This document shows, piece after piece, positions 1-64,000 of a DNA stretch of 64,000 nucleotides (the first letter of the stretch is position 1; every line of letters begins with the position of its first letter). The stretch spans positions 1,860,001 to 1,924,000 of the forward strand of contig NC_070562.1 of NCBI RefSeq assembly GCF_026914185.1, given 5' to 3'. The DNA is from Puccinia triticina (lineage: Eukaryota > Basidiomycota > Pucciniomycetes > Pucciniales > Pucciniaceae). The translations under genes were made by a program, and so were the position numbers. The notes beneath the pieces were generated by a model. The model saw only the letters and a program-made list of their open reading frames with translations, was not told where the DNA came from and did not search any database.

Positions 1-1179
1 ATACTATCATTCCTCAATCTTCATTTTTTTTTTGAGAAAATTATTGCATTTTTTGGTTTTTTTGTTCAATTTTTTTAAATTACACAACTTTGATTTTTGT
101 GTTTGTTTTTTCATATTTGTGTTTTGAAGAATATTTTGAACCATCTCACCAATACTAGTGACTTGAAGTTGGTTGGTTGAGTTTCTGTGGTCCAAAAATG
201 GTGTGGCGGATACAATTGTCTACCCACTGTACAGTAATTTCAAAAGAGGCACCAGGGGAGATATGTTCCCACTCCCCAGGGAGTGCCAGAGCTGAATTTT
301 ATGTGAGTTTTGGTTGGATGTGAGCCTGATGTGGATTAGTAACTCATCCCCAAAATAGTAAATTGGATGGAGAAGTTAGTGAAAAGTCAGTCACAATTGA
401 TTTGGAAGTCAACACAATGTTGTGTAGAATTCTTTTGTTTTCTATGTACAACTGTAGGAAGAAATATGATGAAATGATATTTCACCAAATTCCAACTCAT
501 CAATTGCTCCTGTTTACTGATTTTTAAGGATAGCAAAGCAAAATTCCCATTCTCAAAGGTAATTCCTCCAAAAAAATGGGTTTCTTGTAATTCACATTAT
601 ATGCCCTGATGTACAAAATTAAACTAAAAGTTGACTTGGTATTATTGGGTTTAGATTTTTGGAATGTGGTAATGTTGCAGTCATTGAAATTGAAACCCAT
701 TTTCTTGGAAATGCGGGAATTAATTTGAATTTGGCTGATAAAAATGACAAAAAACTGTTTTAATAGGGTGAAAGTCTGAGTTAAGTCAAGGTTGGATTGC
801 GGTGCCAATTCACTTTGGCCATATATCCTGTCCTCCTCACGAAAATGATCTAGTGAATTTTGTATTTTTTTGCTTTTCAAAATTCACATGTGCACATGCA
901 AGTTAACCTTTTTGCACTTTTCTAATAGTCACCCTGATGTACGCGCGTACATTGAGGTGGAAATATCACAGGATGGGCCTTTCACAGCCACATGAAAAGT
1001 AAAAAATTTGTTTTGAGACACCAATTGTCCCCCTGATGTACGCGAGTACATGAGGGGGAAAAAATCACAGGCTGGGCCTTTCACATCTCCATGGAAAGGA
1101 CACACTGGTCATGGAGCCAAGAAAGGACTATATTCTGGATGAGTTCTGGATGAATTATAGATGAGTTCTGGATGTTTTT
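1..1179. other. AT-rich intergenic sequence with a local direct repeat
   Basis: No convincing gene is visible here; the short reading frames have no family resemblance and no splice logic. Two imperfect direct copies of about 65 bp lie at 931-995 and 1030-1094. Both contain the palindromic core GTACGCG(C/A)GTAC followed by a shared segment around GGGCCTTTCACA. A stretch near 250-290 and one near 1310-1340 share a CTCCC(C/T)(A/G)GGGAG palindrome in a similar context, so pieces of a dispersed repeat are present. Confidence 0.6.
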
Positions 1180-2432
1180 TTGGCAAGTTATGGTTTATTT
1201 CAGGATGATTTCCAACTGATTTCCACACTGACTTCCAGTCTTGTTCATACCTATTCAATATTGCTTTACCAAAGGCCTCCAGCACAGTTATGGAAAAAAG
1301 TTACGGTAAGGCACTCCCTGGGGAGTGGGAAAATATCTCCCGTGGTGGAGGATGGTGAAGGGGTCATGGATCTTCCATGGATGAATTTTCCTCACCCAGC
1401 CAAACCTTGCTGCTAAAGTTAGGGTCTGATGACATATAAGTTGGATTTTCACAAACCTAATTGGGGGGTTCACAATTGACTTTCACCAGGAAGATTTTAT
1501 CACCTCACCAGGAGAGATGCGCAAGCTGCGCAATTAAATTTTAGCCTCACCCCAGGAAGTTTTTATGCTGGCGGAGCAACGGAAATGTACTGGCGCCCAT
1601 CCTCACCCATCACACCATGAACTCAGGCCGGTCAAGACATCAAGACCGGCCATTGATCTCATATGCCTGTATTTACCATACACCTCAACCAATGACCAAT
1701 CAATATCATCAGGTCAAGCAGGACGCACCCCTGCACCTCACTTGATGACCAACCCAGTTATTGGGTGGATACATACTCCACTCGATGACTTTGGGTCATC
1801 GAGTGGATCACCACTACCCGGTCATTGAGTGGGTACGCACTCCCCCACTCAATGGCCAACCCGGTCATTGAGGGGATACATACTCACTCAATGACCAATG
1901 ACCTAAAGGTCATCAAGTGAGTGGGTAACCAATACCCGGTCATTGAGTGGGTACAACTCCACTTGATGATCCGATTGTGTCATCCAGATCCACTCAATGG
2001 CCGGACCGGGTCATCGAGTGGATACACACTCCACTAAATGGCCGGACCTGGTCATTGAGTGGATACACACTCCACTAAATGACCCACTTGGCCATTGGGT
2101 GGATACACATTCCACTCGATGACTCGTTTGGGTCATCAAGTGGATACCCGCTCCACTTGATGGCCAGACCCGGTCATCAAGTGGATACACACTCCACTCA
2201 ATGGCCGGACCAGGTCATTGAGTGGATATAGAGATGGCCCCGGCAAACCCGTTGCGGGTAACTGCTATCTGCTTGCGGGTGCGGGTGCGGATGTCTGAAA
2301 TTCCGGGAAAAAGTGGGTGGGTACACGGATAATTCAACCCACACCCGCCCGCACCTGCCCACCGCTTTAACCGGAAAGCCTGATCCCTTCCGGTTGCCAA
2401 GGTTTTACAGCCTTGGCAGCCAGAAAAACCTA

Positions 2433-2622
2433 CTGTAATTACGAAAAAGCTTGTCCCTGCCCGGGACAGAGCCCCAAATATTTGGGACAAAATATTCAGA
2501 CTTCCGCCCAGTATGGCGGAAGTTTTGGAAGATACACAAGTGCACAGCACTTGACGTGCTGGCCTCTTCCAGATCAGTACGCCTGTACCTCTGCGCCTCC
2601 CTCCATTGTCGCTCCGGTCCGG
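2433..2622 (+). repeat. Left terminal inverted repeat of the Tc1/mariner element
   Basis: This segment matches the inverted sequence ending at 16252 nearly base for base over about 190 bp, including the internal palindromes CCAAATATTTGG and AAGTGCACAGCACTT. Open frames through it (one of 122 codons) are mirrored in the other copy and are side effects of the repeat, not genes. Confidence 0.8.
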
Positions 2623-2857
2623 CCGCCCGACAGGATTCCTCCCCCCCCACATCCTGATTCCCCCCATCCCAAATTCCCCACCTCGGTTGCCCGCCTTGTT
2701 TTTCCAGGCCCCTCAACCACCTTTGAATCCAGTCCACACTCGACCTCTCAGGTATCAATCATCTTCCGGGCACCCCAGTAAGTCCACACTGTCTCGCATT
2801 CCGTCAGTGATACCAACAAAGAAAACTGACCTTGTTTTCCATGTCATGCATTAGGAC

Positions 2858-3971
2858 ATGGGGTACGTGAAGTATGTCGCCAAGGTCAAGACGATTGTGG
2901 TGAAACTCCTTCTCCAAGGGAAATCCCGCGACAAAATCAACGCTATAGTTGATGAGAATATATCCTCCAAATCCCTGAGCCGCTGGAAGAACATGTTCAT
3001 TTGAACACACTTGGTGGTCCAAGACGCCTTGCTATACAAACCTCGTGGCCGCCCGCTTGCAATCTCCGTCGAAGAGCGGGACTTCATCTTGGATATTATC
3101 GGTGTGGACCCAACGTTGTATCTTGACGAGATACAGAAGGCGGTGCTCGAGTCCTCAGGGGAGCTGTATGCCATATTGACCATCCACAATGACCTCCAAC
3201 GTTGACTTGGCCTGACGCTCAAGGTTGCGCAACACGTTAGCCCATCTCAGGACTTGGTGAAGCAAGAAAGATGGACCATCAGGATCGCCGACATGCCACC
3301 TGAGTATCTTGTCTTCGTCGGTAAGTTTGATGTTTGTTATATCCGCATAGTGCCCTGCAAACAATCGTGTTCACTGACCCTGTTTATCTATCTATCAGAT
3401 GAGTCCTCCATTTGTATTGCCACCCAGCACCGGCGATTCGGACGGGGGGTTCGAGGTAGGCCTACAAAACGAGTTTGTCGGGAGTTTCAAGGCCCTCGGT
3501 TCACGCTTCTCCCTGGGGTGTCAACCGAAGGACTCATAGGTGTTATGTGCCAGCAAGGAGGTATTCAAAGAAATGACTTTGAATACTTCCTTGATGAAGT
3601 CTTAGTAAGTGTTCCACACTCAAATGGTAACACTGAGGACTCATACTGACAGAGTGGCGGTTCAGTTGCCTTTCATGAATCCCTTCCCAGGCCTCAGGAG
3701 CGTCGTTGTAATGGACAACTGCCAGGTCCATCACCGCGGCCAAGTCGCTCACTTGTTTGAACGTTGCAACATGCTCCACCTATATCTGCCCCCTTACAGC
3801 CCTGATTTCAACCCCATCAAGAAAACTTTTGCGGTTGTGAAGAACCACCTCAAGCGAGCCCAGGTGCTCACTGGAACGAATGACGACACCACGATTGTCA
3901 AGGATTTTGTCTCCGACTTGGTCACACCGGAGCTTATGCAATCCCTCTTCCGCGACTGCGGGTACATGTAA
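2858..3971 (+). pseudogene. Tc1/mariner (DD34E) transposase, inactivated
   Basis: The frame opens with a short helix-turn-helix-like region, then passes a basic GRP linker (YKPRGRPL), typical of Tc1-like transposases. An intron at about 3319-3399 restores the first catalytic motif (VFV then DESS). The second catalytic Asp is in VVMDNCQVHH. The third motif reads YSPDFNPIKK, where family members have NPIE, so the catalytic Glu is Lys at exactly the 34-residue spacing. Two in-frame TGA codons (after WKNMFI and after IHNDLQR) also break the frame; at least the second fits a CGA to TGA change. A second splice near 3604-3650 is not clean. The gene lies just inside the left terminal repeat and presumably once moved the element. 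It cannot be active as it stands. Confidence 0.75.
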
Positions 3972-4261
3972 TTGCCTCACCCCTCGACTTTCTCTTATCT
4001 GAGTGTCTGATCGTAACATGTTTCATATGTCGTAGCAATAAATGACTGGTGTTCCCCCACTGGGTCCTTTGAGACTCACTTTATTAAACACTGTTCAATC
4101 TTCCTGATTTGGAGGACCGCCGCGGGTCATCCATATCCCTGAGCCCTTTAAGGCTCCAAGTTCCAAAGTCCCCTCTGTCTGAAGGGCCAAGACCTATAAG
4201 TCGTCATGTCTTTGCTTCTGGCCCCCTCAGGTCGTGAGCTCTTCATGACTCCAAGTCCACA

Positions 4262-4500
4262 GTTCCAGGTTTCCTCTCTGGACTTGGTGAGGTCTTCATC
4301 TCGCCAAGTCCTCGCTTGGCCTCTCAGCGCGCGAGCGGTCCTATTGTCCGAAAGGACTTCATAAGTCGTCATGACTTCCCTTCTTGCCCCAGGGTTCCTC
4401 TCTGGACTTGGACTTGGTGAGGTCTTCTTCTCGCCAAGTCCTCGCTTGGCCTCTCAGCGCGCAAGCGGTTCTATTGTCCGGAAGGACTTCAGGTCCTCTC
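4262..4500 (+). repeat. Tandem duplication of about 128 bp
   Basis: Two head-to-tail copies share GGTTTCCTCTCTGGACTTGG-like starts, the segment TCGCCAAGTCCTCGCTTGGC and CTCTCAGCGCGC, differing by a few bases and a small internal duplication. The segment lies between the 3' ends of the transposase and the cargo gene. No coding function is visible. Confidence 0.6.
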
Positions 4501-4698
4501 GGCCAATAGAAAGTCTATGCGCAATTGATGCCATCCTCTCCTGTGTGAGAACTCGCAAAGACCCGGGCTTCCTGACCACTGGGAATGAGCCCGTCATGTC
4601 CCCGAGGCCTCATAGCATCTCTTGGGGGAGCGTGGATCTGATGAGCGCCCCCAGTTCTCGCAGCCACTCGGCAAACAAGAAAAAATTATAATGGAACC

Positions 4699-4737
4699 CT
4701 TTGTGATTGGGACGTCACGGACGTCCCAATCACAAAG
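4699..4737. other. Perfect 17-bp stem hairpin
   Basis: CTTTGTGATTGGGACGT is followed by a 5-base loop and then its exact reverse complement. It lies between the convergent ends of the transposase relic and the cargo gene. It may be a relic of a tiny foldback element or a transcript-end structure; nothing in the sequence decides between these. Confidence 0.6.
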
Positions 4738-5405
4738 CAAGGAAATGATAATCAACTTGCTAACATGGTACTTGAGTTACTTTGAGAGAGAAACAAGGGA
4801 GGGCATAATTTGGATGCCCAACAGACATGGGCAACAGAGGTGGGATTGAGGCATGCTGGGGGTTACCTATGGGGCATCACCATCGACCATGTTGGACCCC
4901 GGTGCCTCGTCAGAGTTGTCCGTGGGTGGGTTGCTTGCGGCACCGCTGCAATCTGGATCAGCCCGATCTTCTCCCCGCTAACTTGCTGAAGGAGCCGGGC
5001 ACCATCGCAGATGAGTCGGGCGGGGCCGGCTTTGAAACCAAGTTGGGTCAAGTCGGCCTCCGAACTGCGTAAAAAGTAGGACCACAAAGTGATGTTTTGG
5101 TCCTGGATTAACCACCGGGTGTGGAAATCCTTGGCCAGGATCTGACAGTGCCGTAAGAAGAAAGCCATAGCGTTTGCTGCGGCCTCGCGGGGGGGGACTG
5201 AATTGCTTATCCAAGAATTTGTCAAATCAGGGGTACCTGGGGTGGAGTCTGCGCCGAGGTTCAGGCGGCCCAAGCGGGCCAAGTTGATAGGCGTGATAGT
5301 TCTCCGGGGTCCGGCGAGCGTGCGACGTGCATTCCCCATGACTGCAATTTCAGGGGATGACGGGGCTTGAGCGGGATGGTTCTGTGAAACTCCATAAAAT
5401 ATTAT

Positions 5406-5476
5406 GTGTCCTATGGGAGTTGAACCCATGTCTCTTATATCCATGTTAAGTGTACTAACCACTGTACTAAGGACGC
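5406..5476 (-). ncRNA. tRNA-like cloverleaf inside the first LTR
   Basis: On the minus strand 71 nt fold as a tRNA: acceptor stem GCGTCCT with AGGACAC (6 of 7 pairs), D stem GTAC/GTAC, anticodon stem with 4 of 5 pairs, and T stem ATGGG/CCCAT. TAGTACAGTGG matches the pol III A box and GTTCAACTC the B box with no mismatch, 33 nt apart. A TTTT lies a few bases downstream, still inside the LTR. The anticodon loop reads CATGGAT, so position 33 is A instead of the near-universal T. A charged, decoding tRNA is therefore doubtful; a pol III promoter or transcript is the simpler reading. Confidence 0.7.
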
Positions 5477-5687
5477 TTGGATATGAATAGCTTCAGGTGG
5501 GTCAATGAACATCCACTGGTGTCACATGAAGATCCCTAATTGAGGGGAAGACCCGTAAATGACAGGTCATGAATGAGTGACACCAGCAGGTATGATAAAG
5601 CTAAGAGTAGCAGAACCACAACCTGACAGCCCCCCGTGCTATGAAAGGGGTTTATCATACCAAGACTCCATAATATCCTAGGTATCA

Positions 5688-5711
5688 CGCGGTAGCGCTG
5701 GGCTCATAACC
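5688..5711 (-). promoter_or_regulatory. Primer binding site complementary to the 5' half of tRNA-Met
   Basis: The plus strand here reads like a tRNA D-arm and anticodon arm, with GGTAGCGCTGGGCTCATAACC-type order and a CTCATAA loop; it ends directly at the LTR starting at 5712. On the minus strand this gives a primer site that pairs with the internal (5' half) part of a methionine tRNA. Drosophila copia and yeast Ty5 are known to use such half-tRNA-iMet priming. The G-run at the other end of the 83-bp interior (5630-5635 on the minus strand) suits a polypurine tract. Confidence 0.6.
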
Positions 5712-5734
5712 TGTGAAACTCCATAAAATATTAT

Positions 5735-5805
5735 GTGTCCTATGGGAGTTGAACCCATGTCTCTTATATCCATGTTAAGTGTACTAACCACTGTACTAAG
5801 GACGC
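5735..5805 (-). ncRNA. tRNA-like cloverleaf inside the second LTR
   Basis: Identical to the copy in the other LTR, 329 bp downstream, with the same A box, B box, stems and A33 loop. Both LTR copies retain the structure intact, as expected from copying one template during reverse transcription. Confidence 0.7.
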
Positions 5806-7379
5806 TTGGATATGAATAGCTGCAGGTGGGTCAATGAACATCCACTGGTGTCACATGAAGATCCCTAATTGAGGGGAAGACCCGTAAATGACAGGTCATG
5901 AATGAGTGACACCAGCAGGTATGATAAAGCTAAGAGTAGCAGAACCACAACCTGACAGGTTCCCTCCACGGATGTGCTCAATCGAAGCGGCGATAGATGA
6001 GGCAGTGGAGGAACCGGTTTTGAGTCCTCCTACGTCCGCATGGTTGGGTGCCTCTGCGTCTTGTCGGGCCTGACTCATCAAACAAAACATGCGGGTAAAT
6101 GGCGATGAAGTACAAGCCCGGGGTTGTCTGAGGGGAACTGAAGCCTCAGATGAGGGACTTGCCTCGGGGGGATTGGTGACCGGCGCACGGATCACATCCT
6201 GGGCAGGCAACAAGTTGGGCGTGCCCGAGGTGGATCCACCTCCTTGGAATGTGCGGGAAGCCGGGGATCCGGCGCTCAGAGTTGGCGCAGCTTTCCTCTT
6301 CGGGGTACTTGGGGAGATCCAGGCAAACAGGGGGGTATCTGGGGGGTTGTTGAGCGTGACTGAAGGGTCGGGGCCATTGAGCTTACGGGCCCACCCCCAA
6401 AAGACCTTGTGGCTGAGCTCAATATATCGGCCATCCCCGGAGGGGTGCATCGCCACCTCGCCCTCTTTTGGCGGAGCCCGGCGCTCATCGTGCATCGCCA
6501 AATGATGGTTCCGGAGCAGCTGCACCTTCTCAGTGCCAGGTTCGGCAATCTGAGCATTGGGCTGCAAGTGATATGAATTTCAGCCGTGGTGAAAAGACCA
6601 AAAGGACAAAAACAGCTCACATTTGCCGCAAGCCAAGCTCGTTGATGTTCGAGCGGAGCCCTCTCTGCATCCGTGCCGTGTTGCATGATCAGGCGCGCGT
6701 TACACTACCAAGATGGATGAATTTGGGATGTCGTATATTGATCAATATAGCGTATATTGATCAATTCATATTGATCAATTTTTTTTTTTTTTTTATTATT
6801 CCTCTTGATACCTTTGTCTGTTTTCCATGTCTCCTTGATACTATTCTATAATCTCTCTCCTTCTGCCTGTGTTAGCTTCAAGCCACAGGAATTCTTTCTT
6901 TCTTTTGCCTGATAGCATTTATAAATTTCTACATACACCACTCAATTCTTCCTGAAAAAAAGACGTTGCAAGTTTTAGGATTAATCCAGGGTAGCTGTGG
7001 GGTCTCAAATTTTTTTTCTTTTTTTTTTTACTTCAACAATTGATGTTATCAGAAGTCTCCAAATCAACTTTTTTTCAAAAGAGGAAAAACATTGACCCCT
7101 GACCTCTCTCATGATACCATCCTGCACACATTTTTAATTTGGCTGGTTGAACTTGCTCAAGATATTGCATATCATACTTGAAGTGCTACATGCATAGAAG
7201 GCCTTTTTGAAATTAGTTTACCATGGTTTAGCATATTTTTGTCAGGTTCTTTTTTTTATCTACTTTTGTCATCAACCACAGATTAATGAGGAATATTTCC
7301 ATATAAAATTTCATTGGACAATTTTTCTGCATATAAAACCCAGGAATATTTTAAAATATAATTTATTTGGGGTCGCATC

Positions 7380-10300
7380 CATTATGCAGCAGCAACGATG
7401 TGATCAGTTCCCAAATATCACTAATTTGGTAGTTTCTGGCCCTTTCTGCCACTATATCTCAACACAGCGTGGGAGTTCTTCCATGATATTGGTATCAAAA
7501 TGATCAATAGCCCCCAAGGATTCATTTTTTACCTTAAATTACCACATAACGCAAATGTAGCAGCTACAATCTGATCAGTTGCCAAATGTCACTAATTTGG
7601 TAGTTTCTTGGTGTTGCTGCCACTATATCTAAACACAGCCTGGGAGTTCTTCCATGATATTGGTATCATAATGATCAATAGCCACCAAGGATTCATTGTG
7701 TACCTTAAATGACCACAAAACCTTCAAATGTAGCAGCTATAATCTGACGAGTTGCCAAATCTCACTAATTTGGTAGTTTCTTGGTGTTTCTGCCACTATA
7801 TCTCAGCGCAGCATGGGAGTTCTTCCATGATATTGGTACCAAGATGATCAAATGCCCTCAAAGATTGATTGAGTACCTCCAATGAGCCCAAAACCCCCAA
7901 TTGTAGCAGGCACAATGTGATCAGTTGCCAAATATCACTAATTTGGTAGTTTCTTGGTGTTTCTGCCACTATATCTCAGCGCAGCATGGGAGTTCTTCAA
8001 TGATATTGGTACCAAAGTGATCAAATGCCCCTGAAGATTCATTTGGTACCTTGAATGACCACAAAACCCCCAAATGTAGCAGCCACAATGTGATCAGTTG
8101 CCAAATATCACTAATTTGGTAGTTTCTCGGTGTTTCTGCCACTATATCTCAGCGCAGCATGGGAGTTATTCCATTATATTGGTACCAAAATGATCAAAAA
8201 CCCTCAAACATTCATTGAGTACCTTGGATGACCACAAAACCCCCAAATGTAGCAGCCACAATGTGATCAGTTGCAAAATATCACTAATTTGGTAGTTTCT
8301 TGGTGTTTCTACCACTATATCTCAGTGCACCATGGGAGTTCTTACATGATATTGGTACCATAATGATCAGATGCCCTCAAAGATTCATTTTGTACCTCCA
8401 ATGACCACAAAACCCCAAATGTAGCAGCTACAATGTGATCAGTTGCCAAATATCACTAATTTGGTAGTTTCTTGGTGTTTCTGCCACTATATCTCAGCGC
8501 AGCATGGAAGTTCTTCTATGATATTGGTACCAAAATGATCACATGTCCTCGAAAATTCATTGAGTACCTTGGATGACCACAAAGCCCCCAAATGTAGCAG
8601 CCACAATGTGATAAGTTGACGAATATCACTAATTTGGTAGTTTCTTGATGTTTCTGCCACTATATCTCAGCACAGCGTGGGAGTTCTTCCATGATATTTG
8701 AACCAAAATAATCAAATTCCCTCAAGCATTCATTGGATACCTTGGATGACCACAAAACCCCCAAATGTAGCAGCCACAATGTGATCAGTTGCCAAATATC
8801 AATAATTTGGTAGTTTCTTGGTGTTTCTGCCACTATATCTCACGCCAGCATGGGAGTTCTTCCATGATATTGGTACCAAAATGATCAAATAGCCCTGAAG
8901 ACTTATTGTGTACCTTGGATGACCACAAAACCCCCAAATGTAGCAGCCACAAGGTGATCAGCTGGCAAGTGTTCTAATTTGGTAGTTTCTTGGTTTTCTG
9001 CCGCTATATCTCAGCGCAGCATGGGAGTTCTTCCATGATATTGGGACCACAATGATCAAAGGGCCCTGAAGATTTATTTTGTACCTTGGATGACCACAAA
9101 ACCCCCAAATGTAGCAGCCACAATGTGATCAGTTGACGAATATCACTAATTTGGTAGTTTCTTGATGTTTCTGCCACTATATCTCAGCACAGCATTGGGG
9201 TTCTTCCATGATATTTGTGCCAAAATGATCACATGGCCCTGAAGATCCATTGTGTACCTTGAATGACCACCAAACCCCCGAATGTAGCAGCCACAATGTG
9301 ATCAGTTGGCAAATGTTCTAATTTGGTAGTTTCTTGGTGTTTCTGCCACTATATCTCAGCGCAGCATAGGAGTTCTTCCATAATATTGGAACCAAGATGA
9401 TCAAATGCCCTCAAACATTCATTGAGTACCTTGGATGACCACAAAACCCCCAAATGTAGCAGCCACAATGTGATCAGTTGCCAAATATCACTAATTTGGT
9501 AGTTTCTTGATGTTTCTGCCAGTTTATCTCAGCCCCGCGTGGGAGTTCTTCCATGATATTGGTACCAAAATTATCATATGCCCCTGAAGATTCATTTCGT
9601 ACCTTGAATGACCACAAAACCCCCAAATGTAGCAGCCACATTGTGATCAGTTGCCAAATATCACTAATTTGATAGTTTCTTGGTGTTTCTGCCACTATAT
9701 CTCAGCGCAGCGTGGGAGTTCTTCCATGATATTGGTACCAAAATGATCAAATTGCCCTGAAGATTAATTTTGTACCTTGGATGACCACAAAACCCCCAAA
9801 TTTAGCAGCCACAATGTGATCAGTTGGCAAATGTTCTAATTTGGTAGTTTCTTGGTGTCTCTGCCACTATATCTCAGCGCAGCATGGGAGTTCTTCCATG
9901 ATATTGGTACCAAATTGATCACATCCCCTCAAACATTCATTTTGTACCTTGGATGACCACAAAACCCCCAAATGTAGCAGCCACAATGTGATCAGTTGCC
10001 AAATATCACTAATTTGGTAGTTTCTTGGTGTTTCTGCCACTATATCTCAGCGCAGCATGGCAATTCTTCCATGATGTTGGTACCAAAATGATCAAATGGC
10101 CCTGAAGATTCATTATGTACCTTGGATGACCACAAAACCCCCAAATGTAGCAGCCACAATGTGATCAGTTGCCAGATATCACTAATTTGGTAGTTTCTTG
10201 GTGTTTCTGCCAATATATCTCAGGCCAGCATGGGAGTTCTTCCATGATATTGGTACCAAAATGATCAAACGGCCCTGAAGATTCATTGTGTACCTTGGAT

Positions 10301-11918
10301 GACCACAAAACCCCCAAATTTAGCAGCCACAATGTGATCAGTTGCCAAATATCACTAATTTGGTAGTTTCTTTGTGTTTCTGCCACTATATCTCAGGACA
10401 GAATGGCAGTTCTTCCATGATATTGGTACCAAAATGATCAAATGGCCCTGAAGATCCATCGTCTACCTTGGATGACTACCAAACCCCCAAATTTAGCAGC
10501 CACAATGTGATCAGTTGCCAAATATCACTAATTTGGTAGTTTCTTGGTGTTTCTGCCACTATATCTCAGCGCAGCATGGGAATTCTTCCATGATATTGGT
10601 ACCACAATGATCAAAGGGCCCTGAAGATTCATTATGTACCTTGGATGACCACAAAACCCCCAAATTTAGCAGCCACAATGTGATCAGTTGCCAAATATCA
10701 CTAATTTGGTAGTTTCTTGGTGTTTCTGCCACTATATCTCAGGCCAGCATGGGAGTTCTTCCATGATATTGGTACCAAAATGATCAAATGGCCCTGAAGA
10801 TTCATTGTGTACCTTGGATGACCACCAAACCCCCAAATTTAGCAGCCACAATGTGATCAGTTGGCAAATGTTCTAATTTGGTAGTTTCTTGGTGTCTCTG
10901 CCACTATATCTCAGCGCAGCATGGGAGTTCTTCCATGATATTGGTACCAAAATGATCACATCCCCTCAAACATTCAATTTGTACCTTGGATGACCACAAA
11001 ACCCCCAAATGTAGCAGCCACAATGTGATCAGTTGCCAAATATCACTAATTTGGTAGTTTCTTGGTGTTTCTGCCACTATATCTCAGCGCAGCATGGGAA
11101 TTCTTCCATGATATTGGTACCAAAATGATCAAATGGCCCTGAAGATTCATTATGTACCTTGGATGACCACAAAACCCCCAAATGTAGCAGCCAGAATGTG
11201 ATCAGTTGCCAAATATCACTAATTTGGTAGTTTCTTGGTGTTTCTGCCACTATATCTCAGGCCAGAATGGGAGTTCTTCCATGATATTGGTACCAAAATG
11301 ATCACATGCCCTCAAGCATTAATTGGGTACCTTGCATGACCACAAAACCCCAAAATGTAGCAGCCACAATGGGATCAGTTGCCAAATATCACTAATTTGG
11401 TAGTTTCCTGGTGTTTCTGCCACTATATCTCAGCGCAGCATGGGAGTTCTTCCATGATATTGGTACCAAAATGATCAAATGGCCCTGAAGATCCATGGTG
11501 TACCTTGGATGACCACCAAACCCCCAAATTTAGCAGCCACAATGTGATCAGTTGGCAAATGTTCTAATTTGGCAGTTTCTTGGTGTTTCTGCCACTATAT
11601 CTCAGCGCAGGATAGGAGTTCCTTCATGATATTGGTACCAAGATGATCAGATGCCCTCGAACATTCATCGAGTCCCTTGGATGACCACAAAACCCCCAAA
11701 TTTAGCAGCCACAATGTGATCAGTTGCCAAATATCACTAATTTGGTAGTTTCTTGGTGTTTCTGCCACTATATCTCGGTGCAGCATAGGAGTTCTCCCAT
11801 GATATTGGTACCAAAATGATCAAATGCCCTCAAAGATAAATTGTGTACCTTGAATGACCACAAAACCCCCAAATGTAGCAGCTACAATGTGAATGGTTGC
11901 CAAATATCACTAATTTGG
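7380..11918 (+). repeat. Left satellite array of the CACTA foldback, about 27 units of 173 bp
   Basis: The landmark GCCAAATATCACTAATTTGG recurs at an average spacing of about 173 bp from about 7408 to 11898, 27 times by hand count. Each unit also carries CACTATATCTCAGCGCAGC, CCATGATATTGGTACC and GACCACAAAACCCCCAAAT. Units differ by a few percent. Two or more variants (for example a GGCAAATGTTCTAATTTGG type) alternate in a higher-order pattern. Reading frames of 60-75 codons recur in the units and are not genes. Confidence 0.85.
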
Positions 11919-14345
11919 CAACTGATCACATTGTGGCTGCTACATTTGGGGGTTTTGTGGTCATCCAAGGTACTCAATGAATTTTTGAGGGCATGTGATC
12001 ATTTTGGTACCAATATCATGGGAGAACTCCTATGCTGAGCTGAGATATAGTGGCAGAAACACCAAGAAACTACCAAATTAGTGATATTTGGCAACTGATC
12101 ACATTGTGGATGCTACATTTGGGGGTTTTGTGGTCATCCAAGGGGCTCAATGAATGTTTGAGGGCATCTGATCATCTTGGTACCAATATCATGGAGGAAC
12201 TCCTATGCTGCGCTGAGATATAGTGGCAGAAACACCAAGAAACTACCAAATTAGAACATTTGCCAACTGATCACATTGTGGCTGCTAAATTTGGGGGTTT
12301 GGTGGTCATCCAAGGTACACGATGGATCTTCAGGGCCATTGAATCATTTTGGTACCAATATCACGGAAGAACTCCCATGCTGGCCTGAGATATAGTGGCA
12401 GAAACACCAAGAAACTACCAAATTAGTGATATTTGGGAACTGATCACATTGTGGCTGCTACATTTGGGGGTTTTGTGGTCATCCAAGGTACATAATGAAT
12501 CTTCAGGGCCATTTGATCATTTTGGTACCAATATCATGGAAGAATTCCCATGCTGCGCTGAGATATAGTGGCAGAAACACCAAGAAACTACCAAATTAGT
12601 GATATTTGGCAACTGATCACATTGTGGCTGCTACATTTGGGGGTTTTGTGGTCATCCAAGGTACGAAATTAATGTTTGAGGGGATGTGATCATTTTGGTA
12701 CCAATATCATGGAAGAACTCCCATTCTGCGCTGAGATATAGTGGCAGAAACACCAAGAAACTACCAAATTAGTGATATTTGGCAACTGATCACATTGTGG
12801 CTGCTAAATTTGGGGGTTTGGTGGTCATCCAAGGTACACAATGGATCTTCAGGGCCATTTGATCATTTTGGTACCAATATCATGGAAGAATTCCCATGCT
12901 GCGCTGAGATATAGTGGCAGAAACACCAAGAAACTACCAAATTAGTGATATTTGGCAACTGATCACATTGTGGCTGCTACATTTGGGGGTTTTGTGGTCA
13001 TCCAAGGTACACAATAAATCTTCAGGGCCATTTGATCATTTTGGTACCAATATCATGGAAGAACTCCCATGCTGGCCTGAGATATAGTGGCAGAAACACC
13101 AAGAAACTACCAAATTAGTGATATTTGGCAACTGATCACATTGTGGCTGCTACATTTTGGGGTTTTGTCGTCGTCCAAGGTACCCAATTAATGCTTGAGG
13201 GCATGTGATCATTTTGGTACCAATATCATGGAAGAACTCCCATGCTGCGCTGAGATATAGTGGCAGAAACACCAAGAAACTACCAAATTAGAACATTTGC
13301 CAACTGATCACATTGTGGCTGCTACATTTGGGGGTTTTGTGTTCATTCAAGGTACACCATGAACCTTCAGGGGCATTTGATCATTTATGTACCAATATCA
13401 TGGAAGAACTCCCACGCTGCGCTGAGATATAGTGGCAGAAACACCAGGAAACTACCAAATTAGTGATATTTGGCAACTGATCACATTGTGGCTGCTACAT
13501 TTGGGGGTTTTGTGGTCATCCAAGGTACACAATAAATCTTCAGGGCCATTTGATCATTTTGGTACCAATATCATGGAAGAACTCCCATGCTGGCCTGAGA
13601 TATAGTGGCAGAAACACCAAGAAACTACCAAATTAGTGATATTTGGCAACTGATCACATTGTGGCTGCTACATTTTGGGGTTTTGTGGTCATCCAAGGTA
13701 CCCAATTAATGCTTGAGGGCATGAGATCATTTTGGTACCAATATCATGGAAGAACTCCCATGCTGCGCTGAGATATAGTGGCAGAAACACCAGGAAACCA
13801 CCAAATTAGTGATATTTGGCAACTGATCACATTGTGGCTGCTACATTTGGGGGTTTTGTGGTCATCCAAGGTACACAATAAATCTTCAGGGCCATTTGAT
13901 CATTTTGGTACCAATATCATGGAAGAACTCCCATGCTGGCCTGAGATATAGTGGCAGAAACACCAAGAAACTACCAAATTAGTGATATTTGGTAACTGAT
14001 CACATTGTGGCTGCTACATTTGGGGGTTTTGTGGTCATCAAAGGTACTCAATGAATGTTTGAGGGCATGTAATTATTTTGGTACCAATATCATGGAAGAA
14101 CTCCCAGGCTGCTTTGAGATATAGTGGCAGAAACACCAAGAAACTACCAAATTAGTGATATTTGGCAACTGATCACGTCGTAGGGCTTCATTAGGGAGTT
14201 TCATGGTAATTTAAGGTACACAATGAATCCTTGGGGACTATTGATCATTTTGAAACCAATATCATGGAAGAACTCCCAGGTTGTGTTGAGATATAGTGGC
14301 AGAAACACCAAGAAACTACCAAATTAGTGATATTTGGCAACTGAT
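11919..14345 (-). repeat. Right satellite array of the CACTA foldback, inverted, about 15 units
   Basis: This is the same 173-bp unit in the opposite orientation, 14 to 15 copies by hand count. The switch occurs inside one unit, where CACTAATTTGGC runs straight into AACTGATCACATTGTGG, so there is almost no unique spacer. With 27 units on one side and about 15 on the other, the palindrome is asymmetric in length. Confidence 0.85.
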
Positions 14346-16062
14346 CAGATTGCAGCTGCTGCATAATGGATGTGACCCCAAAAACATTATTTCTGGGTTT
14401 TATATTCAGAAAAATTGTCCAACAAAATTTTATGTTGAAATATTCCTCATTAATCTGTGGTTGATAACAAAATTAGATAAAAAAAAGAACCTGACAAAAA
14501 TATGCTAACCCATGGTAAACTAATTTCAAAAAGGCCTCCTATGCATGTAGCACTTCAAGTATGATATGCAATATCTTGAGCAAGTTCAACCAACCAAATT
14601 AAAAATGTGTGCAGGATGGTATCATGAGAGGGGTCAGGGGTCAATGTTTTTCCTTTTTTGAAAAAAAAGTCAATTTGCAGACTTCTGATAACAGATCAAT
14701 TGTTGAAGTAAAAAAAAAAAGAAAAAAAAAATTGAGACCCCTCAGCCACCCTGGATTAATCCTAAAACTTGCAATGTCTTTTTTTCATGAAGAATTGAAT
14801 GGTGTATGTAGAAATTTATGAATGTTATCAGGCAAAAAAAAAGATTCCTGTGGCTTGAAGCTAACACAAGGGGAAGGAGAGAGATTATAGAATGGTATTA
14901 AGGAGACATGGAAAACAGAAAAAGGTATCAAGAAGAATAATAAAAAAAAATTGATCAATATAAATTGATCAATACACGCTATACTGATCAATATACGACA
15001 TCGCAAATTCATCCATCTTGGTAGTGTTAACCTCAGCGTTCTGGAAGGTACATTTGGAGGTCAGCCCACATATGAGAGACACGAGAATCATAATCAAGAG
15101 CTCACCTGAGACTCTTCCCGGGCCACTTGGGAGAGGTCGATGCACACCGCCTTTGCAGGGTAAGCTTGCTCCGCGGCCAATGCAAAAGGCGCCCAGGTGT
15201 TGTCGTCCGTGATTAAGTATTTTTTGCTGCACCCATAGACCCAATTGCCAGTTATGATTCCCGATTAATCCGGCTTGATCTGACACGGTTAATTCTTCCG
15301 CAAGGTACGGTCGCTCCGGGCCAAGAAGCTCGATGATCTCTGCCTTGGCCATGCCCCAGTCCCAGTTAGTTGGGACACACTTCCAGATGGGGAAGGGAAC
15401 CCTCGAGGTGGCCCTGGCGTATTCGCTCGGAGGGCGCCCGCTGCCGGAGCCCGCAGACCTCTTCACCACGGTCGGGACGTTGGACCTGAGCCAAAGCAGG
15501 TACTTGATGGGAATCTGGACAGGCACCCCTTTCGTTGGGGTGGGGCGGACCCGTCGGCTCCCATTGTTGGCCGGGGCTAGTGTGGACTGAGCAGGGGTCG
15601 AGGCCGGGTTGGTGGCTGGGACCAGAGCACAGACCTTGGCAGGCTGCAGCGGTCCGTCGTGGGCCTGTGCCATGGGTTGGCGGCCGGCTACGGTTCAAGC
15701 TCCAACGTCGGCCTGCGGCGGCGCAGGATGGCTGGCTGGGCTTGGAGCGCTTCCGAGGGCCAAAGGGGGGGCAGGGTCACCTGGCATGGCGTCATCGAGC
15801 TGGCCCATCCGGAATTGAGTGGGAATATCCCACGGATCAGCTTGGTCCCGTTCGAGCTGTTCAAACTGCGTTTTGGATACAAACTGCGTTTCAGCAACAA
15901 GGATTCAGTTGGGGGCAGACATGGTTGAGTTAAAAAAACTAATTGGGGGTTTTTTGTGACGGATTGGTATTTGGCAAACAGGATATTGATTGATTGGGTG
16001 TGCCAGAACAGGTTTTGGTGGGTGAGGGGGGGGTGATATGGACTGGTCATACTGGGCGGCTG

Positions 16063-16252
16063 GCCGGCCGGAGCGACGACGGAGGGAGGCGCAGAGGTAC
16101 AGGCGTACTGATCTGGAAGAGGCCAGCACGTCAAGTGCTGTGCACTTGTGTATCTTCCAAAACTTCCGCCGTACTGGGCGGAAGTCTGAATATTTTGTCC
16201 CAAATATTTGGGGCTCTGTCCCGGGCAGGGAAAAGCTTTTTTGTAATTACAG
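16063..16252 (-). repeat. Right terminal inverted repeat of the Tc1/mariner element
   Basis: Inverted partner of 2433-2622, ending in GTAATTACAG next to the TA target copy. Small differences between the two copies (single-base changes) indicate that the insertion is not brand new. Confidence 0.8.
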
Positions 16253-16259
16253 TACATGG

Positions 16260-16780
16260 TCGCCGAGGACACACAACCTCATCGACCAGGAGGGATTCCT
16301 TCCGGTCACCGGGGCTGTATCTCGGCGACCAGGAGGATACTATCTTGGTCACGAAGTTTGTAAAACCTCGGCGACCAAGAGGAAATGGTCCTGGTCGCAG
16401 AGGATAAATAAACTCAGCGCGCGACCAGCAGGTAACCTCCTGGTTGCAGAGGTTACCTCGCCGACCAGAAGGCAACCTATTGGTCGCCGAGGTTACCTCG
16501 CCAACCAGAAGGCAACCTCTTGGTCGCCGAGGTTACCTCGGCGACCAGAAACTAACCTCCTGGTCGCTGAAGTTACCTCGGCAACCAGAAGACAACCTCC
16601 TGGTCGCTGAAGTTACCTCGGCGACCAGAAGGAAACCTCCTGGTCGTCAAAGTTACCTTGGCGACCAGAAGGAAACCTCCTGGTCGCAGAGGTCTTATTG
16701 CAACCAGAACGGCTTCCTTCTGGTCGCCGAGGTCATCCCTCTTCGACCAAAAGGGGCCCCTTCCGGTCGCCGAGATGAGT
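16260..16780. repeat. Array of roughly 40-bp self-complementary units
   Basis: Units of the type GGTCGCCGAGGTTACCTCGG followed by CGACCAGAAGGNAACCTCCT repeat about a dozen times. Each unit contains its own palindrome (GGTCGCCGAGGT/ACCTCGGCGACC). The array is part of the hAT-type element and recurs at 39580-40250. Open frames through it (Pro/Arg/Ser-rich) come from the GC-rich repetition and are not genes. Confidence 0.75.
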
Positions 16781-17515
16781 TTCAAGGAGCGGGTATCTGC
16801 GCGGGTACCCGCCCAGGCCGGCGGGTACCCGCCAACAAGTGCGGATGCGGGTACGGATGTCAGGATCCAGTCAAAACAGGCCGCGGGTACCTGGGTGTGA
16901 CGGAGCCATCTCTAAGTGGATACACACTCCACTCGATGGCCGGACCAACTCATCAAGTGGAGTAGTTATCCACTCAATGACCGGGTTGGTCATTGAGTGG
17001 AGCGGGTATCAACTCAATGAACGGGTTGGTCATTGAGTGGAGCGGGTATCCACTCAATGACCCGGTCCGGCAATCAAGTGGAGTGTGTATCCACTCAATG
17101 ACCAGGTTGGTCATTGAGTGGAGTGTGTATCCACTTGATGACCGGGTCTGGCCATCCACTCAATGACGCAACCGAGTCATTGAGTGGAATGTGTATCCAC
17201 CCAATGACCAAGTGGGTCATCGAGTGGGGTGTATGAGTGTGTCCGATTGCCAGTGTTGGGGACTGCAAGTTGAGCGTGTACTTGACCCGATGACCCATGT
17301 TGACTGGCCATTGGATGGAGGTATGTATCCAGGTGATGACCAGTCATTGGAAAAGGTGCCGGTGTGTACACTTATGAGTCTAAATTTTTATGGTCCCTGT
17401 TGGATGACCAGAAATGGTTTATGGTAATTTTATGGCACAAATGTGCACCAGCAAGAAAGATTTTATGGGGTCACCAGGAGCCAAAAAGTCAATTGTGAAC
17501 CCCCCTAATGTCAAA

Positions 17516-19520
17516 AGTCCCAGCAGACCAATATCTGAACTGCCCACCCATAACCAAATTGTAGACGCCGCTAGTTCCTAGGGATTTGGGTTTGGTGGAA
17601 AAAGGAACCCAGAAATCATATCAAACCAATGATTTCAGGCCAGGGGCCCTCATCATCCACATGCATTGACATTGATAGGAAGACTGGGGTCAAAATGGGA
17701 GGTGCCATAGAGGATTCTATATTGATCATGGGTTGCTGATGCACAGTCAAGGTTTGAAAGTAGCATCCTGACTTACTAAGCCTCCTGGGAGTGGGGGTGC
17801 AGAGCACCCTGATGCAAAGCATCTCCCATTCCCAATGGGAGGATTTGAGTTATTGGCATTTTTCCCCATGAAAGTTTTGGCAAAACTGTGGCTTTTGGCC
17901 AACTTTTTTGAATCAAAGTGACATTACACAGCGCGCACTCATTTTGAGACAGCAAGCTGAAGCGCAGAGGATATCTGAGCATCTCAGCTTCATTGTACTC
18001 TGCAAATGATAGAAGGTACACCAGAGGGGAAATCTTACCGTTGTCCAAAATCTGTGGTGCGCAGAGGATAGAATTCTGTATCTCAATTGAATCCACATGG
18101 AAATTTGGGGAATTTAGACACACAGTTCTAGCCCAAACACCCAAAAATGAGAAAATTTGAAAGGGGAAAGGGAGGAAAGTGTGAGGAGGGAAAATGTTCT
18201 GATTGGCACCAAAAGGGAAAGAAATTTTAGGCCTTTAATCTTGTACCACAGACGTGAAGTATTTGTCAGGGGAAGAAACAGGGAAGAAACAGCCACCAAA
18301 AGGTCAGAAGCCCTCACACCAAAATTTTGTGATTACCTGCAAGTCCCTCCTTCAGAGGTCATGCTTTGCGCTGTGGTAGACGCTTTAGTTCTGGATGGAA
18401 AAATTCAAAAATTTCTAGTTTACATATGTAGTGTTACATTACACCATCTTTTGATACACACACTCCCTTCAGTTTACATACACAGTTTTACAAAACTGCA
18501 TGTATATAGCTTACATACTACCTTTTTACATATATATGTGGCTGCGTAGCAACCAGCCAGCCTCATATGCAGCTGTGTAGCAACCGCAAGCCACTTATTA
18601 CAGTAACCCAGCAACCACAAGCCACATTAATAAAGCGGCATAGTAACCATGGGGCTGTGCAAGTCACTCAAGCAGACTACACAGCAATACAGAAAGCTGT
18701 GCAGGTCACTTGAGAAGACTCCATAGCAACCAGAGGGCTGTGTAAGCCACACTTGTAACTAGATCACCAGCTAAATTTGCTCATGTTTACACTGCCACAC
18801 TGTACATAGCTGTATTTGCACAGCATTTGTAAAGGCACACCAGCCAAAAACCCTCATGTACATAGACCACCAGCATAAATGCCTCACATTTTCCTATATA
18901 AGGAGGGGCTCTCTCTTCCTTTTCCCCGCATCCAATCAAGGAGATCATTCCCCCCACAAGATTCAAATAAATTTTCACCCTCACACTCTCCGCCACATAA
19001 TAAAATACTAGCTTTATATCTTGCAATACACAGTCCATTGTGAGCCACTTGTGAGAAAAGTATTCAACTACACTAGACCACTGTCTTCTTGCTTCCAGCC
19101 TAGCTGGGGGTGTTGTCAGTCTTTGTCTTTCAGAGAAGCAGGGGTTTCCCCACACATACTTCTCTAAATTCAGCCATAAGAGGTGCAAACCGCTTTTGGA
19201 GTCTCACAGTGCCAGCCCTGGCCACAAGGTCCCTCTGAAGCAAGGGACTTGTGATAAGTCAGGTAGCATCAAACTGTGTCAAATTTAACAGCAAGGTTTG
19301 GCTGGGTGAGGAAAATCCATCCATGGAAGATCCGTGACCCCTTTTCCATCCTTTTTCAAAATTGATGTACTTATTTTAATGAGCCCTTATGTAGAGACCC
19401 CATCAGAATCAAGCAACCAAGTGGAAATCTTTACCGGGATTTGGCTAAGGTGTAGTTACCCACTGGCTGTCCGCTGAGGAAATGGCTTCATGAGACAAAC
19501 CGGTTGTGGTATGCATCTAT
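17516..19520. other. Repeat-rich stretch without a supported gene
   Basis: No coding gene can be supported. Segment 18385-18490 is shared with 51140-51235 (anchored by CTGGATGGAAAAATTCA and TACATATGTAGTGTTACATT), so it is a dispersed repeat. From 18540 to 18760 there is a degenerate minisatellite with GTAGCAACC and GCTGTGCAAGTCAC motifs. A TATATAAGGAGG box at about 18895 is followed by pyrimidine-rich sequence, as in LTR promoters of fungal retroelements, but no LTR boundary was found. Near 19288-19345 there is an inverted copy of sequence seen at 1355-1415. Confidence 0.5.
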
Positions 19521-19767
19521 CACTGCAAAAAAAAGTGTGTCAACTGTGAGCAGTTGACATGCGGCAACTCTGAGGAAGCTTGTGGTGTTACACCAGCCTT
19601 ACTCAAGGTTTGACTCAACCCAAGCTTCAATGCACAGTCACTGTGCACCTTGCACAGTGACTGTGCCAACAAAGGCACTTCTGCATTCATGTGGAGTTAC
19701 AATGGCAGCTTGGCTTGAGTATCCTGCATGTCAACTGCAAGCAGTTGACCAAGTTATTTTTGCAGTG
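19521..19767. mobile_element. 247-bp MITE with CACTG ends (CACTA-type)
   Basis: It begins CACTGCAAAAA and ends TTTTTGCAGTG, flanked by TAT on both sides (19518-19520 and 19768-19770), a 3-bp target duplication as in the CACTA superfamily. Subterminal motifs of the form GTCAACTG..GCAGTTGAC lie near both ends. It has no coding capacity. The right part recurs, truncated, at about 43300-43398 upstream of the WRAP53-like gene. Confidence 0.75.
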
Positions 19768-20166
19768 TATGGTGTTCAGAATTGCATATGACACTGTTTA
19801 CATAAAATCATAAAGCTAATTATGGCTAGGAGATGTCAGTGTGCATAAAACTTACAGTGACATCTCCCAGCCAAAATTGCAGTTTATGATTTTATGTATA
19901 AAATTCTTACACAATTTTGAACACCATAATCATAATCAGCTCAGAAAGGAGAATTGAGTTGAAGGGTGCCTTTGCTTTCTGGGGGAGGGCCCTACTTCTT
20001 GGTTTACAAGGAGGAGGGATCCTATGGTTGCAGCGAGCAAGCACACCTTGTATTGATGTACAGTGGGTACACTGAAGTTTTTTGCAACACATTTTTGAAG
20101 CTCAGTCCACAAACCTGAAGTTATGGGATTGACTACAGGCAACGGTGAAACAGTGCGGTACATAGG

Positions 20167-20280
20167 GTCCAGATGGCCTAGCGGTAACCATTACCCACAG
20201 ACACTTGGTGTCTCCCCTGCAACAACATGTATAATCACTTTGAAGAGAGTGACAAGTCCGGTGTTCAAATCCTGGTGGAC
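20167..20280 (+). ncRNA. tRNA-derived sequence (SINE-head-like or tRNA pseudogene)
   Basis: TGGCCTAGCGG matches the pol III A box and GTTCAAATC the B box without mismatch. The ends GTCCAGA and GGTGGAC give a partial acceptor pairing. The boxes are about 78 nt apart, longer than in a simple tRNA, so this would need an intron, a long variable arm (Leu/Ser type) or a SINE-like rearrangement. The same A box (minus strand) occurs alone at about 51445-51465, which suggests a dispersed tRNA-derived family. Confidence 0.4.
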
Positions 20281-21339
20281 CCAACCCCTGGCCACTACCA
20301 CTTCCAAGTTCTGCCCTTGGACAACTACACACCCCCCATTCAACCTTCAACCCACTTATTAGTTATCCTCTTAACATGTATAAAAACTCTTCAATTTGAA
20401 TACCTGTTACCCAATTGAATCAACCTGAAAAGTGGTTGCACCCCATCCACCCCACAAACCCACATCACAGCTCATTGTCCCTAGTTGTCAAGATTACCAC
20501 GTCCTCTACAGAACTTGGCCCCATAGAAACCAGTACTGCAAAGAAAAAACTACAAACATAAAAATAAAAAATGATTTTAGGTAGATATCATGATATTCAT
20601 ACACCCGGGGAGGACCTCCATGCGGGACTCACTCAGAATTGTTATGGATTCCACGGCTGACCCTTGCAGGGGGTGGACCAGTGGCTGTCAGTCCACATGT
20701 CCACATGGGCGGCACCAAGAATTGTGAGGGTGGCCTTGCTGGGATCAACCCAAGGATTCCACGGGAGCTTTGGGCTTTGTGTGGATACAGCAAGGACTCC
20801 CCCAGACAAGAGGGCTGGGTAGGCATGGCAATTGGGCAGGTTCAGGCCGCCCGCGGGCCACCTGTGTCGGGCCGCAAAATAAACAGGCGGGTTGGGCTGG
20901 GTCAATTTTACTCAAAATGCTACCCGCCCCGAACCCGTTTGGCTAACGGGCTGCCTGCGGGCTGCCCATGGGCAGCCCCCAGGCTTCCATACCCGTTTGG
21001 CCCGTGGGCTACCCGCGGGCCTCAGCCCATGAGGCCAAATTACGTAGTCACATTTCAGATTGCAGGGGGGCACAGGGGGCTCTGAGATGCCCCCTACACT
21101 TTACATAGACAGAGAAACAGAGAAATAAAAACGTAAATCACTTTGTGGCTGCTAGTTTGCTTGCGTTCATCCAGTCTTGAGAGTTAGGGTTTATTTTGCA
21201 ACTCTGCTTGCGGATTCACTTTGATGTTGATATCCCCGGCGTTGGAAATAGCCATGTTGACAGGTCGCAAGAGGTTGAAGCGTGGAGACCAATCTGGAAG
21301 ATGGTGCCGCAGGTTCAAACAGACTTGCATCCCCGGTGT

Positions 21340-21580
21340 GGAACTCCCACCGTGCCAGGCGGTAGGCAGAGCGTTGAGGGGATAGGTGCTGTTGAGGCTG
21401 CCCTCGTGGGTGGTCCAAGAAATGAGATGAAGATCGAAAAGAGTGATAGCGTTGGGGGGGGATTTTTGAGAGACAACAGGGATGGAATACCGTCGGCGGT
21501 GGTTGGTTTGTTGAGGATTGAATGATGATGATAAGGGGATCAGGAATAGTGCTGGGGATACTGCCAGCGGATCAGAAAAA
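21340..21580 (+). repeat. Dispersed repeat shared with 56750-56970
   Basis: Shared landmarks in the same order are GGAACTCC(C/T)ACCGTG, GGTAGGCAG, ATAGCGTTGGGGGGGGATT, GTCGGCGGTG and GGGGATACTGCC. The two copies are diverged. They may be fragments of one retroelement; no protein domain is readable. Confidence 0.45.
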
Positions 21581-22597
21581 AAGGTGATGGAATTTCTCTT
21601 GGATCAGAGCAAGTCCCATGCCATCCCATCCTCCAAGTTCAAACTCGAACTTGGACTCTGGGGAGTGACATGTCACAGGACATGTCATCACATCCCAAAC
21701 TACAAACATCAAACAGCAAAAGAGGAAAAAAAGAAGAAAGAGAAGAAAACACCACAACAATCAAAGATAAAGCAACACCAATGAGAATAAAGAAGAAAAG
21801 AAACACACAATCAAATGATAAAGAATCTAAAAAGAAAACAAAACAAGACAAAAGAAACAAAACAAAACCCACATGACTCATGTGTTAGGACCAAGAAAGG
21901 AAAAGAAAGAATCTGGGAGGGATTTAGAATCTTGAGGAAGTGAGAAAGTAAGGGAGGGGAACATCTTGAGGATCTTGAGGCTGAAGGGTCTTGAGAGGCT
22001 GGATAATTCTTCTCTTGAGGATTTTCTGATGAGTGATCTAAAATCTTGAAATCTTGATCTTGAGGCCCTGTACCAGTTTGACCACCACACCGGGGGCGCC
22101 CGTTGTGGTATGCTTTATGGTTACCCATCTAGCCCATTTCAAAATTTTCCATTTTTTTCATATGTACACTCACAAATCAACCAATACGGCGGCATCACTG
22201 GATTCTAGGGCTAAAACTACCCAAGACACCATGGACAACACACCTTAAACCCCTCTGGATCAGAAGATACAACCCCTTCAAGATACCATCAGTCAGTTTC
22301 ATACACACAAAACACCATAATCAGGTCATGTAATACGTTACATGAACCACATTTACCCAGGGCCATGTAATCCGTTACATGGGCCACTCTGACACTTGTC
22401 TACCCTTTACATATGCTTTACCTCATCAGCTGCACTCATTACATTGTGCTATGCACGTGTCATGCAGTGTCATGCAGTGCCATGCAGTGTCATGCACACT
22501 AGATGCAGGCTTATGCAGGTACATGCAGACTAGTGTATGTAATAGGGGCTGCAGTTCATGCAGCTTGCACATGACATCAGTTGACAGCTCAGGCTAG

Positions 22598-22915
22598 CTA
22601 AATTCCCTCGTATGACATCATTTGACGGCAGGTGACAGACAGGGGCAGTACAGATGAACAGATGACCCAATGACATCATACGTCAATGACATCATAGGCC
22701 AAACTTAAAACTCTCACCTCCACTTCCTCACCAGCTAAATTCCCTCATCATTACATCATGTGACCCGTCAATTGGGCTAAATTCCCTCATCTAGGCTGTC
22801 CCACCAGCCAAAATCCCTCATTTGAAAGCTCAGGGCAGCTAAAATCCCTCATTCCCTAGTTCCCTTGGAGCTAAAATCTCTCACCCTTTTCTATTTAAGG
22901 AGGCTCTCCTCCCCC
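22598..22915 (+). repeat. GCTAAATTCCCTCAT repeats leading to a TATA-like box
   Basis: Five to six variants of AGCTAAA(T/A)TCCCTCAT occur between 22598 and 22880, followed by TCTATTTAAGGAGG at about 22896. This looks like the U3 promoter part of a degraded LTR, but I could not find paired LTR ends or a target duplication. Confidence 0.35.
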
Positions 22916-23269
22916 CAGTTGTAATTTCTCTCAGCAAACTACTTGCACTCAGCTTACCCCATAACAGTACAACACTTGCTCACTCTACAGTATTAGCCCC
23001 CACTATATTGTGGTTTTACCCTTATTACATAACAATTACATACATATCACAACTCTATTACAGTGCACTATGAAAAAAACTCAAGAAACTGCTGTCAGTT
23101 GACATCCAGCATACTCAAGTTAATCCTCAATTAGAACAAGGATCATACCCATGAATGCCAATTTTCTTCTACCCTGCAATCTTTGCACATTGCCTAATTT
23201 ATGCAAGCTAATTCTGAACTACAAAAAACTTAGCACAGGTTTCAAGATACTCAGTTGAGACCTGTGCAA

Positions 23270-23960
23270 TCCCCCTTTCATGTTCCCCTACCCCTTTCAA
23301 GTGCACATACTGATTTCATGTGCACATATCCCTTTTGTGTGCAAATACCCATTTCATGTGTATATATCCCTTTCATGTGCACACCCCTTTCATATTCACA
23401 CCTTTGCTGTGCATGCACCCCTTTCATCATGCATGCATAATGTTGAAATTACTCAGGTGAAAAGAATTGTGTGTTGTGGGATTTGAACCCACGACCTTCT
23501 ACATTCATGAGAGCTGCTCTTATACCACTGAGCTAAACACACAGTTGGTCTTACTGGTGATACCGCTTTCATGTGCACATATCCCTTTTGTGTGCAAATA
23601 CCCATTTCATGTGTATATATCCCTTTCATGTGCACACCCCTTTCATATTCACACCTTTCCTGTGCATGCACCCCTTTCATCATGCATGAATACCTCTTTC
23701 ATTTTTACATGCCCCTTTGATGTGTACAAACCCCTTTCATGATGTGTATGTAACCCTTTCATTTTCACATATCCCATTGATGTATAAATATCCCTTTCAT
23801 GAATACCCCTTACATGTGCACATACCCCTTTCATCATGTGAAAATATCCCTTTTATGTGTAAATACACCTTTTCACATTCCTGTTTCATGCGTACATATC
23901 CCTTTCATGTGTGAATACAATTTTGATGTTATTCCTTTCATGTGGAAATACCCCTTTCAT
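23270..23960 (+). repeat. CCCTTTCATGTGCACATA minisatellite
   Basis: Irregular units of about 12-20 bp centred on CCCTTTCATG fill the segment. A block of about 120 bp is present twice in nearly identical form (about 23314-23432 and 23564-23683), on either side of the tRNA-like sequence, so the tRNA-like piece lies between two copies of a local duplication. The open frames through it are products of the periodicity. Confidence 0.7.
23469..23542 (-). tRNA. tRNA-like gene with degenerate anticodon arm
   Basis: The minus strand gives a 74-nt cloverleaf: a perfect 7-bp acceptor stem GTGTGTT/AACACAC, D stem GCTC/GAGC, and T stem GTGGG/CCCAC with loop TTCAAAT. TAGCTCAGTGG is a perfect A box and GTTCAAATC a perfect B box. 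The anticodon stem (GCTCT against GTAGA) has only two or three pairs and the loop is CATGAAT, with A at position 33. By position the anticodon would be TGA, but the arm lacks the long variable region of tRNA-Ser. It is probably a tRNA-derived element rather than a decoding tRNA. Confidence 0.5.
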
Positions 23961-24569
23961 GCAAGCATAACCCATTCATAGGTGCATGCACTACATCTGT
24001 TAATGATGGAATGAACATGGAAAATATCTAGTCTGGAAGACTCATGGAATGAACAGGGAAGAACCCAGGTTCAAATCAAAGTAATATCAAAGTTATCGCA
24101 TGTCAACTGACACCAATTTCTTGAGTTTTCTTCACAGTGTTGCTCAATCACCGTTAACCCCTCTGTCAGGGTGTTCCACAACCCCCTTTTGCGGCAACAC
24201 ACAGACCATAACAACTTACGACTCACTCAGCACCAGCTACATCACCCATATCCCCTAAGCCACTTGTTCAACGTAGGCTATCTTTTGATAAACCTCCACT
24301 ATCACTACATAAACCTTCCAATCGTAGATTGGGGGGCTTGTTTTAGTGTCTAGTGACCCAGGAAAGGCAGAGGTAACCTCATTCATCCCTTTCTGCACTC
24401 AGCAAAAGGTTCTCGGGAACACTTTTGAGCTTTACACCGTTGGGCTACCCAAGCCCGCCCGGCTCTGGTCACGGGTCTGTTGGGTCGGGCCAACTTCACA
24501 AATTTCCCCAAAAGGACAACCCAAACCCGGCTGGGTTTGGGCCGCCCGATTGCCATGCCTAGGGCTGGG

Positions 24570-26965
24570 CTTGCGGCGGCCCCACCGTCTGATGTGAGGT
24601 TGCCTTCAACGTGGACCCAGCTCCACGACATGAGCTCATCAGTTGCATGCACATACAACCAGCTTTGCATTGCATACAATCAATCAGTCATTTTGAGAGG
24701 AACAGAGAGAGGGTAAATGGGAAAACAGTAATAACATGAAGAGAGAAACATTGAGGAAGAGAAAACAACATGTGGCATGGATATTGGGAAGTTTTGGGTT
24801 TCTCACTCAGGCAATAGAAATTGAACATGTTGTTTGCTGATCCCAGTGATGTAGTCCAGGAGGTCTTCCTTTTTGGCTGCAAGGTGGTGGTAGGGGGTGA
24901 AGTCTGAGGGGTACTTGAGCCAATTGATAGAGTGGCCAACCTGATTGGTGCAGGCACGCCCGGCCGGGTGTGGCTTTGGACGGCAATCAGCAGCATGGGT
25001 GAATCTTGATCTTTCTGAGATGAGCATTCCATCCGTGTCAAAAACTCAATATGGCTGCGGTTGAGGTCCTTCAGGTTACATATTCATTGACATGATCAGC
25101 CTGCAAATCAGGCTTGTGTCTGTCAGGTGGGTAAGGGCAAGAGGTTGATGAAGTTGGATCAGCTGTGGCACACAGGTGATGTTAGACTCACAGTACACTA
25201 CCCTGGAAACGCTTGAAGAACCATTCCAAAGGTCAAGCCAGCAGCTATTTTGTCCAAAAACTGGTCACCAACCGGTGCTCAGTTGCACTTGATGTCAGCC
25301 TCTGGTCAGGGTTTGAAGCCGGAATTGGATGATGTGAGGTTGGGAAAGTTTGGTTATGTGGAGAGGTGGCAAGGTCTGAGCAAGCTGTAGGGGAAGAGGT
25401 CTGATTGTGCTGGGGAGCAGGAGGCAGGAACGGCTTGGAGGCTGGAGCTGCCAAGTAGTTTTTTTTATGTCTCACGCTATACATTTCATATTCCTCTGTG
25501 GTGAGCTGTTTGCCCATTTCCAGAGGTTGATTGGCTGGCTGGGGGTGGTTGTCATTGGTAGGACTCCCCGGGCAAGCCACACGTGGGCTGTGGGAGTGGG
25601 TAGTAGATGCTGGGCAGCGGTTGGCTGGGGGCTGCTGCTGCTGCTGGCTGGGTGTGCTGCTGGTTGAGTGGGGGGTGTTGATTGCCAGAAGGGACTTGTT
25701 GATTTTTTTGAGTAAAGACAGAGGAAACCTAACCGGGTAGTTTGACAGTGATGAGACCCACCATGCACCATAGCCATGCTACAAGCATATGTAAAAGCAT
25801 AAGCGGAGCAGCTGTGGAATCAGCATCATGGAAATTGAAAAGTGTGGCCTCCACGGCATGCAAAAGCTGCACTTGTGGACTCCCCCGCAAATAAATTGAC
25901 TCGCGTGGAGTCCTCTGAAATTTTCTTGTCGGAGCAATGAGGATTTGACGCCCCTGTCCATTTCCAATGGGGAGCCCACAATTGCTGGGGGCACGGTGAA
26001 TTCCACGTTGGTTTCACCAATCTGGTGCCACCTGTTGGATTTACACAACCGCACGGTAGAAAGTACCCCCGGCATGTAGTGTGCAATGCCTAAGGGAAAA
26101 CTTACACTTTAAAAAGAAAAAAAAAAAAAAAGTATGGTACATGTATTGGCTAGCGTAGAGGGACCAAAAATTGCTACAATGACATTACGTTACCAATAAT
26201 CATAAAGGAGCAACCCACCATTGCTGAAACTAAGAGACAATGTGGTTTGTATTCAGTGAGGAGAGAGCTCCAGGCTTGGAGATCAGACAAACTCAATACA
26301 ATTACAACATGATCTAATTCTTCTGCAGTCATTTGCACACCGGTTAAATCATGAGCAAGAAGTGCCCTGTCTCACTGCCCGCCAAAAAACCTTTGAGTTG
26401 GTCGGCCCAGCAGCCCGTGCCCACGGGGACCGACTCTGGCCCCGGCGCACCAGCCCGTGCCAGAGCCTTCCATTTCTGGCCTGGATGACAGACTCGGTGA
26501 TGTGAAGAACTCGCCCAACTTTATGGCTTTTTGACTGATAGCTAAATCATATTTTGATTTTATTCGAGATTTTTGAGAATGTAACATAAAATAACAACAT
26601 AAGTCTCTTGAGGGAAAACAGAACAAGACTGCAGATGCGTCACTATTTATAAAGAAAGTGAAACTTTTAACGAGGGAATCTCTAATAATCATACCTTATT
26701 ATAGATAAGACAACTGTTTATTAACACATCGTGATCTGTTCTGAACTGAGACCGTAACCAAGCGTAACCAAGAAGATTTTACATAGGATTTACACCGTGT
26801 ATCCTTTTTATTTTTCTTTATACATGTTTTTTTTTTTTTTTTTGGTGTTTCTGGCCTGATTTTGACAGGTGATCAGTTTTGGACGCAGCGCTGCGTCGGG
26901 CGCAGCCGGCGAGGCCAGCCCAGGGTCCAGGTCCTGCACCGCCATTGCCCAGCATCCCAGCCACG
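24570..26965. other. Stretch with possible degenerate coding fragments on the minus strand
   Basis: Several minus-strand pieces read like protein (for example TTEEYEMYSVRHKKNY near 25480 and GETNVEFTVPPAIVGSPLE near 25990), but they lie in different frames with stops between them, and I could not join them with credible splice sites. They could be an eroded repeat-encoded gene. Otherwise the stretch shows GCTGCTGCTG-like microsatellite sequence near 25630-25650 and nothing else recognisable. Confidence 0.3.
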
Positions 26966-27929
26966 ATGTCCAGCACGCGCGTCCACGACGAGGCCGCCTC
27001 GGACCGCCGCCGCCCGGCGAGCCGGAAGCGCCGAGCGCCGGCCTCCTCCCGGCTCCTCCTGCTGCTCCTGCTCCCGCCCGCATCCGTCCTGGCCGCCGAC
27101 CCGCCCGCACTCGCGCCCAACGGCTCCGCCGTCTCGCCCGCCGACTACGCCTGCCAGCCGATCGGCGCCTGCCAGCCGTGCCCCATCGACGAGGTGCGTC
27201 CCGCCCACACCCTGGCCGGCCCCCCCTTGCCCGCCTCTGCCGCCTTTCGCGCGGCGTTCTCGGCCTGACATTGGATGTTTATTTTTGATTGGAAGATCGG
27301 CACCCCGGTGTGTGCGGTCTACCATAACCGCCGCCTGGTGGACTGTGTTTACCTCGGAAGTTCGTCACCTGCTCTTATTGCCTCAGTCCTCCGTCCGCCG
27401 AGCGTCTTTGCCACTGGCCTGATCATCCACCACCCGTCGATCGACCGTCTCCCCACAACAGATTCCTCTTCCTCAACATCCCCCACCCCGCCACCACCAT
27501 CATCTTCACCATCATCATCACCATCATCATCACCATCAGCATCATCGGCATCGTCGGCATCGTTGGAATCAGCGGCACTGTCGGGGGTCCAGGAGGGGGA
27601 CCAGAGCGGCCCGCCGGCCCGCCGCGCCCTGGCCTCGTCGCACCAGGCCGACATCGGCGCCGGGCTGGGCGCGGGCGAGTTCCAGACCTGGGAGGCGTGC
27701 GAGCGCGTGGTGCTCAAGGAACAGCAAGACTTCTACGAGTTTGTCGTCAGTCCTCCCGCCCCACTCACCCCTCACCCCACACACCCCTAACTGACACCCC
27801 CCCTTTTTGTAGCTGTGCAACCTCGCCATCGCCGTCGTCTCCCTCGTCGTCTACGGCTTCCGCACTAAACAGCTCGTCATCAAGCAGTACGGCAGACTCG
27901 CCGCCCGGATCGGCATCCTTCCTTCTTGA
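26966..27929 (+). CDS. JTB-like type I membrane protein
   Basis: Three exons (26966-27193, 27296-27742, 27813-27929) join in phase to 263 residues. Residues about 29-44 are a Leu-rich signal sequence (SRLLLLLLLPPASVLAA). A Cys-containing segment follows (YACQPIGACQPCPIDE, then TPVCAVYHNRRLVDC). Next comes a Ser/Pro-rich linker of about 60 residues, then FQTWEACERVVLKEQQDFYE and a single membrane segment (about 226-241, LCNLAIAVVSLVVYGF) with a short basic tail. The order CxPC, CxxxxxxxxxxxC, a CRxxxxEQxxFWxFE-like motif, then one membrane helix matches the JTB (jumping translocation breakpoint) family, longer here because of the linker. The family is poorly characterised; roles at mitochondria and in cytokinesis have been proposed in animals. 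The call rests on motif order only. Confidence 0.6.
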
Positions 27930-28445
27930 AAACACCAGCGCCGCCCCCGACACCCTAGATTACTTCTACACTGTTTCGTTCCTTGTACGATCACAATGCT
28001 ATTCGGATCTCCTTTTGCTTTTTTTGCCAAAAGATGATATCACAATGTACATGCGCATCACCCCAGAAGACGAGTGTCCAATGTCTGCCACCATATGGCT
28101 GCTGCGGAGTACACACACACACAAGCAGATCATGATCGGGCCGCAGACGGTCCGGGATGAGGCCAAGACCACCCTCCATATGGGGTGTGTAAATGAAGGG
28201 TAAACTAGGGCTCATAGGCAAATGTGCCAGAACTGTCCTCAAAAAACCTGAATCGGCTTGGACAGCTCTCCCGTCCACCGACATGTGCACGTGATCAAGC
28301 TTGCACCAGGTATGCAGACGTTCTATTTTGAATTATCAAAGCACAAGATGACATTCGTGTGAACAGAAGGACAGACAAGCAAAGAACGGCGCGCGCCATC
28401 CGAAGCGCTGTTGATGGGGGAGACAGGGGCGGAGTGTCGCCGGGT

Positions 28446-30531
28446 CTAGGGCGTGCAGCGGGACGTGTATCTGTGGACGCGGGCGGGCATGGGTGTGGTG
28501 GGTGGGGCAGAGCGCGTGAGCACAAGGGGCGGAAAGAGGGGGAGAGGAAGAGGACCGACCGGGGATACAAGGAGCATTCGCGGACGTGGGGGCGGGCTAG
28601 CAGCCACGCCAAGAACCGCTGCATCCATCCACAGACAATCAGTACACGAATAGGGGGGGGGACGGGCAGGGGGGGGGGGGGGGGGGACTGACTTCGACGC
28701 CGAGGCCGTATCCGCCGTGTTCGCAGGTCCCGTATTTGCGTTGGTCGGTGTACCTGAACGGAGGATCGTTTGAGTGTGGATAGGAACGAGAGGGGAGGGG
28801 AAAGAGACGGACCAGTAGTAGGGTTCGGGGGGGATGCCGGCGGCCTTGTAAGCGGCGAGGAGCTCGTCGTAGCCGGTCATGCGCATCGACCCGCCGACGA
28901 TCTCGCCGACGCCGGGCATGAGGACGTCGACGCTCTCGGTGAAGGCCTCGTTACCGGGGATGCGTTTCATGTAGAAGGCCTTGATCTCCTTGGGGAAGTT
29001 GATGAGGAAGATGGGCTCGCCGATGGTGTCGGTCATCAGCCGCTCGGGCGCCTCGGGGATGTCGTCCTGCAGCGTAAACGCCCCGCCCCCGTCCTCCTCG
29101 CTCTTCGTGATCCCGCGCTCGTTGAGCCAGTCGATCGCCGCCCGGTACTCCATCCGCTTGAACGGCCGGCGGGGGAGGGCGAAGTTCGGGTTCAGACTCT
29201 CGACTAGACTCTTGATCTTGGGCTCCTCCAGCAAGGTGCTGAGCGTCGAGCAGATCTGGGGGAGGGGGGGCTCTCTCAGAGTTGTCTCCTCGCTCGTTGT
29301 TTGTGCGAGCTCACTTACCAGTTCTTCGATGTGCGCGAGGAGCTCTTCGAAGCTGATGAACGCAAGCTCGCCCTCGAGATGGGTGTATTCGCTCAAATGA
29401 CGCCGAGTCTATCGATCGACCCTACATCAGCTTTAGAACGAGAGAGGGGCAGTGGGGGGGTTCTTACTTTACTTTTCTCGGCCCGGAAGCTCTCTTGGAT
29501 GCAGAAACAGTCGCCCAGGCTCGGCAGACAGGTCTCGAGATAGAGCTGGGAGCTCTGGGTGAGATAGGCTTTCTCGCCGTAGTATCCGAACTCGAACAAG
29601 GTCGATCCGCCCTGGGTGTTTGAGAGATGTATGTGTCAGTTTTTGGCGCAGAGGGTGTGTGGATGGATGGAGCAGTGACCTCGACTTGGGTCTGGACCAT
29701 GCACGGCGGGGTGACCTCGGTGATGGCCATGCGAGCGTACGATCTGCGGAAGGCGTCGAGGAGGGCTGCGCGGACCTTGAGGACGGCGGAGGCGGTCTCG
29801 CCGCGGATGACGAGGTGGCGGCGGTCGGCGAGGGTGTCAGGGGCGGAGTCCTCGGAGATCTGGTTGGTGAAGGCCTCCGCGTCGCCCGGGGCCCGGCCGA
29901 CGATCGTCCACCAGTCCGCCTGCAGCTCGTGGCCATCCGGGGCGCTCTTGCCCGCGGGCACCTGGACGATCTTGCCGGTGATCTGGACCGTTGATTCGGT
30001 GGTCAGGGTGAGGGCGTGGTGGGTCTGGGCCTGGAGATGGATGGATGTTAATCTTCTGGGTGGTACATCTTTGGGTTGTGTACGCACTAGTTTGCCGGTG
30101 AGGACGCATTGGATGAATCCTGAGCCGTCTCTGAGGACGAGGAAGATGAGCGACTTCTGTTGTCTGAGCCGGTGCACCCATCCGAACAGCCGGACTTTGA
30201 TGTCCCTGTTCTCTGTGGCCTGGTGGATCTTGATGCGTTTGGCGATGCCGGCGGTTTCGTGGAGTTCGATGGGGGCTTTCTTCTCTTCGCCGCCCTCGTT
30301 CTTTGGGGTGGGTTGTTTGGCTGCCTTCTTGGTCTGGATCTCGAGTGCCTTCTTGGCTCGTTTGAGTGCTGTTGCGCTCGGGGGCTGGTAGCCGTCCTGT
30401 TTGAGGAGCAGACAGTCGAGTGTGCTTGTCCCTCTTGCGGCGTATGCTCCGAGGATGGACTGGAATGGTTTCTGGGCTGTGCCGTCGCCTGTTGCGTCTG
30501 ATCCGTTTGCTTCGTCGATGTGTGCGGCCAT
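28446..30531 (-). CDS. Asparaginyl-tRNA synthetase, cytosolic
   Basis: Eight exons in phase: 30088-30531, 29680-30030, 29468-29611, 29319-29408, 28813-29255, 28693-28753, 28560-28618, 28446-28470, giving 538 residues, the usual size. The enzyme charges tRNA-Asn with asparagine using ATP. Residues about 110-200 form the OB-fold anticodon-binding domain ([20 protein letters not shown]). Class II motif 1 ([19 protein letters not shown]) spans exons 2-3, motif 2 is [17 protein letters not shown], and motif 3 is [16 protein letters not shown]. The protein ends [13 protein letters not shown], like the standard C-terminus. The last exon has only 8 codons including the stop. It is divergently arranged with the gene starting at 30780. 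A run of about 17 C in the sense strand follows the 5' splice site of intron 6. Codon third positions are strongly G/C. Confidence 0.93.
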
Positions 30532-30779
30532 GGTGTTGGTTGGTTTTTTTGGTCGGCTGATCGCGGGGTGTGTGGGTGTGGGTGTGGGTGTGGGTGTGGG
30601 TGGGCTGTCACGGGGTGTGTGGGCCCTGTCACAGGAATACTAATCCCCCCTGGGCAACATCCCACTCGACTCCAAACGAAAAAGACGAACGACCTCACGA
30701 TGGCCGAAGCAGCGCGACTAGTGTGAACACCAACAACAGCAACAGCAACCAAACCAAACCAAACCAAACCAAACCAAGG
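30532..30779. promoter_or_regulatory. Bidirectional promoter region of 248 bp
   Basis: This is the only sequence between the start codons of asparaginyl-tRNA synthetase (minus) and the acidic protein (plus). It holds a GGGTGT repeat (about 30566-30602) and, just upstream of the plus-strand ATG, five AACCA-like repeats (AACCAAACCAAACCAAACC). No TATA box is obvious. Shared control of the two genes is inference from the spacing. Confidence 0.5.
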
Positions 30780-31242
30780 ATGGCCAACCACAAGAACGGT
30801 AAGCTGGGAAAACAACAGCAGCAGCAGCAGACTCAAACAAACAAACTAACCAACTAACATCCACACACACACACACTCAGTCTGCAGCTTCTTCACCCCC
30901 CATCCACTCTCCAAACACATCCACTCCAAACAACACCCAAAACCACCACACAAACAACCACTACAAAAACAACAGCAACAGCAACAACAACAACAGCCGC
31001 CGAAAAAACAGAAACAACCAGAAAACCAACAACAACAACCAGAAGAAAAACAACAACCCAAACCATCGATCATCACCAAAATCAAAACAACAACAACCCA
31101 GCCAAAACGGAAAACAAAACTCAAACTCAGGCCAAAACTAACCCAACACCAAGCAGAGCTCGATCAACACGACTCCTCATCCAGCCTATCCTCACTCCAC
31201 TCAGAAGATGAACAAACCCAGCCAGAGACCAACGAAACACCC

Positions 31243-31274
<32 letters not shown>

Positions 31275-31438
31275 CCCCCTCAAACCGGCCCCGCAGGAGA
31301 ACGAACACCCCCAGAGCAGTCCCAACATGGACATCGACAACGAACCCTCAGAACTGGGCGAGGATGTCTGTCTGGAATACACCGACTTCGGCCAGGACCT
31401 CGGCTTCCCCGTCACCTGGTCCGAGTCTGAATATGGTC

Positions 31439-31485
<47 letters not shown>

Positions 31486-33359
31486 CCAAAAAAAAAAAAA
31501 AAAAAAAAACTGACAAAGCAAATTCGCAGACGAAGACCATCAGGCCGAAGAACCAGCAAACGAGTTTGCCGAGTTCTTACTCATGGATCCCAGCGAAGGC
31601 GAGCACCACTCGTTCGGCTTCGAGCAGCTCGAGCGTCTGCGGGCGTCGGCGAAGTACGGCCAGATGATCGCAGGCATGGACGCCAGCCAGGACGGAAGCA
31701 CGGACGACGAGCACGACGACGACAGCCACTTCGGGTACATGATCATCGAAGAACTCGGGCCAGATGAGGATGAGGAGGAGGAGGAGGAAGAAGACGCCCA
31801 GTCGATGAGCGCCGACGACGGCGCAACGACCGACTCCCTCGACGAGGACGATCACTCCGGCCTCGTCCGCTTCGGCATCGAGGCCGAGGACGGAAACCAG
31901 GCCTACTCGGACGACAACGACGACAACGACCAGCAGCAGCACCCCGATGAGGAAGACGACGCCAGCTTCTTCGATCTCCCAGCCACATCATCCACCATCG
32001 GATCAATCCTCACCAACTTGGATCTATCAGGTAAACAGAAGCGTTCGCCCTTTTCTCTTCTTCGGCTGCCCACTGACCCCTCCCCGCCCCGCGCGGCCGC
32101 GGCCACACCCAGTCCTCAGTACGCCCGGCTCGACGAACCCTGGAGAGGGTGGCAACCAGTCCGGCTCCCGGGAGATCAAGCTTCCGATCATGGGCACGTT
32201 TTCGGTGGACCGATCGGACGGGACGAATGCGGGGCGGACGATCATCGACGAGGAGAAGTCGCTGCCCTTGTCGCCGTTCACGGGCGGGAAGGTGGTGCGC
32301 TACAACCAGTTCCGCAAGCTCCGCCAACAGCTCTGTAGCAGGGGGGAGAGCGAGCGGTCGTCGTCGGTGGCCGGGACGCCCAAGCCGACAGACCCGTCCC
32401 AGGACTCGGGCCCTCCCGGCCCCTCGACCAACAATATGGACATCGAAAAGCCCGAGCCGGAGTTCGACATCACGGCGTTTATCCGGGGGATCTCGTCGAT
32501 CGACGAGGGCTGTTCGGACGGCGAGCCGAAGACCGGCGGCGGGTACAACCACGACGGGGGCGAGGATGAGGGGGAGGGGAGTCAGACGCAGGGCTCGATG
32601 GGCACACTGGACGGCCTGTCGCGCTGGCAACGGGTCCCGATGACCGCCTTCCGCCGCCGGATGATCGGCGGATGTGCCGAGGAGGGCCACGGCTCGGAGG
32701 AGGAGGAGCGGATGCTGCTCGACGGGGCCGTCCAGCCCTCGTCGTCGCTCGCCGAGACCCTCGGCCTCGCCGCGCTCCCCCCGCGCCGCGCCCGGAACAA
32801 GAAACACTCCCCCTCCGCCCTCCATCTCTCCGGGCTCGCGGCGCCCAAGGTGTACGACCGCCGCGTCCACCGCAGACTCCGCAAGGCCACCAGCTACAAC
32901 TCCAACGGCAAACAGTCCAAGCTCAACAGCCACCACCCCTCCCCCAGCCCCGCCGACGGCCTTCTCCATCCCGCAGGGCCCGACCCCCAGCAGCTCCAGC
33001 ACGGCCCCTCCGCGCTCGTCGACCACCATCCCGGGGACGGCTTCCATTCGAGACTCTTCGACCAGCTGCTCGACCTCGACCCGGCCGAGCTCAGCCTCGC
33101 CCACGCCGGCCCCACCCACACCGACTGCCCCGCTCACGGATCTGGCTCGTCTTCTTCGGCCGCCGCCGCCACTACTACTACTACGCTCCTTCCCGCCTCC
33201 TTCCCGCCCCCGCCGCCCGCCTCGGCCTCGCTCCTTTCCTTCGACCACCTCGCCATTCTCCACCCCCCTCCACCCTCCACCTCCACCTCCTCCCCGCCCA
33301 TTAATCCCCGCATCGACCTCGACCACCCCCCGCTCCTCAGCCTCATCGACAACATCTAA
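30780..33359 (+). CDS. Acidic low-complexity protein, unknown function
   Basis: Four exons (30780-30798, 30881-31435, 31530-32030, 32113-33359) join in phase to 773 residues; all introns are GT..AG, the first after only 19 coding bases. The N-terminus is basic and Gln-rich (about residues 15-75). Then come a Thr run and a highly acidic region (about 230-340, including a run of seven Glu). The second half has more conserved-looking blocks: IMGTFSVDRSDGTNAGRTII and RYNQFRKLRQQL shortly after residue 370, and RWQRVPMTAFRRRMIGG at about 530. The C-terminus is Ser/Pro/His-rich. There are no membrane segments. The composition suggests a nuclear regulatory or chromatin protein, but I do not recognise a domain. 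A (CA)n/(A)n tract fills intron 2. Confidence 0.75.
31441..31509 (+). repeat. (CA)n plus poly-A microsatellite in an intron
   Basis: About 20 CA dinucleotides followed by about 20 A lie inside intron 2 (31436-31529) of the acidic-protein gene, directly after its 5' splice site. Confidence 0.9.
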
Positions 33360-34161
33360 TCCTCCAGGCTGCACCCGCGCTCTTCTCCCGCCCACACCTT
33401 TTCTTCGCCCCCCTCTTGCTTTTCTTCCTATAGACTTGCCCATTCCCTCTCCTGCACACCCCCATCCCCCTCCAAAAAAACGAAGACGGTGGCCAGCAGT
33501 TCTTCTTATTATAGACCAGAGAACCCCCAGACACGGGTGGCGGTGGTAGTGACGCGCGGCACCCAGCCCAGAGAGTCCCGCGGACCCAGACCACGAGCGT
33601 CGGCCAGCTCCACCCAGCGTTTGTTGCTTGTTTTTTCAAATGAACCAGTCCATCCCATAGATATTTTATTGCTGAAGAAAACACACCGGCTGTTCCTGTG
33701 GGAGCCGCGGCCGCAATCGACGACTCCTTGTCATCAAGCGCTTGTTTTTGCGGAGCCTGCGGGTCTTGGCCGCGGCGAAACAACCGCCGTGCGTGTGTTG
33801 CTCGTGCATATCCGATGTTCGGGGTGTTACCGGGTGGGGATTGGGAAAGTGCCCTCACCTGGCCCGACCTTTGTTTTGGGCCGGGGGAAGAGTGGAAAAC
33901 ACGCTGCTTGGACCCGGCCTGATGCCTTTCTTTGGGTATCTGCGACACTTTGCGCCCGTTGCATGGGGAAAACTTCCCAGGATTGAGTTGTGTTTCTGTG
34001 TGATACACGGGCTGGGTGAGTGCGGGCTTGCCTGGGTCTGGTGTCCATCTCTGTATCCTCAACGCTGCTAAAGGGGCCGCATTGGTTGTAACGCCCCGTG
34101 GTGAGGTTGACCTGGGAAACTGAGATAATATTAGACCAATCTTACATTGGTTGCCTCCAGT
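33360..34161. other. 3' flank of the acidic-protein gene, no supported gene
   Basis: GC-rich sequence follows the stop codon. A long minus-strand open frame (33343-34167) overlaps the end of the upstream gene and shows no motif, signal or splice structure, so I do not call it. The 3' untranslated region of the upstream gene presumably occupies the first few hundred bases. Confidence 0.4.
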
Positions 34162-34902
34162 CAACAAAGGGTAGTTACATTACGCTGTGTTATCCGCACA
34201 ATTTTGGTCACGTAACTAGCCCCATTATCCGGGGGCCCCCGTTACTGTACTAGTAACGGGTCATTTCAGGCCCCGCGCGTAACGTAACAGGCCTCAAAAA
34301 TGAGGCCCGTTATTGCGTTGTCCCCCAGATAACGCAACAACAGACCATTTAAGCCTTTTTTAGCCTCATTTGTTGCTTGTTCTCAGGGGCTCTGCGCGCC
34401 CGGACAACGCAGCAAGCATAAAAAAAAACGGCTTAAATGTGGTGCAATAGTGTGATTGCACTGCCGTTACGCGTAACGTGTTAACGTGTAGAAACGTGTA
34501 GATAATGGCAAAAATTCTGTTAGGTTACCGTTCTCAAGGGTGAAAGTGCAGCACAGCGGTTTTGGTGGCCGCTGCGCTGCGCTGAAAGTCGCGGCCCCGC
34601 CGGCTACACTACTGCTTTTTGAGCTGGCCGCGTAGCACTCCCCCGCTGCCAGCCAAACAAGCGCAGCGCTGAAAGGGGGGTCCCGCCCGCTGCGCTACCG
34701 CTTTCTGGGTCGGGGAAAAAGCGGGGACCCGCTATTTGCAGCGGTAGCGCAGCCCGACTGGTGCTGCGCTAACCCTTGTTGGGCTGACCACGCAGCAGTT
34801 CCCCACTGCGCTGCGCTAAAAGACCGCTTTTTTGTAGCGCAGCACAGCTTTTCAGCCTTGCCGTTATCTATGCATTACACATAGCGTCACTACCCTTTGT
34901 TG
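34162..34902. mobile_element. 741-bp non-autonomous DNA element, GC-rich interior
   Basis: The ends CAACAAAGGGTAGTTAC and GTCACTACCCTTTGTTG are inverted matches, flanked by CTCCAGT on both sides (34155-34161 and 34903-34909), a 7-bp duplication. The interior carries many TAACG motifs on the left (34190-34330) and GCGCTGCGCT/GCAGCG motifs on the right (34550-34860). There is no coding capacity. The 7-bp duplication would fit a hAT element that lost one base, but the superfamily is uncertain. Confidence 0.55.
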
Positions 34903-34909
34903 CTCCAGT

Positions 34910-35219
34910 TGAGCTTATTGTGGAGGGTTGTCAGCAATACAACCCCCTTGGCAGTGCAAATCCACCTCAACCTGAATCTCTCTCCCTCAGGCTCTGTTTG
35001 TTAGTGGTATAAACAAGTGTGATAAATATTACCATCTATCATGCTTGATTATGATCCACCAAACCAGTCCTCAGTAATCATAATAGTGATAAAGAACCTT
35101 TTTGATGAGCACTATGGATTGGTGTTCCTTTGCCAAAGTATTCAGCATGTGAGCCTTCTTTCACCAGTTCCTTGTGTATATATCTCAGCTCTATAAAACA
35201 CACTTGCCTTAATGTTGTT

Positions 35220-35265
<46 letters not shown>

Positions 35266-36959
35266 GTATTGATTTCTGCTCCAGATCTTTGCCAAGGAAA
35301 TATTGGCAGAGCTCAAGTTGAAAAGAATGTTGTAACGGCAGGTTATAGGACCAATGCTGCCACTGATCCAATCCAAGACAGGTATTGGTGACACTGTGGA
35401 TAATATTGTTTTTTGATACACAAGGATTTGATACTGTGTATTGTATCAAAAAACAGATACAATATGATGGTATATTTTTATTAATTTTTTTCTTCCTTTT
35501 CTGGACTATTCAGAAAAAATCCAATGGCCCACCCAACCAATATACCCAATATATTGGATTGGATTGGGGACCCACTCCATGTATCTCAATACATCTGGAT
35601 TGTATTGGTTGGCAGATCGGATACAGATACAATGTATTGGACACAAAACCAATCCAATATCAATGATTACTGATACATGTATTGGATTGGTTGCAGCATT
35701 GATATGACCATCAAGAAGTTTTCTTCTGGATTGTAAATATCTATATAGATATAGATATAGATTTCTTTGTTTTTATGAGTTTGATTTGGTGTTTGATTGA
35801 GCTTCAGAAAAATCCTGCTTGATATAGGAAATGTAAACATCAGAGTCAGAAAAAAATTCAATATTTTTCATTGTTGGGAACTCAATGGGAGGATCTCCTG
35901 TGCAATTTGGCACCACACAGATGTTGGTTCAGACCCAAAAAGTCTAGATTTTTGCAGGGAAATCTAGCTTTTTGGGCTCTAGATTACTTCTGGGAGGCCC
36001 ACAGACCTCACCTGGAAGTTATCCAGGGGTTTCATGCATGCTGCGGGTCACATTGCAGGAACCCCCAGTTCAGGAAATCAGCACTCCTGCAACAGAATCT
36101 GTAGATCACTGGAACCTAATTTTACCCAAAAAGCACGTAAAACTTGTAGAGACTGTAAAATGAAGATGTGTCTGGTGAGAGTCAAACTCACAGCCTCAGA
36201 AATGTTGAGACACATACTAGAGTGATGCCTTTGTCAACAATGCCTGCAAGCAGGTGACAAGATATGGATTTCATTGCACTGATGTTTTGCCAGAAACACA
36301 TCCGCAATGACTGTGGCTACTTCCGCAGTCACACATGAGAAAATGACAGTGTGAAAAAAATTCTTGGTTTTTCACCTGCTTGCAGGAAGTGCAACTAGGC
36401 TACAGATTCTTGTGGCTGCCCGCTGGGTGGTTGGTTGGTAGTCCTCATGGGTTGATCCAACAGCCCTCCCTACTGGGGTGATACATCATGGTAGCAGACT
36501 AACAGACAACTCAACAAAACTAAATGAAAAATTGTTGTTGCAGGAACTTTTTTTTCCTGAACTGGGACCTGCATCATGTTAGAAACTTGCTTTTAATATT
36601 TGTGTTTTCTCTGGAGCAGGGGAAACCACTTCAACTTGCACATTTTGAGCTGGATGAATGGTGGAATCTTTGGTTTCTTCTACAACTGCTTCTGGGGATA
36701 ATCTCTTGAGGTGTTTTCTGATTTTGTACTTCTTAGGCTTCCTTGAGCGAGTTGATTGGGGCGTTGAAGCTGATGGTTTTGAGGAAGTTGTTGATGATTT
36801 CCGGGAAATGGGAAGCCGATGTGTTTGGTGTCAGCGGGCCCCCCCGGGGGGTGTCATTTTGCGCGCATCTCTCCAGTCACGGTCGTCGTCAGTCCCAAAA
36901 AACCGAAAGCATTGCGCACATATTCCTCGCCTGCCTGACCCCACCACTCCCCAGAAACG
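34910..36959. other. AT-rich spacer with homopolymer and palindromic repeats
   Basis: No gene is visible. A T10G27 tract lies at 35221-35257. From 35430 to 35700 the sequence is dominated by variants of CCAATACAATG/CATTGTATTGG and GGATTGGATTGG in both orientations, a small degenerate foldback. At 36247-36388 an inverted pair CCTGCAAGCAGGTGA / TCACCTGCTTGCAGG encloses about 110 bp, probably a MITE remnant without a clear target duplication. The 5' flank of the Cwf17-like gene starts near 36850. Confidence 0.55.
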
Positions 36960-38454
36960 ATGTCAACCAAGCGCCCCTCCGAAGCCGGCGCCCTGATTTC
37001 CAAACGCCCCAAGCCCGACGACCCGAACACCCAGCAACTGGTGGTCAGCAGCGATGGAACGGGCAAGGGTCAGCTGATCCAATCCGTCAAGAGGTTAACA
37101 TGCTTTCCACTTCTCCCTCTTTCTCATTCGGGGGCGCATGAGGATCATCTTCACTGGTCTCACAAACTGACTGTATAGGCCTCCAATCTCTCAATTGCCG
37201 AAAGAATGCTATTAGGACGAGCGGGTTAGCCGCCCCGATCATGGTGCTCAGTGGCCACTCGGTAAGCATCCCAAGACTTGTCAAATCGCGGATCCAGTGC
37301 CCTCTAAAAAAATAATTGGATTGTTATTTTTTTGTGTCGTTTGAACCGTATCCAGGCCGAAGTATTGGACGTGAAATTCGACCGATCGGGCGACCATCTG
37401 GCGTCGGCATCTGCTGATCGAACAATTAACCTGTGGTCGGTTTATGGAGAAGAGTGTCGGAACTACGGCGTGTTGAAAGGGCCCAAGGGGGCGATCCTAT
37501 CCATCGATTTCTCGCCCCTGCGTCCCTTGGAGCGTCTCTACGCAGGCTCAGCAGACAAGAGTCTGACCACATTTGACCTCAAAACCGGACAGTCTGTTCG
37601 TCGCCACCGCGGACACGGGGCGTTGCTGAACTCGATTGCAGTTTCTGGTGCGAGTGGACACGACCTACTGGCATCTGCTTCAGACGATGGAACAGTACGG
37701 ATATGGCGCGAGGACGATAAGGAGCCTCTCGATTCCTTCGAACTTGGCTATCCGCTGACTGCCGTTGAATGGAGTGCCGACGGCCAACAGATCTTTGTCG
37801 GCGGATTGGATAACGACATCCACTGCTTCGATCTCCGTAAGAAAGAGGTCTCGTGGAGCCTGAGAGCTCACACAAATACCATCGCCGGCCTCAAACTAAG
37901 TCCGGACGGAAGTTTCCTCCTGAGTGCCGGATTTGATGACACCGTCCGAATCGTGAGCATATATAATTTCAAGTTGATCTTCTTCGGTGCGATCCATCGA
38001 TCTGATTGTACCCATTCATACCCCTCCGATCAATAGTGGGACGTCCGGCCTTTTGCTCCAGTTACCGGCACGCATGGTCCGAATGCCCCTCGTCGTTTGG
38101 TACAAACGCTGTTAGGAGCACCAGCTGGGTTTGACAACGTAAATCCCGGCTTCGACAACACTTAATGAGGTGTAAAGGAAGCTGACCTCCAGCTATCTCT
38201 GTTTTGATTGACTTTTCATATGACAGCAATTACGATCGCCAGCGTGGGATGCTTCTGGTGATAAAGTCGCAGTAGGAGCAGCCGATCGAACATTGTGTAT
38301 ATGGAATGTGAATACTGGCAACATATTGTATAAGCTTCCTGGCCATAAAGGTACAGTCACCAGCTGTGCATTCCATCCAAAAGAACCAATCATTGCAAGC
38401 GGTGGCGTGGATAGACAGATCTTCCTAGGTGAAATCGATCCCGCTGCCCGATAA
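36960..38454 (+). CDS. U5 snRNP 40-kDa WD40 protein (SNRNP40/Cwf17-like)
   Basis: Five exons (36960-37093, 37216-37261, 37356-37952, 38037-38138, 38227-38454) join in phase to 368 residues, close to the 340-360 of the family. A short basic N-terminus (KRPSEAGALISKRPKPDD) leads into RTSGLAAPIMVLSGHS, the start of a seven-bladed WD40 propeller. Repeats are recognisable by DRTINLW, DKSLTTFD, DGTVRIW, DNDIHCFD, DDTVRIWDVRPFAP, DRTLCIW and DRQIFLGEI. The combination WDVRPFAP and YKLPGHKG..FHPKEPII is diagnostic for this subfamily and not for WD40 proteins in general. The family binds Prp8 in the U5 snRNP and takes part in pre-mRNA splicing in the nucleus. The splice site at 37094 splits an Arg codon. 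Confidence 0.92.
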
Positions 38455-39021
38455 TCTCCAACTCTCTCGATGCATACCCACTCTCACTCAACACATACAC
38501 AAAAAAGCGATGCAGTTTTCACTGCACTGTCTTGTCAACCTGGATCTGAGCTTATGCAATTTAAAGAAAACCAAAATCTCATCACTTGGACTAAAAACTT
38601 GTCATTTAAGGTGTTCAAACTTGAAATCGTAACATTTTCAGTGCCTAAGTATAATGTACCATTTTAGAAATATTGCTCTCCTTTGATTGTTTGGGTGTCA
38701 CATATTTTTTTCACCTTGGAAGTTAATGATTTTATGGCGTTATCATTTTATGAAAGTCAAGTTTGAAAACCCCATCTTTGTAGCCATGTCAAGCACCTTG
38801 GGTAACATAAACATTCATTTGCCTGTCCTTGCCAGCGGATTAGGGGGTATCAAATATGAAAAAATCTGGCCTAAGCTGATACAAAATTTCAGATGAAGGG
38901 TTTGATCATAATCCAACACAAGATTTAGAGATTGCAGCAAGTACAGTCAAACCCTTGAAACCACGTACCCCTCCGTGGAATGGAATAGGTATGCGGTTTG
39001 GGGGGTTATGCGGTAGGAGAG
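38455..39021. other. 3' flank and spacer
   Basis: AT-rich sequence after the Cwf17-like stop codon. Short frames have no support. The foldback repeat begins at about 39022. Confidence 0.5.
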
Positions 39022-40680
39022 GTCCAGCTGATACTCAGCTTTGGTACCCAGCTCATACTCAGCTTTTTTGCCCAGCTCATACTCAGCTTTTTCATGCAGC
39101 TCACTCTCAGAATTGGAATAAAGCCTTTTGAAGATTCCTTGCCCAGGTGATTCTCAGCTTTGTACTTGTCCTGGTGCAGCTGATGCTCAGCTTTGTACCA
39201 GTCCTTGCTCAGCCTTTTCCCTAGTTCTGTCCCAGCTGATGCTCAGCTTTGACCCAGTCCTGGGCCAGCTGGCCAGCTGATGCTCAGCTTGCTGAGTATC
39301 AGCTGACCCAGGCCAGGGAAAAAGATGGGAATCAGCTTGGACAGAACCAGAGCTGAAAATCAGCTAGACTAGGGCCAAAGCTGAGCATCAGCTGAGCCAC
39401 AGCCAAGACTGAATATCAGTTGTGCCAGGGTCAAAGATGATTAGAGATGGCTCTGTCACACCCGGGTACCCGCGGCCTGTTTTGACTGGATCCTGACATC
39501 CGTACCCACATCTGCACTCGTTGGCGGGTACCCGCTGGCCTGGGCGGGTACCCGCGGGGATACCCGCTCCTTGAAACTCATCTTGGTGACCGGAAGGGGC
39601 CCCTTTCAGTCAAGGAGGGATGACCTCGGCAACCAGAAGGAAGCCGTTCTGGTTGCAATAAGACCTCTGCGACCAGGAGGTTTCCTTCTGGTTGCCGAGG
39701 TAACTTTGACGATCAGGAGGTTTCCTTCTGGTCGCCAAGGTAACTTCAGCGACCAGGAGGTTGTCTTCTGGTCGCCAAGGTAGCTTCAGCGACCAGGAGG
39801 TTAGCTTCTGGTCGCAGAGGTAACCTCGGCGACCAAGAGGTTGCCATCTGGTCGGCGACCAAGAGGTTGCCTTCTGGTCGCCGAGGTAACCTCGGCGACC
39901 AAGAGGTTGCCATCTGGTCGGCGACCAAGAGGTTGCCTTCTGGTTGGCCAGGTAACCTCTGCGACCAGGAGGTTACCTGCTGGTCGTGTGCTGAGGTTAT
40001 TTAACCTCTGCAACCAGGACCATTTCCTCTTGGTCGCCGAGGTTTTACAAACTTCGTGACCAAGACAGTATCCTCCTGGTTGCCAAGGTTTTGTAACCTC
40101 TGCGACCAATAAGAATTTTTTCCTTCTGGTTGTCGAGATACAGCCCCGGTGACCGGAAGGAATCCCTCCTGGTTGATTAGGTTGTGTGTCCTTGGCAACC
40201 AGGTGGTTTTTTCTGGCTGCCAAGGCTGTAAAACCTTGGCAACCGGAAGGGATCAGGCTTTCCGGTTAAAGCGGTGGGCGGGTGTGGGTTGAATTATCTG
40301 GGTACCCGCCCACTTTTTCCCGGAATCTCAGACATCCGCACCCGCTGGCGGGTACCCGCCAGCGGATAGCAGGTACCTGCAACGGGTTCGCCGGGGCCAT
40401 CTCTAAAGATGATCATCAGGTGGCTGGTGCCAAAGCTGAGCATCAGCTGGGCCAGGGCAAAAACTGAGCATCAGCTGAGCTAAAATCTGAGCATCAGCTG
40501 GGCAAGGGCCAAAGCTGAGCATCATCTGGTTTTGTTACATTGAGTGCTTTGATCCTGACACCTGTCATGTGAGCCCTGGATGTGCTGTTGGGTAGGAGCA
40601 GCATTGGAGCAGTGTTGGAGCTGAAAACAAAGCTGCATCATGTCACTTGCCATCAGGTGACTACTTTTTTTTTCCTGGTG
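39022..40680. mobile_element. CAGCTG-rich foldback element, copy A, split by a hAT element
   Basis: The left half is built of CAGCTGATNCTCAGCTTTG units and the right half of their reverse complement, CAAAGCTGAGCATCAGCTG, meeting at about 39285-39300. A 774-bp copy without the insert is at 58047-58820. The two share the left border GTCCAGCTGATACTCAGC and a unique right tail of about 150 bp ending TTTCCTGGTG. The hAT element at 39442-40405 lies in the right half. No coding capacity. Confidence 0.7.
39442..40405. mobile_element. 964-bp hAT-type MITE with hairpin-unit array
   Basis: The ends are TAGAGATGGC and GCCATCTCTA with a perfect 8-bp duplication AAGATGAT (39434-39441 and 40406-40413). Copy B of the host repeat near 58460 has the unfilled site CCAAAGATGATAATCAGG, which confirms the insertion. 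The interior is an array of about 40-bp units with GGTCGCCGAGGT/ACCTCGGCGACC palindromes. Near each end lie GGGTACCCGC-type sequences. This is the intact relative of the split copy at 2229-16914. Confidence 0.85.
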
Positions 40681-40967
40681 GATGAGTCCTATTTACTGAT
40701 TTGAGTCAATTGCCTTAACCACTTGTTATGGTCTAGTTCTTGGGAGAGAAACAGGAAGTCCAGGGTTCAGGATCCCAATATGGTAGATTGCAGAATGAGG
40801 AAGCAGTCTGGGATCTCCAGGCTCTTGAACCTTGAGAGTGTTGTCTGTGACACATACATGTAAGCTATGTATATGTGAGCCTGCACTAAATTGTCACCTT
40901 GTTGTTATTTCAAGCGCAAAAATTACAAATTGATACAAAAGCTCTTTGATCAGTAGCTTAGCACCAT

Positions 40968-43049
40968 TCAAAGATAAGAGAATTTCCACAGTTTTAATTC
41001 AGTGATTTTGGGATGATGGACTGAGGAGGAAATTTCCTGAGCAGGATGTGGATTGGTTGATGAGAGACTAGAAGGTGAGGTAGGTGGCGAGGTTGACAGG
41101 TTGACGGATGGGCGTCTGGACCCGGCACATGTTACTATGCTTGTCGAAGCTGTAGGATTGAACGAAGCCGAACCAATCGTATCTATACAGAGGAATCGAG
41201 TCAGAAAATATTTCAGTTATTTGTTGGTGAAGTCGAGGTTGCATTCCCCTTCCGCTGTTGCCCCGTGGGTCATGGGGTTTTGGAATGCCGCAGGAATCGG
41301 ATATTTGAAAGTTATACAAACCTGAATGAATCTGAAACTCCTGGGCTGGTTGATTGACATCCATCAGGCTGTAGAATCGGATTTTTCCATCCTACCCCCA
41401 TGAAAAATACCAACAGCAATAACAATCAGAACATGATCAATCCTTAGTCATATAAGGAAATTGTTCGTGATGCAATTTCGCAATATAAAGATAGGAAGGC
41501 ATACGGTTGCCCCGGTGATCAAGTTAGTACCAGCCCAATCGGTGTCGAATTGGATTTTTTGATTTGTCCTTCCAGGTCTATTGAAACTGTGGAACGTCGT
41601 GGCTCCATACCGAAGGTCCCAGCAGAGGATCTGATTGCTCTTCCTAGAAGCCGAGAACATCACTTGATCGTTTTGTGGATGGAATTTGACCTATGACCAT
41701 GAGCAAGAATGTAAGTAACCCATTCCATATATGCTCGCCGCGTTAGCAATGAAATGACAAGTCTTCCGATTGTCTGATCACAGCAAGTAGCAGAGATTTG
41801 GCATGTGGCGGTTTTTTTTCTTTTCTTTTCTTTCTTTTTTACCTGAGTGACACCTGTTGTTTCAGTTGTATTGAAAACAAGGGCCGGTGCGATTTCACTA
41901 GATTTCGTATCATGCAAAGCAATCTGTCCAGAATACGATCCTGCCGCAAGGAGTCCTTGCTGTGAAGGATCCAAAGCCAGGGCGGAAATTATACCTACAC
42001 GTGTTGATTAAATCAGCTTTCGGAACCCTTTTGAGAACGGCAAGAGGCCGCGGTACCTTTTTGGCCGTCTTTACTTTTCCTGGAGGAGATCGTCTTATAC
42101 CTCTCGCCTGCTTCCCCCGACCGAGACACATCAAATATTTCAATGGCAGACTCGTAACCCGCGAAAAGTCTATGATTAATTGAAAATTGGGCGGCCATCA
42201 GTTCGTTAAACCGGTGTTGGAAGACTGATGTGAAACTCAATCTGACGTGGTACCATCATCAGAGAATAGCATCGAATGAGGTGCTACCATGCGTTCTCTG
42301 TGGTCAACGATCGGATATGAGGCTCGAATCTACTGGTGAGGAATGGGGAATGATAGCGTTAGCTTTATTTTCTGTGCAAATTCGCCCTAAAGCTTTACAG
42401 GTATTTAACTTCAAAAAGCTGTGTCATCCAGAGTCACAAAAAATATTCACCCGCCCATCGCTAGCATCCAGCAGGTGAATTGGATGGTCCTTGACAGCGG
42501 CCACAAAACAATACCGACTGGGATCGGTTGAACTTGAATAGGGAAACCAGCAAGTAGATAGCAGAGCATCCGCCATTGGGAAATTCCGTGTCGGCCTCCA
42601 AGAAGATCGATGTGGATTGCCATCATCATCGACATGGGGATCGGAGTTGACACTGGGGGAGCAGATGATTCGTCGAATGCACGTTAACATTTCGTAGCCT
42701 AGACATAGGCTAAAAACCCCATTGGAAAACTCGAGCTTGGTCGTATGCACCCGTTAAATAATCGTATCGATCGATCCTCTGCTTCCGTCAAGACTGTACT
42801 TCCATCTGAAGACCTGGATCATGGTCGTGGCACGCCGGTGAGCATCGTATGGGTGTCATCAGCAGGTCGATGTCAAATTACCTACCATTTTGCAACCCTC
42901 AGGAGGTTCTTTGTGAAGCTGGATGGGACTGTTTCAGTCGTTGCTTCCCTGATCAACGAGTCTTTTGGATTGAACTGGATTTGGTAGGATCGATATCCAA
43001 CACTGTCCTCCGCGCGGCCCGGCTGAGGTTCGCTCGAGGTAGCTTCCAT
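40968..43049 (-). CDS. WRAP53/TCAB1-like WD40 protein
   Basis: Nine exons in phase: 42886-43049, 42751-42813, 42451-42709, 42247-42329, 42057-42169, 41843-41994, 41505-41690, 41322-41391, 40968-41182, giving 434 residues. Diagnostic motifs follow the order of the family: FTKNLLRVAKWSSDGSTVLT, then LLSTCWFPYSS, VKDHPIHLLDASDGRIRASY, then GIISALALDPSQQGLLAAGS, CWDLRYGATTFHSFNR with TNQKIQFDTDW, and DTIGSASFNPTASTSIVTCA. Animal WRAP53/TCAB1 binds the CAB box of small Cajal-body RNAs and telomerase RNA; the yeast relative is Swt21. Reading straight through the last intron gives another plausible-looking tail, but only the spliced form restores the conserved last repeat. The start codon (43049) is the first in-frame ATG; the N-terminus is short for the family. 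Confidence 0.85.
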
Positions 43050-44291
43050 CGGCCCGGTCCGAACTTCGAGGTCGATTCCAGGATCGGGAACAGACAGCGC
43101 CGATTCAAATATCGGAGGGCGGCAACTGCGTCAACTCTTTACAGCCACGACCCGTACTCTGTATGTACACCTCCTTTCCTTCTCGTCACAGTGCACACTT
43201 CCTCCGCTAATAATATTCCCAGATCTCATACTCCATCATTATGCTCCCTAAGATCAACCACCAGTCTAGGTCACCTTCCCCGCTCAAGTCAGTCCTTCAC
43301 CAACAAAGGCACTTGTGGATTCAGGGGGAGTTACAATGGCAGCTTGGCTTGAGTATCCTGCATGTCAACTACAAGCGGTTGACCAGTTTTTTTTGCGGTG
43401 GGCCACGGCCCCTTTTACGCCCAACCATAATCAAATCCAGCTGTTTGCCTCCAAGAGCTAATTTGTACACCTACTCTCCTCATCTAGAACATACCATTTC
43501 AACTGGATATTGGAAGGGGGATTGATCCAGTCTTGAAGTTGAAATGGGTTTCAGCCTATTAGATACTTAGGTTGGATGCGCGAAAAGACGCATGAACAGC
43601 CAATCCATCTGATACCAAGTGAAAACCAGTTTGTCCAGGTCGAAGATGCTATTCTTTCGTTTGCCAAATGGCTCATTTCGGGAATATCCAAGATCATGTA
43701 ATCCATCCATTTCTATGACTGCTCAATCACCTTCAAGCTCGTGTTGTCATAGTCTAAATTTACAAATTTAATTCAGCCAGTTTCAGCTTCTCAGAATCAT
43801 ACTAGCCACGAATTCAAAAGTCAGTTGAGTTCTTCCAGCTTCCCTTGTATGCTTCGTGATATCGTGAGTGTGATCACACCCTCTCGAATCAAGTTTTAAG
43901 CGTAGTTGGATGGATCTTGTTAACCCAATTTGATGCGAGTTTTTTTCATGGTTGAGTATGTCAACATTTAAAGGAAAAAAGCATCGGGACAAGGAGAAAC
44001 AAAAAAATGAAGATGGACGCTGAGGGTGTATGTAAAGAAATAAATAAAGAGATAAACAACGATCAAAAATTAGATGTTTTTTTTAAAAATAGAGGAACGT
44101 CTAAGGTGGGAAATTTCACAAGGTGTTATTTTGAGTGCAGGATGATTGAGAAGGGATATAGTATCTGGACGAAAGTAGGATGTGTTGAGGTAACCAGCAC
44201 ATTTTGTATTGTCTAAACTGCATCAAACACAAGCTGGCTCGAGTCCATCTCCGTTAACAAACGTGTATTACTTGTGCAGTGCCCATTTTGC
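43050..44291. other. Spacer with a truncated MITE
   Basis: At about 43300-43398 lies the right part of the 19521-type MITE (AACAAAGGCACTT, then GGCTTGAGTATCCTGCATGT, ending TTTTGCGGTG); the left part is missing. The rest (43400-44290) is AT-rich with no supported gene. Confidence 0.5.
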
Positions 44292-44909
44292 TCAGTATAA
44301 AGGGTTAAATGGAGTGGCCTGTTGAGCTTGAGAAGGTGTGTGCGTGGACTTCAAGTTAGAATTAGGGCTATTCGGAGGTTGGCCGTTGTTGACAAATTGA
44401 TCGGAGTGGCAATTCGGGGCGTGGGGAAATCGGTGATTGTCTTGGGGAAAGGTGACGGAATGCAAACAACTTAAGCAATTTCCAAACGAGTCATGGTAAG
44501 AAGTTCCAGCATAATTTATCGATGGTTCGGCCGCCTGATTTGCTGAAGAGGGGGTAGCTGGATAATTTCCAGGCGAAAAAGCATTGCTTGTGGCGACTGG
44601 AAAGTTGAATATGTCTTCCTTCATAGGGCTCCCCAATGGTGTGTTAGGCGGGGGGAGCTCATTGCCTTGATAGGATAAAGACATCTGGGCAGCCGCCTGC
44701 AAGCTTGGATTAATTGAGGTGCTGGGGTTTGATAGTCCAGCTGGTGAAGCGCGGAGGTTGCCATCATGAAGATTCGATCCATCGGTATCATGGCCGCCCG
44801 AAAAGAAATCAATCAAAGCAGCCCGCAAGTCTTTCTCAGGTTGGGATTGGATGGCAAATGTATCGGAAGCAAACGATGAGAGGAGTTCCTCGACGGCACG
44901 GTTATCCAT
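44292..44909 (-). CDS. Hypothetical low-complexity protein, 205 residues
   Basis: A single open frame begins MDNRAVEELLSSFASDTFAI and ends TPFNPLY. The first 40 residues could form helices; the rest is rich in Asn, Ser, Pro and Gln with two Cys-containing positions (FGNCLSCLH). No domain is recognised. It lies between two real genes and has codon use similar to theirs, but lacks introns that would confirm it. It could also be the last exon of a longer gene, since GT..AG candidates exist upstream of its ATG. Confidence 0.45.
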   Translation of the reverse strand: MDNRAVEELLSSFASDTFAIQSQPEKDLRAALIDFFSGGHDTDGSNLHDGNLRASPAGLSNPSTSINPSLQAAAQMSLSYQGNELPPPNTPLGSPMKEDIFNFPVATSNAFSPGNYPATPSSANQAAEPSINYAGTSYHDSFGNCLSCLHSVTFPQDNHRFPHAPNCHSDQFVNNGQPPNSPNSNLKSTHTPSQAQQATPFNPLY

Positions 44910-46589
44910 CGTCAGGGTTATCCTTTCGGAGAGGGCGGGTATGATTGAAGAGTGATGAAACTTGGGTGGATTTTTGTACTAGTGCCGCAAGCCGAAATGC
45001 TCAGTGATCTGGTGGATGCTGGATGACGGAATCCAAGAGATGACGCTCACAGATAGTGCCTGGAGAAGAATTGGAAAACAAAATGATCATAAAAGACTAC
45101 CGCTTATTATCCCATCAAGATGGTCCGGACTCCGCGGATGCTAAACTCAATTTTATGGAAGCGATAAAAGGTAGGTCAGTCCAACCTTCCGTTTAAACTT
45201 TTGACTATGGGTGGGGCTGGGGAGTGAATCATATAGCTTACTCGGGTGGACCTGTGGATTGGGAATGAGATGGGCGAGGTTGAGGTTTTGGAAAATGAAG
45301 ACAGCGTATATATGATGAACCTATATCCGATGTGGAATCTAGAATCTGGGTTAAGTGATGGCAGCAGGAAGGATAGATTCGCACTACACAAACTCCAACG
45401 GGAAGGAAGCTGAAGGAAGTAGATACAAGAGTATAAAAATCTATACACTTGTGGCATTGCAGGACATCACCGGATGCTCACCAGATGAGCAACTTGGCTG
45501 CGTATGTATTCACGACCCACCAGTTTGGCACTGGCTTGTAAATATGTACCACAGATGGAGCGGGTTCATACACACATGACACAAATGGTTTGGTTCGTCT
45601 GATTTGGTTTGAAGGGTGCTTTATTTATTTCTTTACATAATAACTGATCAAGTGATCCGTGAATGTGATTCAACGTAGCGTTCAATTTATACATACATGG
45701 ACCGGCAAAATGAGAGCATTGGCGGCCTCCCCACCTTTGAATTTCTTGGCCCGTGGCATTGTGAGACGGAATCAAGGCCTACTGTGGGGCAGGATGGCGC
45801 ACACGATGTATGTTAACATCCACCAAAAGAGTAGTATGAAAGTTGAAGGAGTCCCTGGGGAGAAGATGACAAGGCTTTTCTGGGATGGTTTCCCAACTTT
45901 ACAGAGGGGTCCTGTTACAGGATAAGTACCCTGAGCGCAATGACACCCGTAACGCAAGGCTCTGATCGAGACTGTCACATTTTGTCTCAAGTTTCCAACT
46001 GTGATCCAAACAAGTTAGTGGAAATTCAAACAAGGGGTTGCGGAAAAGGCTGGGTTTGCCAATCACGCAGAGGGTATTGTGCTCAACAGTCAATTTAAAA
46101 GGTTAAGTAGGAATCAGCCCACCCAAACTATCCATTCATACTCCATCTTAGTAATCTTTTGATGCATCTCAGTCTGATTCTTCATCGCCACGAGACATAC
46201 TCTCTGCAAGTGGAAATAATTGATACTTTCAATGAGGATTAATAGACAGCTGGAAACGTTCATGGCGATCTTAGCAGCAGAAAAAAAAGAATGGGAGGAA
46301 AAGAAAAAAAGAACAAAACCAGGCTTGAGGGGAGAAACATAACAAATTAGTCTTAAAATAAACAACTAAGTTAGATGTAAGTCTTGAACACTTTCCTGTA
46401 GGTGTTTGTTTTTGAAATGAACAAAAAGACTTTAATTTGTTTTTTAAAACAAGGAGAGGAAAGAAAAATAATGATTGAAAAGTAAGTTGGTTAACATAGT
46501 CAACGAAATAGTGATAAAAATCAAAGCAGGCAATTAATGCAAAAATGGGTAGAAAAAATTGACAAAAAAAAACCGGTTCTGATCGAAAA
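44910..46589. other. Spacer without a supported gene
   Basis: Short frames on both strands show no family resemblance. The part 46260-46580 is purine-rich on the plus strand (AAGAAAAA runs) and probably belongs to the 3' flank of the minus-strand gene ending at 46590. Confidence 0.5.
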
Positions 46590-49500
46590 CTATGGTTTAG
46601 CTTTTTTAAGTAATGGAACAAAAGTTCTGATTGGAGGCATTTGTTGATCGGCGGGGTATCGAGCCAAGATACGTGCGGGGCAACCTTTGATTTGAATGGC
46701 GGGATCGACGTCGGGGAAGCCGGGCAAGCCGTCGTCGAGGATATTCAAATATCGGCGGTCTTTGGTGTCTTTCAGAGCTTGGGTTTTTTTGGGAGCTTTC
46801 TTCATACTCAATGAACGCTCATCCACTGGAGTGTCCCCGCGTCGACTGTTGAAAGCTGCTCTCCTGGTTTCCAGATTAGCCATACAAGCCAGGTTTCGAC
46901 TCTCCAGTCCACCAACCGAAGTTTCTTTTTTCGTCGCCGAAGAATCTTTCTCGATCACCGGAGTACCCATGGGTGTCGCTTTGTTTGGGTTCTTCAGGTC
47001 AACCAACCGGATGACCTCTATCTCCTCCTCACACTCGGCGCTGGCTCCATTAATGTCTTTCGTACTCTGTACCGCCTTTCTTCCGCTTTGCTCCTTGATC
47101 CCGTTCGTGACTAGGTTCTGCTCCGCCTGCCGAGGAATGGGTGGTTCAGATAAGCGTGGTAAACGGCTGCGCAGCCTTTCGGGCGTGTGAAACGGCCGGT
47201 CGATTGCCAAGGAGGAAGATTTCTCGGCGGTCCCATTGGGAAGTGAATTAGCAGGCGGCGGTGGTGCATCTTTGGCATGCGGCGCTGGCGTTGCTATCGG
47301 ATCATCCGGTTTAGGCGTTAGTTGCGGATGACTAGCAATCAATAATGGCGCTGGTAAGACTCTGGAGGGGGAGCCTGGACCCGATTGAGTGCGTAGCTGC
47401 CAAACATTATCTTTTCCATTAACACAGACCGCAAGAGACTTCAGATGAGTCATAATGGCATCGCGGTTGCGTATTCCTAGTGTTTCGAATGCGGCCAGGA
47501 GGACGCTTGTCCCTTGAGGTTCTGCTGCAAGCATGGCTAAGATCATTTTGCTCAGGACAGGATCCAGCGATGTTTCTCTAAAAGGCGGGGCGTTATTTAT
47601 GTAGGCTGCGTGAGCTGCAGTTTTGATAGACTGGGGTGTGGCCGGCTTGGGCATACTCTTCGAAGACTCAGAATCAGTGGTAGATGCGACATGCTGGTTC
47701 GGTGATACGTTTGGAAGGGCACGTTTACTTTGTATAGCCGTACTTGCTATGTGAAGCTTCGGTGTGGATGAAGAGGAGGGTTGCACAATCGTCGAATCGG
47801 GGGGCGTCATTGCAGCATTGACATGAGGCGGACGGGCGGGCGGAGATTTTGGAGGCGTGGTAGAGCTTGGAGTCTCGATGGCGGCCGGAGTCAAAAGAGG
47901 AGCCAGAACACCCCACAGTTTGTTCTTCTTTAATGTAGCCTCTAACTTGGCTTTCCCAGATGCATCAACGCGTCGATACGTATCCACAAATTTCATTTTT
48001 TGGGCGTGAGTGACGTTGAAGATTGACTGCGGCTCAACAGGGTCATTTTCCGCCAGCTGTTTAGATTGTGGTAGACTAGGCGGCATGCTACTACTTCCTT
48101 GTTTGCTGCAAGCCAGAGGGCCTGATGGAGTGGGCTCGATCGCAGAGCGAGGTCGGGCTGGCGGTAAAGAAAGTACTTCTGGGGATGCAGGAGTTGGTAG
48201 TTTGCCGCGGGTTGCACTATCCTGTACGGCCGAAGCAAATGTCGAGACAACGGTCAAACTTTTCTCTGAATCAATTCCACTCGTCGCAAGATTCGTTGAA
48301 GAAGAAGGCGTAGTAACAGAGGTGCTTTTGGTGGGCAGGCTATGCAGTTCAAGCTGGGGTCGAAAAGTAACGATCAAAGGAATGCTAGTTAAACTCAATC
48401 CTGGTGGGTCTACATAGGAAGAAAGGCTTGGCGATGTCCATTGGAAGCCGGGCGAGTAAGGATTGGGCTTGTAGAAGGTGTTGTTGAAGGGAATAACTGG
48501 AGTTAGTGGCATTATTTCCAGGAGTTCAGTTATTCTCGCATCAAGCCGACGAAAAGAATGCTGCCAATTTTTCAATTGCGCAGAGGATGCAGGATTGGCA
48601 GGGGGCCCAGTTGGGACGAGCATAGTTTGTGACACGTCGTCGTGCTCGCGTATTGTATGATTAATCGCTGAGGTGACTGTTTTGACCTGCTGATTGTTAT
48701 TTTGGGCCAATCTTGATATTTGATTTTGAGAAGCGGTCGGAGGCTGTGATTTTATAGATTCTTGGGGACCAATTGCATGATTGACTGCTTCCGATGGGAG
48801 GTCGTTAGATTGCGGGAACGCTGATGAGCTCCCAGTTGAAGACGACGCGAGTGGGCGAGAGGTGACCGGAGTGTTTTGATCATGAGAGGTTGCAGCGGAG
48901 GACGAGGTCGGTAATAAAGATAGCTCTCCTATTTTGGAAGGGTCGGTAGACGATGATATGACGAGGTCTTGAGAAGTAAGCACTTTCGATTGTGGTAGCG
49001 CTGATGAGCTCCCAGTTGAGGATGGCGCGAGTGGATGAGAAGTGACCGGAGTGATTTGATCACGGGAGGCTGCAGCGGAGGACGAGGTCTGCAATAGAGG
49101 TGGCTCTACTGTTTTAGGAGGGTCGTTAGACGATGATGTGACAAGGTCTTGCTTAATTGTTGGAGTTTGCACGCTAGTAGGTTTATTGGATTCTGATGGT
49201 GGCGTATTTGTGCAGACCGCGACCTCGTTGGCGGTATTTTTTGGATCACTAAGGGTGTTTGGGGGGAGATCACGAGGACTATCCTGCGATACCACAGTTT
49301 CTGGGACTCTTGACGTGGAAGTTCGACAGCGCTGAGGGAGTGGAGAGGCGCTGGGGGTGCTGATAACATCAGGAGTGAGCGGGATGTCAGAAGTGTGACC
49401 GCCAGTTGAAATTTATTGGTGATATGGAACATTGCAAAGGATAAGAACGTACGATATGTCATGAGCTCCGTTTAAATTATCCTGCGAGCGCTTCCTTTTG

Positions 49501-50085
49501 CCAGAGTTGGCGATGGGTGGACCTGCAGTGATTTCGGCCCGTCCAGTGAGCTGACATAAAGCTTTGCAAGTCCAAACAGATTGTGATCCAGCAAACGTAG
49601 GGCCAATCTCCTGTTCCAAGATAAGCCTCCAGCTTTCTAACACGATCGCGAGCTTCTCCTTGATGGACGTGTCAGTCACGTCGGTTGAGACCTTGAGAAT
49701 ATAGAGACAAGCTTTGATTCCGGTGATTGGCAGGGGTGGGTAGTTTGTCGAGGATTTCCGGCAGATCCTGATGTAGCGCTCCAGGAGGCCGACTTGGACG
49801 ACTTTTTTCAGGGATTTGAGACGATCCTGAAGGAACGCAAGAGTTTCTGGGGGAAAAGGAGGGAAAAAAAAAGAAGCATCAATGATAAGGATTAGCAAGG
49901 GATGGAGATGACGGACGCAATGGAGAAATCGGTTGGGAAATTAAATGCGCGACATGCGACTGACCCTCTTGGGGTCGGGAGTTTATCAGGTCATCGGGGT
50001 AGCTCTGAGATGCTAGCAATTCTGCTTGGCGAATATTATTTTGAACTTGAACTAGCGAGGGATCTTGAGGAAAAGCTTCGGACAT
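46590..50085 (-). CDS. Large Ser/Thr/Pro-rich protein with N-terminal helical domain
   Basis: Three exons in phase (49965-50085, 49453-49846, 46590-49359) give 1094 residues. Residues about 42-125 (ETLAFLQDRLKSLKKVV, LLERYIRICRKSS, then IKEKLAIVLESWRLILEQE) form a compact helical domain. It resembles TFIIS N-terminal/LW domains in spacing and in the terminal SW(R/K) motif, but the match is weak. A nuclear-signal-like GKRKRSQ follows at about 155. The long third exon is disordered and rich in Ser, Thr and Pro, with two more ordered islands (MKFVDTYRRVDASGKAKLEA; PVLSKMILAMLAAEPQGTSV to KDNVWQLRTQ, possibly a winged helix). A nuclear transcription-related role is inference. The start is uncertain: open frame continues upstream and further 5' exons may exist up to about 50700. 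Confidence 0.75.
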
Positions 50086-53000
50086 CAGCGGCCAGCGAAG
50101 CACGAGCTGTATGAGTACCGGTGAAAATGAAACAACGTGACACGCGACGAAGCGTTGCACCCGAACCGAAAAAGTTGACCTGGGAAGGTAATAAAAAAGT
50201 TAGACAAGGCGTCGAATGACTCATGTGAGCGGGTAGCCTGACCGGAATGCCCAAGGAGGATATGCACGGATGCGCAAGACAGTCTGTCGGCCAACGAGAC
50301 AGCTCGGAAGAGCTGTTGACGGTCAAAGGGAATCAGCTTAGTCCATCAGGGTCTGTCATCTCGAAGGGTGGTGCTCACATCCAGTGACGAGCGGCAGTGA
50401 TCCGATCGATGGAAGCGTCCGGTCGATGTATCGCCGATCTTTAACAATCAAGAGTAAAAGCAAAACGTTTCAGCTCGAGTACATCCGTTATAAGGAAGTG
50501 GTCAGCTTGACAACAGTGTGACAGAGCGTGCCCTTGTTGTATCGACAGCAGATAGCGAGGCTCACCAGATGAAGGAAGCCTTGCGGACCAGTTTTCTTCC
50601 TCCGGCTCTTCTTGCCCTTTGACTTGTCCTTTGTTCTTTTTAATATGTACAGAAAATGTAAGGGAGATGGTGGCAAGCTGGAGGTTGGGGTGGTGTTTCA
50701 GTGGGCTTAAGTTGAGCTTTTGAACAGGGGTCAGTTGGTTTTTTTTCGTTGATAAATCTCAACTTCTCAATGCGGATGTACATACATCATGCAAGTGCAT
50801 ACTTAAATGCATAGACTCTCAAGGTTGGTGAGTATGCATTTACAGATACAGTCACATGGTCAATTGTTATGTAATTTGGAGTACACCCACAGCCACAGTT
50901 GCACAGCAGTTTCCATTTTGGGAGTGGTGCCAAACCCTAACCTCTAGTGAGTTCCAGCCCCAAAGTTGAGCAACTGGGTTGATTTCTAATCTAGCACCAC
51001 AAATGAAACAGTTGATCTCTAACCTGATACCAAAAATGAAACATGCTGATGTTACATTCATTTGTTAGATGTCATAACTGAGGGATTAAGGCCGCGTTTA
51101 GACATCCTAGTACACATTGTGGTGACATTAACATTTTTGTCCTGGATGGAAAAATTCACAAATTTCTAGTTTACATATGTAGTGTTACATTCCACCCTCT
51201 TTTTGATATACAAATTCCCTTCAGTTTACACACACAGTGGAGGACTTCTGTTGGCTATAGTGCTTAATCTAGCAGGACACTGTTAAATATGAGCAACGGT
51301 ACCCATTGGTGGGTACCTGGCACCACCTGGCAGGTACCCCTCACACCCGTTGCGCACCCACCAGGTAGTGCTGAGTGCAGTCCAGGTACTTATTTACTAA
51401 GGTTGGGAATACCTGGGTACTGCCTCAGGTACCACCTGGTTTTACCGCTAGGCCACAAGCCTCCCGAATCCAATGCCCATTGGCCCATGTCATATGAATA
51501 TCAAAGATGGCCTCTTGTAAGTTGTACCCAGGTACCCGCAAACAAGTCCAGGTACCTGCCTCAAATATAGCACCACTAACACACCATAACATGCTGCAAC
51601 AAGTTTTACCCCCTGCGGGAGCGTTTTGGTGCAGGCAGGGGCTTATATGTTTTAGACACAGTATCAACACAGTTGTACTGTCCAATTAGTAAACAGACAA
51701 AACAGCATTTCAGTATAATTTCTGTTGACATCCAAACAGGGAAGGCTGAAACCTGTACCATTCACATGTTTCACCCTTGCCAATCTGCATGTAAACTGGC
51801 AAGGTGTGAGGATCCACCTAGTACTCAGTTTGCTATGTAGCTATGAAACTTACCCAAGAGGGTAGTTTTAGTTGTTTCTGTGTGATGTGGATTCTTATAA
51901 ATAAGCTTGTTTTCCATGAATGAATTACTTGGATAGTTAATAGTAGGGGATTTCAAAGTTGAAATCAGGTCACACAGGACCTTGATCAGGTCCAATTTCC
52001 AGGAAAAAAAATCACTGCCAAAAACACCAACCTGGGGGCTCTACTTTGAACACCCCCAAATGCAAGAATCTCCTGATCTTGCATCAGGAATTTTCAAACT
52101 GGAGGCAGAAACCTTTTGTCTGTAACGGGTTACTTCCCGGAGTCCAGACCAGTCCCTACTAAGTGCGCAGACACAGATGGTACACACATCATCTAATTTT
52201 AAATACTCAGTTGATGACAGGTTTGTACCGGTCATCAAGTGTTGTGAGTACTCACTCGATGACCAGCCATTGAGTGTTGTGTCACTCAATGGCTGGTACA
52301 GACCCAACTGGCCATCAAGTGTTTGGTCACTCAATGGCCAGTACAAACCTGCAACCAGCAACAAGGCCGGAGCCTCTCCACATGCTTGGATTGCATTGAA
52401 CTTTCAAGGAGGCTGGCATCAGCTTTTGAGGTTGATCCCGAGCAGTCCAACTGGCAATGAGGCCGGAGCCTTGCCACAAACCTTGGATTACATTGGACTA
52501 TCATATTATCTGATGAAAAAAACACCAATCAATGAAAGTGAGACACTAATTTTGACTCCTTCAAAAGTTGGTCGCCTCAATGTCCATGATAGGGGTGACC
52601 GGATTAGGCGGCATTGAGCCATTGCTGTGGGCGGAAAAGAATCAATATTTGATAAGTCAGTTGTATGGCTGAAGTTTCAGGAAAAGCAGGGCGGCGGAGG
52701 TGGCCGTAATACAGGTGAGTGACTGTAATTGTTGGGCAAGGGTCCACAAGACGGCAGTCGTTGGTGAGTCATTCAGTGGGATGTGGTTGCTTTAAAAAGC
52801 GGGCAATGGGTAATGCTGAATGCTGGGGGATCCGGTTTTGTCCTACCCCCTCCCTGGAGCTGCCCTAATTAATTGATTAGGCCCTCCTTGAAATCAAATT
52901 TGACTGGCCCACTTTTGCTTGTTGCTGCCACACAAGCTGGAGGGTCAATCCGAGGTGCCCCCGGGGTATTTGGGGATTATTTTCAACTTGTATTATGTCT

Positions 53001-53138
53001 TTTGCTAATGAGCATAGGCAAAACCCATGATCTTGCCTTCAATGATTCTGTGGATTTAATAAACTTGGATTATTTTTACTAAAATTAAATTCTATTTAGC
53101 CAAATCTTCTCATGTATAGGGTGTGCGCGGACATGTTG
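50086..53138. other. Possible 5' exons of the upstream gene, then repeat-rich spacer
   Basis: From 50086 to 50700 several minus-strand pieces with GT..AG borders could be untranslated or coding 5' exons of the 1094-residue protein; I could not settle the frame. At 51140-51235 lies a copy of the dispersed repeat at 18385. At 51300-51560 GGTACC/CAGGTACCTG motifs recur, and at about 51445-51465 a lone pol III A box (minus strand). At 52190-52340 a minisatellite with TCACTCAATGG/GTCATCAAGTG motifs resembles the arms at 1740-2220. No gene is visible from 51000 to 53138. Confidence 0.45.
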
Positions 53139-53143
53139 CAAGG

Positions 53144-53472
53144 TGTAAGGGTTCTGTGAACCCTCACTGAAGACGACGAAGAACGGGCGCAGATGACGAG
53201 GCAAGAGCCGTTTGAGTTCTAGTTCCAAACGGTGTAGCTAGTATTTCAAAGACTAGTCAAGAGAGATCACATCTCTCTGGCTAGATACACAGACAAAACA
53301 GAAGAAAACAAGGAGAAGAAAGAAAGGGTGCTCACCTAGTCAAGAGAGATCAGATCTCTGCTCGACTAGGGGAGAGCGGGGTCGAGTCTATGTATGAGTC
53401 TCGCAGGGGGTTTAGGGTTAGGTGATCCCGTAACCCCTTGTGCGAAGACCCAACGTCGCGGGGGTCTTCACA
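53144..53472 (-). repeat. LTR (3' LTR in element sense)
   Basis: A direct repeat of 56155-56483 with TG..CA ends. It contains two near copies of AGAGAGATCA(C/G)ATCTCT, a palindromic segment, and lies against the polypurine tract. Confidence 0.85.
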
Positions 53473-54495
53473 GTCTCCCCCCCTATAAAAAGGAGGGAGT
53501 GGTTGGCTGAGGTCGAGTGCGAGTGGGGTGGTCAAGAATAAGGAACATGGGGATGCCGGGGGGGGGGGGGGTGTTGAGAGAAGTGTGTATTTATAGGAGG
53601 TCAAGGCTGCCAATTGTTGAGGTGCTGGCTTGTCGTAGATGCCTACGCCTCCGTCAGCGTTGCAGGCGTTAGGTCGTTTGCAGGCTTGTGGGACAGGGGT
53701 TGGCTGAGTCGGGGTCGGGGAGTTGAAACAGACTAGGTATGTAGGAATAGAGGAATGTAAGGGAATGAATATTGGGGATTCTGAGTGGGATTGCTGGTAC
53801 GGGGTTGGCGATGGAGGTCGGCAATAAAGGGATCGTGGTTTACACACTACAGGGAAGGGGGCGCGTAAGCGTCTCCCTGCATGAAAGAAATGGATGGCGC
53901 GGGGGGAAGAGAGTGTGTGACCGGCTGAGACGTACTTATTGTCTGTCCCCGTTGTGGAGGGGTTATCTATGAAGTCAAGGAGCTCCTCTCAATATTCCGA
54001 CTGCGAGGCGTCGGCCAGTGAAAGAGTTTTGGCCTTGACTGGGGTGTCTTCGGTGTCTGAGGGTTCCAAATCTTCCCTGTCTTGTTTGATAAAGGTTAAT
54101 GGATCATCCCCATAATTAAGCGTTTCGGCCTCCATGTGACCTTCAATCACGGCGACGGCGCATATGCCAGCTTCATCAAAGGCTGGGGCCTCCACACTTG
54201 CTGCGGCCACTCCTGCTGGTCGCCCTGTTGCTTTGCCAGCGGACGAGGTCAATGGTCCCTGGGCATTCTTCCAAGCTCAAGGTGTGACATAGTTCGCCGG
54301 CTTTGGCGGGACCACAAATGAGGGCCGAACAAAGATTCATTGTTCTTGGGGCCCCGGGCAGGCACTGGCTAAGTTTCCACAGTGCTTCTTGCAGAAATGA
54401 CACTTGCCGACCGAATTGAGATAAGAGAATATTTTCCAGAGGTACGCGTCAGGGTCCAGTTGCTCCATTGGATTGGAGGACAACATGGATGGTGC

Positions 54496-55945
54496 TCAAG
54501 TGGTGGTGGCTCTTGGTCGTGGGAGGGTGGCGTAAAAACTGTTGGTGCGGCTTTCGAATTCGCTGTAGTTGAAATTCTTGGCGGCGAGTAATTGGAAGTC
54601 CTTGACCTTTGTCTTGAGTGCGTGTGGTAATCCAAACATGAAAAACTCGGCAAGATCGTAGTCAGAGATAGAGTCCTTTTTGAAATTTACTAAGCTCTGG
54701 AGGGTACGGGCTTGTCCGCTGTACTCCATGAATGATTCCGAGTTCGACATTTCAAGGTGCTTGATGGTCTGTCGGAGCTCTGTGCACCAGTCTTTGGGTA
54801 GGCAGAATTTGAAGAGACAGCACTGCCAGCATAATTGGCTGGGTTGAGGTTATCCCAGTTAAACTGGGATGCACTCAACCAATTTAAACTTGGGTGATCT
54901 CAACTGATGGAATATAAATCCAAGGTACCCCCCTTGGGTTTATATTCAATTGGTTGAGATCAACCAAGTTTAAATTGGTTGAGTGCATTCCAGTTAAGCT
55001 GGGATGAATTCAACCCAGCCAAATATACTGGCAGTGCAGCCCCTGAATCCGTCCCAGGTTTTCCCTTCATACAAAGCCGACGCATTGGAATAATACAATA
55101 ATAGGTTGGTCTTGGTAATCAGGGCGCCAAGGATCAACCTCTTGTCGTCCGAATGAGTGACGTTGCAGGTCAAAAAGAAAATCTTCACTCCTTGCATCCA
55201 CGTGAGGAAGGGTTCCACCGCCTGAAACGGACCCTTGAATTGTGGACCGTCCAAGGTTCAGAACCGGGTGAGATCAATGCGGCCGTCTGCTTGGGTGACA
55301 GAAACAGGGGTTGTCTCCTGTCTGATGACGCTGTTTTTTGCAATCTCCTCCAGGAGTGCAAGTTTCTTGGTATTGATTCGGCGTTGTTCTTCGAATCTAG
55401 CGTTGTCTAGTCTACGCTGCTCATCAATGGCAGCAATCCTTTCAGCATCCAGACGGCGTTGTTTGGCGAACCTTTGATTGTTCTTCAACAGCGGCGAGTC
55501 GTTCTGTATTATGGCGGCGTTGTTTGTCCGCCTGAGCCTGTGCTTGTTTGGCTTGGAATTGTACGGCTGTGTTCTTTTGGATCGTTAACAACGTTTTGAA
55601 GCAGTCCGTAATGCTCAGCTCACCTTCTACCTCCTGGTTTGGTGGAACTGGGGGGGCAAGTGAGTTTTGCGTTCCCGAGCTTCCTGAAGTTTGCTGCATG
55701 GTGTTGGGTTGGTCGAACAGTGTTGGTTGCAAAGAAGGCCTGGGCAGTTCCGTGTTTGCAAAAGGGGGTACCGTCGGTAGAGTAGTGCTATGTGACAGTA
55801 CTGGTGAACGAGGGAGGGGAACCGAGATCGGGTTTGTTACGGCTAGTGCGGCGTCAAGACGGGCTTGACGGCGGGCCGCTCGGAGGATTTCTTTGGGATT
55901 GGTGATTGGTAATAGAGGTTTGTTATTTGTGTTTCTGGTTGTCAT
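54496..55945 (-). pseudogene. Retrotransposon gag-like gene, broken
   Basis: The minus-strand frame starts MTTRNTNNKPLLPITNP and continues through a Gln/Arg-rich coiled coil (RRLDAERIAAIDEQRRLDNA). It then shows typical fungal gag core features: FLTWMQGVKIFF, DDKRLILGALI, WCTELRQTIKHLEMSNSESF and DYDLAEFFMFGLP. A frame change near 55500, a TGA after GRIDLTRF (about 55258) and the 216-bp MITE inactivate it. With its target copy the MITE adds 219 bp, a multiple of three, but brings a stop codon. No zinc knuckle is seen at the C-terminus. The original would have had about 400 residues. Confidence 0.7.
54821..55036. mobile_element. 216-bp MITE with CACTG ends inside gag
   Basis: The ends CACTGCCAG and CTGGCAGTG are flanked by CAG on both sides (54818-54820 and 55037-55039), a CACTA-type 3-bp duplication. 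The two halves are inverted copies over most of their length, with palindromes such as ATCCCAGTTAAACTGGGAT and CTCAACCAATTTAAACTTGG, so the single strand would fold into one long hairpin. Confidence 0.85.
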
Positions 55946-56154
55946 GGACTATGTAGACTAATGAGGTAGAGGGGAGGGGTACTGAAACAAGTTGCTTCGT
56001 CTGAGTTCGGATTCCGGACTTGGAAGGTGTACGGATAGAGGGGTCAAGACGACGGATCGGGTTCGAAATTGGGAGCAGATGTGTGGATGGTGGGGTTGAG
56101 ACAATGGATCTAAATGATCCTTTTCCGCTTTGTTTGGAACGAGAAAAAAAAAAG

Positions 56155-56483
56155 TGTAAGGGTTCTGTGAACCCTCACTGAAGACGACGAAGAACGGGCG
56201 CAGATGGCGAGGCAAGAGCTGTTTGAGTTCTAGTTCCAAACAGTGTAGCTAGTATTTAAAAGACTATTTGAGAGAGATCAGATCTCTCTGGCTAGATACA
56301 CAGACAAAACAGAAGAAAACAAGGAGAAGAAAGAAAGGGTGCTCAACTAGTCAAGAGAGATCAGATCTCTGCTCGACTAGGGGAGAGCAGGGTCGAGTCT
56401 ATGTATGAGTCTCGCAGGGGGTTTAGGGTTAGGTGATCCCGTAACCCCTTGTGTGAAGACCCAACGTCGCGGGGGTCTTCACA
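56155..56483 (-). repeat. LTR (5' LTR in element sense)
   Basis: Same length as its partner. The sequence following it on the minus strand is CTTTTTTTTTTCTCG, in which I cannot recognise a standard tRNA primer site. Confidence 0.85.
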
Positions 56484-56488
56484 CAAGG

Positions 56489-58046
56489 TATGCAGACATG
56501 ATACATGATGTGTGGACATGATACATGATGCACAGACACAATACATGATGCACAGACATGATATTTGATGCGCAGATAGGCTGCAGGCTGCCTAGACATG
56601 ATACATGATGCGCGGAAATGATACATGATGCACAGACATGATACATGATGCAAAATGCGCGCATCATGTATAGGGTGTGTGCAGATTTGATATGTGATGC
56701 GCGGACATGCTGCAGGGTGCGTGGACATGATACATGATGTGTGGTGAGGAACTCCTACCGTGTCAGATGGTAGGCAGTTGGTGGAGGGGAATGAGAAATG
56801 AAAAGAAACTGAGATGTATGCCCTCTGGGTGATTGGCTGTGAGTGAGCGCAGAGAGTTTGAATAGCGTTGGGGGGGGATTGATTTTACGACGGCTGGAAT
56901 TGTGCGTCGGCGGTGTTTGAGTTTTGAGAAGGGAGCGGGGGATACTGCCGGCTGGGATGTGATCAAAACCAGAAGGCTGGAAGGGATTGGTGTTGTGGGG
57001 TAGTGAACTTAGAAGGCGTTGTGGTGATCAATTCTGGAACTCATGTCAAATTGTCCACAGAGCAATCAGTGCGGCGCACAGGCAGAAACGGTGCGGAAAG
57101 GAGCGGAGCGGAGCCCACAACTGAAGGCGGCGGTGGAACTGGACTCAGACTAAGCAGGCCAGCGCGGACTGGATAGCGGAGGTGGTGATTGGGGGAAGCC
57201 GTGGCAGCCAGAAGGGCGGCGTGTGGGATCCTGACATCATAGGCTAGACAGGGGCGTGGAAGCTAGAGAGAGGAGTTTGACGGCGGTTGAAGGTGAGCGG
57301 CGGAGGCGACAGGAGTTGGCGTGAGAGCAGAGCTTGGCGTATGACGTGCGTGTGTATAGCGCTTGGCGGATGACAAGTGTGCGTGTGTGAACGGAGTTAG
57401 CGGATGGCGTGTGTGGGAGGCAGGCGGAGGATATCTTTTAGTTCTCTTCCTTTTCTCTATAAAACCACAGTGGGGGAGGGAGGATTCATCATCATACTCC
57501 CCACAGACTCTCTTTTTACGGTTTTTAATTTACTTTGCGGATTGTTGTGCTTCTTTTACCTTGCGTACATTGCGGACTTGCTTTATGTGTTACGGTTGCG
57601 CTTTGCGGAGTTTTGTGCTGGCTTTACGGCTGTTGTCTTGCAATTGTTGCGGAGTTATCTTCTTTATGCGGCGGAGCTTTATTTTACTGTTTACTTAGCG
57701 GAGCTAGACTATTTTACATGCTTTACTTTATTTATCCCACTCAGAGCCCTACAACGCGGCGGAGCTGTGGAGTGGAGTTTCTCCAGATCACCCGACTTTA
57801 CCTGGGAATCATCTTGGAGCGGCGGGGTCCTGACATTTCTACGCAGTGACCACTTTTGTTCATCCACCAGGAAAATAAAATAGTCAGTTGATGACAAGTG
57901 ACATTATACCAGCTCCAGCCAGCTATCCACCATCTATCCAATATCTATCCACTATCTACCCAATCTCCCAACCATCTCTTCAACTTCCAAAATTTACCAA
58001 GGAGGTCCTGTTCAGTTTTTGATGAGCCCAACTGATCCTCAGTTCT
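56489..58046. other. Minisatellite and retroelement fragments
   Basis: At 56489-56745 is a minisatellite of CATGATACATGATG(C/T)GCGGA units. Its left part continues at 53100-53138 on the other side of the LTR retrotransposon, and an inverted counterpart lies at 59340-59780. At 56750-56970 is a diverged copy of the 21340 repeat. At 57044-57835 there is an LTR-like segment, with TGTCA and TGACA ends and CTCTATAAAACC as a TATA-like box at about 57456, but its 5-bp flanks do not match, so it may be half of a decayed element. No gene is supported. Confidence 0.4.
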
Positions 58047-58820
58047 GTCCAGCTGATACTCAGCTTTGGTACCCAGCTCATAATCAGCTTTTTTGCCCAG
58101 CTCATACTCAGCTTTTTCATGCAGCTCACTCTCAGAATTTGAATAAAGCCTTTTGACCAGTAATTGCCCAGGTGATGCTCAGCTTTGTACTAGTCCTGGC
58201 GCAGCTGATGCTCAGCTTTGTACAAGTCTTTGCTCAGACTTTTCCTAGTCCTGTCCCAGCTGACACTCAGCTTTGACCCAGTCCTGGGCCAGCTGGCCAG
58301 CTGATGCTCAGCTTGCTGAGTATCAGCTGAGCTAGGCCAGGGAAAAATATGGGAATCAGCTTGGACAGGATCAGAGCTGAAAATCAGCTAGGCTAGGGCC
58401 AAAGATGAGCATAAGCTGAGCCACGGCCAAGGCTGAGCGTCAGCTGTGCCAGGGCCAAAGATGATAATCAGGTGGCCAGTGCCAAAGCTGAGCATCAGCT
58501 GGGCCAGGGGAAAAACTGAGCATCAGCTGAGCCAGGGTAAAAGCTGAGAATCAGCTGAGCCAGGGTAAAAGCTGAGCATCAGCTGAGCCAGGGTAAAAGC
58601 TGAGCATCAGCTGAGCCAGGGTAAAAGCTGAGCATCAGCTGGGCCAGCACCAAAGCTGAGCATCATCTGGCTTTTTCACATTGAGTGCTTTGATCCTGAC
58701 AACTATCATGTGAGCCCTAGATGTGCTGGTGGAGAGGAGCAGCATTGGAGCAGTGTTGGAGCTGGAAACAAAGCTGTGTCATGTCACTTGCCATCAATTG
58801 ACTACTTTTTTTTCCTGGTG
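58047..58820. mobile_element. CAGCTG-rich foldback element, copy B, uninterrupted
   Basis: Uninterrupted relative of 39022-40680. CAGCTGATGCTCAGCTTTG units on the left face CAAAGCTGAGCATCAGCTG units on the right around a centre near 58305-58325. Near 58535-58640 a 28-bp unit (GAGCCAGGGTAAAAGCTGAG plus CATCAGCT) repeats four times. The right tail (58660-58820) is unique sequence shared with copy A. It contains the unfilled version of the hAT target at about 58460. Confidence 0.7.
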
Positions 58821-61800
58821 ATCACAGCGTGAGAAAACTCAGAAATACGGGCGGCAAACTTTAGATTTGATGGAAGACTGAATTTTATGGTTCAGAGTAA
58901 GTCCATGCTGCTCCAAAGCCTGAGTTCGAACTGAACTCAAACCTTGGATTTTGTGACATCTCACAGACATCTCATTGCAACTTAGCGCGCACGCGCGCGC
59001 TACAACAGACAAAACAGCAGAAACAAAACAAAACAAAATGAAACAAGACAAAAACCAACCCTTCTCATCCAAAACCTAACCAAGACGCGCATATAAGAAA
59101 AGAAAATAACAAGGTTTTAACAGAAAAGAAATGAACACACAAATATCATGGGAAAAAGAAGGCAAGAAGGGAAAAGGGGGGAGGGAAGAAGGCCTGAAAC
59201 GCCTTGAGGATGCGCGCCACGCTGCGCCATTGAACCTGAGGAAGTCTTGAGGGCTGAGAGCTTGAGGTCTTGATGTCTTGAACCTTGAAGACCTCCGGCG
59301 CGCGCCATGCTGCAATAAATATTGATCCCCACGCGTGTACCAGTCCGTCCACCACAGCGGACATGATACATGATGTGTGGACATGTTACAGGGCACCTGC
59401 ATAAATTTTAAAGGGTGTGCAGACATGATACATAATGTACAGACATGTTACATGATGCACCAACATGTGTGAACCCTTTTACATGTCTGCACACCAATTT
59501 ACATGACCCTTTTAAATGTCTGCACACCAATTTACATCCACGGACTCTTTACAATGTTTGTGCGCACCCTTTTACATGTCCGCGCACTTGTTAAAGTGTG
59601 TGCGCGCACCTTGTAACACGTCCACGCATCTCATATCATATCCCTGCATCATTTATCATGTCTGCAAATCATGTGTCATGTCCGCGCATCATGTGTCATG
59701 TCTGCGCATCATGTATCATGTCCGCGCATCATGTATCATGTCCGCGTGTCATGTCTCATGTTCGTGCATCATGTAACTTAGTAGGAAATCAGCCAAACTT
59801 GACCCACAGTAGCACACTCCTTATTTGGGTGTGCTGATGCCGTGCAGCTTACCATATGCTCTTGAGAGGGGTTTCTTCCCGCTGTAAAGGTTTTGTGGGC
59901 TTTGAGCATCCCCAGTGAGGAGGTATGATTTTTTTTTTTTACTTTTTGTAATTTTTGGACAAATTATATGTCTGACTCCCATTTCATGCGGCGGAATTAC
60001 ATTCCAACTCCCAAAAAAATGTGATTTGGGAGTCAGAATGTTATTCTTGGGATTCAACTAGTCAAGACCCTAAATTTTTCAACCATCAGTAAAAGTGGTT
60101 TCCAAAGAATTTGATCTGGTGAATTATCCTCACACCTCTATCAGCTCTACAGTTAGCCATGTAAGATTTCAAGCAACCCTTCACTGATTTTTAATGGATG
60201 GATGTAAGAAACAAGGCTGAAGGCCCTTGGAGCGCTTCTAGTTCCAACAGTGTGGGAGCTTTGTTTCACATAACTAGTGTTGGCAGGGAGAGAAATGTGC
60301 CAAGTTCTTGTTGTGTTAATACTTTGTACAACCAGTAAGAGAGGGAAGAAATATAACAGGAAACAATGTTTATTTTGAGGGGTGTGCAAACTTCAAACCT
60401 GGAGTGCTAGGGGAGTCAAGAGGTGGAGCTGCGGGAGCAATGACACTTCAAGGGTTTTTCACTTCTCCTTCACCAAGTATCAACAGTTTAAATAGTGTTG
60501 GTGGAGAGAGAAAGGTGTTAAGTTCTCTGCCAAGCTAGATGGCAGAGGGGAAAGATCTGCCTATATATGCAGTGGAGGATGAATGAGTGAAATGTACTGT
60601 GAAACCTTTGTGAAGTTTGCAGTATGTGTGGGCTTTACACCAACACAAAGTTTACCCCAAAATTCATTCAGTGAAATACTAAATTCTGGATGGTATGATG
60701 CTCCAAATTGAGGGCAGAAAAACCCAGGGTTTGACTTCTGAGTAGTTGCTCACATGATAGCAGAAATAAAGAACCTAAAACTGTATTTCTTGTAAAGATA
60801 AAGACCAGAAGCTGGAGAAAAATCTGAATGTGAGAACAGTGGAGAAAAAAGTAGAAAGAGGAAAAAAGATTATGAAACCAACCCTGAAGATGAAGCAATA
60901 AATTTAACAATAAACAATTGATAGGATGATTGAGACGAGTCTGATGAGTCTGAAGTTGAATCATAAAAATGATTAGTTAGGGAGACCGTGAAATAGGAAA
61001 TAAAAATAGACAAACCTTAATTATAGGAGACAAAAGAAATATGAGATATAACAAAATATAGCGCTGTGAGATCTAAGATGTAAGACTAATGAAAGAAGGA
61101 AAGGAGGTTAGTATTGATGATTGATGAGTCAAGGATGAGAGAGGGATGTATAGAAATGCTGGGTTGCATTTCTCACCAAGTTTGAAGCTAGTGAAGGCGT
61201 TCCAAGTTAAAGCTTCACCGGACTTGTGCAACAGACAAGTGCGAGAAGTGTTGTTGAGAATATCTTGATCTTTGAAGCAGCAGCGGATCAATGCAAATTG
61301 AAGAATTGGAATTGAGTGTTGTTCTTGATCAATCATGAGTGAAGTGTGGAGGAGCAAACACTGAGTGAGTGACAAGGAAGGTTTAGGTTAAGAGTGATGA
61401 TTGTGATATGCGCCGCAGAGCAAAGCACAGAACTGAGCGGGTGGAGCGCGCTCTGAAGCGCAAGTTTCAACAAGAAATGTGTCACTCCTTTCTTGTAAAA
61501 GATGTAGAGTGAATAGAAACTGGGGAGTAAATTATGGATATTTTTGGGGAGGATTATCAGGTAAACAGAAGCAGATGTGAAGATCTAAAAAGTTCAATGG
61601 CTGGTTATACTTGATGACCGGTCAAATCAATGCCTGGTCATGTAAGGAATCAAGATTGAGTCCTTCACTGGATCTTGAAGAGAGTGGCACGGATCTCAAA
61701 GACAAATTTCTAGTTCACGGCTGTTCTTTTCAGATGAGAAAGAAAGCTAGCAACGTAGAGAAAAGATGAAGGGGCCAGGATCTCTCAGTATGTATAATCA

Positions 61801-63754
61801 AGGGAAAGAGAAGAGAAGAGAAAACAAGAGGAAAAGGGGATGAGACTTATATAGCACGGTAGAGAGAAGATGAACGGGCCAGGATCTCTACCAGCTAGGA
61901 GAAGGAAGGGACTCAGACTATACTCAGTGGATTATGCAATATTATGACAGATCTTGTGAAACCCCACAAGGGGTGGGGGTTTACAGGGTTTACAGGTCAT
62001 ACAATCAGATGGCAATTCATCCCATTGATGACCAGTCATCATATGTATTGATGCCCGGTCTATCAATGACTGGGCACCCTGTTGATACCGGTCCATCAAT
62101 GACCGTGCATCCTATTGATACCCAGTCTATCAATGGCTGGAAATCCTATTGATACCCAGTCTATCAATGACCAGGAATCCTATTGATACCCGGTCTATCA
62201 ATGACTGGGCATCCTATTGATACTCGGTCTATCAATGACCGGGCATCCTTTTGATACCCAGTCTATCAATGACCTGGCATCCTATTGATACCCAGTCTAT
62301 CAATGACCTGGCATCCTATTGATACCCAGTCTATCAATGACCTGGCATCCTATTGATACCCAGCCTATCAATTGAAGAAATTAAGGCCGGAGGCAAGTGG
62401 AGCGGGCAGAAGGAAAAAGATCAGCTTAGCCAATGGCAGACAAATAGTCTAAAAAGGGACCAAATAAACTTACTCAAAGGGGATAATGTGCCTTCACAGA
62501 CAAGACAGTGAGCGGTCTCAAGTTCACACACCGGAACAGGATGGACAGGACTGATGACTTGATTCCTATGAAGTCTGAGGTTTTTTTAGATAGACTAACT
62601 ACAAGATGGTCAAGTTGTGGGAACATGTTTGAAGACTCATAGTGAATAGGAAAGAAATATATGCATGAATGGGCTGTGAAAGACATGCAACAGTCTAGTG
62701 ATAGACAGAGAAGAAAGATTGGAGAGCGGAAACAAGTTCAAATTCCAACATCAATGACCAGTCATTGTATCAATGATTGTTATGTCTATGACCAGTCCAT
62801 CAATGACTTATCATTGCTAGAGTATATTAGTATAAACTGCAGGTCAACATGCTTTCAGCAGGAGGAATGCATGAGTTCATGCTGACTTACAAATAAATCT
62901 ATCACAAGTATGACTCAAGTTCCAAATGATTTCAGAACAGATTGCTGCTTACTTGCAAGTTGACATGGAACTGACTTCAGACAAGAATGACAAAATTATG
63001 GCCTGGCACTCTCTGGAGAGTGCAACTGATACCCCCCTGCCACTGGTGACCATTGGCTGGCATGCTGAGCAACACACCCCACAGCTCAGGGGTGCAAACA
63101 AATTTTCTGCTCCCTCTTAAAATTTGTGATAATACACAAGTTCTTCCCTGCAGGAAGGGACAGCTTTGCCGCCAGCCACAGCAAGCCTCCCACTAGGGGG
63201 GAGGATGGGGTTGTGTTAAGCTAAGATTCAGCCTAAAAATCACTTTGAAGCAATGAAATCACAGAGCCCTGTATAGAATAGCAGCAAAGGCATAACTTCA
63301 GGAATGAGATGGCATGAATCTCCTGGATGAACCCCTTTGATTGTTGGGCAACTTTCTTCGTCATCATAACAGACCAAGACACTACAATGGATCAAAAAAG
63401 GTAGATTTTCTTAATTCTCTACTCCCGCAGGGTTGACATAGCACATAGAGGCCCTTTTTCAGAGGGTCCCTGCGGGACGGCTCACCCCCTCCAATAGAGG
63501 GACTTGGATAAGCTAGTCACATTCATGCCTTCTATCTCTGCACCTCACACCCTACCGTAACTTCTTGGACCCAATCAAGCCTCTATTCATCTCTTTTTTT
63601 TTCTTGTTCTAACATATTTGAAAGACAACAACAAGATTAGTAGGGCTTCAAAGACCAAAAGGAAAAAAGGGCAAAAGGGCAAAAACAGGCATTTAAAGAG
63701 GTGAGAGAGATAGAGGGAGATCAGAAGAGAAAACCGCGTGTGATGAGTCAAGAT
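58821..63754. other. Long repeat-rich stretch without a supported gene
   Basis: 58840-59340 is diverged sequence loosely similar to 21600-22100 (CTTGAGGTCTTGA motifs, ACCAGT..GACCACCAC end). 59340-59780 is a GCATCATGTATCATGTCCGC minisatellite. 59950-60050 has an inverted GACTCCCA..TGGGAGTC pair. From 60060 to 62030 and from 62400 to 63750 I see no motif, splice structure or family match. Short frames there are taken as chance. Confidence 0.5.
62030..62370 (+). repeat. 34-bp minisatellite, about 10 units
   Basis: Units of CCCAGTCTATCAATGACC plus TGGCATCCTATTGATA repeat nearly without gaps. The last four are almost identical and the first ones diverged. The theme (ATCAATGACC, GGTC) recalls the TCATTGAGTGG and CACTCAATGGCC units at 1740-2220, 16915-17360 and 52190-52340. 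Confidence 0.75.
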
Positions 63755-63959
63755 TTAATAACCAGCAGCGCCGGGAGCGCTTTCGCCTTCGCGCTTCAAG
63801 CTAAGCAAGATCTCCTTGAAGCGGGCGAGATCCCTAGCAGATTTCCCACAAGTCTTCGAGCGGGAATCCTGCAACTCGATCAGCTCAGCGATCCGTTCCC
63901 ATGTCGTACCTTGCCCGAGTTTGTCGGTTCTGGCTTGTAAGAACTTGGCCTCTTCCTCC
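63755..63959 (-). CDS. Clathrin light chain, last exon (gene continues past the window)
   Basis: The minus-strand exon reads EEEAKFLQARTDKLG, then TTWERIAELIELQDS, DLARFKEILLSLKREG and the end ESAPGAAGY followed by TAA. This matches the C-terminal trimerisation-side part of fungal clathrin light chains, which end in TxLxRFKEVLLRLKREG-type motifs and GAAGY. It starts after a GT..AG 3' splice site (GGATTGGCAG at 63960-63969), and the upstream exons lie beyond position 64000. Clathrin light chain binds the heavy-chain hub and regulates coat assembly in endocytosis and Golgi sorting. Only about 67 residues are seen, but the terminal motif is characteristic. Confidence 0.8.
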
Positions 63960-64000
63960 CTGCCAATCCCACCCAGACAGTTCCAATCCGATCAGTGACC
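63960..64000 (-). other. Intron of the clathrin light chain gene (partial)
   Basis: Minus-strand sequence directly before the last exon ends TTGGCAG and contains CTGAT and GGAACTG as possible branch-point sequences. Reading through it keeps the frame open only briefly and does not look like protein. Confidence 0.5.

What the first reader, a model, noticed from the sequence alone, without database searches (positions are those of the whole stretch)
5383..5957. Miniature LTR retrotransposon whose LTRs each carry a complete tRNA-like gene
Seen: 246-bp LTRs (TG..CA, one difference), 83-bp interior, 5-bp target duplication GGTTC, and in each LTR a 71-nt cloverleaf with perfect A and B boxes and a TTTT just downstream. 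Known: Cassandra elements of plants are miniature LTR elements with a 5S rRNA sequence in the LTR; tRNA-bearing versions are much less familiar. Inference: RNA polymerase III may start transcription inside the LTR, and the tRNA structure may help packaging or priming by a partner element. One fixed LTR difference suggests recent activity.
Basis: partly seen in the sequence, partly recalled or inferred. Interest (0 to 1): 0.9.

Follow-up and report, generated by a model that had tools for sequence, protein, structure and literature searches.

The report
tRNA-bearing mini-retrotransposon fused to its helper
The window of this wheat leaf rust genome holds a tiny jumping element, of a kind published in 2024, whose repeats carry a tRNA-like promoter; elsewhere in the same genome related copies are fused to full-size Copia elements, which points to the helper that moves it.

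Summary
In detail: 5383-5957 is a 575-bp LTR element with 246-bp LTRs (1 difference), an 83-bp interior, target duplication GGTTC, and a tRNA-like gene in each LTR on the minus strand, also the element's sense strand. Host: Puccinia triticina. The kind is published: Kojima 2024 (PMC10886601) named tRNA-bearing TRIMs Helenus and ties Helenus-5_PTrit to 123 tRNA-Pro-TGG genes in this species, almost certainly this family (Repbase could not be compared). Of 77 full LTRs, 71 are called tRNA-Pro(TGG). It is unlikely to be a working tRNA and is not the primer.

I found no report of the following. Three 5.3-5.7 kb elements have the TRIM's LTRs outside and, inside, a Copia gag-pol interior, one complete Copia LTR, then the whole TRIM interior. 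All three have 5-bp target duplications and outer LTRs differing by 0, 0 and 1 of 246. Of 38 TRIM-interior junctions found by one pattern, six follow a Copia-type LTR, all six different. A native Copia relative has its own tRNA-free LTRs. The join lies at the LTR/primer-binding-site boundary. Likeliest reading: TRIM cDNA primed synthesis on a co-packaged Copia RNA, making Copia the helper.

The parts
5378..5382 (.). target-site duplication GGTTC, left copy
5383..5628 (-). LTR (3' LTR in the element's sense), 246 bp
   Evidence: 1 of 246 differs from the other LTR (T at 5493 / G at 5822)
5405..5476 (-). tRNA-like gene (Pro, TGG) in the 3' LTR
   Evidence: ARAGORN; Rfam RF00005 52.2 bits
5396..5399 (-). 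TTTT, possible pol III terminator, 13 nt before the LTR end
   Evidence: LTR position 230-233
5629..5711 (-). interior, 83 bp, too short to code for a protein
5629..5640 (-). polypurine tract AGCACGGGGGGC, same 12 letters as in a native Copia
   Evidence: native Copia C4:2405348-2410813
5698..5711 (-). primer-binding-site-like GGTTATGAGCCCAG, shared with Copia elements
5712..5957 (-). LTR (5' LTR in the element's sense), 246 bp
5734..5805 (-). tRNA-like gene (Pro, TGG) in the 5' LTR
5788..5798 (-). A box of the 5' LTR
5745..5755 (-). B box of the 5' LTR
5725..5728 (-). TTTT in the 5' LTR
5958..5962 (.). target-site duplication GGTTC, right copy

Best explanation
The window element is a non-autonomous TRIM of the Helenus kind (very probably Helenus-5_PTrit). 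Shown: structure, family, TSDs, and fusions with Copia. Inferred: its RNA, probably made from the tRNA-like pol III promoter in the LTR, is packaged into particles of Copia elements that use the same primer-binding site and polypurine tract, and is reverse transcribed and integrated by their enzymes. The fusions record this co-packaging. When TRIM minus-strand cDNA reaches the end of its template at the PBS, its 3' end carries the same sequence as the tRNA primer. It can then anneal to the PBS of a co-packaged Copia RNA and be extended through that RNA's U5, R, U3 and gag-pol to its own PBS. Plus-strand synthesis from the TRIM polypurine tract then puts TRIM LTRs on both ends. The product is TRIM LTR - Copia interior - Copia LTR - TRIM interior - TRIM LTR, integrated as one unit, which is what three loci show.
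For: Family: 146 B-box-to-TTTT motifs genome-wide at up to 3 mismatches, reversed control 0; the places shown in the capped list all have 0 mismatches. 17 of 21 loci with two or more full LTRs have an exact 5-bp TSD and 3 more match at 4 of 5; 12 of 33 loci with one full LTR have exact TSDs. Fusions: C18:4089719-4095044 (TSD CTAGA, 0/246), C4:4763610-4768969 (TCAGA, 0/246), C6:1195842-1201588 (TTATT, 1/246). Pfam on the Copia pieces of C18 and C4: gag_2, rve, SH3, RVT_2; the C6 pieces match these proteins by tblastn. The internal Copia LTR is complete, starting TG and ending CA: 354 and 392 bp, and about 810 bp in C6 if it starts at the TGTGAC after its polypurine tract. The native relative C4:2405348-2410813 has two 535-bp LTRs and TSD TCTTC, no match to the TRIM LTR and no tRNA call, and its 5' interior begins with the same PBS. 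Fusions are distinct events: C18 and C4 proteins are 49-57% identical, while the 338 bp holding their TRIM interior and LTR are 99.4% identical. Six of the 38 TRIM-interior junctions that one pattern finds follow a Copia-type LTR end; the last 60 letters of these six agree at 42 of 60 at most, ungapped.
Against: No transcript, particle or pol III data were seen. No native Copia at over 95% to the C18 fusion was found in this haplotype (best 88-89%). Three of the six Copia-LTR junctions have no TRIM LTR known at the far end: for C2:2448686 and C3:6432813 the stretch where it was expected (L113, L114) held none; for C2:133713 it was not looked for, and its own TRIM LTR matches for only 67 letters. 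The fourth TRIM-LTR-to-Copia start (C4:698699) had no partner end in the stretch tried. Recombination of a one-LTR Copia circle into a TRIM at the shared PBS gives the same product. A TTTT 13 nt before the LTR end should tend to stop pol III before the PBS.
Confidence: 0.6

Rival explanations
1. Circle recombination: a one-LTR circle of Copia cDNA (LTR next to PBS) recombined with a TRIM already in the chromosome, at the 14-16 bp of shared PBS.
For: It gives exactly the observed order with one crossover and keeps the TRIM's TSD. Homotypic TRIM dimers also exist: C2:4731374-4732277 has three LTRs, 0 differences, TSD ATTGG.
Against: The homology is only about 15 bp. The outer LTRs of the three fusions are very young (0, 0, 1 of 246), but plain TRIMs are often as young, so this does not decide.
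Confidence: 0.25
2. The TRIM is a deletion product of Copia elements that have always had tRNA-bearing LTRs.
For: The TRIM interior is fully contained in the fused elements, and deletion between their two PBS copies would leave a TRIM.
Against: The one native Copia examined has other LTRs without tRNA. The fused elements contain a second, complete Copia LTR of their own kind. One TRIM sequence sits on very different Copia elements.
Confidence: 0.05
3. The C18 fusion is itself a new autonomous element that moves with TRIM LTRs.
For: A frame of about 1445 codons is open across its two halves (inferred from coordinates); identical LTRs and a TSD.
Against: Single copy in this haplotype by the two stretches searched: the next best match is 88-89%. 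The six junctions found are all different, so no fusion has multiplied visibly. A pol III promoter is unlikely to make a 5-kb RNA (recalled; also argued in PMC10886601).
Confidence: 0.1

Closest known systems
Helenus, TRIMs with tRNA-like LTRs (Kojima 2024, PMC10886601; abstract, Results, Discussion, legends and tables read)
   Same: Miniature element, LTRs with tRNA-like A and B boxes, PBS, PPT, 5-bp TSD in fungi, Pucciniales; Helenus-5_PTrit is tied to 123 of 128 tRNA-Pro-TGG genes predicted in P. triticina
   Different: That paper infers the Copia helper from PBS likeness and one interior match, and holds long LTR sharing with the helper unlikely; the fused elements seen here are not described in the parts read
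Cassandra, plant TRIM with 5S rRNA in the LTR (PMC7215508 and PMC10853983, passages only)
   Same: Pol III promoter sequence in the LTR, no coding capacity, tandem copies
   Different: 5S rRNA, not tRNA; PMC7215508 calls its autonomous partners unknown
Template-switching complexes of Triticeae (Sabot and Schulman 2007, PMC1950507; whole text read)
   Same: Three-LTR elements with flanking 5-bp TSDs and nearly identical outer LTRs
   Different: There, like elements join through the R regions and the model predicts chimeric LTRs; here a TRIM and a Copia join at the PBS and the inner LTR is wholly Copia-like
SMART, 292-bp grass LTR element (PMC3281118; search listing only, plus its mention in PMC10886601)
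   Same: Very small non-autonomous LTR element, Copia helper suggested
   Different: tRNA gene in the LTR not mentioned in what I saw

Membership tests
Helenus | miniature LTR element without coding interior | tested here: met
   575 bp, 83-bp interior
Helenus | tRNA-derived sequence with A and B boxes in both LTRs | tested here: met
   in the family 71 of 77 LTRs are called tRNA-Pro and 71 of 77 have A box, B box and TTTT in order, 69 of 77 both
Helenus | 5-bp TSD (fungal members) | tested here: met
   GGTTC here; exact in 17 of 21 multi-LTR loci
Helenus | PBS after the 5' LTR and PPT before the 3' LTR | tested here: met
   same PBS and PPT letters as a native Copia
Helenus | PBS complementary to the anticodon arm of initiator tRNA-Met (most fungal families) | tested here: inconclusive
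   PBS holds ATGAGCCC; the host gene was not found; rests on PMC10886601
Helenus | identity to the Repbase sequence Helenus-5_PTrit | not testable with these tools
   Repbase not held; anticodon TGG, host and copy number agree
Helenus | pol III transcription | not testable with these tools
   no RNA data; not shown in PMC10886601 either
Cassandra | 5S rRNA sequence in the LTR | tested here: not met
   Rfam scan of the window at gathering scores: three tRNA hits only
Template-switching complex | third internal LTR, flanking TSD, like outer LTRs | tested here: met
   three fused elements C18, C4, C6
Template-switching complex | LTRs chimeric through an R-region jump | tested here: not met
   inner LTR Copia-like from TG to CA, outer LTRs match the TRIM LTR over all 246 positions

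The most novel reading that the evidence does not exclude
In particles shared by a pol III-type TRIM and its Copia helper, TRIM cDNA can replace the tRNA as primer on the helper's RNA through their common PBS, and leaves integrated TRIM-Copia heterodimers. Such fusions would be a general fossil record by which the unknown helpers of tRNA- or 5S-bearing TRIMs can be named.
Probability: 0.45. Interest if true: 0.65.

Novelty: new variant of a known kind. Interest (0 to 1): 0.48.

Why it matters
The window element itself is a known type; the new variant is its fusion with Copia. The fused elements tie a tRNA-bearing TRIM to specific Copia lineages by physical linkage rather than by likeness of short signals. 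Helpers of such TRIMs were inferred (Helenus) or unknown (Cassandra, PMC7215508 passage). A search for LTR-of-helper / interior-of-TRIM junctions can be run on any genome. The family also explains inflated tRNA-Pro-TGG gene counts in this fungus, as Kojima noted.

Tried and rejected
tRNA gene inserted in one copy only: rejected, 71 of 77 LTRs are called tRNA-Pro. A functional tRNA-Pro: unlikely (A at position 33 in 76 of 77; two stem mismatches; weak fold). Source tRNA: of 30 host RF00005 loci compared on both strands the best shares 52 identical letters in a 75-nt gene (the first comparison had compared the minus-strand loci on the wrong strand); these 30 are the top of a list that scored 63 of 6857 candidates, so the parent gene may be missing. 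LTR tRNA as primer: rejected. Purifying selection on the tRNA region: not shown; singletons against shared variants, Fisher p 0.72; the boxes have fewer variant cells, but 21 of 192 same-shaped windows are as low. Host initiator tRNA: not found. Far ends of C2:2448686 and C3:6432813 (L113, L114) and of C4:698699 (L125): no TRIM LTR. Solved structures for the reverse transcriptase piece: none at E 0.001. Not in print: searches showed no paper on TRIM-Copia fusions in rusts; only listings, and the passages or papers named, were seen, and most subscription journals are not held.

Full report
Host. The window is C5:1860001-1924000 of a genome of 122.8 Mb in 18 contigs. The window's asparaginyl-tRNA synthetase piece has as best match a Puccinia triticina 1-1 BBBD Race 1 protein (93% identity over 80% of the query), and that cluster's longest contig is 8,063,893 bases, the length of C5. 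Two-nucleus assemblies of this species are listed at 244-254 Mb (PMC10977897, passages).

The element. Its sense strand is the minus strand: LTR TGTCAGG...TTTCACA, then the PBS-like GGTTATGAGCCCAG, 83 bp of interior ending in AGCACGGGGGGC, then the second LTR. The tRNA-like gene lies at LTR position 153-224 in the sense direction, and TTTT at 230-233, 13 nt before the LTR end.

Family. The search with the whole element scored 40 of 148 candidates and gave 46 matches; the LTR search scored 40 of 156 and gave 56. A 37-nt pattern from B box to TTTT has 146 matches at up to 3 mismatches and 0 for the reversed control. Of 56 loci given to the script, 54 held 77 full LTRs; the other two had none from end to end and were dropped. 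71 of 77 are called tRNA-Pro(TGG) by ARAGORN, 2 another tRNA and 4 none; 71 of 77 hold A box, B box and TTTT in order; 69 of 77 do both. Of 21 loci with two or more full LTRs, 17 have exact TSDs and 3 differ at one base; of 33 with one full LTR, 12 have exact TSDs.

The tRNA-like part. Most stem pairs are kept in nearly all copies, but hardly vary, so they say little. Pair 2-70 is C-A in 65 of 77 and T-A in 9; pair 31-39 is A-A in 77 of 77. Position 33 is A in 76 of 77; that working tRNAs have U33 is recalled. I found no significant constraint on the tRNA region. As a promoter it is well formed; as a tRNA it is doubtful. If pol III starts just before the tRNA-like part and ends at the TTTT of the second LTR, the shared R region would be about 80 nt; pol III would have to pass the TTTT of the first LTR. 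This is inference.

Fusions with Copia. Two pairs of hits lay about 5 kb apart. At C18:4089719-4095044 and C4:4763610-4768969 the outer LTRs are this TRIM's (0 of 246 differences within each pair; TSDs CTAGA and TCAGA). A third pair, C6:1195842-1201588, differs at 1 of 246 and has TSD TTATT. After the first LTR comes a PBS followed by Copia letters, not TRIM letters. The Copia pieces of C18 and C4 match Pfam gag, integrase, SH3 and RVT_2. The C18 frame appears open over about 1445 codons (coordinates); the C4 frame is broken. The C6 pieces match the other two by tblastn. At the 3' side a complete LTR of the Copia kind (354 and 392 bp; about 810 bp in C6 if its start is read rightly; from TG to CA, preceded by a purine-rich tract) is followed directly by the whole 83-bp TRIM interior and a TRIM LTR.

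Native helper. A relative of the C18 Copia (88-89% at DNA level in the two stretches searched) lies at C4:2405348-2410813 with two 535-bp LTRs of its own, TSD TCTTC, the same PBS letters and the polypurine tract AGCACGGGGGGC. Its ends show no match to the TRIM LTR and no tRNA. So the one native relative examined keeps its own LTRs, as Kojima expected, and the TRIM LTRs of the fusions are best read as gained by recombination.

How many events. A pattern over the LTR end and the start of the TRIM interior has 39 hits; one (C1:4804419) is another element. Of the other 38, six follow a Copia-type LTR end (C18, C4, C6, C3:6432813, C2:2448686, C2:133713). The pattern was shaped on LTR ends already seen, so other kinds are missed, for instance the one in L084. 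The six LTRs differ: their last 60 letters agree at 42 of 60 at most without gaps; aligned pieces are 77-80% alike for C18 and C3, 78-83% for C4 and C6, and 79-84% for the two on C2. C18 and C4 proteins are 49-57% identical, while the 338 bp holding TRIM interior and LTR are 99.4% identical. Four TRIM LTRs run into a Copia interior (C18, C4, C6, C4:698699, seen in fetched DNA). The gag start at C4:698699 is 69% identical to that of the C4 fusion. For C2:2448686, C3 and C4:698699 the far end was looked for in one stretch each and no TRIM LTR was found; for C2:133713 it was not looked for, and its TRIM LTR matches only for 67 letters.

Mechanism. Plain nesting is excluded for the three whole fusions, because only one Copia LTR is present and the other side is a TRIM LTR at the PBS. 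Ectopic crossover between two integrated elements does not return to the TRIM. Two routes fit: TRIM minus-strand cDNA priming on the Copia PBS inside a shared particle, or a one-LTR Copia circle recombining into a TRIM at about 15 bp. I prefer the first because PBS annealing over about this length is what a tRNA primer does normally (recalled), because TRIM homodimers also exist (C2:4731374-4732277, three identical LTRs, TSD ATTGG), and because each fusion found is unique, as expected of a by-product. The young outer LTRs do not decide, since plain TRIMs also often differ by 0 or 1.

Known or new. The TRIM is a Helenus (Kojima 2024). Heterodimers by template switching are known from cereals (Sabot and Schulman 2007), but between like elements and through R. 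A TRIM joined to its probable helper at the PBS was not found in the searches.

Noticed in passing
7384-14364: A 173-bp satellite, 26.3 units then 14.2 units; the unit starts listed for the two arrays are reverse complements, so two arrays of opposite orientation meet near 11915.
   Followed up: partly
1989-2228, 16421-17156, 39669-39986, 62046-62372: Several minisatellites with units of 34-41 bp (and longer multiples).
   Followed up: no
5516-5525 and 5577-5586: The LTR has a 10-bp perfect inverted repeat (CTGGTGTCAC/GTGACACCAG) in its U3 part; the whole LTR folds somewhat better than shuffles (z -1.83, 9 of 200 as good).
   Followed up: partly
L084 (C16:633300-634700): Another tRNA-bearing LTR-like stretch (ARAGORN tRNA at 623-708) is joined directly to this family's interior at 731 (96.4% identity): a possible TRIM-TRIM fusion.
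   Followed up: partly
L074 (C17:635700-638800): A complex array with three full LTRs, further pieces and one TSD TCTTC at both outer ends.
   Followed up: no
L115, L117, L118, L120-L122: One stretch with the same PBS core recurs at these loci; ARAGORN calls a tRNA-Ala(TGC) beside it in L117, like the Helenus-4_PTrit type named in PMC10886601.
   Followed up: no
L037 and L038 (C5:6640668 and C5:6593711): Two single LTRs 47 kb apart with the same near-TSD GGCAA/GGTAA: probably a segmental duplication.
   Followed up: no
28446-30531: Asparaginyl-tRNA synthetase gene pieces on the minus strand, probably with introns.
   Followed up: partly
23467-23543: A tRNA-Phe(GAA) call on the minus strand, 51.1 bits in Rfam; not checked whether it too lies in a repeat.
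   Followed up: no
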